Below, piece by piece: positions 1-64,000 of a stretch of DNA of 64,000 bases. Below the pieces are notes generated by a model, which ran no database searches, was not told where the DNA came from, and saw only the letters and a list, made by a program, of their open reading frames with translations. The stretch lies in the NCBI GenBank assembly GCA_005116745.1, contig SWDS01000006.1:855222-919221 (forward strand), in the 5' to 3' direction. The DNA is from Nitrospira sp. Its GTDB lineage: Bacteria; Nitrospirota; Nitrospiria; Nitrospirales; Nitrospiraceae. The stretch's first letter is position 1, and every line of letters starts with the position of its first letter. Made by a program: the position numbers and the translations under genes.

Positions 1-2
1 CT

Positions 3-2944
<2,942 letters not shown>

Positions 2945-2958
2945 TTTCGATTCATGGT

Positions 2959-2990
2959 GAGGCGTGGGGGGCTATCGCTCCTTACGCCTC
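2959..2990 (+). terminator. Intercistronic hairpin between icd and frdB
   Basis: GAGGCGT at 2959-2965 pairs perfectly with ACGCCTC at 2984-2990, with a G-rich/C-rich interior. It starts 15 nt after the icd stop and ends 20 nt before frdB, with no T-run, so it looks more like an mRNA-stability or attenuating hairpin than a full terminator. Confidence 0.45.
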
Positions 2991-3009
2991 GCGTGTTACA
3001 CAGGAACCT

Positions 3010-3720
3010 ATGGCTCAAGATGATACCAATCTGATCGATCAGCCCGAGGTGATGAAACCGCGGATGGTCACAATCGAGATCGCCGGCAAGAAGGTGGACG
3101 TGCCGGAAGGGATCACGGTTGTCAAGGCCATGTGGTATGCGGGGATTGATGTCGTCCGCGGCGTCGGTTGTCTCGGCGGTTTCTGTGGTGCCTGTGCGAC
3201 CTACTACCGCACGAAAGATGATCCAAAGGTCCGAACCTGCCTGGCTTGTCAGATGGCAGTGCAGGACGGCATGTCTTTTACGATGATGCCATCGTTTCCG
3301 GCGCGCAAGGCCACCTACGACATTCAGGCACTCAAGGATCCTAAACAAGACCTGTTTAACCTGTATCCTGAAACGCCATTGTGTCGAAACTGCAATGCCT
3401 GCACCGAAGCCTGTCCGCAGAAGATCGATGTGCGTGAAGGAGTCTGGAAAGCCGTCTTTGGCGACTTCAAGAGTGTCTCCGAAATGTTTATGGATTGTGT
3501 GATGTGCGGCATGTGCACGCCGGTGTGCATTGCTGATATTGCACCGAATCTTGTCGCCCTGTACGTGAGCCGTGCACAGGGGGCACATTTTACCAAAAAG
3601 CCCATCGGGCTCGACACCCGCATCAAGGAAATTCAGGACGGGCAATACCAGGATGCATGGAATACGATTCTTAAAATGAGCGAGAAGGAACTGGCCGATC
3701 ACTGTGCCACCGTAAAATAA
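3010..3720 (+). CDS. frdB: Fumarate reductase/succinate dehydrogenase iron-sulfur subunit
   Basis: The 236-residue protein carries an N-terminal plant-ferredoxin-type domain with cysteines 54, 59, 62 and 77 (CLGGFCGAC then TCLAC), expected to bind [2Fe-2S]. It then has two CxxCxxCxxxC motifs at residues 125-135 and 163-173. In textbook SdhB/FrdB one centre is [3Fe-4S]; here both C-terminal motifs look complete for [4Fe-4S]. It passes electrons to or from the flavoprotein encoded 22 nt downstream. No membrane-anchor gene (frdC/D or sdhC/D) follows, and the protein has no membrane segment, so a soluble or differently partnered complex is suggested. The gene lies inside an acn-icd-frdBA-sucCD cluster, consistent with a reductive TCA role. 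Confidence 0.88.
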   Translation: MAQDDTNLIDQPEVMKPRMVTIEIAGKKVDVPEGITVVKAMWYAGIDVVRGVGCLGGFCGACATYYRTKDDPKVRTCLACQMAVQDGMSFTMMPSFPARKATYDIQALKDPKQDLFNLYPETPLCRNCNACTEACPQKIDVREGVWKAVFGDFKSVSEMFMDCVMCGMCTPVCIADIAPNLVALYVSRAQGAHFTKKPIGLDTRIKEIQDGQYQDAWNTILKMSEKELADHCATVK

Positions 3721-3742
3721 TTCCAGCATTGAGGCTTCCGAG

Positions 3743-5326
3743 ATGGACATTCACGCGCTCCAACAGATTGTACATAAGACGCGGGATGACCGCCGTAAGC
3801 AGACTATCCCCAAGTTTTCTCCTGCAGACTGCGATCAACTGATTCATAGATATCATCCGGATTTCAGGGCCAGCGCCTACCGGTCGATCCGCTTCGGTCC
3901 CAATGAAGGGGGCAAAACCGTTGTGGAGCTGGCCACGTTGCTCGAAGGCGACAGCTCTATCCAAGGAAATGCCGACCTGACGCCTCAGTATTCGTGCGAT
4001 GTGCTGGTGATAGGTGGCGGTGGGGCCGGGTGCGCTGCGGCACTCCATGCGCATGGAGCAGGGGCAAACGTGCTCTTGGCCACGAAACTACGGCTTGGTG
4101 ATTCAAACAGTGTGATGGCTCAGGGGGGAATGCAGATCTCCGTGGCCCCAGAAGATTCACCGGTCACTCATTTCCTCGACACGCTCAAGGGCGGCCACAT
4201 GGAGAACGATCACGCCCTTCTGAAGACCATGGTCGAGGAGGGGCCGTCGATTGCGAAGTGGTTGCTGGAGCTGGGCGTGCTGTTCGACCGTCAAGCCGAC
4301 GGCAATCTCCATGTGAAGAAGGGCGGAGGCAGTTCTAAGCCACGGCTGCTAACCTGCTCAGACTATACCGGTCTTGAGATCATGCGGGTGCTCAAGGACG
4401 AGGTCATCAATCAAAAGATTCCACTGCTTGAGTTTGCCGCAGCGATCGAACTGCTCAGTGATGATGAAGGAAATTGTACCGGCGCGATCTTCAAAGATCT
4501 CGACAACCAGCGGCATGTCGTGGTTGCGGCCAAGTCCGTGATCCTGGCAACTGGCGGGATCGGCCGGCTCCACATTCAAGGATTTCCGACGAGTAACCAC
4601 TATGGCGCGACCGGAGACGGGCTCTGCCTGGCCTATCGCATGGGCGCCAAGTTGGACCACATCGATACGTTCCAATATCACCCCTCTGGGGCGGTCTATC
4701 CCGAGCAACTGATCGGGCAATTGGTGACCGAAGGAATTCGCTCAGAAGGCGGGCAGCTTGTGAATGCCAAGGGCGAGCGATTTGTGAACGAACTTGATAC
4801 CCGCGACGTGGTCTCGTCCTCGATCATCCGTGAGTGTGAAGAAGGACGTGGCATCAGAACAATGTCCGGTCGCGTTGGCGTCTGGCTGGATACCCCGTTA
4901 CTAGATGCGGAGCATGGGCCCGGCACGGTGGAAAAACATTTCCCGGCGATGATGCTGCAGTTCGAACGATTTGGGATTGACATCAGCAAGGACCCGGTCC
5001 TGATCTACCCAACGTTGCACTATCAGAACGGGGGCGTGAAGATCGACACCAATTCAGAAACCAATGTGAAGAATCTCTTTGTCGCCGGTGAAGCGTCAGG
5101 CGGCCTGCACGGGCGGAACCGATTGATGGGCAATTCGTTGCTTGACCTGATGGTCTACGGCAAACGGTCTGGTCTGACGGCAGCAGGCCGTGTCGGATCG
5201 ATGAAACAGGGTCAGCTCACGCTGAAGCATCTGCAGCGGTTCCGAGCCGATGCCAAGAAGCACGGCAACGTCAGTGGTGTGATTTCGCCGATGATTCTGC
5301 CGGCCTATACCAGAAAAGTGAGTTAG
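3743..5326 (+). CDS. frdA: Fumarate reductase/succinate dehydrogenase flavoprotein subunit
   Basis: 527 residues. The FAD-binding Rossmann motif IGGGGAG lies at about residues 91-97, leaving an unusual N-terminal extension of about 85 residues before it. Active-site family stretches are visible: YHPSG, EGIRSEGG with the catalytic arginine, and GLHGRNRLMGNSLLD. At the position where SdhA/FrdA carry the histidine that binds FAD covalently, this protein reads DSNSVMAQGG (about 120-129), without histidine. FAD is therefore probably non-covalent, as in L-aspartate oxidase. The C-terminal domain is shorter than in canonical FrdA. Context (frdB just upstream, sucC downstream) supports fumarate/succinate chemistry over aspartate oxidation. 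The electron partner is unknown. Confidence 0.85.
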   Translation: MDIHALQQIVHKTRDDRRKQTIPKFSPADCDQLIHRYHPDFRASAYRSIRFGPNEGGKTVVELATLLEGDSSIQGNADLTPQYSCDVLVIGGGGAGCAAALHAHGAGANVLLATKLRLGDSNSVMAQGGMQISVAPEDSPVTHFLDTLKGGHMENDHALLKTMVEEGPSIAKWLLELGVLFDRQADGNLHVKKGGGSSKPRLLTCSDYTGLEIMRVLKDEVINQKIPLLEFAAAIELLSDDEGNCTGAIFKDLDNQRHVVVAAKSVILATGGIGRLHIQGFPTSNHYGATGDGLCLAYRMGAKLDHIDTFQYHPSGAVYPEQLIGQLVTEGIRSEGGQLVNAKGERFVNELDTRDVVSSSIIRECEEGRGIRTMSGRVGVWLDTPLLDAEHGPGTVEKHFPAMMLQFERFGIDISKDPVLIYPTLHYQNGGVKIDTNSETNVKNLFVAGEASGGLHGRNRLMGNSLLDLMVYGKRSGLTAAGRVGSMKQGQLTLKHLQRFRADAKKHGNVSGVISPMILPAYTRKVS

Positions 5327-5331
5327 CCATG

Positions 5332-5395
5332 AGGAGTGAGTACTGAGGGCTGAGAAGAAAATCAACTCAGCGCACAGTCCTCGTAACTCAGTCCT
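5332..5395 (+). repeat. Post-stop palindrome between frdA and sucC
   Basis: The segment 5332-5354 (AGGAGTGAG...GGGCTGAG) is an imperfect inverted repeat of 5366-5395 (CTCAGCGC...CTCAGTCCT). It begins 6 nt after the frdA stop and ends 21 nt before sucC. It is probably an intercistronic hairpin repeat. Confidence 0.55.
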
Positions 5396-5415
5396 GAAGT
5401 GACAGAAGGAGCGCT

Positions 5416-6594
5416 ATGAACGTTCACGAATTCCAAGCCAAGTCCTTGTTCGCTCAGTTCGGCGTCCCGGTACCGCGGGGGAAGGAAATTACCTCTCCTG
5501 AAGGTGCGACCGCCTGGGCCAATGAACTCAATACGCCGGTCTTCGTCGTGAAGGCGCAAATTCATGCCGGGGGGCGAGGCAAGGCCGGAGGGGTCAAGAT
5601 CACGAAAGACAAAGGCGCGGTGGCCGGATTTGCCAAGGAATTGATCGGCAAGACGCTGGTGACCCACCAGACCGGTCCCAAAGGCCGTCAGGTCCATCGG
5701 CTCCTGCTCGAAGAAGGCGCCAACATCAGCAAAGAATTGTATCTGAGCATCCTGGTGGACCGCGATTCCGGGTGGCCCGTCTTCATTGCCAGCACCGAAG
5801 GCGGGATGGAAATCGAAGAGGTCGCGGAGAAGACACCCGAGAAGATCATCAAGGAATTGATTGATCCGGCCGTGGGATTTCAAGGCTATAACGGGCGCAA
5901 CGTCGCGTTTGCCCTCGGCCTCAATACGATCGAGCCGGCCGTGATGAATCCCTTTATCCAGATGATGGGGAATCTCTATCGTTTGTTCATGGAAAAGCAC
6001 GCCGCAATGGTGGAGATCAACCCGCTTATCATCACAAAAGAAAAGACGATCGTCGCGCTCGACGGCAAGGTCTCCTTCGATGACAACGCGTTGTTCAAGC
6101 ATGCTGACGTTCAGCAGATGCGCGATCTCAACGAAGAAGAGCCGCTGGAAATCGAAGCCGGCACGAACAATCTGAATTATGTGAAGCTGGACGGCAACAT
6201 CGGTTGCATGGTGAACGGGGCGGGCCTGGCCATGGCGACGATGGACGTCATCAAGCTGGCCGGTAGTGAGCCTGCGAACTTTTTAGATGTTGGGGGTGGC
6301 GCGACCAAAGAAACGGTGGCAGCAGGCTTTCGGATTCTGCTCAAAGACCCGAACGTCAAGGGCATCTTCATCAACATCTTCGGTGGCATCGTACGCTGCG
6401 AGCGGATTGCCCATGGCGTCATCGAAGCAGCCAAGGAAGTGAAGATCGCCGTGCCGCTCGTCGTCCGCTTGCAGGGCACGAATGCAGAAGAAGGCCGCAA
6501 GCTATTAGCCGAATCGGGATTGAAGCTTGACGTAGCTGATGATCTCTGGGAAGCGGCACAAAAAATTGTGAAACTGACTGGCAAGGCAGCGTGA
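5416..6594 (+). CDS. sucC: Succinyl-CoA synthetase, beta subunit (ADP-forming type)
   Basis: 392 residues, the normal length for SucC. The N-terminus (MNVHEFQAKSLFAQFGVPVP) and the following KAQIHAGGRGKAGGVK ATP-grasp segment are diagnostic. The C-terminal half carries the CoA-ligase domain with NFLDVGGGA and FINIFGGIVRCE. With SucD it interconverts succinate, CoA and ATP with succinyl-CoA in the cytoplasm; in a reductive TCA cycle it runs towards succinyl-CoA. An AGAAGGAG ribosome-binding site precedes ATG 5416. The stop is followed after 4 nt by a 121-bp palindromic element that separates it from sucD. Confidence 0.96.
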   Translation: MNVHEFQAKSLFAQFGVPVPRGKEITSPEGATAWANELNTPVFVVKAQIHAGGRGKAGGVKITKDKGAVAGFAKELIGKTLVTHQTGPKGRQVHRLLLEEGANISKELYLSILVDRDSGWPVFIASTEGGMEIEEVAEKTPEKIIKELIDPAVGFQGYNGRNVAFALGLNTIEPAVMNPFIQMMGNLYRLFMEKHAAMVEINPLIITKEKTIVALDGKVSFDDNALFKHADVQQMRDLNEEEPLEIEAGTNNLNYVKLDGNIGCMVNGAGLAMATMDVIKLAGSEPANFLDVGGGATKETVAAGFRILLKDPNVKGIFINIFGGIVRCERIAHGVIEAAKEVKIAVPLVVRLQGTNAEEGRKLLAESGLKLDVADDLWEAAQKIVKLTGKAA

Positions 6595-6598
6595 GCGA

Positions 6599-6719
6599 AA
6601 GGTGCGCCGGGCCGGTCTTCAGTGCTCGCCCACCGCGCACATATGAATCAACTAGATTGTCAGACATTGGTCGGTGCTCGGTGGATGCGCGCAGTATGAA
6701 GACCGACCCGGCGCACCTT
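6599..6719 (+). repeat. Intercistronic palindromic element, copy 1 (between sucC and sucD)
   Basis: A 23-nt arm at 6599-6621 is repeated inverted at 6697-6719 with one difference, which still allows a G-U pair. Inside are the family blocks TGCTCG-CCCACC-GCGCAC (from about 6623) and GTGCTCG-GTGG-ATGCGCGCA (from about 6674). The variable CCACC and GGTGG segments are complementary. It starts 5 nt after the sucC stop. Copies 2-4 are at 17606, 40754 and 27813. Confidence 0.85.
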
Positions 6720-6750
6720 CTTGAAGAGGAAGGTAAGAAAAGAGGAAACC

Positions 6751-7623
<873 letters not shown>

Positions 7624-8153
7624 TTCCCCAAGTCCATTCTTCTGTAGCTATCCTCCTCCGCTACCGCTGCGTAGGCCTGATCTCTACGGCCTGTCCATCG
7701 CCTCCGCTCAGTCACGTGGATGGACGATTGTCTATATTTCAATGAGTTGTTTGCCCGTAGATTGCTGTGCACGAGCGGGGTGTAATGACTGCTCATGAAG
7801 CCCGAGCAAGAGTCGATTCATCCATCGCCGTGGCCATGTCAGATGGGATATTGGATTTACCGATAACTCCAATCCGTTTTATCTATTTTTAAAAATGAAT
7901 GCGGGATTGCTACTGTTGGCGCCGTCCGTCCTGCGACGCGAGAAGAGCATTCACTCATGATCGCTCTAGAGGCGGATAGTTGGACTCTCATGCCGATCAC
8001 CGCAACAGCGGAACCGTGGGCCGATTTGAGTATCATGAAAACGCAATCGTCTCGTGTGGCCTCAGTGACCACCGACGATCTACCGACTGATATCAAATTT
8101 GGCGACAAAAATTCGTCGAAGAATATGTTTTCTTTACCTTTGGAGGGCAATGA
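7624..8153. other. Intergenic region of about 530 bp, no convincing gene
   Basis: It holds the promoter region of the outer-membrane protein gene at 8154. A short hairpin, GTCCATC at 7693-7699 with GATGGAC at 7719-7725, may end the sucD transcript. A 66-codon open frame at 7957-8157 overlaps the next start by ATGA, but has no recognisable features and I do not call it. Confidence 0.5.
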
Positions 8154-8990
8154 ATGAAAACGAGAATTTCGGCGATCGTTTGCCTTCTCTGTGTCCTTGG
8201 CTACGCTGAGGTCACACGGGCGGAAGATCCATACAGCCAACGGGTGGCTGATCCCTATGCGATCTCGCCTGATCCCCCAACCATGTCCTCCGGGACGCTT
8301 GAGCCCTATCTTTCATTTATGGCGGGGATTGCAATCCCGTTCAGTCAGGACGCCACGTTTCGTAATGGCGATGTGGAGAGCAAGGTCGACTATCAGATGA
8401 AACAGTCGGTCGGTGGCAACGCGGGCATCTGGTTTCCGACCAGAAACAAGATGGCGGGATTCGATCTCGGCCTTGAAATCAGCGGATTTGTTTGGTATCC
8501 GGACATCGCCTGCTGTCGGAACGGTGTGAATGGAACGCTGAATCCGGACGGATCGTTTGAGGGCACCACGACGGAAACGCAAGGGATCTACGTGGGCACC
8601 AATGTCATGCTGCGCTACCCGATGGGGATTTCCGAGGCCTATCCCAACGGGCGATGGTTTCCCTATATCGGGGTCGGTGGTGGAGCGCATCAGATCGCAC
8701 AGCGGCCAGGCGGATTCCGAGGGGGTGGTTTTGCGAATGCCATCGTCGACCAGCGGAATACGGCTCCCGGGTTTATGGCGCTGGGAGGGTTCAAGGCGCA
8801 TCTCTTCAAGTACGTGGCTGCCTTTGTTGAGGCGAAGTATGTTCAGGCCTTTCACGACGAGCTAGGGACGGATCGGTTCGGGGCATCCACAAGTGGCGGA
8901 CAAGACCTAGTTTTTGATAATTATGAATCCACGATGAGAACCATCTTTGTGCATGGCGGCTTGTCGATTCACTTTGACGTGAGACCGTAG
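8154..8990 (+). CDS. Outer-membrane beta-barrel protein
   Basis: 278 residues with a cleavable signal peptide (MKTRISAIVCLLCVLGY...VTRA, about 1-23). The mature part has alternating hydrophobic and polar strands typical of an OmpA/OmpW-like eight-stranded barrel: YLSFMAGIAIPF, FDLGLEISGFVWY, WFPYIGVGGGAHQIA and VAAFVEAKYVQAFH. The protein ends in a strand-like FVHGGLSIHFDVRP. GGAGGGC precedes ATG 8154. Its function is unknown; it may be structural, receptor-like or an adhesin. A hairpin follows the stop. It is monocistronic, since the next gene is convergent. Confidence 0.75.
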   Translation: MKTRISAIVCLLCVLGYAEVTRAEDPYSQRVADPYAISPDPPTMSSGTLEPYLSFMAGIAIPFSQDATFRNGDVESKVDYQMKQSVGGNAGIWFPTRNKMAGFDLGLEISGFVWYPDIACCRNGVNGTLNPDGSFEGTTTETQGIYVGTNVMLRYPMGISEAYPNGRWFPYIGVGGGAHQIAQRPGGFRGGGFANAIVDQRNTAPGFMALGGFKAHLFKYVAAFVEAKYVQAFHDELGTDRFGASTSGGQDLVFDNYESTMRTIFVHGGLSIHFDVRP

Positions 8991-9009
8991 ATTCGTACAC
9001 AGTTTCAGT

Positions 9010-9040
9010 GCACACCTTGCCACAAGAAGGTAGGGTGTGC
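9010..9040 (+). terminator. Hairpin after the outer-membrane protein gene
   Basis: GCACACC at 9010-9016 pairs with GGTGTGC at 9034-9040, 20 nt after the stop of the gene ending at 8990. No strong T-run follows. It lies between two convergent genes and may serve both. Confidence 0.5.
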
Positions 9041-9163
9041 AGCTGAGTTTAAAGTACCCCCCTCCCAACCATTTTCCCCTCTCACATAACCAGGGTATAA
9101 GATCGTTTGATCTCCAGACCGAACTCGCCGTATTGGTATGAGCAGCAATGAGTGCCAGTGGAG

Positions 9164-9517
9164 CTAGGCAACTAGTGGAGAAAGGTGTACGTCTAGGGCC
9201 AGCTCTTGAGTGACCACTCGATCCAATCGGTGGCGGGTCATCATCGGGACGCGAATGAACTCGACGCCAAAAGTATGTTCCTTGACCCAGCGGACTTTCC
9301 CCAGTTCGATGAACAGGGATGCGGTTGGATCCGGTAGGAGAACACTCAGCTTGATATAGCTCCCCATGAGGACGGTTCGCTCACAGGTGATGGCACAGCC
9401 TGCAATGGACAGGTCAGACACCACCCCTTCTCCCACAAATGGAGCGCCTCCGAATATCGTAGGATAAGCCACAGGTAGCCGAGGATGGATTCGCCAGTTA
9501 ATGGTCGTATCAGCCAT
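9164..9517 (-). CDS. PilZ-domain protein
   Basis: 117 residues consisting of a single PilZ domain, a cyclic-di-GMP receptor fold. The two signature motifs are visible: RIHPR near residue 10 (RxxxR) and DLSIAGC near residue 36 (D/NxSxxG). It therefore probably binds c-di-GMP and signals to envelope or motility machinery by protein contact. The start ATG at 9517 has GGAGG upstream. It lies on the same strand as, and downstream of, the secretin gene, separated by about 375 bp mostly filled with a repeat, so functional coupling to the secretin is possible but unproven. Confidence 0.82.
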   Translation of the reverse strand: MADTTINWRIHPRLPVAYPTIFGGAPFVGEGVVSDLSIAGCAITCERTVLMGSYIKLSVLLPDPTASLFIELGKVRWVKEHTFGVEFIRVPMMTRHRLDRVVTQELALDVHLSPLVA

Positions 9518-9659
9518 TGTTGTGTCCTCCGTAGGCCGCAGTCTATCCCCGTAGAGGGCCAGGGACCATTCCTCGGAGGGGGGGCGCAGGACCTCATTCG
9601 GTTCAAGAATACTCTGTGCTGGGTATCAGAGGCTTGTTGAGCTGGTGCTTATGCCAGAA

Positions 9660-9887
9660 GAACTTCAGAATGCTCGAAAAGGCCAGACTTCTTACCCGAT
9701 AAACCCCGGCACGCCCGCTAAGCCAACTCAGCGAGGCGAGCCAAGACGCACCCTTCCGCAAACAAGGTCGCAGTGAGCGAAGAGGCAGAGCGTGCGTTTT
9801 TGTACGTTTAGCCACGTGAGCGATGAGACCTGCCTGCGCGAAGCGCTTCGGCAAGGCAGGGAACGAAGCTGCCAGACTTTTTCAGCG
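9660..9887 (-). repeat. Long palindromic repeat, family B variant, after the secretin gene
   Basis: Read on the minus strand it begins 5 nt after the secretin stop with CGCTGAAAAAGTCTGGCAGC. It contains CATCGCTCACGTGGCTAAACG and GCCTCTTCGCTCACTGCGAC, then ends in GGCCTTTTCGAGCATTC. The middle blocks match those of the element at 26250-26375, so both belong to one repeat family with divergent arms. It carries no coding capacity. Confidence 0.7.
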
Positions 9888-9892
9888 TTTTA

Positions 9893-11476
9893 TTAAGGCT
9901 TGCTGGGCTTATCCGTTAAAGATGGAGGGGGGACGGTTGAGGGGAGTTCGAGTCGTTCCAGCACATCTTGCTTGAGTTTCGTCGGTTCTTCAATGCGGTT
10001 ATCTCGTTGCAAGATATTGATATCTTTTGCCTTTCTTGCATTCAATTCCACCACATCTGCATCGTCCCGGACTAAGTGCGGTGTAAGAAAGACGAGAAGA
10101 TTCAGTTTCTCAATCTGACGACTCTGTGATTTGAATAGCCATCCAATCCACGGAATGTCTCCCAACACGGGAATCTTCTTTTCACTGAGCGTGATGTTGT
10201 CACGCACCAATCCTCCGATGACGAGCGTCTGTTGATCCTGGGCGACGGTCGTGGTTTCCATGGATCGCTTCGTTGTGGTGGGTCCCACCGGGATACTGGC
10301 CGACCCAGCGCCGATAGTCTGCGCCACGTTTTCCGCGATCGCCGTAATCTCTTGCTTGATTTCCAGGCGAATCAAATCACCGTCGAGGACCTGCGGGGTC
10401 AACTCTAACGTCACGCCGACATCTTTTCGCTCAATGGTGACGAGCGTTCCCCCCGTGATGCCTTGGGCCTGGCCGGTTGGGAACGGGCGATTTTCACCGA
10501 CGACGATCTTCGCCTTCTGGTTATCGGCGGCCAGCACCTGGGGTGTGGAGAGGACATTCGTATCGGTCATGTTCATCAGGAGGTTCAGGAATGCGCGCAC
10601 GTTCAGCGTATTCAGGAGCGGGAATGCTGGGCCAGCTGCCCCTCCGGCCGCAGCGCCGGTGACCGCCTGGGCGAAGGTTGCCAGGTCTTCCGGTGCTCTA
10701 TTGAACCCGCTAATCCCCTGTAAAAAACCAGATTTTCCCGCACTGAGCACTTGAGTCGGATCTGTGCCGATTTGGCGAAGGCGATCCACTTGGACCTCCA
10801 GGATGACCGCCTCCACAAAGACCTGCTTGCGCCGGATATCGAGGTCACGAATGACGGCTTGGAGATGACTCCAGGCGAGCTTGGTTGCACTGATTACGAT
10901 GGAGTTGGTCGCCTTATCGGCAAACACTTGGACTGGAGCCTCGAATTCCGTCAGCGGTCTGACGGGTGGTCTGGTGCCAGGCGTGATCTGTGCCACGGTT
11001 TGTGAACGTGCCACCAAATTGGTGAGAACAGCGGCAAGATCAGTCGCGTTAGCGTGTTTCAGCTTATAGACAAACACACCACGTTCTGGCGGAAGGTCAC
11101 CCATAGGGACCACCTGATAGAGGTTTCCTCCCTTCGGGACCACCGCGATACGGGCTGCCTCTAATGCCGCGACGAACATGGTAAAAGCCTGGTCCGGTGA
11201 CACCTTAGTCGGAGAAAACACGGATACTTTTCCGCCCTGCTTTTTAATAGTCTCATCTAAAACAAAGTTTTTTCCGGTGATCTCACTGATAAAGCGGACG
11301 AAGACGGGGATCTCGACTTCGTTGAAATCCAACGCAACTTTTAGTGGTTGGCCTCCTCCGCCTTGTGAAAATAGAGGGGGAGGGAAGGCCAAGAAGAGCA
11401 GAAGCACCAAGATTAGGCAGGTGCTAAATTCCCTGGTCGTGTTCGATGGGCAATGAGGTATTGGACGGGCTTGCAC
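9893..11476 (-). CDS. Secretin (GspD/PilQ-type outer-membrane channel)
   Basis: 527 residues with an N-terminal hydrophobic signal (TCLILVLLLFLAFPPPLF, about 19-36). It then has a secretin/TonB short N-domain (VALDFNEVEIPVFVRFIS), an N1-type domain (VFVYKLKHANATDLAAVLTN) and a C-terminal multimeric channel domain. The secretin signature LVIGGLVRDN...KIPVLGDIPWIG lies at about residues 410-445. Such proteins form the outer-membrane ring of type II secretion or type IV pili. It is shorter than typical GspD (about 650), with fewer N-domains. No other gsp or pil gene adjoins; the divergent neighbour is a large TPR/membrane protein, which could be a partner. A tail of about 50 charged residues follows the secretin domain. 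Confidence 0.88.
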   Translation of the reverse strand: MQARPIPHCPSNTTREFSTCLILVLLLFLAFPPPLFSQGGGGQPLKVALDFNEVEIPVFVRFISEITGKNFVLDETIKKQGGKVSVFSPTKVSPDQAFTMFVAALEAARIAVVPKGGNLYQVVPMGDLPPERGVFVYKLKHANATDLAAVLTNLVARSQTVAQITPGTRPPVRPLTEFEAPVQVFADKATNSIVISATKLAWSHLQAVIRDLDIRRKQVFVEAVILEVQVDRLRQIGTDPTQVLSAGKSGFLQGISGFNRAPEDLATFAQAVTGAAAGGAAGPAFPLLNTLNVRAFLNLLMNMTDTNVLSTPQVLAADNQKAKIVVGENRPFPTGQAQGITGGTLVTIERKDVGVTLELTPQVLDGDLIRLEIKQEITAIAENVAQTIGAGSASIPVGPTTTKRSMETTTVAQDQQTLVIGGLVRDNITLSEKKIPVLGDIPWIGWLFKSQSRQIEKLNLLVFLTPHLVRDDADVVELNARKAKDINILQRDNRIEEPTKLKQDVLERLELPSTVPPPSLTDKPSKP

Positions 11477-11936
11477 GATGGACTATTAATTCCGTGGCAT
11501 CAGCTGATGCGGTGTACGTGAGTCTGACCGTACCATAGGCGTGTCGAAAGACACAACCAAGCTGATGTTTCTCAAAAGCGTACCGTCCGAGCATATCCAG
11601 AGGAGGGGCGCTCGCTGCCAGCCACCCTTCCAAGCTTGGAGGCACAACCCTGAGCCCATCGTTAAGTGTGTTCGCCAATACACCGATACAGAGAGGCTAT
11701 GTGTGTGGGCCAGACGACCTCTGGCCCCAAATGTCTGAGTGGATTGAATTGCTAGTTAAGCCATTACTTTTCAATGGCTTGGCATGATGGTCCGGTGGAT
11801 GAGTGAGGCATTGAGGTTCCAGACTCCCTTAAAGGTTTCGCTCCTATATCACGGTCCAAGGTCACGAGCGTCGGCGAGAGCAGAATGGGCTGCTGGCGAA
11901 GGCTCCCACGGCGTCGGGATCTGCTAAGGTTGTAGC
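11477..11936. other. Divergent intergenic region with two hairpins
   Basis: This 460-bp gap lies between the divergent secretin and TPR-protein genes. Two compact inverted repeats are present: GGGCCAGA/TCTGGCCC at 11707-11727 and AAGCCATT/AATGGCTT at 11758-11780. They could be operators or 5' UTR hairpins. An 84-codon minus frame (11424-11678) overlaps the secretin start and is not called. No other feature is visible. Confidence 0.4.
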
Positions 11937-14900
11937 GTGCGTGTGAATAAGAAATCCCCTTTAAAATCAGATAAAACCCAGACCTCCCGCGCTCACAAGC
12001 GTGGTGTGGTTGGCTACAGCAGGAAGAGCGCTCTTCTTGAGGATGCCATTACCCAAATGAATGCCGGGAAATATGGGCGTTCTTCTACCGCCCTGAAGGA
12101 ATTACTCGCACTTGATCCGCAGAACATGGAGGCGCGACGGCTGTTCGCCACTCTCCACCTTCGTCTCGGGAGCTTGATCCCGGCGAGACAAGCCTTTGAC
12201 TCACTCATCAGCGAAGCGCTTGAGCGGCAAGACTACTGGCTCGCGGAATCGTTGCTTCATGAATACTTGGCGGCTGGTCCGCGATGTGTGCCGTTCTTGG
12301 AAAAGCTTGGGAGGCTCTATCAGGAAAAAGGAGACACACACGAGGCCGTGGCTGAGTTCGCCAAGGCGATCGACATCTTAATCGAAGACCCCGATCCTGA
12401 CCATCCACAGCATGCCTCCGAGCTCTACGATAAAGTACGAGCCCTTGCGCCAGTGAGCCCCGTGGCATTTCGGTTGGCGTCCTTCTTTGACGCGCAAACC
12501 GGTGAACTGCTGGCCCGTGAGACTCGTGATTCTGGACCATCAACCGACACATCATCCCTCGACATATCTGAGACGGGTCAGGGTGTCACGGCAGGTCCTG
12601 AACCGATGGATGGGGTGATGCCATGGGAGATCCAGGATTCTCTGGTGACGTCGCCGGATTCTCCCCACGCAGCCACTGTATCTGATTCACTGGGATCGCT
12701 TACCCCACCAACGGTCACGGATCTTTCGACAACTCCCGCGCACATGCACGATGAAGCATTGCTGACCTCTGATCTTTCGTTACAAGAACAAACGCAGACC
12801 ATGAGCAGCACGAGTGAAGTGGGAAGTGCTGCATCGGACGAACCTCATACTGATGAAGATGGGCCTGTTTCCTCTGGATCGCAGATAAATGATCTTCCCG
12901 GACAGGGTGAGCTTGGAGGTTCCCACTCGCTCGTGTCCTCATCGGTGTCGGGAGATGGTTCTGCTGTGGCTCAGGAACAAGACGGATGGGTGGCCGAGGC
13001 TGAACCACGTGCGCTCTATGATTCAAGTGACCCATTCACGGTTGTTGTACCGACGGACCTCACCACTGCTCCGGAAGCGCCGGCGAGCGCAATGCAGTCC
13101 TCCGAAGATACCAGTGTCATGGCGGCATCTCAGGTTGAAGAGATATCAGCGCCTGAATTCTTGGGAACAGAACAATCGAGCATTCCACCAATAGAGGTCG
13201 AGGAGAGCCAACCCTCTCTACTCCAACCTGTCGAGACTGAACCGAGGGAGGTCGTGACAGAGCAGCCTCCAGGCACGCCTAACCCATCGAGCCCCGTGTC
13301 GGTTTCAGACAATGATGTTTCAGAACCATGGAAACAACCAGGCTTCTCCTGGGAATCTGTATTCAATAGTGCATGGAAGTTAGGAAGTGATCGTTCGGCA
13401 CATGGTTCCCCGTCGGAACTCACCGAGACGAATGTTGGTGAAGCACCAACCCCAGCCTCGGCAGTGAGATCTCACCAGGAACAGGTAGTAGAAGACCACG
13501 CGGTCGAAATATCAGAGCACAAAGAATCAACATCGTTTGGAGATCCTACCTCTGCTGGATCTCCAATTGCGTCGATGCCTTGGGATCACGTTCAGGAGTC
13601 GGTCGTTCCAATTCCGCCAGCGCATGTCGATCCTCCAATGACAGAGAGTCTGAAGCTGGCGGTAGATCCATTGCCTCATCCACCTGAACCAGAACTACCT
13701 CCAACAGTGAGTGAAAGCCAGGTTCAACCTCCGTCTTCACCGGATACGTCCGTTGAAGAAATGGATTCATTCTCGATTGTGTCAACTCGACAGACGTCGG
13801 ATTCGCACGATCTGGAGATTCCTGCTGCTGAGTTGGAACACACCACACTCGAATCCGAACAGGCCGCCTCCGCTTCAGCAGAGCCTGAACCGCAGTTTCG
13901 GATGGTGAGTGCTCCGACGATCGATGAGCCGCCGCCGGAAGCTCCTGCGGCAGCACTAGTGGAACCAGTTTTTGCGGATGAACCAGTTGCAGACGCTGTG
14001 CCATCCCCTTCAGACGTTCCGTCGAAGGATGATGATGACTTCCTCTTGAACACGGAAGAGGAACATGCGATCGCAGCGGATCAGAACCTCGTTCAGGAGT
14101 TTACGCCCGAGTCTCCCGTCGCTCTTCCACAGCAACCTAGCAGCGAGACACTGAGCACGGAGGCCGATGAGATTCCACCTCCCTCCCCTCTGCGAACACA
14201 ACAGAGAATTTTAGAATCGCAGCCAGAAATGGGAGAAACTTCCCAGCGCCTAAGAGAGACAGCCGAGGTGCAGGCTGATGAACCGCAACCGCAGGCCATG
14301 GCGTTTGTCGAGGCGCAAGCTCCTATTCCTGAACCAGTGCCCGAACAGGAAGAATGGATCAAAGCAGGAGAATCGATCCAATTCATCGAACAACCTCACG
14401 CCGCTCCAAGTGCGCAGGTATCGCCGGAGAGCGCAGAACGGCAGGACGTCGGCCGGTCTATGTCCGTGGCTGCAGCTGTTGATGTGCTCTTTGAGTCGTC
14501 TCAACATGTCAGGGCGACAGAGACGCGAGCAGATGTCGCAGAGCCCAAGCCAAAACGAAAATCCAGTTCGACACTGATTCGAGCCCGCTCGGCGATTGCT
14601 GGTTTTGTCAGCTCATGTTTTTCGACTACGCGAGCCCTTGTGGTGACGTGCATCGGGCTGGTGATGCTCTCGGGGATCCTCATTGCGCTTGGGATCGGTG
14701 CCATCGGACTGACCTGGTTCATCATGGAAGAATCACCCTCCCCAACATTCCAAAGTCTTACGACCACGCCTCAACAGACACTGTCGGATTTCAAGAAAAA
14801 CGGCTACTTGTTTCTCCTCGGGTTTGACGTGTCGGTCGGTCACGATCCGATACAAGCGGGATACGATCGGAAGCCTGAGACCCACGATGGCAAGTTGGCG

Positions 14901-16019
14901 CTCGCGTGTTTCGGGAGCTCAGGCTCGGGGATGGTCGAGGGATCGAATGCCTCAGCCAATATCATGCGAGGGTGGGTTCGCAGTTCAGATCCTGTTGGGG
15001 CCTTTAAGTCTCATCAGCAGACCATCAGGGAATGGGGTAATCAGCATGAGTCGGCGCTCAATCGGTATAGCCAGTGGCAAAAACTTCCCTTTGAAGATTG
15101 GGGATATGGCCAAACAGTGAGTCCGCCTTGTACTGCGATGGTCTTCGCCCACCAGCTCCATGTGGCAGATGGATTCCTGCAGGGTACCGATCTCGGCATC
15201 GACCGACTTGAGACAGATATGGAAGCCTGGCGCATCGTCCTGAGTCAGGCGAAGACTTTGGCGGTGAAAATGCTGGCACTCCAGGTGATCAATGATGACA
15301 TTGCCGTCGCCTCAGGGTTACTCGTAGGCTCCGACTTGGACGGAAAATACCTTGGGCGCGTCACCAAAGTTCTTCGCCCGCTTGATCAGGGTGAACTCTC
15401 GATGCGTTGGCCTATGCAAAGCGAACTGGTCGTTGCCGCGAAGACATACGAGACGCAGTTGAAAACAGCGAGAGCCGAAGAACTGCCGGTGTACACCATG
15501 GTGGCATCGGCGCTTCCCTTGCCGATGCAACGCCGTCTCAATGATTATGCGGAATATTATGACGCGTCGTACAAGGCTGCCAGCGAAGGGCGATATGGCT
15601 CGTTGCCAAAGTGGAAAGACTATCTCCGTTTCCCAGCGTCTGGCATGATGGATCATCTCACCAACCCGATCGAGAACATCGTGGGGCTTGAACCGCTTGC
15701 TCCATGGGATCTGTACAACGGATTCGTGGTCGACACAGAAGCCCACCTTCGGCTTGCCAGTGTACAAGCTTGGCTCAGGCGTGGTCCCGCCGACGGTGAT
15801 CTCGCCACCCGGATTGCGAAAGCAGGGCAAAGCCTGTATGACCCCTACACGGGATTGCCAATGCTCATGAACATGAAAAAAGGCGTCCTCTACAGTGTTG
15901 GACACGACGGGAAAGATCAAGATGCCGATCCCCAGTCCGATGTGGTGGTAGAGATTCCTGTTGCACACACGTCTGCCGCTCCGGTGAAGTCCTCAGCCTC
16001 TTCATCCAAGTCTAGATAA
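11937..16019 (+). CDS. Large TPR protein with acidic low-complexity region, transmembrane segment and extracytoplasmic domain
   Basis: 1360 residues. After a basic N-terminus, residues about 30-180 form tetratricopeptide repeats (AITQMNAGKYGRSSTALKEL, LGSLIPARQAFDSLI, YQEKGDTHEAVAEFAKAI). Residues about 190-880 are Pro/Glu/Ser/Thr-rich and presumably disordered. A transmembrane stretch follows at about 895-930 (VVTCIGLVMLSGILIALGIG), then a folded region of about 420 residues. Its end, YDPYTGLPMLM...LYSVGHDGKDQ, resembles the calcium-loop end of type II pseudopilins and related exported proteins. The architecture recalls FimV-like organisers with a cytoplasmic TPR tail, but I do not recognise the family. 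The start is GTG 11937 or 11943. It is divergent from the secretin gene. Confidence 0.72.
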   Translation: MRVNKKSPLKSDKTQTSRAHKRGVVGYSRKSALLEDAITQMNAGKYGRSSTALKELLALDPQNMEARRLFATLHLRLGSLIPARQAFDSLISEALERQDYWLAESLLHEYLAAGPRCVPFLEKLGRLYQEKGDTHEAVAEFAKAIDILIEDPDPDHPQHASELYDKVRALAPVSPVAFRLASFFDAQTGELLARETRDSGPSTDTSSLDISETGQGVTAGPEPMDGVMPWEIQDSLVTSPDSPHAATVSDSLGSLTPPTVTDLSTTPAHMHDEALLTSDLSLQEQTQTMSSTSEVGSAASDEPHTDEDGPVSSGSQINDLPGQGELGGSHSLVSSSVSGDGSAVAQEQDGWVAEAEPRALYDSSDPFTVVVPTDLTTAPEAPASAMQSSEDTSVMAASQVEEISAPEFLGTEQSSIPPIEVEESQPSLLQPVETEPREVVTEQPPGTPNPSSPVSVSDNDVSEPWKQPGFSWESVFNSAWKLGSDRSAHGSPSELTETNVGEAPTPASAVRSHQEQVVEDHAVEISEHKESTSFGDPTSAGSPIASMPWDHVQESVVPIPPAHVDPPMTESLKLAVDPLPHPPEPELPPTVSESQVQPPSSPDTSVEEMDSFSIVSTRQTSDSHDLEIPAAELEHTTLESEQAASASAEPEPQFRMVSAPTIDEPPPEAPAAALVEPVFADEPVADAVPSPSDVPSKDDDDFLLNTEEEHAIAADQNLVQEFTPESPVALPQQPSSETLSTEADEIPPPSPLRTQQRILESQPEMGETSQRLRETAEVQADEPQPQAMAFVEAQAPIPEPVPEQEEWIKAGESIQFIEQPHAAPSAQVSPESAERQDVGRSMSVAAAVDVLFESSQHVRATETRADVAEPKPKRKSSSTLIRARSAIAGFVSSCFSTTRALVVTCIGLVMLSGILIALGIGAIGLTWFIMEESPSPTFQSLTTTPQQTLSDFKKNGYLFLLGFDVSVGHDPIQAGYDRKPETHDGKLALACFGSSGSGMVEGSNASANIMRGWVRSSDPVGAFKSHQQTIREWGNQHESALNRYSQWQKLPFEDWGYGQTVSPPCTAMVFAHQLHVADGFLQGTDLGIDRLETDMEAWRIVLSQAKTLAVKMLALQVINDDIAVASGLLVGSDLDGKYLGRVTKVLRPLDQGELSMRWPMQSELVVAAKTYETQLKTARAEELPVYTMVASALPLPMQRRLNDYAEYYDASYKAASEGRYGSLPKWKDYLRFPASGMMDHLTNPIENIVGLEPLAPWDLYNGFVVDTEAHLRLASVQAWLRRGPADGDLATRIAKAGQSLYDPYTGLPMLMNMKKGVLYSVGHDGKDQDADPQSDVVVEIPVAHTSAAPVKSSASSSKSR

Positions 16020-16157
16020 GTCCGTTTTCCTTCCTCCCGGTCTGCCCCGGCATCGCTTGCTTGACAGAGCGTCGAGTATTCCACACAATCAGCGGGCTTC
16101 GCCGAGCTGAAGAGGCACCATGGGGCACTCACCGAAACAATGGGACGAGGTTTTTCC

Positions 16158-17603
16158 ATGAAGAAGGGGATGACGTTTCCGACGTCTCTTCCGACGCAGA
16201 TCGTATCCAACGAAGAGTTTCTCCCGATCGGCCAAACGGTCGAGCAGGCTCGCATCGAGCACGTCGCTGGAGAACTGATGGAAAGGGCGGCCTCTCGGCA
16301 GGGAGTCTCACGCCGGGAGTTTATAAGAACGACGGGTGGTATGGCGGCCGCGCTCCTGGCCATGAATTCCGTATTCGGGCGATTTTTTACTATCGGGGAC
16401 ATCGAGCTGTTCGAAACAGCGGCGTTCGCCGAGCAGCAGGGAAATCCGTATTTTATTTTTGATGCGCAGACCCACTATGTGAGTTCTCATTACGATCTCT
16501 CCGATGCCGAAGCCAATCGGAAGGGGGCCGTTTCCAAACAGGCTCTGCTGTCGTTAAGAAAGTACATTCGCGAGATGGGGCTCAATCCAAAACTGACTGG
16601 TGATCGAGGCACGGTCGATGATCTGTCATGGAAGAATTTTGTAAAGGAAGTGTTTTTCGACAGCGAGACGACCGTCGGCGTGATCAGCACACCGCCAGGG
16701 CCCTATCCGCAGGAAGCCGTCGTTCCGCCAAAAGAAATGGCTCACATTCGTGACGAGATCAATCGGTTGGCCGGGTCGCAACGGATGTTGGCCCATGGCC
16801 TGGCGACCCCCCAACTCGGTGCGGCAGATTTGGAATTCATGGCCATGCAGGCGGAAACCCTCAAGGTCGATGCCTGGAAATGTTACACCGGTTCCTGTCC
16901 GAAGGGATTCGACCGAGGCTGGCGTATGGACGATGAGCACATCGCCTATCCGATGTTGGAGCAGGCGCGGAAGCTCAACGTGAAGCGGATCTGCGTCCAC
17001 AAGGGACTGCCCCTGGGGCCCGTGCCGGACTACAACCATCCACGAGATCTGATCAAGGCGGCCAAAGACTTTCCAGATCTCAACTTTGTGGTGTATCACG
17101 CCGGGTTTCGGGGCGTGGCTTCGATCGAACAAATCTTTGCGAAGACCGGTGAAATCCCCTGGACCACGGAATTCTGCCGGATGAAGGAGCAGGAGCCGGG
17201 TCTCTCCAATATCTACATGGAGCTGGGTTCCACCTTCGGGCAACTGGTGACGACATACCCATTGATCTGCGCGCATCTACTGGGGCAGATTATCCGCTCG
17301 TTCGACATGGATCACGTCCTGTGGGGAACCGACTCGATCTGGTATGGAACGCCGCAATGGCAGATTGAAGCCTTTCGGCGATTCCAGATCCCTGACCAGT
17401 TGATCGAGAAGCATCAGTATCAGCCGTTGACGAGGCGGGCGAAGGAACAGGTGTTTGGATTCAACTCGGCCAGAGTGTTTGGGGTCGATGTCGAAGCTAA
17501 ACGACGGGAGGTTCCAAACGACGCCTTGGGCCGGCTGAGAATGAGCTATCTAGAGGAAGGGCCGGAGCCGAGCCGAAGAGCGTACGGATGGGTGGCGGGA
17601 TGA
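16158..17603 (+). CDS. Tat-exported amidohydrolase (amidohydrolase-2 family)
   Basis: 481 residues from ATG 16158; an in-frame ATG at 16140 is also possible. An internal twin-arginine signal, SRREFIRTTGGMAAALLAM, lies about 50 residues in, suggesting export of a folded, metal-loaded enzyme to the periplasm. The mature part is a TIM-barrel amidohydrolase of the PF04909 type: FDAQTHY near its start, KRICVHKG and FVVYHAGF as later metal or active-site strands, and HVLWGTDSIWYG with the terminal aspartate. Substrates in this family include decarboxylated aromatic acids and lactones; the actual substrate cannot be predicted. The long pre-signal region is unusual. The stop is followed after 2 nt by palindromic element copy 2. 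Confidence 0.8.
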   Translation: MKKGMTFPTSLPTQIVSNEEFLPIGQTVEQARIEHVAGELMERAASRQGVSRREFIRTTGGMAAALLAMNSVFGRFFTIGDIELFETAAFAEQQGNPYFIFDAQTHYVSSHYDLSDAEANRKGAVSKQALLSLRKYIREMGLNPKLTGDRGTVDDLSWKNFVKEVFFDSETTVGVISTPPGPYPQEAVVPPKEMAHIRDEINRLAGSQRMLAHGLATPQLGAADLEFMAMQAETLKVDAWKCYTGSCPKGFDRGWRMDDEHIAYPMLEQARKLNVKRICVHKGLPLGPVPDYNHPRDLIKAAKDFPDLNFVVYHAGFRGVASIEQIFAKTGEIPWTTEFCRMKEQEPGLSNIYMELGSTFGQLVTTYPLICAHLLGQIIRSFDMDHVLWGTDSIWYGTPQWQIEAFRRFQIPDQLIEKHQYQPLTRRAKEQVFGFNSARVFGVDVEAKRREVPNDALGRLRMSYLEEGPEPSRRAYGWVAG

Positions 17604-17605
17604 AT

Positions 17606-17720
17606 GGGCGGGCAGGTCGTGTCTTCCGCTCGCGTACCGCGCACGCAGGTCTGATGCGAAAGTCGGGTGACGGGTGGTGCTCGGTGCATATACGCAATGA
17701 GCCAGCGACCTGCTCTGCCC
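17606..17720 (+). repeat. Intercistronic palindromic element, copy 2
   Basis: The arm at 17606-17619 (GGGCGGGCAGGTCG) pairs with 17706-17720 (CGACCTGCTCTGCCC). The core holds GCTCG-CGTACC-GCGCAC and GGTGCTCG-GTGC-ATATACGCA, matching the block order of copy 1 with a different but largely complementary variable segment. It begins 3 nt after the amidohydrolase stop and ends 44 nt before the AIM24 gene. Confidence 0.8.
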
Positions 17721-17764
17721 ACACATTACATTGGTAAAGAAAAAATGAAGAGAGGAGAGGCCGA

Positions 17765-18448
17765 ATGAAAAGCGAGCTTTTGTATCCTGGCGCGTTTCCA
17801 ATGGTGCGTGTGGAACTGGCGGAGGGAGAGCACATTAAGGCTGAGTCGGGCGCGATGGTGGCCTGCTCGCCGACCATCGATATTGAAAGCAAGATGGAGG
17901 GAGGGTTTTTAGGAGCGCTGTCACGAAAGTTCCTGACAGGAGAAAAGTTCTTCTTTCAGACGCTGCGGGCGAGTCGAGGCGCCGGCGAAGTGTTGCTCGC
18001 GCCGACCGTGCCCGGCGAAATTGTCGTAATGGAGCTCGATGGCGTGAACGAGTATATGGTGCAGAAGGATGGATTCCTGGCGGGTGCGGAGGGGGTTGTC
18101 ATCGACAGCCAAATGCAGAGCATGAGCCGGGGATTGCTGGGCGGGGAGGGGTTTTTCATCTTGAAAATGAGCGGGAAGGGGATGCTTGCCCTGAACAGCT
18201 TCGGAGCCATTCACAAGATCGAGTTGAAGCCAGGTCAGGAATATATCGTGGATAATAGCCATCTGGTGGCGTGGTCTACCACGACCACGTATAACATCGA
18301 AAAGGCCACGTCCGGATGGGTAGCCAGCTTCACGTCGGGTGAAGGATTTGTCTGCCGATTTCGTGGGCCGGGTGTCGTGTATATCCAGAGCCGCAATCCG
18401 GGCAGTTTCGGCGCATGGGTACGACAGTTCATTCCAGTCAGTCAGTAG
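17765..18448 (+). CDS. AIM24 family protein (TIGR00266 type)
   Basis: 227 residues covering the whole AIM24 fold, a glycine-rich beta-helix-like domain. Family stretches are MVRVELAEGEHIKAESGAMV, MEGGFLGALSRKFLTGEKFF, GFLAGAEGVVIDSQ and GEGFVCRFRGPGVVYIQSR. Its molecular function is not established; the name comes from a yeast mitochondrial-biogenesis gene, and bacterial members are often found with membrane or stress genes. ATG 17765 has GGAGAGG upstream. A membrane-linked M48 protease gene follows and may be co-transcribed. Confidence 0.88.
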   Translation: MKSELLYPGAFPMVRVELAEGEHIKAESGAMVACSPTIDIESKMEGGFLGALSRKFLTGEKFFFQTLRASRGAGEVLLAPTVPGEIVVMELDGVNEYMVQKDGFLAGAEGVVIDSQMQSMSRGLLGGEGFFILKMSGKGMLALNSFGAIHKIELKPGQEYIVDNSHLVAWSTTTTYNIEKATSGWVASFTSGEGFVCRFRGPGVVYIQSRNPGSFGAWVRQFIPVSQ

Positions 18449-18582
18449 CAGTAGCTGAAAATGGCCACCAACTTCATTCTCACCTCGCAGGAAACCCTCA
18501 CCGTACCTCCGAGGGTACGATTCCAGGTGTCACTCACCTACGACCTCGTCGGCAGCTATTTAAAGCCGCCGCATGGCATGCC

Positions 18583-19731
18583 ATGGTAGAAAGCACTCCC
18601 AACGCGCTCTGTTTCGGCGACGAGTTCTCCGCCAGCGGTGCCCCTTGCCTGGTTCATGTCGAAGACCATGGACTGACGATTACGTTTTCCTCTGATGGTG
18701 ATGGAGTCGAGCGCCGCGCTGAATCCTTGAAGTTTTCCGAACTGACCGTCTCCGCAGGAGGGCTGGATCATGATCAGCTCGTGGCCACATGGGTAGGGTT
18801 GAAAGGGCAGCGGACTCTCTATCTCAAAAGCCCCGATGTGATTCGTGCCTTTCGGCAAGCGGCTCCTGATCATCTGAGTCAGCCTCTTGAACGAGCCGCC
18901 GAACAAGTCCGTCAGGCGCGGCAACGGCATCGAATGGTGTGGAGTATTGTCGGAGGTGCCCTCCTGGTTGTCGTGCTCGGACTGTGGTTTGGGAGTGACG
19001 TGCTGGTGGAACGCGCCGTCGATCGAATCCCGGTCGAGTGGGAACGGAAGCTGGGCGAGTCGACCTATCATGACTTTCTGGCTCATCAGGATGTGATGAA
19101 AGAAGGCCCAGCGGTGGATGCGGTCAACGAGATGATCCATCGCCTGACCGGCCAGATTCCGGAGAACCCCTACACTTTCGAGATCACCGTCGTGAAGAGT
19201 GATGTGGTGAATGCGTTTGCCCTGCCAGGCGGCTACATCGTTGTCTTCACCGGACTGATGAAAAAAGCGGAAAGTGGCGAGGAGGTCGCCGGGGTACTCG
19301 CACACGAGCTGAACCATGTGCTGCAGCGGCACGGACTCGAACGCATTATTAAGCAGCTGGGCTTTGTGGCCGTCGTGTCGATTGTGCTGGGGAATCCTCC
19401 AGGATTGGGCGGGATGATGAAGCAGCTTGGGGTTGAGCTGATGACGCTGAAGTTCGGTCGAGCGCAGGAGACGGAAGCGGATCTCACCGGCCTTGAGTTA
19501 CTCTATCGCGCGAAGATTGATCCATCCGGTATGATCACGTTCTTTCAACGGCTGGCTGGAAAAGACGAGGGACGAGTCGAATGGCTCTCCACCCATCCGA
19601 TGAGCAATGCCAGAGCCGAGCGCCTCAAGACACAGCTGGCAGGGATGCCGAAACAGCACCCCGAACCTTTCACATTCGAGTGGCCCAAAGTCCGAGCCTC
19701 GCAGGGCGCACCGCCTAGTACCCCTCCATGA
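18583..19731 (+). CDS. M48-family membrane metalloprotease
   Basis: 382 residues from ATG 18583. The frame is open back to 18415, but those residues look non-coding, and a competing 45-codon frame (18461-18598) occupies that stretch. An N-terminal domain of about 110 residues (ALCFGDEFSASGAPCLVHVE) precedes one transmembrane segment (SIVGGALLVVVLGLWFG). The catalytic zinc motif HELNH (in VLAHELNHVLQRHG) and the third ligand region AQETEADLTGLELL follow. This is the layout of M48 peptidases with an N-terminal DUF, anchored in the inner membrane with the protease outside. Probable role: envelope protein quality control. Its stop overlaps the next start by ATGA. Confidence 0.85.
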   Translation: MVESTPNALCFGDEFSASGAPCLVHVEDHGLTITFSSDGDGVERRAESLKFSELTVSAGGLDHDQLVATWVGLKGQRTLYLKSPDVIRAFRQAAPDHLSQPLERAAEQVRQARQRHRMVWSIVGGALLVVVLGLWFGSDVLVERAVDRIPVEWERKLGESTYHDFLAHQDVMKEGPAVDAVNEMIHRLTGQIPENPYTFEITVVKSDVVNAFALPGGYIVVFTGLMKKAESGEEVAGVLAHELNHVLQRHGLERIIKQLGFVAVVSIVLGNPPGLGGMMKQLGVELMTLKFGRAQETEADLTGLELLYRAKIDPSGMITFFQRLAGKDEGRVEWLSTHPMSNARAERLKTQLAGMPKQHPEPFTFEWPKVRASQGAPPSTPP

Positions 19732-20267
19732 TTCCTGTGCGGGCGATCCGTCTCGGTGTCATTGCCGATACGCATAGCCTATTCGATCCAGCGATCAGGC
19801 GACACTTTCGTGGCGTGGATCTTATTATCCATGCCGGCGATATTGGCAATCGATTGGTTATAGAACAACCTGAGATGATTGCTCCCGTGACAGCCGTGTC
19901 CGGTAATGTGGATGGGTACGAAGAGAGCGGCTTTCCGACCGAGGCCCTCATTAAGCTGAATAGTGTCCGCGTCGCGATCCGACATGTCGTGTTTGAAGCG
20001 GGAAAGCTGACGGAAGATGGAAGAGCGTTTCTCGACCGTACCAGACCAGACATTTGTATGTTTGGCCACACCCATCAACCCAAGAATGAATGGTTTGGTG
20101 ATACGCTGTTGTTCAATCCTGGATCGGCGGGGCCAAAGCGCTTCACATTGCCCAGGATGGTTGGGCGGATCACGATTGGAATTCACCGGTCGGCTAAACA
20201 CATCACGTTGGAGGATCGGGTTCCTTCGCCTAAACGGTTGTGCGCGATAAGACACTGTGCTAGATGA
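19728..20267 (+). CDS. Metallophosphoesterase, YfcE/MJ0936 type
   Basis: 179 residues, the size of a minimal calcineurin-like phosphodiesterase. The metal-binding signature is complete: DTH near residue 14, HAGDIGN near 36, SGNVDG near 59 and FGHTHQP near 112, ending with the FNPGSAG motif typical of the YfcE subgroup. It is likely a cytoplasmic phosphodiesterase acting on small or nucleotide phosphodiesters. Start ATG 19728 overlaps the protease stop by 4 nt, so it is translationally coupled to the M48 gene. The last 25 residues are unlike the family. Confidence 0.88.
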   Translation: MIPVRAIRLGVIADTHSLFDPAIRRHFRGVDLIIHAGDIGNRLVIEQPEMIAPVTAVSGNVDGYEESGFPTEALIKLNSVRVAIRHVVFEAGKLTEDGRAFLDRTRPDICMFGHTHQPKNEWFGDTLLFNPGSAGPKRFTLPRMVGRITIGIHRSAKHITLEDRVPSPKRLCAIRHCAR

Positions 20268-20320
20268 GAGTTTTCACCATGAATGAGACAGCACGATCAT
20301 TCTGACGAAAGGAGAAAGTG

Positions 20321-20899
20321 ATGAATACGGTCGGTCGTCGTATTGTTGCCGTGACGGTGTTGCTGGGTTTTATGACGATGAGTACTGCGTGCTACGGTCC
20401 GTTCAATCTCACGAAGAATGTCTATCGTTGGAACAGCAATGTCAAAGGTAGTGGGCAAGTCAACGACAAATGGATGAAAGAAATCGTCTTCTTCGGCATG
20501 TTGATCATCCCGGCCTATATGTTCTCGGCGTTGTTGGACACGTTTATCTTTAACTCGATGCACTTTTGGACCGGGGAAAGCCCCATCAAGGCTTCTGACA
20601 TGGGCAGTGACGGCACCAAGGTAACCACCTTGGGTGATACCACAATCCGATGGATTCCTTTGGAGGATGGTGCAACCGTGGTCTATGAACGTCATGGTAT
20701 CGTCGAACGCCGTGCCGCGATCGTCGCTAGTTCGACAGGCTATCGCCTGGTTGATGAACACGGAACCCTACTCTCAGAAGCGGAGTATTCAGCTGATGGT
20801 GGTGTGCGTCTTCTCAATAGAGATCATCAGGTACTACAGCAATGGAGCGAGGCGCAGCTGCACGCGATCGCTCAGGGTCGTTCTGCTCATGTTCAGTGA
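20321..20899 (+). CDS. DUF3332 family lipoprotein/membrane protein
   Basis: 192 residues. A signal-like N-terminus ends in MSTAC (about residue 24), a probable lipobox, followed by YGPFNLTKNVYRWNS, the hallmark of DUF3332. A second hydrophobic stretch (FFGMLIIPAYMFSALLDTFIF) follows. The family has no assigned function and occurs as an envelope protein in several Gram-negative groups. GAAAGGAG precedes; ATG 20321 is preferred over GTG 20318. Its downstream neighbour is convergent. Confidence 0.8.
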   Translation: MNTVGRRIVAVTVLLGFMTMSTACYGPFNLTKNVYRWNSNVKGSGQVNDKWMKEIVFFGMLIIPAYMFSALLDTFIFNSMHFWTGESPIKASDMGSDGTKVTTLGDTTIRWIPLEDGATVVYERHGIVERRAAIVASSTGYRLVDEHGTLLSEAEYSADGGVRLLNRDHQVLQQWSEAQLHAIAQGRSAHVQ

Positions 20900-20970
20900 A
20901 GTGGAGGATTGAAGCGGTAGTCCGGAGTCAGCTTGGTGCTGGGGAACCGGCATCAGGCAATACCAGGATA

Positions 20971-21621
20971 TTAAAAGCGCAAGCCTACGCCCACCAACCC
21001 ATAGTGGGTGCGAAAATCCATGGCCAGTCCTTCCCAGTGATAGTCGGCCGAAACGTATCGATACTCCCCGAACAGAAACCACTTGGGACTGATTATAAAT
21101 TGCCCTCCGCCGAGAAATTGATGAACCAAGGCACGGGCTGAGTCAAAATCTTTATCGTCTCGTCCGGCAATGTTTGGGTTCAGGAGTGTGCCGTGAGACC
21201 AGCCTAGGCCGAACCCAACATAAGGACGAATCGTCTCACCCGGATAGCGCAGGATCAAGTTGAATGTCGTATTCAGGATGAGGAGGTCGGAGCGCCCAGC
21301 CCCATTGTTCTGCCCATTGGCGACGTTGGGAAAGGAAATTGCTCCACCGTGCATGTTGGAATCGAGCTCGAGGCCCACCATTCGACGGAGCGCAGCTGGG
21401 AAGAGTCCCACTTTTAGCCCAGCACCGAAGCCGTCTTGAATCGAGGCGGGTACCGTCGTCTCTTGGTTGAAAATCGTCAGATCACGAGGCCAGCTGCCCA
21501 GCGCATAGGCGCTCAGTTCCACGTCTCCAAACTCGGCTGCGACCGCTACGTCAGTGACACATAGGGAGCAGAGCAACGCACTGGGGAGAGCGATCAATCG
21601 AACGAGGGAAACGAATCCCAC
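20971..21621 (-). CDS. Outer-membrane beta-barrel protein
   Basis: 216 residues from GTG 21621. A longer frame to 21690 exists, but its first codons lie inside a terminator hairpin, so I reject that start. A signal peptide (LIALPSALLCSLCVTDVAVA) precedes a barrel-like sequence with GFGAGLKVGLFP, TFNLILRYPGETIRPYVGFGLGWS, FIISPKWFLFGEYRYV and a C-terminal GLVGVGLRF. The terminal phenylalanine and alternating strands fit recognition by the BAM complex. It resembles OmpW/PagL-size eight-stranded barrels; ligand unknown. Confidence 0.75.
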   Translation of the reverse strand: MGFVSLVRLIALPSALLCSLCVTDVAVAAEFGDVELSAYALGSWPRDLTIFNQETTVPASIQDGFGAGLKVGLFPAALRRMVGLELDSNMHGGAISFPNVANGQNNGAGRSDLLILNTTFNLILRYPGETIRPYVGFGLGWSHGTLLNPNIAGRDDKDFDSARALVHQFLGGGQFIISPKWFLFGEYRYVSADYHWEGLAMDFRTHYGLVGVGLRF

Positions 21622-21653
21622 AGTTTCACGAAGGTTATGAAGGCAGAAAAAGA

Positions 21654-21686
21654 AAGGGCCTTCTGGAGAATTTCCGGAAGGCCCTT
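21654..21686 (-). terminator. Rho-independent terminator of the TRL gene
   Basis: On the minus strand AAGGGCCTTC pairs with GAAGGCCCTT across a short interior, followed by TTCTTTTTC. It lies 22 nt beyond the stop of the gene at 21709-22032. Confidence 0.85.
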
Positions 21687-21708
21687 CCAAAGCGTACTCT
21701 ATAGCTGT

Positions 21709-22032
21709 CTAGTTACCACGAACGATCGTGCACCATTCACCGAGGATACCCAAGATATTCTTGGCGGAGTGGTCCACGGAGGCGACTTTGGTGATCCCTC
21801 CGGCAGCTTTCGCAGCCTGGACGCTTGCATCACCGGTTGCGACCCATCCGAGAATCGACTGGCCGCATGCCTTGCCCTCCTTGGAGGATACTGCCTCGTC
21901 GGTTGCGGTATCGCCGTATTTGGTTTCATTGTAGATACCGCCCATCATGGGAGACTGGACGATCTGACAACCGCTCAAGCTCAGGCCGACAAGGGCAATA
22001 ACCGCGAGGGATAGTCGGGATGCGTGCTTCAT
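21709..22032 (-). CDS. TRL-like family lipoprotein
   Basis: 107 residues with a lipoprotein signal (lipobox LSGC at about 19-22) and the TRL-domain pattern: GGIYNETKYGD, GKACGQSILGWVATGDAS, GGITKVASVDHSAKNILG and a final CTIVRG. TRL proteins were named from a tRNA-associated locus; their function is unknown, and they are small outer-membrane or periplasmic lipoproteins. The gene is a self-contained unit: a strong sigma-70-like promoter (22099-22127), a 10-bp hairpin at the predicted transcript 5' end (22064-22090), an AGGAGG ribosome-binding site and a terminator. This suggests high, stable expression. Confidence 0.85.
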   Translation of the reverse strand: MKHASRLSLAVIALVGLSLSGCQIVQSPMMGGIYNETKYGDTATDEAVSSKEGKACGQSILGWVATGDASVQAAKAAGGITKVASVDHSAKNILGILGEWCTIVRGN

Positions 22033-22063
22033 AAAGATCCTCCTAAATAGAAGTTAGATTTCC

Positions 22064-22090
22064 TGATTGCTTAGGTGTCTTAAGCAATCA
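22064..22090 (-). other. Hairpin at the predicted 5' end of the TRL mRNA
   Basis: TGATTGCTTA (22064-22073) and TAAGCAATCA (22081-22090) form a perfect 10-bp stem with a 7-nt loop. It would lie within the first about 30 nt of the transcript made from the adjacent promoter, the position of known 5' mRNA-stabilising hairpins. Confidence 0.6.
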
Positions 22091-22098
22091 CCCGCAGG

Positions 22099-22127
22099 AG
22101 TATAGTCATATATGTGGTGCCCGTCAA
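22099..22127 (-). promoter_or_regulatory. Sigma-70-type promoter of the TRL gene
   Basis: On the minus strand, TTGACG (22127-22122) and TATACT (22104-22099) are separated by exactly 17 nt. Both hexamers match 5 of 6 consensus bases. Confidence 0.75.
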
Positions 22128-22342
22128 TCTGGAATTTGGTTTGCGTTGTTGTATGCGTGGGTGAAGTGCGGCGGGAATGAGAGTGGGTAAATATTGCTTG
22201 TGGGGGGACAGGTCACGGTGCCAAAGTTCAGTGAGTCTCTTCCTCTCGTAGACAAAGACGATGATCTCCTCGTTCCCACCCGAGATTTGCGAGCCCTGCC
22301 CTGCTGTGATATACGTGGGAAAACTAAAATGGAGGACGTCTC

Positions 22343-22774
22343 ATGCCATTGAGAATCAATCTTGGTCAACAGTATTCTCGTGTGCTCATGATCCTTCTCT
22401 CTACTATCGCTCTGGCTGGCTGTTCATTTTTTGGCGGATCGTCTCAGAACTTTACGGTCAGTTCAAGTCCCACGGGCGCCACGGTGCGGATCAATGGCCA
22501 GCAGATTGGTGTCACGCCGCTCCAGTACCAGGTTTCCCGGCGAGGGGAACTACTGGTTGAAGTGGAGAAACCAGGATATAAGAGCCAATTTCGCCAGACC
22601 TCTAAAAAGCTTAGTGGCTTGGGGATTGCCGATGTGGTAGGGGGTTCGGTTATTCTGCTGCCGCTTATTGGTCTGGTCTCGCCTGGAGCATGGGAGCAGG
22701 ATCCTCCCGGAATGGGATTCTCCCTCGATCCCGACACGACGTCACCGACTCCCGCTCCTACTCCACAAAAGTAA
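22343..22774 (+). CDS. PEGA-domain lipoprotein
   Basis: 143 residues. The signal peptide ends in a lipobox (ALAGC, about residue 27). The mature part carries a PEGA domain: FTVSSSPTGATVRINGQQIGVTP, with the usual small immunoglobulin-like pattern, then a hydrophobic segment (GGSVILLPLIGLVSPGAW). PEGA domains occur in surface and periplasmic proteins and are thought to bind carbohydrate or protein. A Pro/Thr-rich tail ends the protein. ATG 22343 has GGAGGACG upstream. It is apparently monocistronic. Confidence 0.8.
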   Translation: MPLRINLGQQYSRVLMILLSTIALAGCSFFGGSSQNFTVSSSPTGATVRINGQQIGVTPLQYQVSRRGELLVEVEKPGYKSQFRQTSKKLSGLGIADVVGGSVILLPLIGLVSPGAWEQDPPGMGFSLDPDTTSPTPAPTPQK

Positions 22775-22897
22775 AACGCGAGCGCTCAGCGAACTCGTTG
22801 GGTGAAGCAAGGGCATCGTATCCTATGTATGCCGTGGGAGATGTGAGGAAGGTCTCATGAGTAGAGAGCTATCCCCAGAAAGGCCAAGAAAAAGTTG

Positions 22898-22925
22898 TTG
22901 CGCTCAGTTGTGATTTGTCTATAAT
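22898..22925 (+). promoter_or_regulatory. Candidate promoter for the DUF3015 gene
   Basis: TTGCGC (22898-22903) and a perfect TATAAT (22920-22925) are separated by 16 nt, about 140 nt before ATG 23069. The long leader has no recognised regulatory fold. Confidence 0.5.
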
Positions 22926-23068
22926 CAACTTTCTCACTTGGTGTTGTTGACTCTCGAGTGGGAGCCCAGTTTTTCTATCAACATAAGGTGACCTATTTCG
23001 CTATACTTTCGTCACAGTATTTTTGCAGGAGCAGTGGGAACGTAATCAATTCTAACGGAGGAGGACTT

Positions 23069-23575
23069 ATGTCGAAAAAAGGACTCTTAGTGGCTGTTGC
23101 GATCCTGTTTGGGAGCCAGGCTGGGCTGGCAATGGCGGCAAATCCAGACACTGGGCCAGGTTGTGGATTGGGGAAATTGGCCTGGGAGAATTACAAAGGC
23201 CAGAAGGAGATTGCCCCCCAAGTGTTGATGGTGACGACGAATGGAACGGGCATGAACACTTTTGCCATTAGCTCTGGGACCTCTGGGTGCACCAACGATG
23301 GCAAGGTCATGAGTGAGCACAAGACCACTGTGTTCGCTTCGTTGAATTTTGAAGCGCTCTCAGCCGAGATGGCTCAAGGGCAGGGCGAACACTTGGCCTC
23401 GCTTGCAACGCTGATGGGCGTACCAGCGGAGCGCCACGCTGCGTTCTTCGCCATGACCCAGGAACGGTATACATCCTTGGTCCAGACCGGAGAGACTTCC
23501 CCAGTGGCGTTGGTAAAGGCTTTGAATGAGGGGATTGCGGGCCATCCAGTTCTCGCCAAGGTTTCTGCTCAGTAA
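23069..23575 (+). CDS. DUF3015 family periplasmic protein
   Basis: 168 residues from ATG 23069, preceded by GGAGGAGG; the frame is open to 22958, but the signal peptide begins here (KKGLLVAVAILFGSQAGLAMA). The mature start NPDTGPGCGLGKLAW and the paired cysteine in SSGTSGCTNDGKV are DUF3015 hallmarks, probably a disulfide. Function unknown; members are exported proteins of Gram-negative bacteria, sometimes seen with cytochrome or stress genes. The gene is followed 6 nt after its stop by a strong terminator. Confidence 0.82.
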   Translation: MSKKGLLVAVAILFGSQAGLAMAANPDTGPGCGLGKLAWENYKGQKEIAPQVLMVTTNGTGMNTFAISSGTSGCTNDGKVMSEHKTTVFASLNFEALSAEMAQGQGEHLASLATLMGVPAERHAAFFAMTQERYTSLVQTGETSPVALVKALNEGIAGHPVLAKVSAQ

Positions 23576-23580
23576 AGTGA

Positions 23581-23619
23581 GGCAAGGGGGCTTCAGCTAT
23601 AAAGCCGAGGCCCCCTGCC
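23581..23619 (+). terminator. Rho-independent terminator after the DUF3015 gene
   Basis: GGCAAGGGGGCTT pairs with the GCCGAGGCCCCCTGCC arm, followed by GTTTCTTC. It is a GC-rich stem directly after the stop. Confidence 0.85.
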
Positions 23620-23789
23620 GTTTCTTCACACCTATCGAGTAACCATCCCGCTGCGGTTCCTACGCTCATTTTCAAATAACTGAGAGATCCTTTCGTAAGT
23701 ATGATTGCGTTGAGGTGCAGAGCGCAGCGGCGCTCTGCATGCGGCATTTTCTTGTCTGCTAGCGGGGCAAGTATGGTAAATTTCACATT

Positions 23790-24050
23790 GTGGGGAAGGA
23801 AGACAAACTCCTTGCTAGAATTCTTGGCGGCATGTCGGATGCGAACATTTCGTTTACCGAGCTCTGCCACATGCTACGGGGCATGGGGTTTGACGAACGT
23901 ATTCGCGGCAGCCACCACGTTTTTCGGAAACTCGGGATTGAGGAGATGATCAATCTGCAGTGTGATGGGAATAAAGCGAAAGCATACCAGGTTCGCCAGG
24001 TTCGCAATGTCATTCTGAAGCATAGATTGGGAGGAATAGCGGATGCATAA
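23790..24050 (+). CDS. hicA: HicA-type mRNA-interferase toxin
   Basis: 86 residues from GTG 23790 (AAGTATG context). It shows the double-stranded-RNA-binding-like HicA fold: ISFTELCHMLRGMGFDERI, then the catalytic histidine in GSHHVFRK, and a C-terminal KAYQVRQVRNVILKHRL. HicA toxins cleave mRNA and tmRNA ribosome-independently. It overlaps the antitoxin gene hicB by 8 nt, toxin first, the usual hicAB order. The N-terminal 20 residues (KEDKLLARILGGMSDANI) are an extension relative to the minimal toxin but are common in this subgroup. Confidence 0.88.
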   Translation: MGKEDKLLARILGGMSDANISFTELCHMLRGMGFDERIRGSHHVFRKLGIEEMINLQCDGNKAKAYQVRQVRNVILKHRLGGIADA

Positions 24051-24255
24051 ATACGAGGTCATTATTTATTGGAGCGATGAGGATCAAGTATTTATCGCTG
24101 AAGTACCTGAACTCTCGGGATGCATGGCTCATGGCTCTTCCCAAGAAGAGGCGCTTGCGAGCGCCAATGCGGCTATTCAACTCTGGATCGATACGGCGCG
24201 TGAGTTCGGCCGTCTTGTGCCTGAACCCAAAGGGCATCGGCTCATGCTTGCCTAG
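24043..24255 (+). CDS. hicB: HicB-type antitoxin
   Basis: 70 residues: the partial RNase H-like HicB fold (YEVIIYWSDEDQVFIAEVPE then LSGCMAHGSSQEEALASANA) followed by AIQLWIDTAREFG and PEPKG. It neutralises HicA by covering its active site. No C-terminal DNA-binding domain is present, so transcriptional autoregulation by this short form is uncertain. It overlaps hicA by 8 nt and is translated with it. Confidence 0.88.
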   Translation: MHKYEVIIYWSDEDQVFIAEVPELSGCMAHGSSQEEALASANAAIQLWIDTAREFGRLVPEPKGHRLMLA

Positions 24256-24321
24256 ATCATCTTCTCCTACTCCAAGGGGATAGTTGGTTAGATCGCTTCT
24301 GAGTACCGCGGTTCTGGCCCC

Positions 24322-26250
24322 TTGGCTTTCCTGCTTGGAGCTTCGTTGAAAGTACCCATAGCGTTGCTGATAGTCGGTCTTCTTGCCACAAATGCGCTGG
24401 CAATCGAGGCGCCTGACCATCTCTACCAGGCCGAGCTGATAACTCACGCGAAGAATGCCAAGCTTGCGGAGCAGCGTGAATGGCACTTGTTATTGCACTA
24501 TCGGAAGAATCTCTTCGGCGGATATGAAAGCGAACAGGATGATCCCGGGTTTTTCTTGTCTTCCAATGGGAAGACGGATCCGTCTTCTGAGCTTGCGGCG
24601 ACCCTTGCACAATTCTTCTCTGCTGAACTGGTCGGCCGTTCTCGACAGCCGGCTCAGTGTGCGTTCATCGCTCGGTACCACTGGCTGAGAGAGCAACTGC
24701 AGTTTGATCCGACTCGGCTTCCAGCAATTTCCTGCGAACGGTTTGATCGGTGGTACGAGGATTTCGAGGTCCGATCCATTTCTCTGATCTTCCCTTCAGC
24801 TTTTCTGAATAATCCAGCCTCCATGTTCGGCCATACCTTGTTTCGTGTTGATCAAAAAGGCCAGACCGAGCAGACCCGCATTCTCGCCTATACCATCAAC
24901 TATGCAGCAGATGTACCTCCCGACGCCGGGCTTGCCTATCCTATACGAGGCATCTTTGGAAGCTATAAGGGGTATTTTTCGACGATTCCCTATTACCTCA
25001 AGGTGCAGCAGTATCGAGACATCGAAAACCGCGATATTTGGGAATATCGCCTGAATCTCACGGGAAACCAATTGCGGCGTTTTCTGATGCATGCATGGGA
25101 ATTAGGAAATGCCTACTTCGACTATTTCTTTTTTAAGGAGAATTGCTCGTACCATATTCTTGCGCTCTTGGACTATGCCAATCCAGATCTACATTTGACG
25201 GATGAGTTTATTGGGTGGACTGTCCCTGCCGATACGATTCGATTGATCGTCTCAAAACCCAGCTTGGTGTCAGATATCACGTACAGGCCATCTCGCAGCA
25301 CGGTGATCAAACGAAAGCGGGAGTCTCTACCTGCAGCGGAACGAAACCTAGCTCATCGGATTACGGAAGATCTTGGAGAGTTGAGCTCACCGGCATTCAC
25401 CCAGCTGGCCCCTCCCAAACAAGCTTTTGTACTCGATCTGGCATCGGACTATTTGCGGTATCGACTTGAGACGAGCGACTCCCCAAAACCGGAGTGGAAG
25501 GAACGCAATAGGACGGTTCTGACAACCCGCAGTCAGCTTCGCATCCCATCCGAGGAGTTTACCGTGCGCCCATTTGCGAAGCAGCCAGAACTGGGGCATA
25601 AGACCTCACGTGCAGTCATCGGGGGCGGCTGGCGCAATAACGATACGTTTGAAGAAGCGACCTTCCGAGGCGGCTATCACGATTTGCTCGATCCAGAGGT
25701 TGGCTATACTCCCGATGCGCAGATTGAAATGGCCTCCATCACGGTGCGGCACTACAATCGAGCGGATCAGACTAGGATAGAACGAGCGACGTTGTTGAAT
25801 CTTTTATCCCTCTCGCCGATTGACGCCGTCTTCCACGCACCTTCCTGGAAGCTCAACATCGGCATGAACACCATCCGGCATCATGATTGTCAGCTCTGCA
25901 GTAATGGCCTCGTCAACGCTGGGATCGGGGGGGCGAAGGAATTGCGGTTACTCAATCGGGAAGTCCTATTCGCCTTTGCGGAAACCGAGGTCAACATCAG
26001 CAAGGCCTATCATGAGCTGCATCGGGTGGGTGGTGGCGGCACAGTCGGGATGTTGGCCGATCTCACGGAGCGATGGAAACTCATGGCGACGGGATCCTAT
26101 CTAAAATTTCCGTTGGGGGACAAGTCCGACGATTTCCGATGGTATGTTGGTTCGCGCTTCACGCTGGCTCAAAATTGGACGGTCAGGCTGGAGTACAATC
26201 ACCGTGACCGAGACAACGACGTTCTGTTCAGTGTGCAGGCATTTTTCTAG
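24322..26250 (+). CDS. DUF4105/Lnb-type periplasmic domain protein with C-terminal barrel-like region
   Basis: 642 residues if started at TTG 24322 (TTG 24346 is an alternative). A signal peptide (VPIALLIVGLLATNALA) is followed by a DUF4105 domain over about residues 30-340. This family has been linked to lipoprotein N-acylation (Lnb) in Bacteroidota. Candidate catalytic residues are the histidine in MFGHTLFRV and the cysteine in FKENCSYH. From about residue 400 to the end the sequence alternates as outer-membrane strands (ATLLNLLSLSP, KLMATGSYLKFPLG, WTVRLEYNHRD) and ends in VQAFF. This suggests an outer-membrane-anchored enzyme. No partner gene adjoins. Confidence 0.72.
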   Translation: MAFLLGASLKVPIALLIVGLLATNALAIEAPDHLYQAELITHAKNAKLAEQREWHLLLHYRKNLFGGYESEQDDPGFFLSSNGKTDPSSELAATLAQFFSAELVGRSRQPAQCAFIARYHWLREQLQFDPTRLPAISCERFDRWYEDFEVRSISLIFPSAFLNNPASMFGHTLFRVDQKGQTEQTRILAYTINYAADVPPDAGLAYPIRGIFGSYKGYFSTIPYYLKVQQYRDIENRDIWEYRLNLTGNQLRRFLMHAWELGNAYFDYFFFKENCSYHILALLDYANPDLHLTDEFIGWTVPADTIRLIVSKPSLVSDITYRPSRSTVIKRKRESLPAAERNLAHRITEDLGELSSPAFTQLAPPKQAFVLDLASDYLRYRLETSDSPKPEWKERNRTVLTTRSQLRIPSEEFTVRPFAKQPELGHKTSRAVIGGGWRNNDTFEEATFRGGYHDLLDPEVGYTPDAQIEMASITVRHYNRADQTRIERATLLNLLSLSPIDAVFHAPSWKLNIGMNTIRHHDCQLCSNGLVNAGIGGAKELRLLNREVLFAFAETEVNISKAYHELHRVGGGGTVGMLADLTERWKLMATGSYLKFPLGDKSDDFRWYVGSRFTLAQNWTVRLEYNHRDRDNDVLFSVQAFF

Positions 26251-26375
26251 CAGGATGCGGAAAAAGCCCACCAGCGGCGTTCTCGCATCGCTCAGAGGCT
26301 CAACGTACGGCACAGAGTACGATTCGCCTCTTTGCTCGCTGCGGCCTTGCTGGACGGCCTTTTTGCGCATCCTGC
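26250..26375 (+). repeat. Palindromic repeat, family B, after the DUF4105 gene
   Basis: GCAGGATGCGGAAAAAGCC at the left end is inverted at the right end (GGCCTTTTTGCGCATCCTGC). Both flanks continue with paired blocks (CAGCGGCG...CTCAGAGGC / GCCTCTTTGCTCGCTGCGGC) around a central ACGTACGG...AGTACG. It starts on the last base of the stop codon at 26248-26250 and is followed by a co-directional gene. It has the same core as the 9660-9887 element. Confidence 0.85.
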
Positions 26376-26501
26376 ATGGCTGTTCAGCGTCGTCCCAAAC
26401 CTCGATATCTGCGACGGCTACAGAGGTCAACATGAGCTTTTCTGAAGCCTGCTAGACGTCCATCCCTTCCTTCCTGAAAAAAGTTCCGTTATCCTCCCTC
26501 C

Positions 26502-27269
26502 GTGAGTCTTCTTGACCAATTCTTCGTCTATCATCCCGAGCCTTGGCAAGACCGAGATTGGGCAAGGCTCAGCGGGCTGCCGCTTGAGGATGTGTGGTTT
26601 CAAGCTGCCGATAGTGCCCGACTGTTCGGTTGGTATCTTGAAGCGGCAGCAGATCGTCCGGTGGTGCTCTGGTGCCATGGCAATGCCGGTAATATCATCA
26701 ACCGCCTTGAAAATCTGAAGCTGCTGCACCAAATGGGGTTGTCGGTCTTCTTGTTCGACTATCGTGGATATGGAAAGAGCCAGGGCTCTAGCCCAACCGA
26801 GCAGGGACTCTATCAGGATGCGTACGGTGCGCATGATTACCTCACGCGCATCCGAAAGATCCGTCCTGAACGAATCGTGCTGTTCGGCCGATCGCTGGGA
26901 GCATCCGTGGCAGGCGAACTGGCAGTGCAACGACCAGCTTCGGCCCTCATCCTTGAATCATCGTTTCCTTCCATCGAAGCAGTGGCCAAGTTCTATTATG
27001 GTGGGTTACCCGTGCATTGGCTCCTTGGAGCCGCACATCGATTGATCGACCGGCTGCCGCAGCTGTCGCTTCCCAAGCTGATCATCCATGGGGACAAGGA
27101 TGAGATTATTCCCATTGAGTTTGGTCGCCAGGTTTTCGATGCGGCCAAACCGCCGAAAGACTGGTATGTGGTCGAAGGTGCCGGACATAACGACACGTAT
27201 CTGGTGGGTGGGCGAGCCTACTTTCGCCAGCTTGGGGAGTTCATTCGGAAGGCGCTCGCTGCATACTGA
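26502..27269 (+). CDS. Alpha/beta hydrolase (BEM46/YfhR-like)
   Basis: 255 residues from GTG 26502. Serine-hydrolase features are complete: oxyanion region WCHGNAGN, nucleophile elbow GRSLG near residue 129, aspartate in HGDKDEIIP, and histidine in EGAGHND. FLFDYRGYGKSQG is the strand typical of the BEM46-like subgroup. There is no clear signal peptide, though FFVYHPEPWQDRDW resembles the juxtamembrane motif of membrane-associated members. Likely an esterase or depalmitoylase-type enzyme; substrate unknown. The next gene is convergent. Confidence 0.85.
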   Translation: MSLLDQFFVYHPEPWQDRDWARLSGLPLEDVWFQAADSARLFGWYLEAAADRPVVLWCHGNAGNIINRLENLKLLHQMGLSVFLFDYRGYGKSQGSSPTEQGLYQDAYGAHDYLTRIRKIRPERIVLFGRSLGASVAGELAVQRPASALILESSFPSIEAVAKFYYGGLPVHWLLGAAHRLIDRLPQLSLPKLIIHGDKDEIIPIEFGRQVFDAAKPPKDWYVVEGAGHNDTYLVGGRAYFRQLGEFIRKALAAY

Positions 27270-27302
27270 AGTCAAGGTACAGGGTGCGATGCACTCGCCG
27301 AA

Positions 27303-27707
27303 TTAGCTTTTTGCTTCCCGAGGAGGCCAGTTCATTTCTGTGTGCCGACCGCAGTAGTAGCACAGAAGGCGGTACCGAGCTTTGCGCCGGGGATTGGGTA
27401 AAGAGATGAAGGTAATGGGTGTGTCGTCGTACGGGCAGGTCGGTTGGTCATGGAGTAGGTGGATCTCGGCCATCATTGTGATTGAAGCGATGTCCCAAGG
27501 AGGTGCGTGCTCTTCTTTGCCTGTGATCTGTTCCACCGCATGGCATTGCTCACATTCGGCTTCATACTTCTTGACCTTTCCGTTATGCGGGGTGTGATCC
27601 GTCACCTGCATCGGCCCGCTGCAACCGGGCTTGGCGCAGGTCACATGTTCGTGTTGAAGCGCCTGAACGAAACGACTGTGAGCTTCGCGTTCCCGTTCCG
27701 ATTTCAT
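27303..27707 (-). CDS. Small zinc-ribbon-like protein of unknown function
   Basis: 134 residues with two cysteine-pair sets: CAKPGC near residue 24 with CEQC near 53, and CPYD near 91 with CYYCGRH near 115. The pattern suggests one or two structural zinc ribbons. A DHTPHNGKVKKYEAECEQCHAVEQ stretch resembles zinc-ribbon RNA or protein-binding modules, but I do not recognise the family. It is the last gene of the minus-strand run beginning at 34807, separated from the SDR gene by palindromic element copies. Confidence 0.6.
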   Translation of the reverse strand: MKSEREREAHSRFVQALQHEHVTCAKPGCSGPMQVTDHTPHNGKVKKYEAECEQCHAVEQITGKEEHAPPWDIASITMMAEIHLLHDQPTCPYDDTPITFISLPNPRRKARYRLLCYYCGRHTEMNWPPREAKS

Positions 27708-27751
27708 CTGTACCCCTCCATTTCCTGAACTCCCTTCTCCCCAAAGAACAG

Positions 27752-27791
27752 TATCCAGGTTGGTTTCCCTGCGCGTATTGGCCGAGCGCTG
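27752..27791 (-). repeat. Half copy of the intercistronic palindromic element
   Basis: On the plus strand this reads CAGTATCCAGGTTGGTTTCC then CTGCGCGTATTGGCCGAGCGCTG. It matches the 27813-27858 half of copy 4 (CAGGTTGGTTCC...TGCGCACATTGAGCGAGCAC), but the complementary partner arm is absent. It is probably a truncated tandem duplicate. Confidence 0.6.
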
Positions 27792-27812
27792 CTACCCTCC
27801 TGTCCCTTCTCA

Positions 27813-27930
27813 GGAACGGCATTCAGGTTGGTTCCACTGCGCACATTGAGCGAGCACAATCCTTGATTTGAAACTACGATCATTCCGGGTGCGCGCTCAG
27901 TGAGCAAGGAAGTAACCTGAATGTCGTTCC
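27813..27930 (-). repeat. Intercistronic palindromic element, copy 4
   Basis: 23-nt arms at 27813-27835 and 27908-27930 are inverted with three differences. In the minus-strand sense the core reads TTGCTCA-CTGAGC-GCGCAC ... GTGCTCG-CTCA-ATGTGCGCA, with TGAGC complementary to GCTCA. It begins 6 nt after the SDR stop codon in the direction of transcription, as the other copies do. Confidence 0.82.
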
Positions 27931-27936
27931 ATCTCT

Positions 27937-28671
27937 TCATATTCCCCAACCTCCACTGATTTGGATATTCGCTCCGTTCACGTACCGCGCGTCTTCACTC
28001 AGCAGATAACGAACAGCTGCCACGGTGTCATCGACCGTTCCAATGTAGCCGGCGGGGATACGCTTCGTCATTGCCGCAAGTTCTTGTGGCGGCGCACTGC
28101 CAGAATCGATGAAGCCGGGCGAGATGGTATTGACGGTAATGCCATAGGGGGCCAACAACTTCGCCAAAGTACGCGTCAGGATCAGCACGCCGGCCTTGGC
28201 GATGTAGTGGGCGGTTACGTCGGGCTGTGCTTCCATCTGGTCCGCATTGGCCATGCTGAAGCTGATGATACGGCCAGCCTTGCGGGCCTTCATGCCCGGC
28301 GCGACAGCTTGAGCCAGATAGAAGATAGGATGCAAGTTGCCATCGAACATGTCGTTCCAGCCTTCGATGGTTTCGTCGAACAGGTTGATGCGATGATAGG
28401 GGCCTGCGCCATTGATCAGGACATCGATTCGCCCCCATTCCTTTTCAACCTGCGTGACCATGTTCTTGGCCGCCACGGAGTCGGAAACATCGCACCGGAT
28501 GGCCAGCGCTTGTCCTCCTCGCTGCGTGATCTCCTGCGCCGTTGTCTCAGCCTCAGCTTGGCTAGCTCTGTAACAGAAGGCAATCTTCCACTGCCGGGAA
28601 GCGAGATCGAGGGCGATCCCCCGCCCGATGCCTTTCGCCCCTCCGGTGATGAGTGCGACGTGCTGGTTCAT
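27937..28671 (-). CDS. Short-chain dehydrogenase/reductase (SDR)
   Basis: 244 residues from ATG 28671; the 16 residues of open frame upstream are not family-like. It has the NAD(P)-binding TGGAKGIGRG near the N-terminus, INGAGP (an NNAG-like motif) near 86, a serine in IISFSMAN, and the catalytic HYIAKAG (YxxxK) near 155. The end is YVNGANIQISGGWGI, as in FabG-like enzymes. Substrate unknown. It lies 32 nt downstream of the DUF2064 gene, in a run with two sugar-transferase-like genes, and may modify a related metabolite. Confidence 0.87.
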   Translation of the reverse strand: MNQHVALITGGAKGIGRGIALDLASRQWKIAFCYRASQAEAETTAQEITQRGGQALAIRCDVSDSVAAKNMVTQVEKEWGRIDVLINGAGPYHRINLFDETIEGWNDMFDGNLHPIFYLAQAVAPGMKARKAGRIISFSMANADQMEAQPDVTAHYIAKAGVLILTRTLAKLLAPYGITVNTISPGFIDSGSAPPQELAAMTKRIPAGYIGTVDDTVAAVRYLLSEDARYVNGANIQISGGWGI

Positions 28672-28703
28672 GTGGCCCCTTGGTTGAACGGTTGGGAACG
28701 CTA

Positions 28704-29441
28704 TTATGCTCTCGAACAAAGTCGTTTGGCGAGCGCCTGCAGTACGCCGGTTGTGCGGCTTGAAAACACCCGATCATTCTTCGCCTTCTTGGCCTCGGCG
28801 TTGCAAGCTTCAATGAGGGCTTCTAGATCAGCCAGGGTATCGACGTCGCGCCACGGTTGAATCAAGGAAGCCTTGAGACCGATCGTCGCTGCTTTCTCCT
28901 GTGTGAGTCCAAGGACCTGATCGGTCGACCATGGTATGTCGGTGAAGAGTCCCGGTGCCATCCGCTTGAGGCCGATCAGATAGTACCCTCCGTCCAACGC
29001 TGGACCGAGCACAAGATCATGCATCTCCAGCGCCAGGAGGGCCAATTTGAAATGGTCGAGTGGAAGCGTCGGCACATCTGTCCCAATGAGGACGACCTGT
29101 TGGTATCCTTTCGCGAACAGCGTTGTAAAGGCCTGATTCATGCGCGCACCGAGGTCGGCGCCGACTTGATCGATCAGCTTTACGCCTTGCCGTTCCTCCA
29201 TAATCTTGAAAAAGACGTGCGTCGCCGACGGGGCGCAGGCCAGATACCGATCGATTGGCAACTTCAACGTCGCGACAGCAGCTTTTGTTCGCTCTAGGGT
29301 ATCAAGGACGAAGCTCCCATGGAGTGTAGTGGCTTCATCGGGAGTGAGCGGCGGGCAGAGGCGTGTCTTGACCTGGCCAGGAATCGGCGCTTTGGCAAAA
29401 ACCACCAGGGCTGTCTGGTGAGGGGTTGTTGTTGGTTTCAT
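28704..29441 (-). CDS. DUF2064/TIGR04282 glycosyltransferase-like protein
   Basis: 245 residues from ATG 29441, which overlaps the stop of the GT2 gene by 4 nt. It is a nucleotidyl/glycosyltransferase fold of the TIGR04282 type: ALVVFAKAPIPGQVKTRLCP at the N-terminus, VLIGTDVPTLP near residue 115, ALDGGYYLIGL near 145 and a WSTDQVL helix. These proteins commonly neighbour TIGR04283 glycosyltransferases, as here. The reaction is not established; a nucleotide-sugar or related transfer is likely. Cytoplasmic. Confidence 0.88.
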   Translation of the reverse strand: MKPTTTPHQTALVVFAKAPIPGQVKTRLCPPLTPDEATTLHGSFVLDTLERTKAAVATLKLPIDRYLACAPSATHVFFKIMEERQGVKLIDQVGADLGARMNQAFTTLFAKGYQQVVLIGTDVPTLPLDHFKLALLALEMHDLVLGPALDGGYYLIGLKRMAPGLFTDIPWSTDQVLGLTQEKAATIGLKASLIQPWRDVDTLADLEALIEACNAEAKKAKNDRVFSSRTTGVLQALAKRLCSRA

Positions 29442-30133
29442 CGGATAGTAGCGTAAAAGTTCTTGAGCCGGTGAGGGCTGACTCCTGCCCAGTACAGAAA
29501 GCGCAGGGCCCACATCAAGAGAATGGTTCTCAGCGGGCCCTGTGTATCCCACCGACGAAAGGAGGTGATGACAGCGTTCCGGAGCGCCACCGTTCGCCCC
29601 GCTTGCTGCAGCCGACTGCTGAATTCGATATCTTCCATCAGCGGAATCTCGGAAAAGCCTCCGAGCCGTTCGAACACGTGACGGCGGACAAAGAGAGCTT
29701 GGTCGCCGGTCGCGATGCCCGTCACGCGCGACCGGCGATTCATAAAGAAACTGATGACTTGGCCCCAAACCGAGGGATTGTCGAATCGAACGTTGAAACG
29801 CCCGCCCACAGCTGAGGGGTGCTTGCTCAAGGCTAGTTCTATGATCGGTCCGGCTTGTGCCGGCAACTGGGTGTCAGCATGCAGGAAGAGTAAGATCTCC
29901 CCCTGGCTGACTTTTGCCCCTTCGTTCATTTGGCGCGCGCGCCCGCGTGACGACGTCATGATGCGGGCATTGAGCGTATGGGCGCAAAATTCTTCAGCGA
30001 GGCTGACGGTGCTGTCGGTGCTGCCGCCGTCAACGATGATGATCTCCCTCAGGGCAGCCGCCGATAGGCACGCAAGGGTTTGTGGAAGGTTCTTTTCTTC
30101 GTTTAAGGTTGGAATGACGACAGTGATCGCCAT
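29438..30133 (-). CDS. Family 2 glycosyltransferase, TIGR04283 type
   Basis: 231 residues. The GT-A fold is clear: VVIPTLNEEKNLPQTLACL at the N-terminus, IIIVDGGSTDSTV, RGRARQMNEGA, the metal-binding LFLHADTQLP near residue 80, and GDQALFVRRHVFERLGGF with MEDIEFSSRL near 165. Members of this subfamily transfer sugars to unknown acceptors and are often paired with the TIGR04282 partner encoded immediately downstream (ATGA overlap). Its role may be in glycolipid or polar-lipid synthesis. Confidence 0.9.
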   Translation of the reverse strand: MAITVVIPTLNEEKNLPQTLACLSAAALREIIIVDGGSTDSTVSLAEEFCAHTLNARIMTSSRGRARQMNEGAKVSQGEILLFLHADTQLPAQAGPIIELALSKHPSAVGGRFNVRFDNPSVWGQVISFFMNRRSRVTGIATGDQALFVRRHVFERLGGFSEIPLMEDIEFSSRLQQAGRTVALRNAVITSFRRWDTQGPLRTILLMWALRFLYWAGVSPHRLKNFYATIR

Positions 30134-30139
30134 CAGAGA

Positions 30140-30553
30140 TCACGTTGTGGGTTTCTTAGGTTCGACAAACATGAAGTACATCACGATGATGATGGTGATC
30201 CAGAAGAGGATCTGCTTGTGCCAAAACAGGACTTCCCCATACTGAAAAAGGCCCAAGGCTAAGGTGATGGCAAGGGCCATGACTCCATACCGGAAGGTCG
30301 GCGTTTCAATGGCCGCATTGGCCCATATCGCCAGTCCGCCAAAATAGATGAGAAAGGGCACCAGATTGATTTCAAAGCCGCCGCTGATGGACAGAAACAC
30401 ATTGAGAAAGCCGATAAACATCAGCGCGGTTCCGACCATCAAGCCGATGACGTGGATCTGATGCTCGTTTCCCGCCCCTTGTTCTTCCGGTTCGGTCGGA
30501 CGTGACGGGGTCAGCGATTCGTTGTGAGGCGGTGGTAAATTGGATGGAGCCAT
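30140..30553 (-). CDS. Small integral membrane protein of unknown function
   Basis: 137 residues. A polar Pro/Glu-rich cytoplasmic N-terminus of about 30 residues is followed by four hydrophobic segments: VIGLMVGTALMFIGFLNVFL, NLVPFLIYFGGLAIWAN, YGVMALAITLALGLFQY and ILFWITIIIVMYFMFV. I do not recognise the family. It sits 2 nt after the dCTP deaminase gene and 6 nt before the GT2 gene, so it is embedded in the operon. Confidence 0.65.
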   Translation of the reverse strand: MAPSNLPPPHNESLTPSRPTEPEEQGAGNEHQIHVIGLMVGTALMFIGFLNVFLSISGGFEINLVPFLIYFGGLAIWANAAIETPTFRYGVMALAITLALGLFQYGEVLFWHKQILFWITIIIVMYFMFVEPKKPTT

Positions 30554-30555
30554 GG

Positions 30556-31713
30556 TTAAGCTTTAAAATGTTTACTGAGCGATAAGGTCTGTCGTTGATA
30601 GGAAGATCCCAACGAGGCTCCATAGAGCTGTGTCGGCATGCCCATCATCCTGTCATAGACGACTTTGAAGAAGGTCTGTCCGTCATGGATCAAGAATGGC
30701 ACGTCGTGTGGGCGAACTTCCAGCACAACTTGTGTGCCGGTGATCTCTCCCTTCGATCCATACCCGAATCCAGGGTCGAAAAATCCCGCATAGTGAGTTC
30801 GGAGCTCCCCGCAGGCCGCTTCGTAGGCCACCATCTCGGCGGCGTAGCCGGCCGGCACGCGAATGCGTTCCTTCGAGGCCAGGATATAAAACTCTTCGGG
30901 CTCCAATAACAAGCTGTCGTGGCGATGGCGATGGAGCGGTTCCCAAAAATCAGCCGCCGCATAATGACCGACTTTCTCGAGATCGATGACGTGGCTGTTC
31001 TTCTTCGCACGGTACCCGATGATACGGGAGTCTCGCTGATCCGTGCCGGCGAGGTCAATGCGGAGGAACAATCCACGCTCAACACGAAAGTCTCGGCTGC
31101 CGACTGCCTTCGGGGGAGCCACATTATGGTACAGCAATGGTGTGTTCCGGTGAAGCGCCTGAAGCGCTCGGTCCGGTACCGTGACCTCGCCAGACACAAA
31201 CCGGATTTGGTTCAATGACTGTCCCGTGCGAACTTTGATGGCAAATGAGCGTGGGACGACCTCCAGGAAGAGCTGGCCTCGATAGCCAGCACGAATTTCA
31301 TCGAATCCGGACGTGAGATCCGTCACCACGCGGGTAAAGACATCCAGACGACCGGTCGTGCTCTTTGGATTCGCCCGTGCGCGGATCGTCTTCGGGAGGG
31401 CCAGCTGTTCCAGCAATGGAACGAGATACACATGTCCCTTCTCCAGAATCGCTCCGTCGGTCAGATCCATCTCGTACATCACGAGGTCCGACTGGTAAAA
31501 ATCTAGCACGTTCAGACGCGAGGAAATGGCCGACAGTTCTGGCAAGAAGCTGCTGATCAGTCGATAGGCTTTCCGGCCAAGGCGGAGATCAAGGCTGGCT
31601 GGCTGGATCTGCCGGCTCTCGATAGACGGGGAGGCGCTGATGGCTCGGTTTGCGATCAAGCGTTTGATGTCTTGATAGGGAAGGATGCCGGCTCGAGATG
31701 AATGAGTGGTCAC
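30556..31713 (-). CDS. dcd: 2'-Deoxycytidine 5'-triphosphate deaminase (long, duplicated type)
   Basis: 385 residues, about twice the short Dcd. It belongs to the long family (PF06559) with two dUTPase-like folds: IQPASLDLRLG near residue 38, RARANPKSTTGRLDVFTRV near 115, SGFDEIRAGYRGQLFLEVVP near 135, and in the second half MVAYEAACGELRTHYAGFFD with PGFGYG. It deaminates dCTP to dUTP in pyrimidine deoxynucleotide synthesis. Start ATG 31713 overlaps the aminomutase stop by 4 nt, indicating coupling. Confidence 0.88.
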   Translation of the reverse strand: MTTHSSRAGILPYQDIKRLIANRAISASPSIESRQIQPASLDLRLGRKAYRLISSFLPELSAISSRLNVLDFYQSDLVMYEMDLTDGAILEKGHVYLVPLLEQLALPKTIRARANPKSTTGRLDVFTRVVTDLTSGFDEIRAGYRGQLFLEVVPRSFAIKVRTGQSLNQIRFVSGEVTVPDRALQALHRNTPLLYHNVAPPKAVGSRDFRVERGLFLRIDLAGTDQRDSRIIGYRAKKNSHVIDLEKVGHYAAADFWEPLHRHRHDSLLLEPEEFYILASKERIRVPAGYAAEMVAYEAACGELRTHYAGFFDPGFGYGSKGEITGTQVVLEVRPHDVPFLIHDGQTFFKVVYDRMMGMPTQLYGASLGSSYQRQTLSLSKHFKA

Positions 31714-32903
31714 AGGTCGTCTGCATCTCCGCCGCAGCTGTTCCCCCAGGCGGCATAGCCGTCGCGATCAGGGTAGCTGTTACCACACGTCACATAGGAT
31801 TCTTCTGCGTTATCGAGCGAAGCGCCGACACCGACCATCGGAAGTTCCCGCCGGTTGTCAGACTTTGGCTGGGGATAGTGGAACGTCTTATTCTCATAAT
31901 TCCGGAGGAGGGCTCCGTCCTTGTCCATGTGAACCAGATAGTCATCCGGCAGAAGCGGAATCTTGCCGCCGCCGCCCGGCGCATCGATAACGAAATGGGG
32001 CACGGCCATTCCACTCGTATGGCCTTGGAGCGCCTTGATAATATTCAGCCCCGTTTCGACAGTTGTCCGGAAATGATTCGTTCCCTTGGTCAAGTCGGCC
32101 TGATAGAGATAATAGGGCTTCACCCGCGCAAGGAGCAGCTGATGGACGAGGCGTTTCATAACGTCTGGATTGTCGTTTACGCCTTTGAGGAGGACGGTTT
32201 GGGCGCCCAGTGGGATGCCGGCGTCCGCGAGCATGCCGCAGGCAGCCTTCACCTCAGGCGTCAGTTCGTCCGGGTGGTTGAAATGCAGGTTCATGTAAAT
32301 AGGATGATACTTTTTCACCATCTCGCAGAGCTTGGGGGTGATTCGTTGCGGCAACGAGCCTGGGACCCGCGATCCGATGCGGATCAGTTCCAGGTGAGGA
32401 ATGGTCCGCAGGGCCTTGAAGATGCGTTCGAGGAGATGATCGGGGAGCAGCAGTGGGTCGCCTCCTGAGAGGATGACATCACGCACTTCCGTATGCTCAC
32501 GAAGATACTGGATCGCGCGGTCCAGCTCGCCCTTTTTCAGAAAACCAGGTTTGCCCACCAGTCGCTTTCTGGTGCAGAACCGGCAATAGATCGGGCATTG
32601 ATTGGTGACCATGAGCAGCACTCGATCTGGATATCGGTGGACCAGATGGGGCACCGGGCTCATGAGATCTTCTTCCAGTGGATCGTCCTCTGCGTCGATG
32701 TCGGCCAATTCCACAATTTCGGGGACGACCTGCTTCCAGATCGCATCGTCCTTCGATTTGATCGTCTCAAGTACCGTCGGAGTAATTCGCATCGGATAGG
32801 GGCCGACGATCGCTTCTATTTCTTTCTCATCAAGACCAAACCGTTTAGCGAGGTCCTTTGGTTTGATGATACTTTTGGCGAGGATCTGTTGCCATTCTTC
32901 CAT
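31710..32903 (-). CDS. kamA: Lysine 2,3-aminomutase (KamA family, radical SAM/PLP)
   Basis: 397 residues from ATG 32903, preceded by AAGGA; an upstream in-frame start at 32936 would overlap the glutaredoxin gene. The radical-SAM motif CPIYCRFC lies near residues 103-110. The PLP-lysine motif APGGGGK is present, as are the two aspartates known in clostridial LAM to hold the substrate epsilon-amino group (ADLTKGTNHFRT and FVIDAPGGGGK). It should therefore convert L-lysine to beta-lysine. The length favours KamA over the shorter EF-P-modifying EpmB. The product's use here is unknown; no ablB acetyltransferase adjoins. An unusual polar tail of about 45 residues ends the protein. Confidence 0.87.
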   Translation of the reverse strand: MEEWQQILAKSIIKPKDLAKRFGLDEKEIEAIVGPYPMRITPTVLETIKSKDDAIWKQVVPEIVELADIDAEDDPLEEDLMSPVPHLVHRYPDRVLLMVTNQCPIYCRFCTRKRLVGKPGFLKKGELDRAIQYLREHTEVRDVILSGGDPLLLPDHLLERIFKALRTIPHLELIRIGSRVPGSLPQRITPKLCEMVKKYHPIYMNLHFNHPDELTPEVKAACGMLADAGIPLGAQTVLLKGVNDNPDVMKRLVHQLLLARVKPYYLYQADLTKGTNHFRTTVETGLNIIKALQGHTSGMAVPHFVIDAPGGGGKIPLLPDDYLVHMDKDGALLRNYENKTFHYPQPKSDNRRELPMVGVGASLDNAEESYVTCGNSYPDRDGYAAWGNSCGGDADDL

Positions 32904-32920
32904 GTGTCGTCCTTCGGTGG

Positions 32921-33259
32921 TCAGTTGATCCGACAAGAAGGGTGGTCGTCGTCTTCGCCCGCAACATCGGGTGTCGTGTGGGCTTGCGACTGAAACTCCG
33001 TGGTTGCTGTCGCTCCAGCCCGGTTGGTACGAGACTGCTCGTCCAGATAGGCCAGAATGTCGGCGGTTTCCGTCAGCACGAGATCGCCGTCCTTGAGGAC
33101 CGGGACATAATACTGGCCGGATACCTCGTGAACTTGCGTGCGCATGCGTCTGCTGTCCGGCACGATGACATCTTCATAGGTCAGCCCCAAGTCCGCCAGC
33201 TTTCGGCGGACCACCACACAGTCAGGGCACCAGTCGACATGGAAAAGAGTTAAAGCCAA
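32921..33259 (-). CDS. Glutaredoxin/GST-N-type thioredoxin-fold protein
   Basis: 112 residues. A glutaredoxin-like N-terminal fold begins ALTLFHVDWCPDCVVVRRKL, with a CPDC active site. The cis-proline motif YYVPVLKDGD and the ETADILAYLDE helix follow, as in GST N-terminal domains. A polar, disordered tail of about 35 residues follows. It is probably a cytoplasmic thiol-disulfide reductant. It lies 17 nt upstream of the radical-SAM aminomutase in the same operon. Confidence 0.82.
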   Translation of the reverse strand: MALTLFHVDWCPDCVVVRRKLADLGLTYEDVIVPDSRRMRTQVHEVSGQYYVPVLKDGDLVLTETADILAYLDEQSRTNRAGATATTEFQSQAHTTPDVAGEDDDHPSCRIN

Positions 33260-33331
33260 AGTCCTATCAGGCTACCAGGAAAAGGAAGAAAGTGAAACGA
33301 TCATTTTATAGTTTCTTTAAGGAGACGCGCA

Positions 33332-34807
33332 TCAGTCCGGTCGTAGGGCGCAAGGAACGATAATCGCGTCTTTCATGCCATGAAGAATCTTTTTGTCGGC
33401 TGGGCAGATGGTAGCTAGGATACCGGTGAGTTCAGCTCTTCCTTCCGAAACAAAGTAGTACGGTGAGAGTCGTGCCCGGCCTGACATGTGCGCCATGGTC
33501 TGTTGGTGCTCATCCATAAAGTCCATCTCAAACAACCGACCCTTATGGAATTCTTGCAGGATATAGGGGGTGGTCGGAAAGGATGCAAGGGCTTTCCGAA
33601 GCGCCTCAACCCATTCGGTCTGAGGCATGTCATGCCCGATCGAAACGCCTCGGCTTCCCCAAGCCAGTTCCGAAAATCCGGAAGGCTTGATGACAAACTG
33701 ACGTTCCTTCTGCGTCGCTTTCTCAAGGTCGGTCCAGTTCGCCACCGGACGGTTCCCTATATGCAGATCTGGAATCGTCGCAATCGCAGGAAGTGGTGCC
33801 GGGTCAAGCAGCCAGGTTTTCGGCATGATCGTGGTCAAATGCAGCAGGCAGTCCGCACCGAGTTCTTTTTCCCAAAACGGACGGAGGATCGGATGGTGGA
33901 GCAGGGCAAAGGCCATTTTTTCCTCTAGTGCCGGTTTATAGGGAGGGGTCACGGAGACCCGACCTTTTTTCGCGGCATATTGGACCAGCTCAGCTTTGGG
34001 AATATTCAACAAGTCGAAGAGCTCATAAAATCGATAGAGCACGCTGATCGTCTGTTCGCTTCCGTCGGTGTGGAGGCGAAGTCCGTCCTCCGTAAACCGA
34101 ATCTCGCGTGGTTCGACACACCAAACGGATACTCCCTCTTTGCGGAGCTGAGCGGCCAGCCAAGACATTTCGGGCCGATAGTCTTTCGATTCGTCGGAGA
34201 TCAGAATCGCGATGCACCCTCCCTGCTGATCCTGGAGAGAGCGCAGCATGCGGGAAAATCCCTGGATCATGCCGTTTTGTCCACCGATGATCTGTGTGGG
34301 ATCGCCGTCAAGATCGTGATAGGTGCGAGACAGACAGGCGGTGAGCCCGATCCCCCCTGGAACCGAATCCAGCTCGGTGATCACCATGCCGTCCTGTGTG
34401 GGGATAATATCGGGTCTGATGACGGCGGGCAGGGCATCACGAAACCGTTTCATGCGGCTGTATTGCACTAATGCAGCCGGCTTCCCTTGATCGAGGTAGC
34501 CTGCGATCCAGGTCGGTTGAATACCTTTGACGCTTTCGGTGTATAACCGATTCAATCCTCGATAGAACGACAGCAGGTGTGGCCCTAAGTCGGTGAAGAA
34601 CCGCAGTTCCTTAGATGACAGGTACAGTGGGCAGGGGCTGACTCGCCAGGAGGTCACCGCCTGCATGTCTGAAGTGGAGCCCTGTAGTGGCACGATGGAT
34701 GGAGATCCGAACACGTTCGCGCGACACAACTGCTCACGAATGGCCGCGCAGCGTTCTCGTGCTGCCTCAGGCGAGAGGGTCGGACAGGAGGCGTCGATCT
34801 GTGCCAA
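33332..34807 (-). CDS. ATP-grasp-like protein of unknown function
   Basis: 491 residues, not assigned to a named family. Features suggesting an ATP-grasp-type ligase lie in the C-terminal third: QFVIKPSGFSELAWGSRGVS, TPYILQEFHKG and FEMDFMDE resemble the nucleotide-binding lysine strand, hinge and metal-binding strand of circularly arranged ATP-grasp enzymes. The N-terminal half contains ITELDSVPGGIGLTACL and IAILISDESKDYRPEMSWLA, which resemble glutathionylspermidine-synthase-like folds. It heads the minus-strand run, 72 nt before the glutaredoxin gene, and is divergent from the YkgJ/DUF2156 gene. A peptide-bond-forming role with an amino-acid substrate is plausible but unproven. Confidence 0.6.
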   Translation of the reverse strand: MAQIDASCPTLSPEAARERCAAIREQLCRANVFGSPSIVPLQGSTSDMQAVTSWRVSPCPLYLSSKELRFFTDLGPHLLSFYRGLNRLYTESVKGIQPTWIAGYLDQGKPAALVQYSRMKRFRDALPAVIRPDIIPTQDGMVITELDSVPGGIGLTACLSRTYHDLDGDPTQIIGGQNGMIQGFSRMLRSLQDQQGGCIAILISDESKDYRPEMSWLAAQLRKEGVSVWCVEPREIRFTEDGLRLHTDGSEQTISVLYRFYELFDLLNIPKAELVQYAAKKGRVSVTPPYKPALEEKMAFALLHHPILRPFWEKELGADCLLHLTTIMPKTWLLDPAPLPAIATIPDLHIGNRPVANWTDLEKATQKERQFVIKPSGFSELAWGSRGVSIGHDMPQTEWVEALRKALASFPTTPYILQEFHKGRLFEMDFMDEHQQTMAHMSGRARLSPYYFVSEGRAELTGILATICPADKKILHGMKDAIIVPCALRPD

Positions 34808-35018
34808 TGCGAAACCCTTCTCGCACGTTTCGACATGGGGGAACGTGCGGCATCAGAATGGTGCAAAGAGCGCAATGCTAGCACGCACACCAGCGACCGA
34901 CAAGAGGGCAGCGGACTCTCCGAGGAGCAGGGGCTGGTGTAATGCGGACAGGGTGCGCGATGATCGGAAGCAAACCTTCCTTGCCACCGTTCGGCATGCA
35001 TCGTATGATTGGGGCTCG

Positions 35019-36509
35019 ATGGATCTCAGGACAGTCGATTCCAAACAAACGATGCGTGTTCTGCCTCAGCTGGTTCCGGACTCAGCGTGTGGTCGTTGTG
35101 ATGTGTGCTGCCGCTTTCCGGAAGCCGATAGTTTTCTTCGCCCATACTTTACCCATCAAGAAATCACCGATGCGGTGGCACGTGGAGTGCCTGATTCGTT
35201 CTTTCCCGATACGTCCGGCTCGCAGGTCGAGCTGGTCAAGAATCCGATGGACGAAGGGTATCTCTGTCCTGCCTTTGATTTGCAGTCGGGCCTTTGTGGG
35301 ATCTACGACGTTCGCCCATTGGACTGTCAGTTGTATCCGCTGGCGTTGATGTGGGATGCGTCGGGTCAGGAAATCTTGCTTGGCTGGGATTCCAAATGCC
35401 CTTTTATGCGTGACGCGGTTCCCCGTGCGATTCACGAATATGCGGAGTCGGTCCTCGGTTGGTTGACGACTGAGGGAGGACTGGACAAAATTGCTGCCCA
35501 TCCACACTTGGTTGGGCGCTTTCAGGACGATGTGATTGTGCTTCAGGCGCTTCCGCACCTCACGGCTCGCCTGGTTCCTGCGAGAGTTGATGCTCGGCTC
35601 CGTCCACTGACGCTGTTGGATGCACCGCAGTTCGCGAAGGCGCTCGAGCGTGCTCACGTGATTGGCCATGAGACGCCGGCTGCGTTTGCATTTCCCTACC
35701 ACTATATCTGGACATCGTTGCTTCCCTATTGGTGGATGGAGTTCGATCAGACGTTGTTTCTGTTTGCCAAGTCTTCGGACGGATGGTTCATGCCATTGCC
35801 ACCGCTTGGGGCTGGCCCCCTGGATCAAGCTGTGGCGCAGGCGTTCGTGATGATGCAGTCGTGGAACGGATCGTCGCCGGTGAGTCGAATCGAAAACGTC
35901 ATGGAGTCACAACGGCAACGACTGGAGTGCGGTGAGAATCAATTCCGTCCGAAAGATGGCGACTATCTCTACCCCGTCATGGCGCTAGTGGCCTTGGCAG
36001 GAGACCACTATAAATCCCAACGGGCGCTCTGCAATCGTGTGACCCGCGAACAGACGATCACAGTCGAACCGTATCGTGCTGACGATCAGGCCGACTGCGT
36101 GCGTCTCTATGGGCGATGGGCGGATCAAAAGCGGAATGGCCATCTCGATCAGATGGGAACGCTGCTTCTGGAGGATGCGGAAATGACCCATAGGCTCGTC
36201 TTGCACCAGCATGATCGGATCGGCTTGTCGGGTATGGTCGTGAGAATCAGAGAGGATATCGCTGCCTACACATTCGGCTACTGGTTGACTCCTCAAACCT
36301 GGTGCATTTTATTGGAGGTTGCGGACCGTTCCATCCCTGGTCTGGCTCAATGGGTCTTCCGCGAAACCTGTCGAACCGCCATGGCGCAAGGGGCGGTCTC
36401 TATCAATGCCATGGATGATGCCGGTCTTCCGGGACTCCGTGCGGCCAAGTTGGCCTACCGTCCATCCGCGATTTTGGACACGTGGGTGATCACAAGGATG
36501 ACCGCATGA
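35019..36509 (+). CDS. YkgJ-type cysteine-cluster protein fused to a DUF2156-like aminoacyltransferase domain
   Basis: 496 residues from ATG 35019; an alternative ATG is at 35052, and the open frame further upstream is not coding-like. The N-terminal about 110 residues are a YkgJ zinc/iron-cluster domain: SACGRCDVCCRFP, then YLCPAFD and SGLCGIYDVRPLDCQLYPL. The C-terminal about 180 residues (ITVEPYRADDQADCVRLYGRW, HDRIGLSGMVVRIREDIAAY, MAQGAVSINAMDDAGLPGLR) resemble the GNAT-fold of DUF2156/phosphatidylglycerol lysyltransferase catalytic domains. The middle region is unassigned. No membrane segments are seen. The gene overlaps the downstream histidine kinase by 4 nt (ATGA). Confidence 0.7.
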   Translation: MDLRTVDSKQTMRVLPQLVPDSACGRCDVCCRFPEADSFLRPYFTHQEITDAVARGVPDSFFPDTSGSQVELVKNPMDEGYLCPAFDLQSGLCGIYDVRPLDCQLYPLALMWDASGQEILLGWDSKCPFMRDAVPRAIHEYAESVLGWLTTEGGLDKIAAHPHLVGRFQDDVIVLQALPHLTARLVPARVDARLRPLTLLDAPQFAKALERAHVIGHETPAAFAFPYHYIWTSLLPYWWMEFDQTLFLFAKSSDGWFMPLPPLGAGPLDQAVAQAFVMMQSWNGSSPVSRIENVMESQRQRLECGENQFRPKDGDYLYPVMALVALAGDHYKSQRALCNRVTREQTITVEPYRADDQADCVRLYGRWADQKRNGHLDQMGTLLLEDAEMTHRLVLHQHDRIGLSGMVVRIREDIAAYTFGYWLTPQTWCILLEVADRSIPGLAQWVFRETCRTAMAQGAVSINAMDDAGLPGLRAAKLAYRPSAILDTWVITRMTA

Positions 36510-38818
36510 CCCAACCAGAAGAGCGAACCGCCTCCACGACACGCCGATATGAGTGGTTGACGTTTGTGATGGTCTTGATCACGTTGTTTATCCTCGGCGT
36601 GGGGACCTTCCTGCTCGGCCATGTTGAACGGAGTATCGTGGCGGCCGTTTGGCTCCCGCTGCTGGGATTGCTGTTGTGGTCGACGATCCGATTGCGAGCG
36701 GAGTATCGGCAGGCGCAACAGGAAAGTGCCTGGGCGCGGGCCGCCGAGGCGGCGTTATTACAGAGTCAGGAACGCAATCGAGCGATCGTCGATACGGCGC
36801 TCGATGGAGTCATCACGATGGATGCCGCCGGAATTGTGACGGAATGGAATGCCCAAGCGACAGCGATTTTTGGATGGACCCGCGAAGAGGCGATGGGGAA
36901 ATTGCTGTCAGACACGATCATCCCCGAACGTGATCGGGAAGCCCACGCGCAAGGGATTCGAGCGTATCTCAAGACGGGAGTCGGCCCGGTACTGAATCGT
37001 CGGATCGAGATTGCTTCTCGACATAAGGAAGGCCATGAGTTTCCGGTCGAGCTCGCCGTCTCGCCAGCCCGTATCGGTGAAGCGTATATCTTCAGCGCGT
37101 TTGTGCGCGACATTACGGATCGTCGCCGGGCCGAACGACGGCTGGCCTCTCAATATGCGGTGACGCGTGTCCTGTCGGAGGCCGTCCGACTCGAAGAAGC
37201 GGTGCCAAAAATTATTCAAGCGGTCGGCGAAAGTCTCGAATGGGATCTCGGGGTATTCTGGAGACTGGATAAACAATTGGGCGTGTTGCGGTGCCTTGAT
37301 TACTGGCAAGCCGCATCGCTGGTCGCGGATGAGTTCATCGCACAGATACAGACCCAGACATTCAAACCGGGTGTGGGATTGCCGGGTCGAATTTGGGAAA
37401 GCGGGCAACCGGTCTGGATCACCGATGTGATACTCGATCCTGCCTTTGTTCGCGCGGAGTTGGCGGCCAAAATCGGGCTTCATGGCGCGTTCGGGTTTCC
37501 GATTCGTATCGGGGGTGAAATCGAGGGCGTCATTGAGTTCTTCAGCCATCAAGTCCATGAGCCGGATAGCGAGCTGCTCAGTATGATCACCGATGTCGGC
37601 CTGAAAATCGGGCAATTCGGTGAACGCATGAGCGCGCAAGAGGCGTTGCTCTTGACGGAAGCGCAACTGCGTCAAGCGCAGAAGATGGAGGCCGTGGGGC
37701 GGCTCGCCGGCGGTGTCGCCCACGATTTCAACAATCTTTTGACGGTGATTCGTGGATACAGCGAGTTGATCCTGAGCCGCTTGGCGCAGGCGGATCCCGC
37801 GCGACGTGAAATGGAAGAAGTCAAAAAGGCCGCCGATCGTGCCGCCGGCCTGACCAGTCAACTCCTGGCCTTCAGCCGCCGGCAATTTGTGGCGACCAAG
37901 ATCGTGGATTTGAACGCGCTTGTCATGAACATGGACGGGATGCTGCGGCGGCTATTAGGCGAGGACATCGTTGAACTCTGTGCGGACCTCGATCCACAGG
38001 TGGGATCGATCAAGGTCGATCCAGGGCAGATCGAGCAAGTGATCATGAATCTGGCCGTGAATGCTCGAGACGCCATGCCGATGGGTGGCCAGCTGACCAT
38101 CCAGACTCGAAACGTCACGATCGGGAAAGGCCCTCGGCGTGAAACTCTGATGCTCGACGAGGGAACCTATGTGCTCTTGTCGATTAGGGACACCGGCCAG
38201 GGGATGAGCGAGGAAACTCAATCACATTTATTCGAGCCGTTTTTTACGACAAAGGAAAAGGGAAAGGGTACGGGTCTCGGGTTGTCGACCGTGTACGGAA
38301 TCGTGAAGCAAAGCGGTGGCACGATTGGGATCGAGAGCAAGCTGGGACAGGGCACCACATGCAAGATCTTTTTTCCGAAGGTGAATGAGACCGCACAAGG
38401 CGCGCCGATCATCAGTGAAACGGTCGGCAGAGCGATCGGGCGAGAAACGATCCTCGTGGTCGAGGACGATCCGTCTGTGCGCGGGCTTGTACAGGAAGCG
38501 CTTCGTCTGAGCGGCTACGAGGTGGTGGTCGCGCGTCACGGCATCGAAGCGCTCCTGGCTGGCGCGAAGCATCCGGGCCCGATCCATTTGTTGCTGACAG
38601 ACGTCGCGATGCCGCAAATGAGCGGGCCAGAGGTTGCAGAAAAACTGACGGTTGTGCGACCAGATATCAAGGTCTTGTACATGTCCGGCTACCCCGATCA
38701 TCCAGTATTCGAACAGGGTGGGGTCAAACGGGACACGGCCTTTCTCCAGAAACCGTTCACGCCTCATATATTGACCCAAAGAGTGCGTGAAGTGCTTGAT
38801 GGGAAGAAGGTGGCGTAG
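36506..38818 (+). CDS. Hybrid sensor histidine kinase (TM-PAS-GAF-HisKA-HATPase-REC)
   Basis: 770 residues from ATG 36506. Two transmembrane segments (about 18-40 and 45-62) are followed by a PAS domain (IVDTALDGVITMDAAGIVTEW) with PAC, a GAF domain (about 210-370), the HisKA phosphoacceptor GVAHDFNNLLTVIRG near residue 400, and an HATPase with N box, VLLSIRDTGQGMSEE and GKGTGLGLSTVYGIVKQ. A receiver domain follows with ILVVEDDPSV and the phosphoacceptor aspartate in LLLTDVAMPQMSG. It probably autophosphorylates and passes phosphate to its own receiver. The cognate output regulator is not adjacent. Signal unknown. Confidence 0.92.
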   Translation: MTQPEERTASTTRRYEWLTFVMVLITLFILGVGTFLLGHVERSIVAAVWLPLLGLLLWSTIRLRAEYRQAQQESAWARAAEAALLQSQERNRAIVDTALDGVITMDAAGIVTEWNAQATAIFGWTREEAMGKLLSDTIIPERDREAHAQGIRAYLKTGVGPVLNRRIEIASRHKEGHEFPVELAVSPARIGEAYIFSAFVRDITDRRRAERRLASQYAVTRVLSEAVRLEEAVPKIIQAVGESLEWDLGVFWRLDKQLGVLRCLDYWQAASLVADEFIAQIQTQTFKPGVGLPGRIWESGQPVWITDVILDPAFVRAELAAKIGLHGAFGFPIRIGGEIEGVIEFFSHQVHEPDSELLSMITDVGLKIGQFGERMSAQEALLLTEAQLRQAQKMEAVGRLAGGVAHDFNNLLTVIRGYSELILSRLAQADPARREMEEVKKAADRAAGLTSQLLAFSRRQFVATKIVDLNALVMNMDGMLRRLLGEDIVELCADLDPQVGSIKVDPGQIEQVIMNLAVNARDAMPMGGQLTIQTRNVTIGKGPRRETLMLDEGTYVLLSIRDTGQGMSEETQSHLFEPFFTTKEKGKGTGLGLSTVYGIVKQSGGTIGIESKLGQGTTCKIFFPKVNETAQGAPIISETVGRAIGRETILVVEDDPSVRGLVQEALRLSGYEVVVARHGIEALLAGAKHPGPIHLLLTDVAMPQMSGPEVAEKLTVVRPDIKVLYMSGYPDHPVFEQGGVKRDTAFLQKPFTPHILTQRVREVLDGKKVA

Positions 38819-38819
38819 C

Positions 38820-39022
38820 CCACATGATTCATGAACGCTTCTACTGCAACCGCCGATACGCAGCTACGACAAGCCTGGCCGCGAGCTTCGCGCGGTCGGC
38901 GGACAGGCTCGCCGCTCAGTCGGTCACCATACTGTTTCAAGTATGCCTCCCTTCCTCGCGGCTCCGCGTGTCCGTCTCGCATGGCGTCTTGGCGGTTTCG
39001 TCACGAACCGTCATGAATAATG
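38820..39022 (+). repeat. Long palindromic repeat, family C, after the histidine kinase gene
   Basis: The left end (CACATGATTCATGAACG...AACCGCCGATACGC) is an imperfect inverted copy of the right end (GGCGTCTTGGCGGTTTCG...CCGTCATGAATAATGTG). Internal pairs (GCGAGCTTCGCGC; CTCGCGGCTCCGCG) add hairpins. It begins 2 nt after the stop at 38818 and precedes a co-directional gene; non-coding. Confidence 0.75.
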
Positions 39023-39151
39023 TGAGCTAGCGAGCCTCTCTGATGTCCCTCGCTTGATCTTCGCCGTTTATTCCGTTTATTGTGACAGCACTTTACAATC
39101 GGCTGAGATCAGTCGGATCGATTGTCTACATCGAGGAGGAATGACGCGTTG

Positions 39152-39967
39152 ATGCAGCAGGCACGGGAAGTTGATGTCGCGCAATATCGAATCCAACAGG
39201 AGCCGTTTTACGCGGAGGTCTGTGGGGAGATCGGTCTGTTCACCATTGCTGCCGAGAAAAAACTTCCGGTGATGCTGAAGGGGCCGACCGGCTGTGGGAA
39301 AACCCGGTTCATTCAATACATGGCGTATAAGCTCGGCCGACCGTTGATCACGGTCGCCTGTCACGAAGATCTGACGGCCTCCGACTTGGTGGGCCGTTAC
39401 CTTCTGAAGGGGCAAGATACCGTATGGATGGATGGACCCTTGACCCTCGGGGTGAAGCATGGGGCCATTGTGTATCTCGACGAGGTAGTGGAAGCCAGAA
39501 AGGACACCACCGTGATCATCCATCCGCTCAGCGATGACCGGCGAGTGCTCCCGATCGAGAAAAAGGGCCAGATCGTGGAGGCCGCCGACGAGTTCATGCT
39601 GGTGATCTCCTACAACCCTGGCTATCAAAGTGTCCTCAAAGATCTGAAGCAAAGCACGAAGCAGCGATTCATCGCGATCGAGTTTGACTATCCTGCTCCC
39701 ACTGTCGAAACCCTTGTCATCCAGCGTGAGGCGGGGGTGGATGCAGTCATCGCGGCAAAACTGGTCAAGCTCGGCCAAAAAGTCCGCAACCTCAGAAGCC
39801 ACGGGCTTGAGGAGGGGGTCAGCACCAGGCTTTTAGTGTATGCCGGCACATTGATCAAGCAAGGCGTGCCACCCGAACGGGCCTGTGATGTCGCCGTCGC
39901 TCGCCCAATCACTGACGATTCAGACATGCAACGGGCCATACTCGACTTTGTCAAAGCGATCTTCTGA
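39152..39967 (+). CDS. CbbQ/NirQ/NorQ-type MoxR-like AAA+ ATPase
   Basis: 271 residues from ATG 39152 with GGAGGA 11 nt upstream. The Walker [13 protein letters not shown] lies near residue 44, Walker [11 protein letters not shown] near 106, and the SYNPGYQ sensor region near 162, the pattern of CbbQ/NirQ/NorQ activators. These ATPases normally act with a VWA-domain partner (CbbO, NorD) to remodel or insert metal into a target enzyme such as RuBisCO or nitric-oxide reductase. No VWA gene lies next to it here, so target and partner are elsewhere or unusual. A TACAAT -10-like box sits at 39094-39099. Confidence 0.87.
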
Positions 39968-39981
39968 ATCCCTCAATTTCT

Positions 39982-40287
39982 GTGGCGTCTTTTCCTGTCA
40001 TCGCACGGGACAGTGAGCGCGGGGCGCTCGTGACCGTCCACGTCCAACCAGGGTCTTCACGTACGGAGTGCGTCGGTATTCATGGCGATGCGGTAAAGAT
40101 CCGCCTGGCCGCGCGTCCAATTGAGGGTGCCGCCAACGACGAACTGATTCGCTTCATCGCTGAGCGGTGTGCGGTTCCGCGCGCGAATGTGCAGCTTCAT
40201 GCCGGAGCGACGGGGCGCCGTAAGCGACTGACTGTCAAGGGAGTCACGGCGGAATGGTTGTTGGCTCGATTGATGCCATCGGGCTAG
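39982..40287 (+). CDS. DUF167/YggU family protein
   Basis: 101 residues from GTG 39982, covering the whole DUF167 fold: VTVHVQPGSSRTECVGIHGDAVKIRLAARP, then EGAANDELIRFIAE and the ATGRRKRLTVKG strand. It is a small cytoplasmic alpha/beta protein conserved across bacteria and archaea without an established function. The gene follows the AAA ATPase by 14 nt and is probably co-transcribed with it. Confidence 0.9.
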   Translation: MASFPVIARDSERGALVTVHVQPGSSRTECVGIHGDAVKIRLAARPIEGAANDELIRFIAERCAVPRANVQLHAGATGRRKRLTVKGVTAEWLLARLMPSG

Positions 40288-40304
40288 AAAGGAGCGGTGT
40301 GGAG

Positions 40305-40739
40305 ATGATGAAGAAGCTCAGTGTCGTGTTTGTGTTGCTGATGGTCACGGCTTGTTCGAGTGCACGACCAATTCTGTATTCCAACGCGCATTTGGACTCT
40401 GTCGGGAAGGAAGGGGCAGCGCAAGATATTGAAGCCTGTAAAGAGTTAGCGGAATCTGCTGGTGCGAACGAAGGCAGCGGCAAGGCAGGACGTGTCGCTA
40501 CCGGTACGGTCGTTGGTGCTGGTGCCGGTGCGGCCAGTGGAGCATTGGGTTCATTGATTTACGGGGCGTCGGCCGGCATGGGATCGATGGTTGGGGCAGC
40601 TAGCGGAGCGGTCTGGGGTCTCCTGACCGGACTATTTTCTGCTGTGGTGGGTCCTTCCAGCCAGCCGAGCCAGGCCTACACGAATTACGTCAATCGGTGT
40701 CTGCAAGAGAAAGGATATGAAGTGACGGGATGGCAGTAG
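40305..40739 (+). CDS. Glycine-zipper lipoprotein (paralogue 1)
   Basis: 144 residues from ATG 40305 (or 40308). Lipoprotein signal with lipobox MVTACS near residue 14-18. A conserved ARPILYSNAHLDSVGKEGA segment is followed by a Gly/Ala-rich zipper (TVVGAGAGAASGALGSL, GMGSMVGAASGAVWGLL), likely membrane-inserting, and a C-terminal YVNRCLQEKGYEVTGWQ with one cysteine. It resembles glycine-zipper envelope lipoproteins of the Rick_17kDa/YMGG type; function unknown. It is nearly identical in layout to the gene at 40958, pointing to tandem duplication. Confidence 0.78.
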   Translation: MMKKLSVVFVLLMVTACSSARPILYSNAHLDSVGKEGAAQDIEACKELAESAGANEGSGKAGRVATGTVVGAGAGAASGALGSLIYGASAGMGSMVGAASGAVWGLLTGLFSAVVGPSSQPSQAYTNYVNRCLQEKGYEVTGWQ

Positions 40740-40753
40740 GGGAGGGAGGCATA

Positions 40754-40844
40754 GACCGGACGGGTGAACACTCGTGCTCGCTGTCCGCGCACGATCAGAA
40801 TGTGCTCGGACAATGCGCGCAGTTGAGTGTCCACCCATCCGGTC
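40754..40844 (+). repeat. Intercistronic palindromic element, copy 3
   Basis: 20-nt arms at 40754-40773 and 40825-40844 are inverted with two G-U-compatible differences. The core reads TGCTCG-CTGTCC-GCGCAC ... GTGCTCG-GACA-ATGCGCGCA, with TGTCC complementary to GGACA. It begins 15 nt after the upstream stop and has the shortest loop (about 9 nt) of the four copies. Confidence 0.85.
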
Positions 40845-40957
40845 TGCAAGGGAAGGTGTGAAAACACAGAAAGAGGTGCACAATTCAAAAATCCTCGACA
40901 TTTCCTCCAAAGGGTGAGAAGTGAAGAAAACACAAGAACGCACCCGAGGAGACTGCT

Positions 40958-41392
40958 GTGGCCACTCCATTATCGTGGCGGCTGATTGGAATCGTGCTGC
41001 TGCTGACTGTCACGGCTTGTACGGGCCCCCAGCCGATTTTAAGATCCAATAAGCAACTCCACATGTATGGCCAGCAGGTTGCTCAACAGGAAATCGATGC
41101 GTGCCGGAAGAAAACAGAGGAGGCTGCGCTGCGTCCTGGAGTTCACCGAAGCGCGAATGCCGCAACCGGAGCGGTACTCGGTATGACACTTGGGGGTGCG
41201 GTCGGCGCATCGGCAGGTGTGGTTGGAGGATTGCCCGGAGTGACGATCGGAGCTGCCGCTGGTAGCGGGATCGGATTGGTCATTGGATTACTCGGAGGCA
41301 CGTTCAAGCCGCTGGAACCAGACCCTCCCTATGCCGATGCTGTTACAAGCTGCCTGAAGGACAAAGGCTATGAAGTCAGAGGGTGGGAGTAA
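40958..41392 (+). CDS. Glycine-zipper lipoprotein (paralogue 2)
   Basis: 144 residues from GTG 40958 (GAGGAG upstream). Lipobox LTVTAC near residue 21, then PQPILRSNKQLHMYGQQVA, a Gly/Ala zipper (AATGAVLGMTLGGAVGASAG, VTIGAAAGSGIGLVIGLLGG) and a C-terminal SCLKDKGYEVRGWE. Layout and both ends match the upstream gene at 40305-40739, so the two are tandem paralogues separated by palindromic element copy 3. Sequence divergence indicates an old duplication. Envelope location; function unknown. Confidence 0.78.
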   Translation: MATPLSWRLIGIVLLLTVTACTGPQPILRSNKQLHMYGQQVAQQEIDACRKKTEEAALRPGVHRSANAATGAVLGMTLGGAVGASAGVVGGLPGVTIGAAAGSGIGLVIGLLGGTFKPLEPDPPYADAVTSCLKDKGYEVRGWE

Positions 41393-41692
41393 GTGTAGCC
41401 ATCGGTGATCGTCCACGCGCAGACGACGGTACTGGCCAAGTACGATTGAGAAAGTGTGAATCTTTAAAGTGTCTGCCCTCTTCGGTTTCTAGCCGATTCC
41501 ACAAACACCCCACAGCAGGTATATAGCCTATTGACCTAGCCTGACCAGATTTAGTGCCTCAATCGACAGGCTTGCCAAGCCTGATCCCTATGCCGTAACG
41601 AAATAGACATGGGCGCGGCAGTCCCTGGCCGTATGTCCTCGGATCATCGTGATGACCTGATGGTGTGTCCCGAAAGTCTGTGTCCTAATCTG

Positions 41693-41715
41693 TTCGCCCT
41701 GAGCTTGTCGAAGGG
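41693..41715 (+). repeat. Short dispersed repeat containing CCTGAGCTTGTCGAAGG
   Basis: The segment contains CCTGAGCTTGTCGAAGG, a partly palindromic sequence widely dispersed in intergenic regions of many bacteria. Only one copy is seen in this window. Confidence 0.5.
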
Positions 41716-41820
41716 CCGTGATTCACGGCAATTCCGTTCATGGTTCGCCAATCTCACCACAAACGTATTTCTGGGACGCTATACTGGCACACGATAGCCG
41801 GTATCGCAGGAACGATTGGA

Positions 41821-41862
41821 TTGACTCGGGCAGAGGTCAGAAGTAGACTAACGTTAGTCTAC
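41821..41862 (+). promoter_or_regulatory. Toxin-antitoxin promoter with palindromic operator
   Basis: TTGACT (41821-41826) and TAGACT (41844-41849) are 17 nt apart. The -10 box lies inside a perfect 20-bp palindrome, GTAGACTAACGTTAGTCTAC (41843-41862), 11 nt before the antitoxin ATG. This is the expected layout for autorepression by a Phd/YefM-type antitoxin. Confidence 0.75.
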
Positions 41863-41873
41863 ATGGGGGAGCT

Positions 41874-42125
41874 ATGAAAGCTACGACGAAGATCGTGAAT
41901 ATCCATGAAGCCAAGACTCATTTTTCCAAACTCCTGGCCGCCGTGGCGAAAGGCCAGCGTATCACGATTTGCAAAGATGGCACGCCAGTCGCTCAGCTTG
42001 GGCCCCTTGATACGCCCATTCCCGTCCGCTGTCCAGGGCTTTTGAAAGGGCGCGTGACCATCGCGGACGATTTCGATGCGCCGTTACCATCAGATACGAT
42101 CGCCTTGTTCGAGCGTGGGTCGTGA
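41874..42125 (+). CDS. Phd/YefM-family antitoxin
   Basis: 83 residues. The N-terminal DNA-binding part VNIHEAKTHFSKLLAAVAKG, with TICKDGTPVAQLGPL, is the standard Phd/YefM fold; the C-terminal GRVTIADDFDAPLPSDTIALF is the toxin-neutralising tail typical of antitoxins paired with PIN toxins. A perfect palindrome overlaps its promoter. The stop overlaps the toxin start by 4 nt. Confidence 0.9.
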   Translation: MKATTKIVNIHEAKTHFSKLLAAVAKGQRITICKDGTPVAQLGPLDTPIPVRCPGLLKGRVTIADDFDAPLPSDTIALFERGS

Positions 42126-42502
42126 ATCTTCTATTAGATACCCATGTCTATTTGTGGTACGTGATCCAGTCTCCACGACTCTCGAAGAACCTCTATCATC
42201 AGATCGAGACCACCCCTGTGGTCTATGTCAGTGCCGCTTCCCTCTGGGAGATGGTCATCAAAATTCAAGTGAAGAAGCTCTCAGCAGATCCCAATGAACT
42301 CGCCGCTAAAATTGTAGATAGTGGGTTTCAAGAACTACCGGTCTCCGTGGCCCACACCTTGGCGCTTGAGCGGTTGCCGCTTCATCATCGTGACCCCTTC
42401 GACCGCATCCTCTTGGCGCAAGCCCATGTCGAACACCTGCGCCTGCTTACGTATGACGTGGGGTTACAACCCTATGGTTCGGTGTGTCAGGTGATCGCAT
42501 AA
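42122..42502 (+). CDS. vapC: PIN-domain toxin (VapC-like ribonuclease)
   Basis: 126 residues from GTG 42122, overlapping the antitoxin stop. PIN-fold acidic residues are visible: LLLDTHVYLWY (Asp6), SAASLWEMVIK (Glu43) and HHRDPFDRILLAQA (Asp near 91 and 94), with LLTYDVGLQPYG near the end. It is a Mg-dependent RNase, held inactive by the antitoxin encoded just upstream. This PIN subgroup with HRDPFDRLL commonly pairs with Phd-type antitoxins, as here. Confidence 0.9.
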   Translation: MNLLLDTHVYLWYVIQSPRLSKNLYHQIETTPVVYVSAASLWEMVIKIQVKKLSADPNELAAKIVDSGFQELPVSVAHTLALERLPLHHRDPFDRILLAQAHVEHLRLLTYDVGLQPYGSVCQVIA

Positions 42503-42586
42503 GTCAATAGTCAGGTCTCCCCCTGTATTCTGGTTCAGGTTCAGGCCCCGTCGGGAGAGTAGGAATACCGTTCACGCAAGAATGGC

Positions 42587-42890
42587 ATGGTCGACCGTGT
42601 TGTCTCCAAGCGCGGGATTTCCATTCGGCTGACGGATGAACGATGGACACATATTACCGAGGAGCATGGTGAACTTGCTGAGTTTCGCGCGGATGTGATC
42701 GCGACCGTATCGTTGCCGGACCGTGTCCTGCTTGGGGGCGATGAAGAGCTGCCTGGCTATTTGTGAAATGGAGCAGGGCAAATATCTTGTCGTCGTCTAT
42801 TGAGGACAGCATGACGACGGCTTTATCATCACCGCGTTTCTTACCCGCCGGATTCAGTCTTTGGAGAAGAGGCGACAGTTATGGCCATAG
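42587..42890 (+). pseudogene. Decayed small nuclease-like gene (partner of DUF2283)
   Basis: Frame one (42587-42766) encodes SIRLTDERWTHITEEHGEL and VSLPDRVLLGGDEELPGY, then stops. One base later, frame two (42768-42890) continues with EMEQGKYLVVVY, an in-frame TGA, and HDDGFIITAFLTRRIQSLEK. Joined, these read as one continuous domain of about 100 residues of the kind often found directly upstream of DUF2283 genes, possibly a barnase/RelE-like nuclease fold. One frameshift and one stop indicate a pseudogene. The family assignment is from memory of the pattern. Confidence 0.6.
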
Positions 42891-43123
42891 CAGATATTCA
42901 AGAGTGCCTGAAGCTCATTCCAGCGGTGAATCGGGCGCCGCAGCACAGGGTCTAATTGACATACGACGCCGAGGTCGACACGCTGTATGTGAACTATAGA
43001 AAGCCCAGCCATGCGACCGATAGTGAGATGACCGATGACGATGTGATTGTACGTTATGAGGGGGACGAAGTCGTCGGTTTTACCGTCCTGCATGCGAGCA
43101 AGCGCATCAAGACCGCAGCCTAG
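42881..43123 (+). pseudogene. DUF2283 protein, interrupted or starting internally
   Basis: From ATG 42881 the frame reads 24 codons, then TAA at 42953-42955. It resumes at TTG 42956 with TYDAEVDTLYVNYRKPSHAT, DDDVIVRYEGDEVVGFTVLH and ASKRIK, a complete short DUF2283 domain. Either the gene begins at TTG 42956 (55 residues) or the first part is a decayed extension. DUF2283 proteins are small partners of the nuclease-like gene upstream, and the ATG overlaps that gene's end. With the partner broken, this copy may be relict. Confidence 0.55.
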
Positions 43124-43212
43124 CCAGAGTGGACAAGAGTAGTATCGATTTCTTCAACGACGGCGTCCGCCATCGAGAAGTGTCGGCGGCAGTTCTTGGG
43201 CGTCTGATCTTC

Positions 43213-43704
43213 CTACTCTCGCGCCAGGTCGATATAGCGAATGGTCGTTTCCACCGATGAACCGGAAGAGCTCAAGCTGGTGGAGAGCATAATCTGCACG
43301 AGCAGATCGATCCGATGCCCTGTCTTCAGCATCGGCGCTTTCAATGCCCCAACATTCTTTCCGCACGCGCCTTGATCGAGGATTTCGATCTGTCCGCTAT
43401 CATCTTCCATTGTGAGCGTAGTCCGCTCATGGGCTAGACCGCAGATCATCCGATTGGTGATGGTTTCGGTCTGCATCGCCAAGACGGTACCGGTGATACG
43501 GATATCCCTCATCTGATAATGATCCGGACGGGCTAAGAGTGTATTGATGGGAATTCGTTCATACGAGGCGACGGAAATTCTCACGGAACTAACCTGGGAG
43601 GATGGGGTGAACTCATCCGATGCGAGGACAGAATGAAGATTGATCATCCCAGACAGGATGAGGATGACGGTTCGAAGGTGGATGCGAATGAGTAGAGCGG
43701 TCAT
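43213..43704 (-). CDS. Exported protein with possible OB-fold
   Basis: 163 residues with a signal peptide (about 1-29, ILILSGMINLHSVLA). The mature part has IPINTLLARPDHYQMRDIRITGTV then LTMEDDSGQIEILDQGACGK, which resembles bacterial OB-fold proteins that start with a Leu/Pro segment and an IRVxGxV strand. Two cysteines (ICGLAH and GACGK) may form a disulfide. It is periplasmic with unknown function. It stands alone, convergent with the DUF2283 relict. Confidence 0.6.
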   Translation of the reverse strand: MTALLIRIHLRTVILILSGMINLHSVLASDEFTPSSQVSSVRISVASYERIPINTLLARPDHYQMRDIRITGTVLAMQTETITNRMICGLAHERTTLTMEDDSGQIEILDQGACGKNVGALKAPMLKTGHRIDLLVQIMLSTSLSSSGSSVETTIRYIDLARE

Positions 43705-44032
43705 CAGTACCCTCCAATTTAACTAAGGGTAGCATAGGCTCAGTCTAGAGGAGCCGATCCTTCGGCACGGTGCCGACCTTTCGCCACCTGATCGGTCTAT
43801 GCTGATCTCTTGATCCTTCGATTGTTCCACCTCTAACCCCTCTTAGTCGCAGCGGAATCGGAAACCTCAGACTTCCAGTGTCGAACTGGAACGCAAGTTG
43901 CCAAGGTGGAATGTGTGGGTATGCATTGTGGTCTGGCGGAGAGCGGCACTTTACAATCAACGGTAGCGACGCCATCATGCCAAGGTGATTACGAACCGAT
44001 CAGGCGTCGCGTAAGGATTAGGAGGACTCATC
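43705..44032. other. Divergent intergenic region of about 330 bp
   Basis: No gene is seen. It includes the upstream region of the NmrA operon with a TACAAT box at 43952-43957, inside a 13-mer (GCACTTTACAATC, 43946-43958) that also occurs at 39088-39100 upstream of the CbbQ-type gene. AGGAGG precedes ATG 44033. Confidence 0.4.
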
Positions 44033-44890
44033 ATGTTTGTTGTCCTAGGTGCAACGGGAAATACCGGATCTGCGGTGGTGGAGACCTTGCTGAGTAAGAA
44101 GCAGCCCGTGCGGGTGATTGTCCGTTCAGCCGACAAGGGTGCTGGCTGGAAGGCGAAAGGGGCAGATGTGGCTGTGGCATCGCTTGACGATGTGTCTGCG
44201 TTGACCAAGGCCTTTGAAGGGGCGAAAGGACTCTATTTGTTGGTACCACCGAATTACGGGGCTGAAGCCTGGTTGGCGGATCAACGACAAAGGATGGATC
44301 GCGCGGCAGAAGCTGTTCAGAAGAGTGGAGTCGATCATGTTGTGTTGCTGTCGTCGGTGGGAGGACATCTGCACGGTGGAACCGGCCCGATTCGGGCGGC
44401 GAGTCATGGAGAACAGGCGCTTGGTTGTCTTGCCAAACGCCTGACCATTCTCCGTCCCTGTTATTTCATGGACAACTGGGCGCCGGTCATTGGGGCGGCC
44501 AAGGCTCAGGGCGTGCTTCCGACATTCATTGCGCCTCAGGCAAAGATTCCTATGATTTCGACCAAGGACATCGGTCGGATTGGGGCGGAACGATTGATGA
44601 CTGGTGGCTATGGTAAGCAGATCGTGGAAATGGCGGGTCCGGAGGAGTACAGCCCAGATCAAACGGCGTCGGCACTCACTCAGATCCTTGGGAAAACGGT
44701 GACGGCCCAACATGCGCCGTTGAGTGCCGTGGTGCCGACGTTCACGTCGTTCGGGTTTTCAGACGAGGCGGCGAGATTATTTGAAGAAATGTACACGGCG
44801 TTCTCCAAAGGCGCAATCGGGTATGAGCACCCTGACAAGCTCGTGCGGGGTACAGTGACGCTGGAAGACGCGCTACGAACGATGGTGTGA
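44033..44890 (+). CDS. NmrA-like NAD(P)-binding protein
   Basis: 285 residues, an atypical SDR of the NmrA/HSCARG type. The nucleotide-binding FVVLGATGNTGSAVVETLL is at the N-terminus, VIVRSADKG determines cofactor choice, and VDHVVLLSSVGG lies near residue 105; no catalytic YxxxK is evident. Such proteins act as NADP(H) sensors or quinone reductases. It opens a five-gene operon whose other products (pirin, DsbA-like, VOC, NTF2-like) suggest handling of electrophiles or redox stress. AGGAGG precedes the start. Confidence 0.85.
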   Translation: MFVVLGATGNTGSAVVETLLSKKQPVRVIVRSADKGAGWKAKGADVAVASLDDVSALTKAFEGAKGLYLLVPPNYGAEAWLADQRQRMDRAAEAVQKSGVDHVVLLSSVGGHLHGGTGPIRAASHGEQALGCLAKRLTILRPCYFMDNWAPVIGAAKAQGVLPTFIAPQAKIPMISTKDIGRIGAERLMTGGYGKQIVEMAGPEEYSPDQTASALTQILGKTVTAQHAPLSAVVPTFTSFGFSDEAARLFEEMYTAFSKGAIGYEHPDKLVRGTVTLEDALRTMV

Positions 44891-44901
44891 AGGAGGACCA
44901 C

Positions 44902-45792
44902 ATGGCTACAGGGACGGCTGTAATCAAGGAAGTGCTCGGCGTCTATCCACCGGGGTCGAGGCATATGGTGGGAGATGGATTTCCTGTGAGGAACATGATT
45001 CCGGGCTCCGGTGTGGGTGAGCAATTGTCTCCATTCCTGCTCCTGGATTATATGGGGCCGGAGGTTTTCTCGCCGACGGATCGGCGTCTTGGTGTGGGTG
45101 AGCATCCGCATCGAGGGTTTGAAACTGTCACGATCATGTATCAAGGCAGTGTGGCGCATCGTGATTCAACCGGAAGCGGCGGCGTTATCGGCCCAGGTGA
45201 TGTGCAGTGGATGACGGCTGCATCCGGCATTGTGCATGAAGAATTGCACGAGAGCGAGTTTGCAAAGCGCGGAGGCACGCTGGAAGGGGTCCAGCTATGG
45301 GTCAATCTGCCGAGGTCGGTCAAGATGTCGCCTCCCCGGTACCAAACGCTTGTCCGCGATGAGATTCCGGTCGTTGAGCTCGCCGGAGGAGCCGGTCGGC
45401 TACGGGTCATTGCCGGAGAATGTCACGGGCGGAAGGGTCCGGCCAGGACCTTCAGCCCGGTCCATCTGTATGATCTGCGATTGAAGGCGGGGTGTCAGAC
45501 GGAATTGTCCTTGCCCGATGGATTCACCATGTCCGTATTTGTATTGCAGGGGCGGGTCGTTATCAACGGGGCACAGGCGGTGGGAGAGGCTGAGATCGCT
45601 CTCTTGGGGCGCAAGGGTGAGCGAGTGGCGCTTCAGGCGGAAGAGGATACGACGATACTTGTTCTCGGCGGAGAGCCGATCGAGGAGCCGATCGCGCGCT
45701 ATGGGCCGTTCGTCATGAATACGCAAGCGGAACTCGCACAAGCTGTGGAAGATTATCGAGCGGGCAAGATGGGGCATTTGTCCTATGAGTGA
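44902..45792 (+). CDS. Pirin family protein
   Basis: 296 residues from ATG 44902 with AAGGAGG upstream. It is a bicupin of the pirin/YhhW type: PFLLLDYMGPEVFSPTD, the metal ligands HPHRGFETVTIMYQG and IVHEELHESEF, then LEGVQLWVNLPRSVKMSPPRYQ. Bacterial pirins have quercetin dioxygenase-like or regulatory roles and bind iron. The gene follows nmrA by 11 nt and overlaps the DsbA-like gene by 8 nt, so it is translationally coupled. Confidence 0.92.
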   Translation: MATGTAVIKEVLGVYPPGSRHMVGDGFPVRNMIPGSGVGEQLSPFLLLDYMGPEVFSPTDRRLGVGEHPHRGFETVTIMYQGSVAHRDSTGSGGVIGPGDVQWMTAASGIVHEELHESEFAKRGGTLEGVQLWVNLPRSVKMSPPRYQTLVRDEIPVVELAGGAGRLRVIAGECHGRKGPARTFSPVHLYDLRLKAGCQTELSLPDGFTMSVFVLQGRVVINGAQAVGEAEIALLGRKGERVALQAEEDTTILVLGGEPIEEPIARYGPFVMNTQAELAQAVEDYRAGKMGHLSYE

Positions 45793-46456
45793 GCAGGATG
45801 CCGCACTCCACATCGACATTTACTCGGATGTGATCTGCCCCTGGTGCTATGTGGGGAAGCGGCGGCTGGAACGGGCACTCAAGGCATGGGATGGTGTACT
45901 TGCGACTATCCGATGGCGGCCCTTTCAATTGAACCCGACCATGCCGCGCAACGGGATGGATCGACGACAGTACCTTGACGCGAAGTTCGGTGGCTCTGCC
46001 GCCGCTCAAGCCATCTACGACCAAGTCTCGCGGGTTGGTGTTGAAGAAGGCATCCTCTTCGCGTTTGAGAGAATAGCTCGCACGCCGAACACATTCACCG
46101 CGCATCGCCTCATCTGGTTGGCGGGGCATCAGGGCAAACAGGATGAGATGGTCGAGATGCTGTTTCGCCAGTATTTCCTGGAGGGAGGAGATATCGGGAG
46201 TATCGAGACGTTGTCCAAAATTGCCGCTCATGCGGGGCTTGATCAAGCAGCGATTGAAACCTTTCTGGCGGGCGATGGGGGGATAGAAGCTGTGAAGGCA
46301 GAGGAAGCCGCTGGCCATCATATGGGCATACGAGGTGTTCCCTATTTCGTAATCAATGGAGCCTATGTGCTTTCCGGCGCGCAGCCTCCTGAACAGTTCT
46401 TAGCTGCATTCAGGCAGAGTGCAGCGGGCTTGTCAGTGGGAAAGGCAGGTGTGTAA
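45785..46456 (+). CDS. DsbA-family oxidoreductase (FrnE-like, cytoplasmic)
   Basis: 223 residues, no signal peptide. The N-terminus HIDIYSDVICPWCYVGKRRL has a CPWC active site. IRWRPFQLNPTMP and a late GIRGVPYFVINGAYVLSGAQ, with the cis-proline, complete the FrnE/2-hydroxychromene isomerase-like DsbA fold. It is likely a cytoplasmic thiol isomerase or oxidoreductase active in oxidative stress. It overlaps pirin by 8 nt and abuts the VOC gene (TAATG). Confidence 0.92.
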   Translation: MSEQDAALHIDIYSDVICPWCYVGKRRLERALKAWDGVLATIRWRPFQLNPTMPRNGMDRRQYLDAKFGGSAAAQAIYDQVSRVGVEEGILFAFERIARTPNTFTAHRLIWLAGHQGKQDEMVEMLFRQYFLEGGDIGSIETLSKIAAHAGLDQAAIETFLAGDGGIEAVKAEEAAGHHMGIRGVPYFVINGAYVLSGAQPPEQFLAAFRQSAAGLSVGKAGV

Positions 46457-46890
46457 TGGCCGTTCAAGTCTATGGTTGTAACCATGTCGTGATTGAAGTG
46501 ACCGATGCCAAGAAGGCCGCGAGGTTCTATCAAGATGTATTTGGGCTGAAGATGCTACGTGGTGGGGAAGGAGCGGTCTGGTGCAAGCTTGGAGAGCATC
46601 AGTTCCTGGCGATTTTTGAAGTGGAGGAATTGCAGCCGGATCGTATGAAACATTTTGGCTTGATGGTCCGGGACGCGCAACAGATCAAGGAAGTGCGCAA
46701 GAAGATGATCAACAAGTACAAGTTGAAACCGGCGTCCGACTTGCGATGCGATTTCCGCGATCCCTGGGGGAATCGTTTCCAGGTCGGCGATCTCAGCGAT
46801 GAATCGCTAGTCTGGCTGTTGCCGTATCGGGAAGTGCAGAAAACAGGCATTACATTCACCGGCAAATCGAACAAGGAGAAGAACGCATGA
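46456..46890 (+). CDS. VOC-family metalloprotein (glyoxalase/dioxygenase-like)
   Basis: 144 residues with one vicinal-oxygen-chelate fold: NHVVIEVTDAKKAARFYQDVFGLKML at the start, HQFLAIFEVEE, MKHFGLMVRDAQQI and CDFRDPWGNRFQVGDL. Likely metal ligands are His10, a residue in the QFLAIFEVEE strand and the later histidine. It may isomerise or open small electrophilic or aromatic substrates; the specific reaction is unknown. Its start overlaps the previous stop (TAATG) and its stop overlaps the next start (ATGA). Confidence 0.85.
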   Translation: MAVQVYGCNHVVIEVTDAKKAARFYQDVFGLKMLRGGEGAVWCKLGEHQFLAIFEVEELQPDRMKHFGLMVRDAQQIKEVRKKMINKYKLKPASDLRCDFRDPWGNRFQVGDLSDESLVWLLPYREVQKTGITFTGKSNKEKNA

Positions 46891-47258
46891 GCACCAGCAC
46901 TCTGCAGCAGCGGCTGAACGATCTGTTCGGCTACATCCGCCAAGGCAAGATCATTGAGGCCATGAGTGAGTTCTACGACAAGGATACTGTGATGCAGGAC
47001 AACGCCAATCCTCCAACAAAGGGGCTCGCGGCGAACATCGAGCGTGAAAAACAGTTCATGAGTGGTGTGAAGGAGTGGAAAGGGTTCAACGTCACGGCTC
47101 AGGGTGTGGGCGACAACGTGACCTTCTACGAATGCAGCCTCGACTTTATCGCGACGAGCGGGCAACCGGTTCACATGGAACAGGTCGTGGTGGCCAAGTG
47201 GAAGAATGGCAAGATCATTCATGAGCGGTTTTATTATGATACAGGCTCCAAGAGGTAA
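46887..47258 (+). CDS. NTF2/SnoaL-like domain protein
   Basis: 123 residues with the cone-shaped NTF2-like pattern: LNDLFGYIRQGKIIEAMSEFY at the start, DKDTVMQDN, then alternating strands (VTFYECSLDFIATSG, MEQVVVAKWKNGKIIHERFY). Members are small-molecule-binding proteins or isomerases. It is the last gene of the five-gene operon and overlaps the VOC gene by 4 nt. Confidence 0.85.
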   Translation: MSTSTLQQRLNDLFGYIRQGKIIEAMSEFYDKDTVMQDNANPPTKGLAANIEREKQFMSGVKEWKGFNVTAQGVGDNVTFYECSLDFIATSGQPVHMEQVVVAKWKNGKIIHERFYYDTGSKR

Positions 47259-47457
47259 GGAACCAAGCAAACCCATCTTCCAAGGAGTTGCTCATGCCCG
47301 CCTTACAATGAAAGAATATGGGAGGTGTCGAAAATCTAAAGATGGAAATCTTGCAGACGATCGTGGGTAGCGCTCCCCTGATCAAAATGACGTAGAGATA
47401 CTGAGCTGCGTCAGACTGTGGGAATAATTCTCTTCCTATGAAAGGGTTGAGGGCGAG

Positions 47458-49536
47458 ATGGGCATGCATGGCAACGCCATACGACGCGTGATGGTGGGTA
47501 CGGACCGCTCCAAAACGGCAGACCACGCTGTTCAGTGGGCCGCTGAGTTCGCCAACCGCTATGGGGCAGAGCTGTTTGTGGCGCAGGTGATCGTGCCGAA
47601 CCACCCGGCCACCACGGAATTCGGCGCAGCTGAACATACGCGAGCCGCTGCCGCCAATGAGGAGCTTGCACAGGTCGTGAGGCAGCTGGCTGGAGAGCGA
47701 GGGCATGCTCTTGTCATCATAGATTCCGATCCGGCATTGGCAATCGTCCGTGCCGCTGAGAGCGAAGCCATTGATGTCCTGGTGGTTGGTAATTCGGGCA
47801 TGGCCGGACGAAAGGAGTTCTTGCTCGGTAACGTACCGAATCGCATCAGCCACAATTCCCATTGCACCGTCATTATTGTGAATACCCTCCTGTCCAGAGG
47901 TGAGCAGGTTCCTGAATCGGTGCGAGTGCTTCAGTCCAAGGGTGAATCTCACACGTCTGAGCCTCACCTGGCGGGACGAGCCATGCATATCGCGACGGTC
48001 ATGGCGAAGCATGGCCTCAAGGAGCTCTTCAGCCAGCCCGATCAATCAGACGGATCCATTCGCCGTCAGCAGGCCAAGCGCCTACGCACGGCGCTGGAGG
48101 AACTGGGCCCGACCTTTTCAAAGCTCGGCCAGGTGCTGTCGACCCGCCCGGATCTCCTTCCTGCGGAATACATCGAAGAACTCGCGATGTTGCAGAGTCA
48201 CGTGCCTCCCATGTCCGAGCGTGAAGTCGTTCGAGTCGCTGAACAAGAGTTGGGGGTGCCGTGGGAGGATGTGTTTGAGTCGATCGATCCCAAACCACTC
48301 GCCGCCGGGACCATTGCCCAAGTCCATCGGGCCACACTCGAACACGGCGACCGAGTCGTCGTCAAAGTTCAACGACCCACTGCCCGAGTGGACATCGAGC
48401 AGGATCTCGCCCTGCTCGAGATATTCGCTCAGAAAGTCGGGCAACGTCAGGCCCTCAACCAAGTAGTGAATATGGAGGCGGTATTCAAGCACCTCTCCAC
48501 GTCGCTCCAGCGTGAACTCGACTTTTGCCAAGAAGTTGAGAATATCGGGCGGATGCAGACCGTGCTCACAGACTATGATCGGTTGGCGGTCCCCGCTGTG
48601 TATCGGGAGCTGTCGACGTCTCGCTTATTGGTGATGGAGGAGATTCAAGGCGGCCCGATCGCACAGGCGCCGGAAGGCCAGGAGCGTATCGAGGCGGCCC
48701 GCCAGCTGTTGGAAAGTTTCTACAAGCAGATCGTCGTCGACGGTTTCTTCCATGCCGATCCTCACCCGGGCAATCTCATGTGGTGGAAGAACCGCATTTA
48801 CATTCTCGACTTTGGAATGGTCGGCGCCATCGATGCCAGCGTACGGGAACATCTCATGTTGTTGCTGATGGCTCTGTGGAAGGAAGATGTGGTGTTTCTC
48901 AGCGATGTCACGCTGATGATGACGGGTGCGATCGACCGCAGTGATCTGGACGTCCAACGGTTTCAAAGCGAAGTCGGTGACGTGATGGCGAAATACCGCA
49001 AGGCGGCTCTCGCCGAGATGCAGATCGGACCGCTGTTGCAGGAAATGAGCACAATCGCATTTCGGCACGGCGTGCCGATGCCGGCGTCGCTGACACTCGC
49101 AGCCAAGGCGCTGGCGCAGGTCCAACTGGCGACGGCGAATCTCGATCCAAAACTCGATCCATATGACGTCGCCGGCAAGTTTTTGATGCGCGTCATGATC
49201 AAGCGCATGGGAGCCGCGCTCGATCCCAAAGCACTCGCATACCAGGTGCAAAAGTTTAAAGTACGAGCCGAACGGGTGACCGAAGCGATCGAACACCTGA
49301 TCGGTGCTCGTCCCGGTCAGAAACTTGTGGTGAATTTCAAGGCCAATTCGCTCGAAGAGATGGTTCGACGGACGGGACGGCGCCTTGCGCTGGGCGTTGC
49401 CGCTGCAACAAGCATCCTCTCTAGTGCGCTCACGGTCATGTCGGGAACAGTTGCAGATTGGATACCGGTCACGTTTGGGATCGTCGCCGGACTGCTGACC
49501 CTTGGACTGGTCTTCGATCTCATGCGGGGACGTTGA
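47458..49536 (+). CDS. Fusion of universal stress protein and UbiB/ABC1-type kinase
   Basis: 692 residues. Residues about 8-142 are a UspA domain (VMVGTDRSKTADHAVQWAAE, VLVVGNSGMAG, FLLGNVPNRISHN) with a near-complete ATP-binding loop. Residues about 205-600 are a UbiB/ABC1 atypical kinase: KLGQ at 222-225, AAGTIAQVH at 282-290, VKVQRP at 302-307, HADPHPGN at 432-439 and DFG at 451-453. Two C-terminal hydrophobic helices (about 640-688) probably anchor it to the membrane. UbiB proteins support ubiquinone or menaquinone biosynthesis and lipid homeostasis; the Usp half may sense ATP or stress. This domain order is uncommon to my knowledge. It appears monocistronic. Confidence 0.9.
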   Translation: MGMHGNAIRRVMVGTDRSKTADHAVQWAAEFANRYGAELFVAQVIVPNHPATTEFGAAEHTRAAAANEELAQVVRQLAGERGHALVIIDSDPALAIVRAAESEAIDVLVVGNSGMAGRKEFLLGNVPNRISHNSHCTVIIVNTLLSRGEQVPESVRVLQSKGESHTSEPHLAGRAMHIATVMAKHGLKELFSQPDQSDGSIRRQQAKRLRTALEELGPTFSKLGQVLSTRPDLLPAEYIEELAMLQSHVPPMSEREVVRVAEQELGVPWEDVFESIDPKPLAAGTIAQVHRATLEHGDRVVVKVQRPTARVDIEQDLALLEIFAQKVGQRQALNQVVNMEAVFKHLSTSLQRELDFCQEVENIGRMQTVLTDYDRLAVPAVYRELSTSRLLVMEEIQGGPIAQAPEGQERIEAARQLLESFYKQIVVDGFFHADPHPGNLMWWKNRIYILDFGMVGAIDASVREHLMLLLMALWKEDVVFLSDVTLMMTGAIDRSDLDVQRFQSEVGDVMAKYRKAALAEMQIGPLLQEMSTIAFRHGVPMPASLTLAAKALAQVQLATANLDPKLDPYDVAGKFLMRVMIKRMGAALDPKALAYQVQKFKVRAERVTEAIEHLIGARPGQKLVVNFKANSLEEMVRRTGRRLALGVAAATSILSSALTVMSGTVADWIPVTFGIVAGLLTLGLVFDLMRGR

Positions 49537-49569
49537 CGGTGCGTTGTTCTGCCGGCGGTTCAGCGGACT

Positions 49570-49773
49570 CTACGATTTGGTTTTGTCGCTTCTGATCGAG
49601 CGTAGGACGGCTCTCTCGAGTACGTAGGCGACCACCGACATTCCGATCGAGATGAGTCGATGTTCGATGTGCCGGATGATGCTCCGATGAGCGGTCTTTG
49701 CTGGGGAAGCACCGTTGGCCATGGCGATATTATCACTCAACGTGTCACCGGCTGCAAGAAGCCATGACTCCAT
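49570..49773 (-). CDS. Possible small protein
   Basis: A 67-codon frame with a predicted helical C-terminus (SIGMSVVAYVLERAVLRS), antiparallel to its neighbours in a 270-bp gap. It has no recognised family and a weak ribosome-binding site. It could equally be a spurious frame. Confidence 0.25.
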   Translation of the reverse strand: MESWLLAAGDTLSDNIAMANGASPAKTAHRSIIRHIEHRLISIGMSVVAYVLERAVLRSIRSDKTKS

Positions 49774-49806
49774 GTCCGGTGTTCACCGAACCAGGCTTGA
49801 GCCGTC

Positions 49807-52800
49807 ATGATGGATGATCGCGTCTCGGCATGGCTGGAAAGTCTCGGCCTTGATCACTATCGGGAAGCCTTTCAGCAGAACGCCATCACATGGGACGTCT
49901 TGCCCGAACTGAACGACGGTGATTTGGCATCCCTGGGTGTTGTGCTCGGCCATCGGAAGAAACTCCTGCGCGCCATCGCGCAACTGTCACAAAAGGCCGA
50001 CGGCGATGGTCTTCAGCCTGTACCCATCGCAACCGGCCCGGAAGCAACGCCCTTTCCTTCCGGCCAAGATCAATCGGAGCGTCGCCAATTGACCGTCATG
50101 TTTTGTGATCTTGTGGGCTCGACGGCGCTGGCTCGTCGGCTAGACCCCGAGGACCTCCAAGCCTCTATCCGACGTTTTCTCGATACCTGTGGTGAGGCGA
50201 TCAGCCGATTCAACGGCTATATCGCAAAATACATGGGTGATGGACTCTTGGTGTATTTTGGGTATCCCCATGCCCATGAGCACGACGCGGAGCGTGCGGT
50301 GCATGCCGGACTCGCCGTGTTGGAGTTGGTGAAGGCTCTTCCTCGCGAGCATTACCCTGATCAGGAATTTGAAATCGCGGCGCGAATCGGGATCGCGACC
50401 GGTCTCGTCATTGTGGGCGAACTCATCGGACAGAACACGGCCACGGAACGGTCGGTGTTCGGTGAAACTCCGAATCTGGCCTCTCGCCTCCAGGGATTGG
50501 CGGCGCCGAATCAATTGATTGTTGATTCGGTGACGAAGCGTCTTGTCGGGGGTGAGTTTGAGTGTGCTGATCAGGGGACGGTTGCTCTCAAAGGATTCGA
50601 AACGCCGGTCCGGGTCTGGCAGGTGTTGAGTGCCAAGCCGTCGGCCAGCCGGTTCGAGTCGTATCGATCCGACCGATTAGTCAATTTCATAGGCAGAGAG
50701 CATGAAACGGCGCTTGTCTTGGGTCGCTGGCGCGAGGCAGTGGAGGGGGAAGGACAGGTCGTCCTTCTCTGCGGTGAGGCCGGCATCGGCAAATCGCGGC
50801 TGGTTCGACATCTGCGTGACCAACTGACGGGGGACCATTATGAGACGATCCCATCCCAGTGCTCACCGCACCATACCAATACGGTCCTGTATCCCGTGAT
50901 GACGTATCTGCGGCAGGCAGCCGGGCTGGCCGGTGAGGATAACATCCCCACGCAACGGCAGAAACTTGATACGCTCATGGCGAATAGCGGGCTCAACGAC
51001 CGGATCACGGTTGCCCTGTTTGCGGATCTGCTCTCGATTGAAGGAACTGAACAGGGCCAGCTGTTGAATGTGTCGCCCGACAAACGCAAGGACATGACTC
51101 TGGAAGCGCTCGTGCAGTATCTGCAACGGCTGGCGGACCATTCCCCGGTGTTGCTCATTGTGGAGGATGCGCATTGGCTTGATCCCACCACGCTCGATCT
51201 CATGACGCGCATCATCGACCGGATCAGGCAGATGCGCGTGCTGGTAGTGATCACCTTTCGGCCCGACTTCAGGCCGGTGTGGGTAGAATACAGTCACGTC
51301 ACGTTTCTGACGTTGAGCCGGCTTCCGCGCCGGCAGAGCGCCGAGCTGATTGCGACGATGACCAGAGGAAAGACGCTTCCGCAAGAGGTGCAGCAGGCGA
51401 TTCTGGCCAAGACCGACGGGGTGCCGTTGTATATCGAAGAGTTGACGGAGAATCTCCTGGAGACTGGATTGCTGGCTGAGGGAACCGACTCATTTGCCCT
51501 CAAGGCTCCGTTAAAGGACATGATCATTCCAGACAGTCTGCAAGCGTTGCTCATGGAGCGGGTGGACCGATTAGGGCCGATCAAGGAAATTGTTCAGATC
51601 GGAGCCGCAATCGGACGGGAATTCACCTATGAGCTGCTGCGGGCCACCGTTGAGATAACGGACAGCGAGCTCAATAGTGCCCTTGATCGGTTTGTCGCTT
51701 CGGGGCTCATTCTGCAAGAGAGTGAACGATCGCTGTCGCGCTATCGTTTTAAGCATATGCTCGTCCAAGAGGCGGCCTACAACACGCTTCCCAAAAAATC
51801 TCGCCGACTCCTCCATGCCCGCATTGCCAAAACACTGGAAGAAAAGTTCGCCGAGCGTGTGCAGTTGGAACCGGAACTCCTGGCCTACCACTTTGAACAG
51901 GCAGGTTTGACTCGTCAGGCCATCATGTATTGGCGTTTTGCAGCCCGCAGAGACACGGATCGGTCAGCCAATGTCGAAGCGCTGAATCATTTTAATAGTG
52001 CTCTCGATTTACTCAAAGATCTGCCGCAAAGCCCGGAGCGTAATGCCTTGGAGTTGGAGATCCTACTCGCACGCGGAGCCCCCATGCTGTCCGTCAAAGG
52101 ATATGCATCCGACGACATGGGAGAAAATTATCAAAGAGCGAAGGACTTGTTACAGGAGACCAGCGGCTCCGTGCATCAATTTCTCGCCATTAAAGGACTA
52201 TGGGTCTTTCACCTGGTCAGAGGGCAGATCGCTAGAGCTTGCAGCCTGGCCGAAAATCTCCTTTCTCTGGCTACTCAAGAGCAAATCTCAGATCTACTGA
52301 TTGATGCTCACCACCTGTCGGGTTCGACCTATTTCTTCCTTGGTCGGTTTGACGAAGCAAAACATCATCTGCTCACCGCAATATCCCTGGATGATCCGAA
52401 TCAACATCGCTCACTGGCCTTACGCTATGGTCAAGATCCTGGGATAACCGCGAGGATTTTGCTAGCCAGGACATTATGGATATTGGGTGAGGTGGAGCAA
52501 ACTGAAACGCTAGCGCTGGAGGCCATTCGCATGGCGAGGGCGGCAGAACACCCATACACTCTGGTTTTTACTTTAGCTTTTCTTTCCCGGATCTATTCCG
52601 CTGTCCGCAATGCGACGAGAACACTGGAGCTCACCGACGAAGCCATTGCGGTGTCAACACAATACTCCTTTGCATTGGGATTGGCGTGGGCGACGACCTC
52701 TCAAGGCTGGGCGTTGGCCGAAACTGGCCAGGAGGAAGGGCTCGGCACGTTACTGCACGGGCTTGCCGCTACTCGGGATACAGGTGGAACGCTCGATAAC

Positions 52801-53205
52801 ACGTTTACACTGGCGTTGCTTGCAGAACTCTATTTACGAAAGAAACGAATTGACGAAGGCTTGGCCACAATAGAGGAAGCGCTGACGCTTGCCGTCACTG
52901 GGGGAGAACTGTTTTGGCAAGCGGAACTGCTTCGGCTGAAAGGGGAACTGTTGCTGGAACAGTCCGAGCCGTCCGTCTCTGCCGCGGAGCAGTGTTTCGC
53001 TGAAGCCCTGAGGGTCGCACAGGATCAGCATGCAAACATGCTGGAACTTCGAGCTGCGGTGAGTATGGCCAGACTCTTGAGAAAGCTGAATCGGCTGGAT
53101 GCCGCGAAACTGGTCTTGCATTCCGTCTGTTCCCGGTTTCAGAAGCAGGTTGCCAATCCCGACTTGATTGAGGCTCGGAACATTCTTGAGCAGCTTCATG
53201 TGTGA
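49807..53205 (+). CDS. SAM-domain/class III nucleotide cyclase/AAA ATPase/TPR signalling protein
   Basis: 1132 residues. Residues about 5-62 form a sterile-alpha-motif domain (VSAWLESLGLDHYREAFQQN). Residues about 92-275 form a class III cyclase with metal aspartates in VMFCDLVGST (Asp101) and YMGDGLLVYFG (Asp145). From about 295 an AAA/NACHT-like ATPase has P-loop GEAGIGKSRL (323-332) and Walker B VLLIVEDAHW. The rest is helical TPR-like repeats. This architecture is known from soluble adenylyl-cyclase-like proteins in many bacteria. It probably makes cAMP or cGMP in response to protein or ATP signals. No neighbour reveals the effector. Confidence 0.92.
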   Translation: MMDDRVSAWLESLGLDHYREAFQQNAITWDVLPELNDGDLASLGVVLGHRKKLLRAIAQLSQKADGDGLQPVPIATGPEATPFPSGQDQSERRQLTVMFCDLVGSTALARRLDPEDLQASIRRFLDTCGEAISRFNGYIAKYMGDGLLVYFGYPHAHEHDAERAVHAGLAVLELVKALPREHYPDQEFEIAARIGIATGLVIVGELIGQNTATERSVFGETPNLASRLQGLAAPNQLIVDSVTKRLVGGEFECADQGTVALKGFETPVRVWQVLSAKPSASRFESYRSDRLVNFIGREHETALVLGRWREAVEGEGQVVLLCGEAGIGKSRLVRHLRDQLTGDHYETIPSQCSPHHTNTVLYPVMTYLRQAAGLAGEDNIPTQRQKLDTLMANSGLNDRITVALFADLLSIEGTEQGQLLNVSPDKRKDMTLEALVQYLQRLADHSPVLLIVEDAHWLDPTTLDLMTRIIDRIRQMRVLVVITFRPDFRPVWVEYSHVTFLTLSRLPRRQSAELIATMTRGKTLPQEVQQAILAKTDGVPLYIEELTENLLETGLLAEGTDSFALKAPLKDMIIPDSLQALLMERVDRLGPIKEIVQIGAAIGREFTYELLRATVEITDSELNSALDRFVASGLILQESERSLSRYRFKHMLVQEAAYNTLPKKSRRLLHARIAKTLEEKFAERVQLEPELLAYHFEQAGLTRQAIMYWRFAARRDTDRSANVEALNHFNSALDLLKDLPQSPERNALELEILLARGAPMLSVKGYASDDMGENYQRAKDLLQETSGSVHQFLAIKGLWVFHLVRGQIARACSLAENLLSLATQEQISDLLIDAHHLSGSTYFFLGRFDEAKHHLLTAISLDDPNQHRSLALRYGQDPGITARILLARTLWILGEVEQTETLALEAIRMARAAEHPYTLVFTLAFLSRIYSAVRNATRTLELTDEAIAVSTQYSFALGLAWATTSQGWALAETGQEEGLGTLLHGLAATRDTGGTLDNTFTLALLAELYLRKKRIDEGLATIEEALTLAVTGGELFWQAELLRLKGELLLEQSEPSVSAAEQCFAEALRVAQDQHANMLELRAAVSMARLLRKLNRLDAAKLVLHSVCSRFQKQVANPDLIEARNILEQLHV

Positions 53206-53253
53206 GACCGATCTTGCCCTGTTCTCAAAATTTGTTGTGTCGATGAGTGAGCT

Positions 53254-54009
53254 ATGCAGCTGACCATTCTTGGGTCCGGGACCAATGTGCACCCGAGCCG
53301 TGCCGCCGCCGGCTATCTGGTGCGCACGGATCACGATATTCTGCTGGATTTTGGTCCGCGCACCTTGATGAATCTCATCAAAACCGGCGTGGATCGAAAT
53401 CAGATCACCCACATTCTGATCTCCCATTTTCACGCGGACCATTTTTCAGATTTCATCACTTTTTTCTTCGACGCGGTGATCTTCACCAAGTATCAGGGCG
53501 GGAAACGGCCGCCGCTCACCATCATCGGTCCGCCGGGGACAAAAAGTCTCTTCAAGGTTCTGTTCGCGACGCTCCCAGGCTTTAGCCGCGCACCGTTCGG
53601 CGTGACGTTGAAGGAAGTCCATGATCGGCCATTCTGGATCGGGAAGACGAAGATTCTCCCACAACGAGTCATCCACAGTCCCCGTTTGCACTGTTTGGGC
53701 TACAGACTTGAATATGACGGGAAAGCACTGGCGTATTCAGGAGACTCGCAATATTGCCGCAGTCTGGTTCGACTCTGCGGAGATGCAGATCTTGCTGTTC
53801 TGGATTGTTCGTTCCCAGCTAATCGACCAGGCCCTGTGCATTTGCATGCCGGACAATGTGGCCAGGTCGCTCAGGAGGCCTCCGTCGGCCAGCTCGTACT
53901 ATCCCATTTCTATCCCATTGCGGATCGGTATGATGTAAAAGCGCAAGCGGGGGAACAGTATGGAGGGAAGATCTGGAAGGGAAAGGATGGGATGACGATA
54001 CGGCTTTAG
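53254..54009 (+). CDS. MBL-fold metallohydrolase (RNase Z-like)
   Basis: 251 residues. Metal-binding motifs are HFHADH near residue 58-63, SGDSQYC with the bridging aspartate near 163, and LSHFYP near 221; HLHAGQCGQVA (about 196-206) supplies a further histidine. The N-terminus MQLTILGSGTNVHPSRAAAG is typical of ribonuclease-Z/ElaC-like MBL proteins. It lacks the exosite of true RNase Z, so tRNA 3' processing is uncertain; phosphodiesters or other esters are alternatives. A palindrome follows its stop. Confidence 0.87.
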   Translation: MQLTILGSGTNVHPSRAAAGYLVRTDHDILLDFGPRTLMNLIKTGVDRNQITHILISHFHADHFSDFITFFFDAVIFTKYQGGKRPPLTIIGPPGTKSLFKVLFATLPGFSRAPFGVTLKEVHDRPFWIGKTKILPQRVIHSPRLHCLGYRLEYDGKALAYSGDSQYCRSLVRLCGDADLAVLDCSFPANRPGPVHLHAGQCGQVAQEASVGQLVLSHFYPIADRYDVKAQAGEQYGGKIWKGKDGMTIRL

Positions 54010-54072
54010 CAGGCGATCCACAACGCAAATGATAGAGCCGTCTCAACTTCATAGCCGTTCTTGTGGTGCCTG
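54010..54072 (+). terminator. Post-stop hairpin after the MBL-fold gene
   Basis: CAGGC (54010-54014) and CCACAA (54018-54023) pair with TTGTGG (54061-54066) and GCCTG (54068-54072). It begins on the first base after the stop; no T-run. Confidence 0.5.
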
Positions 54073-54127
54073 TGAATCCCTGCAGGCAAAGGGGAGTTGA
54101 ACAAAGCCAGCACTGAAGGAGCATGTC

Positions 54128-55234
54128 ATGCCGGATGCGGAATGGACCGATGTTGGAAGCGTTGAAGAACTGAAACAGAAGCCGCTGCAGGCAATCTCTT
54201 TCAGTAAGACAACCATCGCCCTGACGTACAAGGATGGTGCATTTGCCGCGATCTCCGGAGTCTGCAATCACGCAGGTGGTCCGTTGGGGGAAGGTCAGCT
54301 CGCCGGCGACTATGTCGTTTGTCCCTGGCATTACTGGAAGTTCCACCACAAAACTGGTCAGGGCGAAGCAGGGTACGAACAAGATCAGGTACCTGCCTAC
54401 ACGATCAAGATTGAGAATGGCCGTGTGTATATCGATTTGTCATCCGCGACAAAGCGCAAGAAGCAGGCTCACAAACCGCACCCTTTGGCCAGACCAGTCG
54501 TCCGCCAGGCAGGACCGATCCGGGTTGTGGGGATCTCGACCACGGCGATGACGCGTGACCATCCGCGCTTCAGCGGATCGGATGCATTGCTTGAAGCGGC
54601 GTTAGACCATGCGCGGCGCAAGCTACAACTTGAGACCCAGTACATCAAGTTGCGGGATCTGAACTTTCGCCCATGCGAGGGCTACTATTCCAAATCGGCG
54701 AAGGCCTGTACCTGGCCCTGTTCGATCACGCAACTGGACCCGACGGATCAGCTCGACCGCGTGTATGAAGCGATCGTCCATTGGGCCGATGTGATTTTGA
54801 TCGCCACGCCGATTCGTTGGGGTAACGCCAGCAGCCTGTATTACAAAATGGTTGAGCGGATGAACTGTATTCAAAACCAGGAGACGATCGCGAACAAGCA
54901 CCTGCTCAAGAATAAAGTGGCGGCATTCATCATTATGGGCGGCCAAGACAATGTCCAAGGCGTAGCCGGACAGCTCATGACATTTTTTGCCGAAGTCGGC
55001 TGCCAGTTTCCACAGTTCCCGTTCATCGCCCATTCGAGAGGTTGGAGCGCCGAGGACATGGAGCGAAATGTGGTCGAAGTGCAGAACAGTCGAGAGCTGC
55101 GTGAGGGAGCGCAGGAGCTTGTGGCCCGTGCTGTGGATATGGCCGAGTTGATGGTCGCCGGTCAACTACCTGAGCACCCGCTTGCCCGGGGTGGGCGCAA
55201 GGCGCATCAGCTTGACAGTGAGCCGACTGGGTAA
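54128..55234 (+). CDS. Fusion of Rieske [2Fe-2S] domain and flavodoxin-like NAD(P)H-dependent FMN reductase
   Basis: 368 residues. The N-terminal domain (about 1-105) has a full Rieske motif, C46-x-H48 and C65-x-x-H68 (CNHAGG and CPWHYWKF). The C-terminal domain (about 132-345) is a flavodoxin-like FMN reductase: RVVGISTTAM, DVILIATPIRWGNASSLYYKMVER and AAFIIMGGQDNVQG. Between them lie C183, C194 and C198, reminiscent of the compact cysteine cluster of iron-sulfur flavoproteins. Thus one chain may hold a flavin and one or two Fe-S centres for internal electron transfer. The substrate is unknown. It starts a small operon with 55247 and 55675. Confidence 0.85.
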   Translation: MPDAEWTDVGSVEELKQKPLQAISFSKTTIALTYKDGAFAAISGVCNHAGGPLGEGQLAGDYVVCPWHYWKFHHKTGQGEAGYEQDQVPAYTIKIENGRVYIDLSSATKRKKQAHKPHPLARPVVRQAGPIRVVGISTTAMTRDHPRFSGSDALLEAALDHARRKLQLETQYIKLRDLNFRPCEGYYSKSAKACTWPCSITQLDPTDQLDRVYEAIVHWADVILIATPIRWGNASSLYYKMVERMNCIQNQETIANKHLLKNKVAAFIIMGGQDNVQGVAGQLMTFFAEVGCQFPQFPFIAHSRGWSAEDMERNVVEVQNSRELREGAQELVARAVDMAELMVAGQLPEHPLARGGRKAHQLDSEPTG

Positions 55235-55246
55235 CGAGGAGGCATT

Positions 55247-55678
55247 ATGATGCCAGAGCCAAGGGCAAGTGGACGGGACGTCTCTCAGGACAATCTGTTT
55301 CGCGCGCTGCTTCGCCTGCACAAGGCCTTGTTGGACGACGAACGAGTGGCCTATGAGCGTGTGCATGGACGGATTCCCTCCAATGGTGCGTTTTTGCAGC
55401 TGGTGTTGAACGATGCCTGGTTCGCCTGGTTGCGTCCGCTTTCCCAATCAATCGCCAAGCTTGATGAACTCAGCGAATCGAATGACCCCGCATCCCGCGA
55501 GGCAATCCCACCTCTGCTGGCGTCTGTGCAGACCCTTATGATGCCAACGGAAGAGGGTGAGGGATTCAGCCGGCAGTATCACGATGCGCTGCAACGAAGC
55601 CCCGATGTGGTGCTGGCGCACGCAGCGGTCAGAGCATTACTGATGCAGTCTATTCCTAAGAAGGGGGGAGTCAGATGA
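55247..55678 (+). CDS. Conserved small helical protein of unknown function
   Basis: 143 residues, mostly helical. Stretches LFRALLRLHKALLDDERVAYERVHG and FLQLVLNDAWFAWLRPLSQ suggest a conserved family seen in several bacteria, which I recognise only as uncharacterised. No signal peptide or membrane segment. It lies 12 nt after the Rieske/flavodoxin gene, and its stop overlaps the VOC start by 4 nt. Confidence 0.65.
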   Translation: MMPEPRASGRDVSQDNLFRALLRLHKALLDDERVAYERVHGRIPSNGAFLQLVLNDAWFAWLRPLSQSIAKLDELSESNDPASREAIPPLLASVQTLMMPTEEGEGFSRQYHDALQRSPDVVLAHAAVRALLMQSIPKKGGVR

Positions 55679-56121
55679 AGGCCCATTATCTTGGCCATGT
55701 CGTGTTCTATGTAAAGGATTTGCAACGATCGCTTGGTTTCTATCGAGACCTGCTGGGATTCAAGGAAGTCGGGCGGATCTTCAATGGAGCCGCAGCTGCA
55801 CTGACATCTGGTCGCACACATCATGAGCTATTGTTGATTCAAGTTGGCGATGCGCCGGGACCGCCGACAGGACGGCATCGAGGGCTCTATCATATCGGGA
55901 TCAAAGTCGGCGACAGTCTTGACGAGCTGCGCCAGGTGAAACGAGAGCTGGACGGGACCGGGATCCCGATCGATGGCATGAGCGATCATACCGTCAGCCA
56001 GAGCCTTTATCTGAAAGATCCAGACGGGAACGAAGTTGAACTCTATGTTGACGCAGACGAGTCAGTATGGAAAAACGATCCAGCGGCGGTTGTGTCCCCG
56101 ATTAAACCGCTGTATCTATGA
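55675..56121 (+). CDS. VOC-family protein (extradiol dioxygenase-like)
   Basis: 148 residues, one VOC fold: HYLGHVVFYVKDLQRSLGFYRDLLGF, THHELLLIQVG, GLYHIGIKVGDSLDELRQV and SQSLYLKDPDGNEVELYVD. The metal ligands expected in CatE/glyoxalase-type members are His8, His64 and the Glu in EVELY. It may cleave or isomerise catechol-like or ketoaldehyde substrates; no substrate is proposed. It overlaps the upstream gene by 4 nt. Confidence 0.87.
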   Translation: MKAHYLGHVVFYVKDLQRSLGFYRDLLGFKEVGRIFNGAAAALTSGRTHHELLLIQVGDAPGPPTGRHRGLYHIGIKVGDSLDELRQVKRELDGTGIPIDGMSDHTVSQSLYLKDPDGNEVELYVDADESVWKNDPAAVVSPIKPLYL

Positions 56122-56360
56122 TCCTGATATCTTTCTCAGCAACGGACGAGAAGTCGCTGAACCTCATCGCCGCTGCCGATGTGGAGGGAACAACGATCTG
56201 GGCAAGAGATGGATTGGGCCTGATTTTGAAAGGCCTTTGGCTGTCAGGGAATCCATCAAAAGTCATCGGTGTAGCGCCGGAGGGTAGCATCAGGCTGATG
56301 CGTTCGATGAGTGAAGAGCACGAAAGCTTCATCGCCGATTATCATTCAAAGAGGTGCAAA

Positions 56361-56699
56361 ATGATTCGTGTCATTGTGATGTCACTGTTCTTTGGCCTGT
56401 TGTCATTGGGAAGCGGCGTGGATGGTCGGGCCGCCGATGCCGACGGCAGCCGACTCACGATCGTGAGCCCGATGCAGGGCGAAGTGATCAGAGGGGATTC
56501 CGTCGAAGTGAGGTACAAGCTGTCGAAGGGCGCTCAGGCCACGCACGTCCATTGTTACCTGGACGGGGCGTATCAAAGAGGGTTCAAAGGCATGCTCAAG
56601 GGGCTTACGCGCGGCGCGCATGAGATCAAGCTTGTGACGGCGAGCCATGATCACGACGCATTGAGCGCCGAAGCGGTCGTTACGATCGAGGTGGAATGA
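56361..56699 (+). CDS. Small exported Ig-like protein
   Basis: 112 residues from ATG 56361 (AGAGGTG upstream). The frame is open to 56118, but the signal peptide begins here (VIVMSLFFGLLSLGSGVDGRA). The mature part SRLTIVSPMQGEVIRGDSVEVRYKL...VHCYLDGAYQRG...HEIKLVTASHDHDAL resembles a bacterial Ig-like (Big) beta-sandwich. His-rich SHDHD and VHCY could bind a metal. Function unknown; periplasmic. Confidence 0.65.
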   Translation: MIRVIVMSLFFGLLSLGSGVDGRAADADGSRLTIVSPMQGEVIRGDSVEVRYKLSKGAQATHVHCYLDGAYQRGFKGMLKGLTRGAHEIKLVTASHDHDALSAEAVVTIEVE

Positions 56700-56750
56700 G
56701 GTAAAAAGGGTAGCAGTGATTGGGGTCGGGCGGATGCGCGTTGTGCTCGT

Positions 56751-58448
56751 TTAACTTGTCCGTTTTCTTTCCATGGACTGCCGGTACTGAACCACGTAGT
56801 CCAGAATGCGGTCCTTTGGTACCCCGAACCAGGCCAAGGCATGCCGGATCAATGTCGCCGATGCCTCGACTTCTGGCTGAATAACTTCAGTCGCGCCAAG
56901 TGCACCGAGTCGTTCCGCTTCCGCGAGTCCATGCGCCCGGGCTAAAATCTGGACTTTTGGATTGAGGTCGCGCATGCGACCCACCGTTAATGCAGCGGGC
57001 TCAATTTCAGGCAGTGCCACGATGATCAGCGACGCGTCCGCCGCTCCGGCCTTCACGAGTAGTTCGCGATGCGAGGCATCGCCATATAGACAGGCTGTGC
57101 CTCGGCTCTGTAGCCGGCGAACGATGTCCGGATCCCGATCGATGACCACATACGGAAGATTGAAGCTCTCTAACGCTTTCCCGAGGGAGCTGCCGACCCG
57201 TCCAAATCCGCACAGGACGACATGGTGCCGGAGCGGTTCGCCTTCCAGTGGCCAATGCGCTGTCTCGTGCGGAGTATGGTCGAGACGCCGCTGGACGAAC
57301 CAGCCGGGCACATACCTCACAAGAGCCGCATTCATGAGAATCGTGATGACAGAAGCCGCAAGCGTCGCATTGTATACTTCCTCGCCGATATGGCCGGCCG
57401 CTTTGGCGACCTGCACAAGGACAAACGAAAATTCGCCGATCTGAGTGAGGCCGATTCCTGCCAAGAATGCCGTGGTCCAAGAGTAGCCGAACAATCGCAC
57501 GACGGCCGTCCAAATCACGAACATCCCGCCCACGATCAAGCCAACCATTGTGACAAGCAGGGACAGGTTATCGATGATCACGCGCGGGTCAATCAAAATA
57601 CCGATGGTCACGAAGAAGAGCGCGACGAAGGCATCACGGAGCGAGAGCAACCGGGCCAAGGTCTCGTGGCCATACCCAGATGCGCTGATAATGAGGCCAG
57701 CTAGGAAGGCCCCCAAAGCGAGGGAGAGTCCGATCATCTGCGTGACGGCGGCGGTCCCAAGGCTGATTGCCAGGGTGACGAGCAGGAACAGTTCCTGGTT
57801 CTGGGTTCTGGCGACGTGTGTCATGATCGGCGGAATGACTTTCGTGCCCAAGTATCCCACCGGCACGAGAATCAAGAGCGCTTTTGCCAAGGCTTGACCG
57901 ATCACGAGCAATCGTCCCGAGTCGAACTCTCCGAGAGCAGGCATGAGCACCGTCATGGCTACGACGGCCACGTCTTCGACCAAAGCGATGCCGATCATCA
58001 CTCGTCCGTGCTTTGTACGAAGTTCGCCTCGATCAACAAGCATGCGGGCGAGTACCATGGTGCTCGCTATGGAAATGACCGCTCCGATCACGATACTTTG
58101 GGTCATAGACCACCCGATCAGGCTCCCCGTCACGACTGCCAATCCGATGGCCATGAGGATCCCCAGCGGTCCGCCGGCGAGAGCGACCCATTTGACGCCC
58201 ATCAGGTCCTTCACGGAAAACTCAAGTCCGATCGAAAACATCAAGAGAATGACGCCGATCTCCGCAAAGAGATCGAACGTGTGAGATCCCGAGATAATAG
58301 GTCCCGGGGTAAACGGACCGATGGCGATCCCGCCTAGCACGTAGCCAAGGATCAATGGCTGCCCGGCAAGTCGAGCGAGTACGCCACCTGCGACAGCCGC
58401 AAGGAATACAATGGCAAGATCTTGAAAGAATACGGGATCAGGCTGCAC
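56751..58448 (-). CDS. CPA2 cation:proton antiporter with TrkA-N domain (KefB/C-like)
   Basis: 565 residues from GTG 58448, which has AAGAGG upstream; a longer frame to 58565 is less likely. About 12 transmembrane segments include AEIGVILLMFSIGLEFSVKDL and the ALVEDVAVVAMTVLMPAL segment typical of CPA2 exchangers. From about residue 405 a cytoplasmic TrkA-N Rossmann domain (HHVVLCGFGRVGSSLGKALE, CLYGDASHRELL) binds NAD(H) and gates transport. Probably K+ or Na+/H+ exchange in the inner membrane. No ancillary kefF/G gene adjoins. It is divergent from the CDGSH gene. Confidence 0.9.
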   Translation of the reverse strand: MQPDPVFFQDLAIVFLAAVAGGVLARLAGQPLILGYVLGGIAIGPFTPGPIISGSHTFDLFAEIGVILLMFSIGLEFSVKDLMGVKWVALAGGPLGILMAIGLAVVTGSLIGWSMTQSIVIGAVISIASTMVLARMLVDRGELRTKHGRVMIGIALVEDVAVVAMTVLMPALGEFDSGRLLVIGQALAKALLILVPVGYLGTKVIPPIMTHVARTQNQELFLLVTLAISLGTAAVTQMIGLSLALGAFLAGLIISASGYGHETLARLLSLRDAFVALFFVTIGILIDPRVIIDNLSLLVTMVGLIVGGMFVIWTAVVRLFGYSWTTAFLAGIGLTQIGEFSFVLVQVAKAAGHIGEEVYNATLAASVITILMNAALVRYVPGWFVQRRLDHTPHETAHWPLEGEPLRHHVVLCGFGRVGSSLGKALESFNLPYVVIDRDPDIVRRLQSRGTACLYGDASHRELLVKAGAADASLIIVALPEIEPAALTVGRMRDLNPKVQILARAHGLAEAERLGALGATEVIQPEVEASATLIRHALAWFGVPKDRILDYVVQYRQSMERKRTS

Positions 58449-58645
58449 GTAACGCCTCTTAAGCACACGCTCTTCGCGATTGACCTGCCGTGGCCCGACC
58501 GGTAGCAAGGCGACAAGACCGGGGGACCAAACTATCATAGACGAGGCGAATAATGCCGCCACCACGGGACGTGCGAAACTCTATGACGAAAGGATATACT
58601 CAGCCGCGCGATCTCATCTCAACCATCTCGGAGGGAGGAGTGCTC

Positions 58646-58882
58646 ATGGGACAACCACGCATTGCCGCAAAAGAGCCGTCAGTGATTTCGCTGGAGCCGG
58701 GTACCTATTACTGGTGCTCCTGTGGGCGATCGAGGGACCAACCGTTTTGTGATGGGTCACACGAAGGGACTGGGTTTGAACCGGTTGAGTTCACCGTAGA
58801 TGCAAAGAAAGACGTTGCGTTGTGCCAGTGCAAGCACACGAAGACTCCGCCGTTCTGTGATGGGACGCACCAGACGCTCTGA
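58646..58882 (+). CDS. CDGSH-type [2Fe-2S] protein with two CDGSH motifs
   Basis: 78 residues from ATG 58646, with GGAGGAG upstream. Two iron-sulfur motifs are visible: [16 protein letters not shown] and [16 protein letters not shown], each with the C-x-C ... C-x-x-x-H arrangement of CDGSH (mitoNEET-like) clusters. It is expected to carry two [2Fe-2S] centres with His-Cys3 ligation, acting in electron or cluster transfer. No membrane anchor, so cytoplasmic. Confidence 0.9.
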
Positions 58883-58968
58883 CGACGTTGAGAGCTTCAT
58901 AGACACAGCGTGCGTGTCTGCCATGAGCGCTTGAGCCATTGCCTGTGGATGGTTCATACTGCCAGGCT

Positions 58969-60510
58969 ATGGATAGGCAGGGCATTTCTCCCTGTGAGGA
59001 TCTCGCGGAGCGCTACCAGGCGCTCCTCGAGGTCGCGCAGGCGATCTCCGCACAGCGTGACCTCGATCAACTGTTTCGCGATCTCGCCCATCGACTCCCT
59101 CGGGTCGTGCAGGTGAATTTTGTCGACCTCTCTCTCTATGACCCCATCAAGAAACTGATGCGGCTGCATACCATTCAAGCGAATGTGCCGGCGGATCTCG
59201 TGGGAGGCCATGAGGTCCCAATCGAGGACTGCCCTGCCGGTTTGGTCTGGCAGCAACAACAGCCCCTCCTCGTGCCCAAGTTGGCGGAGGAGTCTCGATG
59301 GCCAACGGTAATCGGTCATATGAAGGAGGATGGGACAGAGTCGTTTTGCTTTGTTCCTCTGACCACGGCGAGAGGGCAGTTGGGCGCCATGGGATTTATG
59401 AGCTTGCAACAAGCGTCGTACAGCGGCTCGGATATCGAGTTCCTGCAACAAGTGGCTCAACAGGTCGCGGTCGCCGTTGAAAATGCCCTGGCCTTTCAGC
59501 AGATTGCTGAACTCAAAGACAAGCTAGCGAAAGAGAAGCTCTACCTTGAAGAAGAGCTTCGGTTCGAACATGGATTTGACGATATCATCGGGGACAGTGC
59601 GGCCTTGAGGAATGTGCTGAAGGAAGTCGAAGTCGTGGCCCCAACCGATTCGACCGTCTTGATTCAAGGGGAAACGGGGACCGGTAAGGAACTCATTGCC
59701 CGGGCCATCCATCGACTGAGCGGTCGAAGCGAGCGCACGTTCATCAAGCTGAACTGTGCGGCGATCCCAACCGGGTTGTTGGAGAGCGAGCTCTTCGGGC
59801 ATGAACGAGGCGCGTTCACCGGGGCCATTTCCCAGAAGGCTGGCCGGTTCGAGCTGGCCGATAAGGGCACGATCTTCTTGGACGAAGTAGGCGAGATTCC
59901 GCTGGAACTGCAATCCAAGCTGCTGCGCGTGCTACAGGAACAGGAATTCGAGCGATTGGGCAGCACGAAAACGATCCGAGTCAACGTGCGTTTGATCGCT
60001 GCAACCAATAGAGATCTGAAGCGATTGGTAGAGGTCAATCAGTTTCGAAGCGACTTGTATTACCGATTGAATGTCTTCCCAATCACTGCGCCACCGTTGC
60101 GTGAACGCCGCGAAGATATTCCCATCTTGGTTCGCTATTTCACGCAGCACTATGCCGTTCGGATGAAGAAGAATATCCAGACGGTTCCCGCCCAGACTCT
60201 CGATGTACTCTCCCGGTATGCCTGGCCGGGGAATATTCGTGAACTGGAGAATCTCGTGGAACGTTCCGTCATTCTCACGCAAGGGACGGATTTGCAAGTG
60301 CCGATGAGTGAACTGCAGGCACATGATCGTCCTCCATCCACCTCACTCTCAACTCTTGAAGAAATCGAGCGCGAACAAATCTTGCGCACCTTGCGCGAGG
60401 CCAAGTGGGTCATTGGTGGGCCATTAGGGGCCGCAACCAGGTTAGGGCTGAAGCGAACAACCCTCCAGTCCAAGATGCAGAAGCTCGGTATTTCTCGCCA
60501 TCTGGAGTGA
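58969..60510 (+). CDS. Sigma-54-dependent transcriptional activator with GAF sensor
   Basis: 513 residues from ATG 58969; a TTG start at 58939 is possible. An N-terminal GAF domain (about 10-185) is followed by a short coiled linker, an AAA+ domain with Walker A GETGTGKEL and the sigma-54-contact motif in ESELFGHERGAFTGA, Walker B IFLDEVGEI, and a C-terminal Fis-type helix-turn-helix (GAATRLGLKRTTLQSKMQKL). This FhlA/NorR-like layout suggests control of sigma-54 promoters in response to a small molecule or redox signal. Its target operon is not evident; the DoxX gene downstream is a candidate by position only. Confidence 0.92.
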   Translation: MDRQGISPCEDLAERYQALLEVAQAISAQRDLDQLFRDLAHRLPRVVQVNFVDLSLYDPIKKLMRLHTIQANVPADLVGGHEVPIEDCPAGLVWQQQQPLLVPKLAEESRWPTVIGHMKEDGTESFCFVPLTTARGQLGAMGFMSLQQASYSGSDIEFLQQVAQQVAVAVENALAFQQIAELKDKLAKEKLYLEEELRFEHGFDDIIGDSAALRNVLKEVEVVAPTDSTVLIQGETGTGKELIARAIHRLSGRSERTFIKLNCAAIPTGLLESELFGHERGAFTGAISQKAGRFELADKGTIFLDEVGEIPLELQSKLLRVLQEQEFERLGSTKTIRVNVRLIAATNRDLKRLVEVNQFRSDLYYRLNVFPITAPPLRERREDIPILVRYFTQHYAVRMKKNIQTVPAQTLDVLSRYAWPGNIRELENLVERSVILTQGTDLQVPMSELQAHDRPPSTSLSTLEEIEREQILRTLREAKWVIGGPLGAATRLGLKRTTLQSKMQKLGISRHLE

Positions 60511-60709
60511 CGATCCGCCTCGTCACCTGACGAACCGTCGGCGCATCGGCTTTCGCACATCACCGCCGTTCGAGGCTATCTCATTCCGAAGTCACCCGCG
60601 CGCTCTGTCAATTCATAGTGTTCTCAGAGTGGCCCGCTTGTCCCTCGATGTGGAATGTTCTTTGCTGTTGATTCGGGCAGCATCACACGAAGCAGGAGGA
60701 GGTGAAACT
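60511..60709. other. Intergenic region after the sigma-54 activator gene
   Basis: No gene is seen before 60710. GTGGCCCGCTTGTCCCT near 60630 resembles only the -24 half of a sigma-54 promoter. Confidence 0.3.
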
Positions 60710-60882
60710 ATGAGCAACGCGATCTTGTGGGTTTATGGTACGGGATCCTCGTAACCTTACCGCCTGTCGTCACAAGGATGTTGATCAAGCATGCAATGGC
60801 GAGGGCTGTGGCACGTCATCGCGTGCCCCCATCCATGAAGCGTAGTGAGGAGGTGCGATATGGGATTCTTCAAGACAGATAA
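60710..60882 (+). pseudogene. Possible frameshifted small membrane-protein gene
   Basis: A GGAGGAGG site precedes ATG 60710, which reads only 14 codons (MSNAILWVYGTGSS) before TAA 60752. Shifting to the -1 frame at about 60742 continues GILVTLPPVVTRMLIKHAMA to TAA 60880, overlapping the DoxX start by 23 nt. The strong ribosome-binding site suggests a real gene with one lost base, or a translational frameshift. No family recognised. Confidence 0.3.
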
Positions 60883-61345
60883 TTCCTGGGCTGGCCTCAT
60901 TCTGCGAGTTGGACTTGGGGTCGTGCTTTTTGCCCACGGCGCGCAGAAGCTCTTCGGTTGGTTTGGTGGAAATGGCTTCGATGGGACGATGGGATTCTTC
61001 ACGCAGAACATGGGGTTGCCGTGGCTCGTGGCCTTTCTCGTCATCATCGGAGAGTCCTTCGGCAGCCTGGGATTGATCGCCGGATTCTTCACCCGGTTCA
61101 CGGCGGCGAGTTTTATCGTGATCATGATCGGCGCGATCGCCACGGTGCATTGGCCACAGGGGTTTTTCATGAACTGGGTTGGACAGCAGCAGGGAGAGGG
61201 TTTCGAATATCACCTGCTGGTCATTGCCATGAGCGCTGCACTCGTCCTCGTCGGTGGAGGAAAGTGGGCATTGGATGGTGTCATTGCTCGTTGGCTTGAG
61301 AGAGGTGAAGGAGCTTCAGAACAGTCGGTGAGGAGAGTAACGTGA
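60860..61345 (+). CDS. DoxX family membrane protein
   Basis: 161 residues from ATG 60860 (GAGGAGG upstream; a longer frame starts at 60845). Four transmembrane helices are evident: ILRVGLGVVLFAHGAQKLFGW, LPWLVAFLVIIGESFGSLGL, FTAASFIVIMIGAIATV and LLVIAMSAALVLVGG. FAHGAQKLFGWFGG is the DoxX hallmark. DoxX family members are linked to quinone-dependent redox and oxidative-stress complexes; the specific role here is unknown. Confidence 0.88.
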   Translation: MGFFKTDNSWAGLILRVGLGVVLFAHGAQKLFGWFGGNGFDGTMGFFTQNMGLPWLVAFLVIIGESFGSLGLIAGFFTRFTAASFIVIMIGAIATVHWPQGFFMNWVGQQQGEGFEYHLLVIAMSAALVLVGGGKWALDGVIARWLERGEGASEQSVRRVT

Positions 61346-61370
61346 CCGCAGTGACTGAATGGAGGGCTTC

Positions 61371-61793
61371 ATGTGGAGCGGCACCGGCGAGTTCTTAGAG
61401 CTTGGAAATGGAGAACAGGTTGTGAATGGAATGGTGAAAGGAGTCCTCATCTCCCGTCATAAAGATGGCGGTAAGATGGTCGTCCACTCATCTAAGCTGA
61501 CGTGTCCTGTGCGAGTGACTCTCAACCGAAACAAAGATTCTCAGGCGATTGAAGGGCTGTGCACGATGGTGGCGCATGAAGGCAAGGACGTTGGATATGG
61601 TCACTGGAAGTGTGCCGGCAACTTGAAAGAATGTACGGGCGATTTCACCTTTACGGGAGGTCTGGGTGGTTTGACGGGTATGTCAGGAACCACCCCTTTC
61701 CAGACCAGTATCATCTTTGAACTGCAGGAAGGGAAAAACGGTCAAGCAATCGGGTATGCGGTTTGGCCGAACCTGACCTATACATTGCCTTAG
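61371..61793 (+). CDS. Hypothetical protein, possibly soluble beta-rich
   Basis: 140 residues from ATG 61371, placed after GGAGGG; ATG 61359 is an in-frame alternative. No signal peptide, no recognised family. Beta-rich pattern: GTGEFLELGNGEQVVNGMV, KMVVHSSKLTCPVRVTLNRN, and a CAGNLKECTGDFTFTGG stretch with three cysteines in all. It follows DoxX by 25 nt and may share its transcript. A perfect hairpin follows the stop. Confidence 0.6.
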   Translation: MWSGTGEFLELGNGEQVVNGMVKGVLISRHKDGGKMVVHSSKLTCPVRVTLNRNKDSQAIEGLCTMVAHEGKDVGYGHWKCAGNLKECTGDFTFTGGLGGLTGMSGTTPFQTSIIFELQEGKNGQAIGYAVWPNLTYTLP

Positions 61794-61807
61794 CAGATTC
61801 AGTCATG

Positions 61808-61844
61808 CTGCGGCACGCGCCGATCATTCGGCAGCGTGCCGCAG
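61808..61844 (+). terminator. Hairpin after the gene ending at 61793
   Basis: CTGCGGCACGC (61808-61818) and GCGTGCCGCAG (61834-61844) are perfect 11-bp arms with an inner CCG/CGG pair. No T-run follows, so it may be an intrinsic-like or stabilising structure. Confidence 0.6.
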
Positions 61845-62005
61845 GACCGGCAGATCACCATACAATCCTTCCATCAAGCAGTCTCCTCCAGCGAAGCATT
61901 CTCGCAATTATTCCATCTACTTAGATAGAGCCAGCCTTTCAAGTCGCTATTGGCATACATGTTGCGCATCCTAATACGTGAACCCTTAAACAAGGGAGGT
62001 TGATC

Positions 62006-62260
62006 GTGGCAACCACAGCATTATCCCAGAAGAATTTGAAAGGCCGGGAGAACCTCGCCGGTTCGATCCGTTGTCCCAGATGCATGGGGCTGATGGTGGT
62101 AGAAGAGTCGTTCGATTCCATTACCGATGAAGGCCAGGCCGGTTCTCTGGTCAGGCGTTGTGTGCAATGTGGGGAGGTCGTCGATCCGGTTATTCTCCAG
62201 AATCGGCAGTTGCAGCTCGGAACTGACGTGGGTCGAACCTACGAGGGAAGATTGCTGTGA
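62006..62260 (+). CDS. Small zinc-ribbon protein
   Basis: 84 residues from GTG 62006 (GGGAGG upstream; TTG 62000 is an alternative). It holds a single CPRCMGLMVVEES...RRCVQCGEVVDPVI, a CxxC/CxxC zinc ribbon as found in short regulatory or RNA-polymerase-associated proteins. Nothing else is recognisable. It precedes the STAS gene by 10 nt and is probably co-transcribed. Confidence 0.65.
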   Translation: MATTALSQKNLKGRENLAGSIRCPRCMGLMVVEESFDSITDEGQAGSLVRRCVQCGEVVDPVILQNRQLQLGTDVGRTYEGRLL

Positions 62261-62270
62261 GGGTGAGTTC

Positions 62271-62612
62271 ATGTTGAAGATCACCCCTCAGCGAGATGCG
62301 GCGCGGTCGAGCGTTTCCCTCCTCGTCGAGGGTCGCTTAGCCGGTCCTTGGGTACAGGAGCTCAATGCCTATTGCCGTAAGATATCCGAGGACCACGAAC
62401 GTTGTACGGTGGTCGACTTGACCGGTGTGACGTTCATCGATGCCGACGGCAAGGCGCTCTTGGCCAGTTTGTGGCGGCAGGGGGCTGAACTGTGGGCGTC
62501 CGGCTGTTTGACGAAGTGTGTCGTTGAAGGGATCACAAGGCTGGATCGATGTGAGCCCTCAAAGAAGAATTGTGACACACGTACATTGAGGGTGACGGAA
62601 GATGAATTCTGA
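62271..62612 (+). CDS. STAS-domain protein
   Basis: 113 residues from ATG 62271 (GAGGGTGAG upstream). The pattern SVSLLVEGRLAGPWVQELNAYC, then CTVVDLTGVTFIDADGKALL, matches STAS/anti-sigma-factor-antagonist domains. The usual phosphorylatable Ser/Thr is replaced by an aspartate, FIDADGKALL, so it may be a non-phosphorylated binding module. No anti-sigma kinase or phosphatase adjoins. Confidence 0.72.
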   Translation: MLKITPQRDAARSSVSLLVEGRLAGPWVQELNAYCRKISEDHERCTVVDLTGVTFIDADGKALLASLWRQGAELWASGCLTKCVVEGITRLDRCEPSKKNCDTRTLRVTEDEF

Positions 62613-62748
62613 AGTGGGGGTGTGGTTGCTGGTAATGGCGCGAAGTCTTGTCAGCCGCGGGCTTGCTCCCGTTGTGTTTTCCTGGGTAGAATGTAACGTT
62701 TGTCTTCCTGAGGAATCGTACGTGAGGATTACTATATAAGGTGGTGGC

Positions 62749-63924
62749 ATGCTGAAGGATCATCTGTCTGTGCAATCTGTCGTGGTGTGCTTTGCCATTG
62801 TGGGGCTAGGGTTATCGGCTGCCTGCAAACAGGAGGCCGGTTCCATGCCCGCGCCGCCGGTTGCCCAAGTAGAAGTCGTCACGGTTCAGACTCAAGTTGT
62901 TCCCGATGAACCGGAGTTTATCGGTCGAGCGGAGGCATCCCGTCCGGTTGAGATCCGGTCGCAAGTCACGGGAATTTTGATGGCGGTGCTTTATCCTGAA
63001 GGCCGCGACGTGAAAAAAGGCGAGCGGCTGTATCAGATCGATCCCATTCCGTTTACGGCCGCTGCAGCCAGTGCCAAGGCTAAAATTGCCCAGGCCCAAG
63101 CTCGTGTCGTCCAAGCCAATCAGGACCTCGCGCGGGTGAAACCGTTGCTGGCAGAGCAGGCGGTCAGTCAAAAGGATGTCGATGATGCCATCGCGCAAGA
63201 GTTGTCCGCCAATGCGGCGCTGGAAGGAGCGCGGGCTGACCTCATCAAAGCCCAGTTCGATTTGGACAACACGCTCATCACCGCCCCGATCAGCGGAATT
63301 ATCGAGCGCAGTCGGTATTATGAAGGACGGTTGGTTTTGGCTCAAACCGATCTCTTGACCACGATCCATCGAGTTGACCCCATGTATGTGGTGGTGAACG
63401 TGCCGGAGACGTTCATTCTGAAACGGCGACGAGACATTGAAGCGAAGCGCATTACTCATCCGGGAGATTATCAATTGCGAGGACGGTTGACACTCATGGA
63501 TGGGACGGTCTATCCCCAGGAAGGCGTGCTCGATCTCTTCGAACCTGGGTTGCGGGCCGAAACCAGCACACGCCAAACGCGGACCACCTTTCCGAATCCC
63601 AATCGGATCATTCTCCCTGGACAATTTGTGAAAGTCCGATTCACGGGTGACACGAAAACGAACGCGATTCTCATTCCGCAGCGAGCGGTGTTACAAGGCC
63701 CACAGGGACCGTTTGTCTTCGTGGTCAATCGTGAGGATAAGGTCGAGATCCGAGACGTCGTGGCATCGGATTGGAAAGGGGATCATTGGCTTATCGATCA
63801 CGGCCTGAATGCCGGCGATCGGGTGGTCGTCAATGGGATCATGCAGATCGGTCCTGGGGCACCGGTGACTGCGGTGCCTTGGGTTGCCGCCAAGACGGAG
63901 CCTTCTCCTACCCATCCGCAGTAA
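62749..63924 (+). CDS. RND efflux system, periplasmic adaptor subunit (AcrA/MexA-like)
   Basis: 391 residues, lipoprotein signal (lipobox LSAAC, about residue 26). Membrane-fusion-protein order: beta-barrel/lipoyl part VEIRSQVTGILMAVLYPEGRD, an alpha-hairpin (about 95-155, AKAKIAQAQARVVQANQDL), the second lipoyl half TLITAPISGIIERSRYYEG, and C-terminal barrel NRIILPGQFVKVRF. It links the inner-membrane pump to an outer-membrane channel for export of drugs or metabolites. The permease gene starts 9 nt downstream. Confidence 0.92.
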   Translation: MLKDHLSVQSVVVCFAIVGLGLSAACKQEAGSMPAPPVAQVEVVTVQTQVVPDEPEFIGRAEASRPVEIRSQVTGILMAVLYPEGRDVKKGERLYQIDPIPFTAAAASAKAKIAQAQARVVQANQDLARVKPLLAEQAVSQKDVDDAIAQELSANAALEGARADLIKAQFDLDNTLITAPISGIIERSRYYEGRLVLAQTDLLTTIHRVDPMYVVVNVPETFILKRRRDIEAKRITHPGDYQLRGRLTLMDGTVYPQEGVLDLFEPGLRAETSTRQTRTTFPNPNRIILPGQFVKVRFTGDTKTNAILIPQRAVLQGPQGPFVFVVNREDKVEIRDVVASDWKGDHWLIDHGLNAGDRVVVNGIMQIGPGAPVTAVPWVAAKTEPSPTHPQ

Positions 63925-63933
63925 GGATCAACT

Positions 63934-64000
63934 GTGATTTCGAATATATTTATTGACCGGCCAATTTTTGCTTCGGTGGTGTCGATTGTTGTGGTTGTGA
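63934..64000 (+). CDS. RND efflux permease, N-terminal fragment (runs off window)
   Basis: Starts GTG 63934 and reads ISNIFIDRPIFASVVSIVVV, the typical AcrB-type start with the FIDRPIFA motif and first transmembrane helix. The rest lies beyond the window. Confidence 0.85.
   Translation, partial: MISNIFIDRPIFASVVSIVVVV

Follow-up and report, generated by a model that had tools for sequence, protein, structure and literature searches.

In the window, a 64,000-nucleotide stretch of the Nitrospira sp. contig SWDS01000006.1, a single gene encodes a universal stress protein (Usp) domain followed by a UbiB/ABC1 kinase-like domain. The preliminary description had placed a Usp domain and a complete UbiB kinase-like domain in one 692-residue chain, and reading frame and Pfam agreed with this: the 692 codons are uninterrupted, with no internal stop, and the protein matched PF00582 (Usp; E 3e-27, 96 bits against a cut-off of 24) and PF03109 (ABC1; E 2e-62, 211 bits against a curated cut-off of 22.9). 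The two membrane helices noted earlier were also recovered, as C-terminal hydrophobic stretches at approximately residues 643-661 and 664-691, and this hairpin is probably a membrane anchor. Translation may start at M1 or M3, and homologues align from residues 2-8. An AlphaFold2 model built with 24 close homologues had a mean pLDDT of 45 and a pTM of 0.31, and was set aside. The features of the locus are listed in Table 1.

Table 1. Features of the fusion gene and its neighbours; positions are those of the window.
Feature	Position	Strand	Basis or detail
Usp-UbiB/ABC1 fusion protein, 692 aa	47458..49536	+	ORF, Pfam, full-length conservation in two phyla
Usp domain, residues 8-141	47479..47880	+	G14 and G111 correspond to G10 and G113, the glycines of Rv1636 that contact cAMP
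KxGQ motif, residues 222-225	48121..48132	+	Invariant; hallmark of the UbiB N-terminal extension
ABC1 kinase-like domain, residues 245-478	48190..48891	+	K303, ExD 353-355, E359, D434, N439, DFG 451-453
Ala-rich loop A-A-G-T, residues 282-285	48301..48312	+	Invariant in all fused copies
C-terminal hydrophobic hairpin	49384..49530	+	Hydropathy
Conserved 50-codon ORF, converging on the fusion 3' end	49570..49722	-	One hydrophobic segment
SAM - class III nucleotide cyclase - AAA - TPR protein, 1132 aa	49807..53205	+	Conserved neighbour
MBL-fold hydrolase	53254..54009	+	Distantly matches the model of a cyclic-nucleotide phosphodiesterase (121 bits, cut-off 400)

Upstream of the fusion, a run of genes on the same strand (44033-47258) encodes NmrA, pirin, DsbA-like, glyoxalase-like and SnoaL-like proteins, and is absent at most related fusion loci. 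Further downstream, a single ORF (54128-55234, forward strand) encodes a Rieske domain and, behind it, a domain resembling NADPH-dependent FMN reductases. A scan of the locus for promoters and terminators gave nothing better than shuffled sequences.

A protein scan of GTDB contigs yielded 28 close homologues, nearly all from Nitrospira, which aligned essentially end to end. The fusion was one continuous ORF in 25 of the 28 Nitrospira-type contigs; two others were cut by contig ends, and the remaining one (L054) carried a frameshift in the Usp part. Continuous fusions were also present in 11 Nitrosomonadaceae genomes. In both domains dN was about one tenth of dS, with relaxation only in the linker (residues 144-175), indicating that selection keeps the two halves together in a single gene. 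It is extremely unlikely that two separate genes were joined here through sequencing or prediction error. The frameshift in L054 and short Usp remnants that adjoin the cyclase in two genomes could be read in that way, but dozens of assemblies, drawn from two phyla, show an unbroken ORF, purifying selection acts on both domains, and an unfused ABC1 of this type is absent in Nitrospira. The Usp-UbiB fusion is therefore confirmed as a real and maintained gene.

A profile search detected the fusion in 39 of 79 Nitrospira-genus genomes, two of these copies being cut by contig ends. Among 125 Nitrosomonadaceae genomes, a sample reached through an amoA search, we found 11 full fusions and one split copy. 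The family label was inferred from three amoA copies in one genome (G316), and was confirmed when a genome of the same family (G853) matched the plasmid of Nitrosomonas sp. sh817 at identical coordinates. No genome from other genera of the Nitrospira family in the phylum sample had a full-length ABC1 match, and the fusion was not found in the 398 Pseudomonadota and 199 Acidobacteriota genomes sampled, apart from one MAG contig. This 4-kb contig, from a MAG labelled Pyrinomonadaceae (L052, 1671-3740), carries a fusion 86% identical to the Nitrosomonadaceae copies and is probably a binning error. The full fusion was absent from plasmid and phage collections. A truncated copy lies on the conjugative plasmid of Nitrosomonas sp. 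sh817 (NZ_CP133084.1; L073, 8001-8759); it breaks off shortly beyond the KxGQ motif, about 238 homologous residues in, and adjoins a hydrolase-cyclase gene on its upstream side and insertion sequences. The systematic genome searches covered Nitrospira and its family, Nitrosomonadaceae, and the Pseudomonadota and Acidobacteriota samples, and we do not claim that the fusion is restricted to nitrifiers. Nor is the architecture new, having been known since 2005, when a survey of prokaryotic kinases stated that Nitrosomonas europaea encodes a kinase of the ABC1 family bearing a Usp domain at its N-terminus (PMC1262709). A literature search found no paper characterising a Usp-ABC1 fusion.

Quinones should be essential to all these bacteria of the Nitrospira family, and the preliminary description had proposed that the fusion tunes quinone supply to stress. 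The fusion could then be the organism's UbiB, an accessory of methyl-plastoquinone biosynthesis tuned by a Usp stress sensor: it has the ABC1 fold, the KxGQ motif and a C-terminal hairpin as in UbiB, and is the sole ABC1 gene of this genome, which is 99.96% complete. However, full-length ABC1 was lacking from 8 of the 14 Nitrospira-genus genomes in the phylum sample, all of them 99% complete, and the fusion itself is absent from many near-complete Nitrospira genomes, although these relatives would be expected to make quinones. In Nitrosomonadaceae, a UbiB-like match was present in 121 of 125 genomes and the fusion in only 12, and all 12 carriers encode at least one UbiB-like protein besides it. 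The fusion scored 325 bits against the UbiB equivalog model TIGR01982, below its cut-off of 487.55; it has a glycine in the Ala-rich loop, and its linkage is to cyclases and not to quinone genes. Given the near-complete relatives without ABC1, the separate UbiB-like genes, the equivalog score and the Ala-to-Gly change, stress-tuned quinone supply is not supported; the fusion does not appear to be a quinone-biosynthesis gene, and we consider it improbable that it serves as the UbiB of this organism. Cultured Nitrospira contain methyl-plastoquinones only (PMC12324825), in line with which PF02621, of the futalosine pathway, was absent from all 79 Nitrospira-genus genomes; MenD matches in these genomes all fell below the cut-off and were uninformative as a test of menaquinone synthesis. 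The earlier appeal to low-potential respiration was not apt, as the same study describes nitrite oxidation that bypasses quinones.

The KxGQ motif and the catalytic positions K303, ExD, E359, D434, N439 and DFG were invariant among fusion homologues. The Ala-rich loop departed from the AAAS of the UbiB/ABC1 superfamily, reading AAGT in every fused copy. Alignment to COQ8A placed G284 at the equivalent of A339, and the distance of 19 residues to the catalytic lysine agreed with this. AAAS was found in 49 of 62 unfused ABC1 proteins, and a third-position glycine in one of the 62 as well as in one of four plasmid proteins, that is, in two of about 66 unfused proteins sampled. In human COQ8A the A339G substitution results in ATP preference and autophosphorylation (PMC4718504), and the same Ala-to-Gly change in yeast Coq8, A197G, lowers CoQ content (PMC7263595). 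The presence of G284 in a complete kinase core predicts an ATP-using enzyme, and the fused kinase would be ATP-competent.

We surveyed 39 fusion loci for their neighbours. All 37 loci whose contig extended far enough on the side concerned had a class III cyclase within 2 kb of the fusion, the contigs of the other two ending at the fusion; the loci are related by descent, and these linkage counts are not independent. Three cyclase architectures were seen near the fusion, SAM-cyclase-AAA-TPR, CHASE2-cyclase and hydrolase-cyclase. The SAM-type cyclase came after the fusion, in the same orientation, at 18 of 26 Nitrospira loci and at 11 loci of Nitrosomonadaceae, while the remaining neighbours differed between the two groups. 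In a second type of Nitrospira locus (n = 7; L037, L040-L043, L059 and L163) a CHASE2-type cyclase lies near the fusion; in several of these a cNMP_binding-domain gene lies alongside, and the SAM-type cyclase is found elsewhere in the genome. Across whole genomes, fusion and SAM-type cyclase also occurred together: in Nitrospira 37 genomes had both, 2 the fusion only, 5 the cyclase only and 35 neither, and in Nitrosomonadaceae 12 had both, none was mismatched and 113 had neither (Fisher p = 1e-14 and 6e-17, respectively, values overstated because the genomes are related). The two genes were not adjacent in the assembly of 13 Nitrospira genomes. Two of these 13 have decayed Usp pieces immediately before the SAM-type cyclase (L172, 2379-2666; L173, 2205-2421), with an intact fusion at another locus. 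A 24-residue remnant of a small ORF that elsewhere accompanies the fusion was retained at four cyclase loci with no fusion next to them. Together, the Usp pieces and small-ORF remnants suggest that fusion and cyclase were originally linked. Only in Nitrospira, and there at many loci, is the cyclase followed by the MBL-fold hydrolase, whose membership of the module is uncertain.

The gap between fusion and cyclase contains a block conserved across Nitrospira and Nitrosomonadaceae, which proved to be this small ORF. It was missed in the first reading and accompanies the fusion more constantly than any other partner, lying downstream of it at all 53 loci where the sequence ran on far enough to tell, in both groups and with either cyclase type. 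Substitutions were distributed over its three codon positions as 0.30/0.17/0.53; its frame had no stop in 23 sequences, and the other frames were less conserved and mostly interrupted by stops. The small ORF had no Pfam match and no match in the plasmid collection. Since it lies between fusion and cyclase on the opposite strand, these two genes do not form a simple operon. Comparative genomics showed that the fusion is linked to cyclases and to the small ORF.

In trees of the Usp, kinase and cyclase sequences, each a quick tree with support of 80 to 100, the Nitrosomonadaceae copies formed one group whose nearest relative was a single Nitrospira copy (L160). The module therefore appears, from the agreement of these trees, to have moved as a unit between Nitrospira and Nitrosomonadaceae, probably once. 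Patchy distribution, transfer between phyla and the truncated plasmid copy could also be expected of a mobile defence-like module, a Pycsar-like cyclase plus effector moving between nitrifiers. PycC models did match the cyclase, but these matches were limited to its generic class III cyclase domain, and a PycC cyclase paired with a cyclic-nucleotide-gated effector was not found. PADLOC returned no match for the fusion and no defence match for the hydrolase, and stable chromosomal genes surround most Nitrospira loci. We regard a defence role as very unlikely.

By sequence, the closest solved structure to the Usp domain was Rv1636, a cAMP-binding Usp, although its margin over other Usp structures was small. 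The equivalents of the Rv1636 contact glycines, G14 and G111, were invariant among fused copies. Glycines at these two positions take part in ATP binding in other Usp proteins as well. The textbook loop of ATP-binding Usp proteins is GxxG-x9-G(S/T). In the fusion the loop, described as ATP-binding-like in the preliminary description, reads GxxG-x9-GN, with G111, G114 and G124 invariant and N125 in place of S/T. We infer that the Usp domain binds nucleotide, either ATP or the cyclic nucleotide of the neighbouring cyclase.

The best-supported reading is that the fusion is a signalling kinase within the UbiB/ABC1 superfamily, accessory in role and anchored in the membrane, which belongs to a cyclic-nucleotide stress module and not to quinone synthesis. 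Our confidence in this is evenly balanced; it draws on the cyclase linkage, genome co-occurrence, concordant trees and complete motifs with the AAGT loop, together with the Rv1636-like Usp domain with its contact glycines and the cNMP_binding gene beside several CHASE2-type loci. The Usp domain would bind ATP or a cyclase-made cyclic nucleotide, the nucleotide-bound domain would gate the ATP-using kinase domain at the membrane, and kinase and cyclase would take part in a single pathway responding to stress or energy status.

Proteins of the COQ8 type work on membrane lipids, and do so as ATPases and not as protein kinases; the fusion could likewise be a COQ8/ABC1K-like ATPase or kinase of a membrane lipid or small molecule, with the Usp domain setting ATP use and the cyclase a separate stress gene carried along. 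This family behaviour and the hydrophobic hairpin would suit such an enzyme, as would the separation of fusion and SAM-type cyclase in some Nitrospira genomes, but the genomes with unlinked genes still keep both, and the unlinked fusions adjoin another cyclase type. We consider it a genuine, if lesser, possibility. A more specific form of the signalling-kinase interpretation is rather doubtful: that the Usp domain acts as receptor for the neighbouring cyclase's product and switches a naturally ATP-competent UbiB kinase at the membrane, with the small membrane protein as an obligate third component, the module having been transferred between ammonia oxidisers and nitrite oxidisers.

Several known systems resemble parts of this arrangement. 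The Nitrosomonas europaea kinase of the 2005 survey has the same order of an N-terminal Usp and an ABC1 domain, and its host family also has full fusions here; the available portion of that survey gives the architecture only, to which the present analysis adds the cyclase, the small ORF, the glycine loop, the Nitrospira distribution and the transfer between phyla. The fusion keeps the G10 and G113 equivalents and the VVGNxG segment of Rv1636/MSMEG_3811 (PMC11107214); unlike it, these are free-standing actinobacterial proteins, and cAMP binding by the fusion is a candidate property. KdpD (PMC4686210) has a Usp domain inside a kinase protein as receptor for a nucleotide messenger, similar to the role proposed here, but is a histidine kinase and responds to c-di-AMP. 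Plant Usp-protein kinase fusions (PMC3673472) also combine the two in one chain, with a eukaryotic-type PF00069 kinase domain that lacks UbiB features. With UbiB, COQ8A and Coq8 the fusion shares KxGQ, ExD, the catalytic Lys, Asp and Asn, DFG and a hydrophobic C-terminus, and differs in the glycine for the third alanine, in the Usp domain and in not being required for quinones, as judged by distribution. The cyclase-AAA-TPR part of the neighbour aligns to positions 277-1264 of the TOMM kinase/cyclase model TIGR03903, at 589 bits against a cut-off of 705.75, leaving the N-terminal 276 positions unmatched and no kinase part; in TIGR03903 the kinase is fused to the cyclase, whereas the kinase-like protein of this locus is encoded by a gene of its own near the cyclase.

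The biochemical role of the UbiB family is a long-standing open question. The fusion would represent a natural UbiB branch carrying the COQ8A-activating substitution known from engineering, set apart from quinone synthesis by its distribution and having a defined signalling partner. It is a case in which a regulatory job for a protein of the UbiB fold can be put to the test, in what would be a signalling module common to two bacterial groups that nitrify together.
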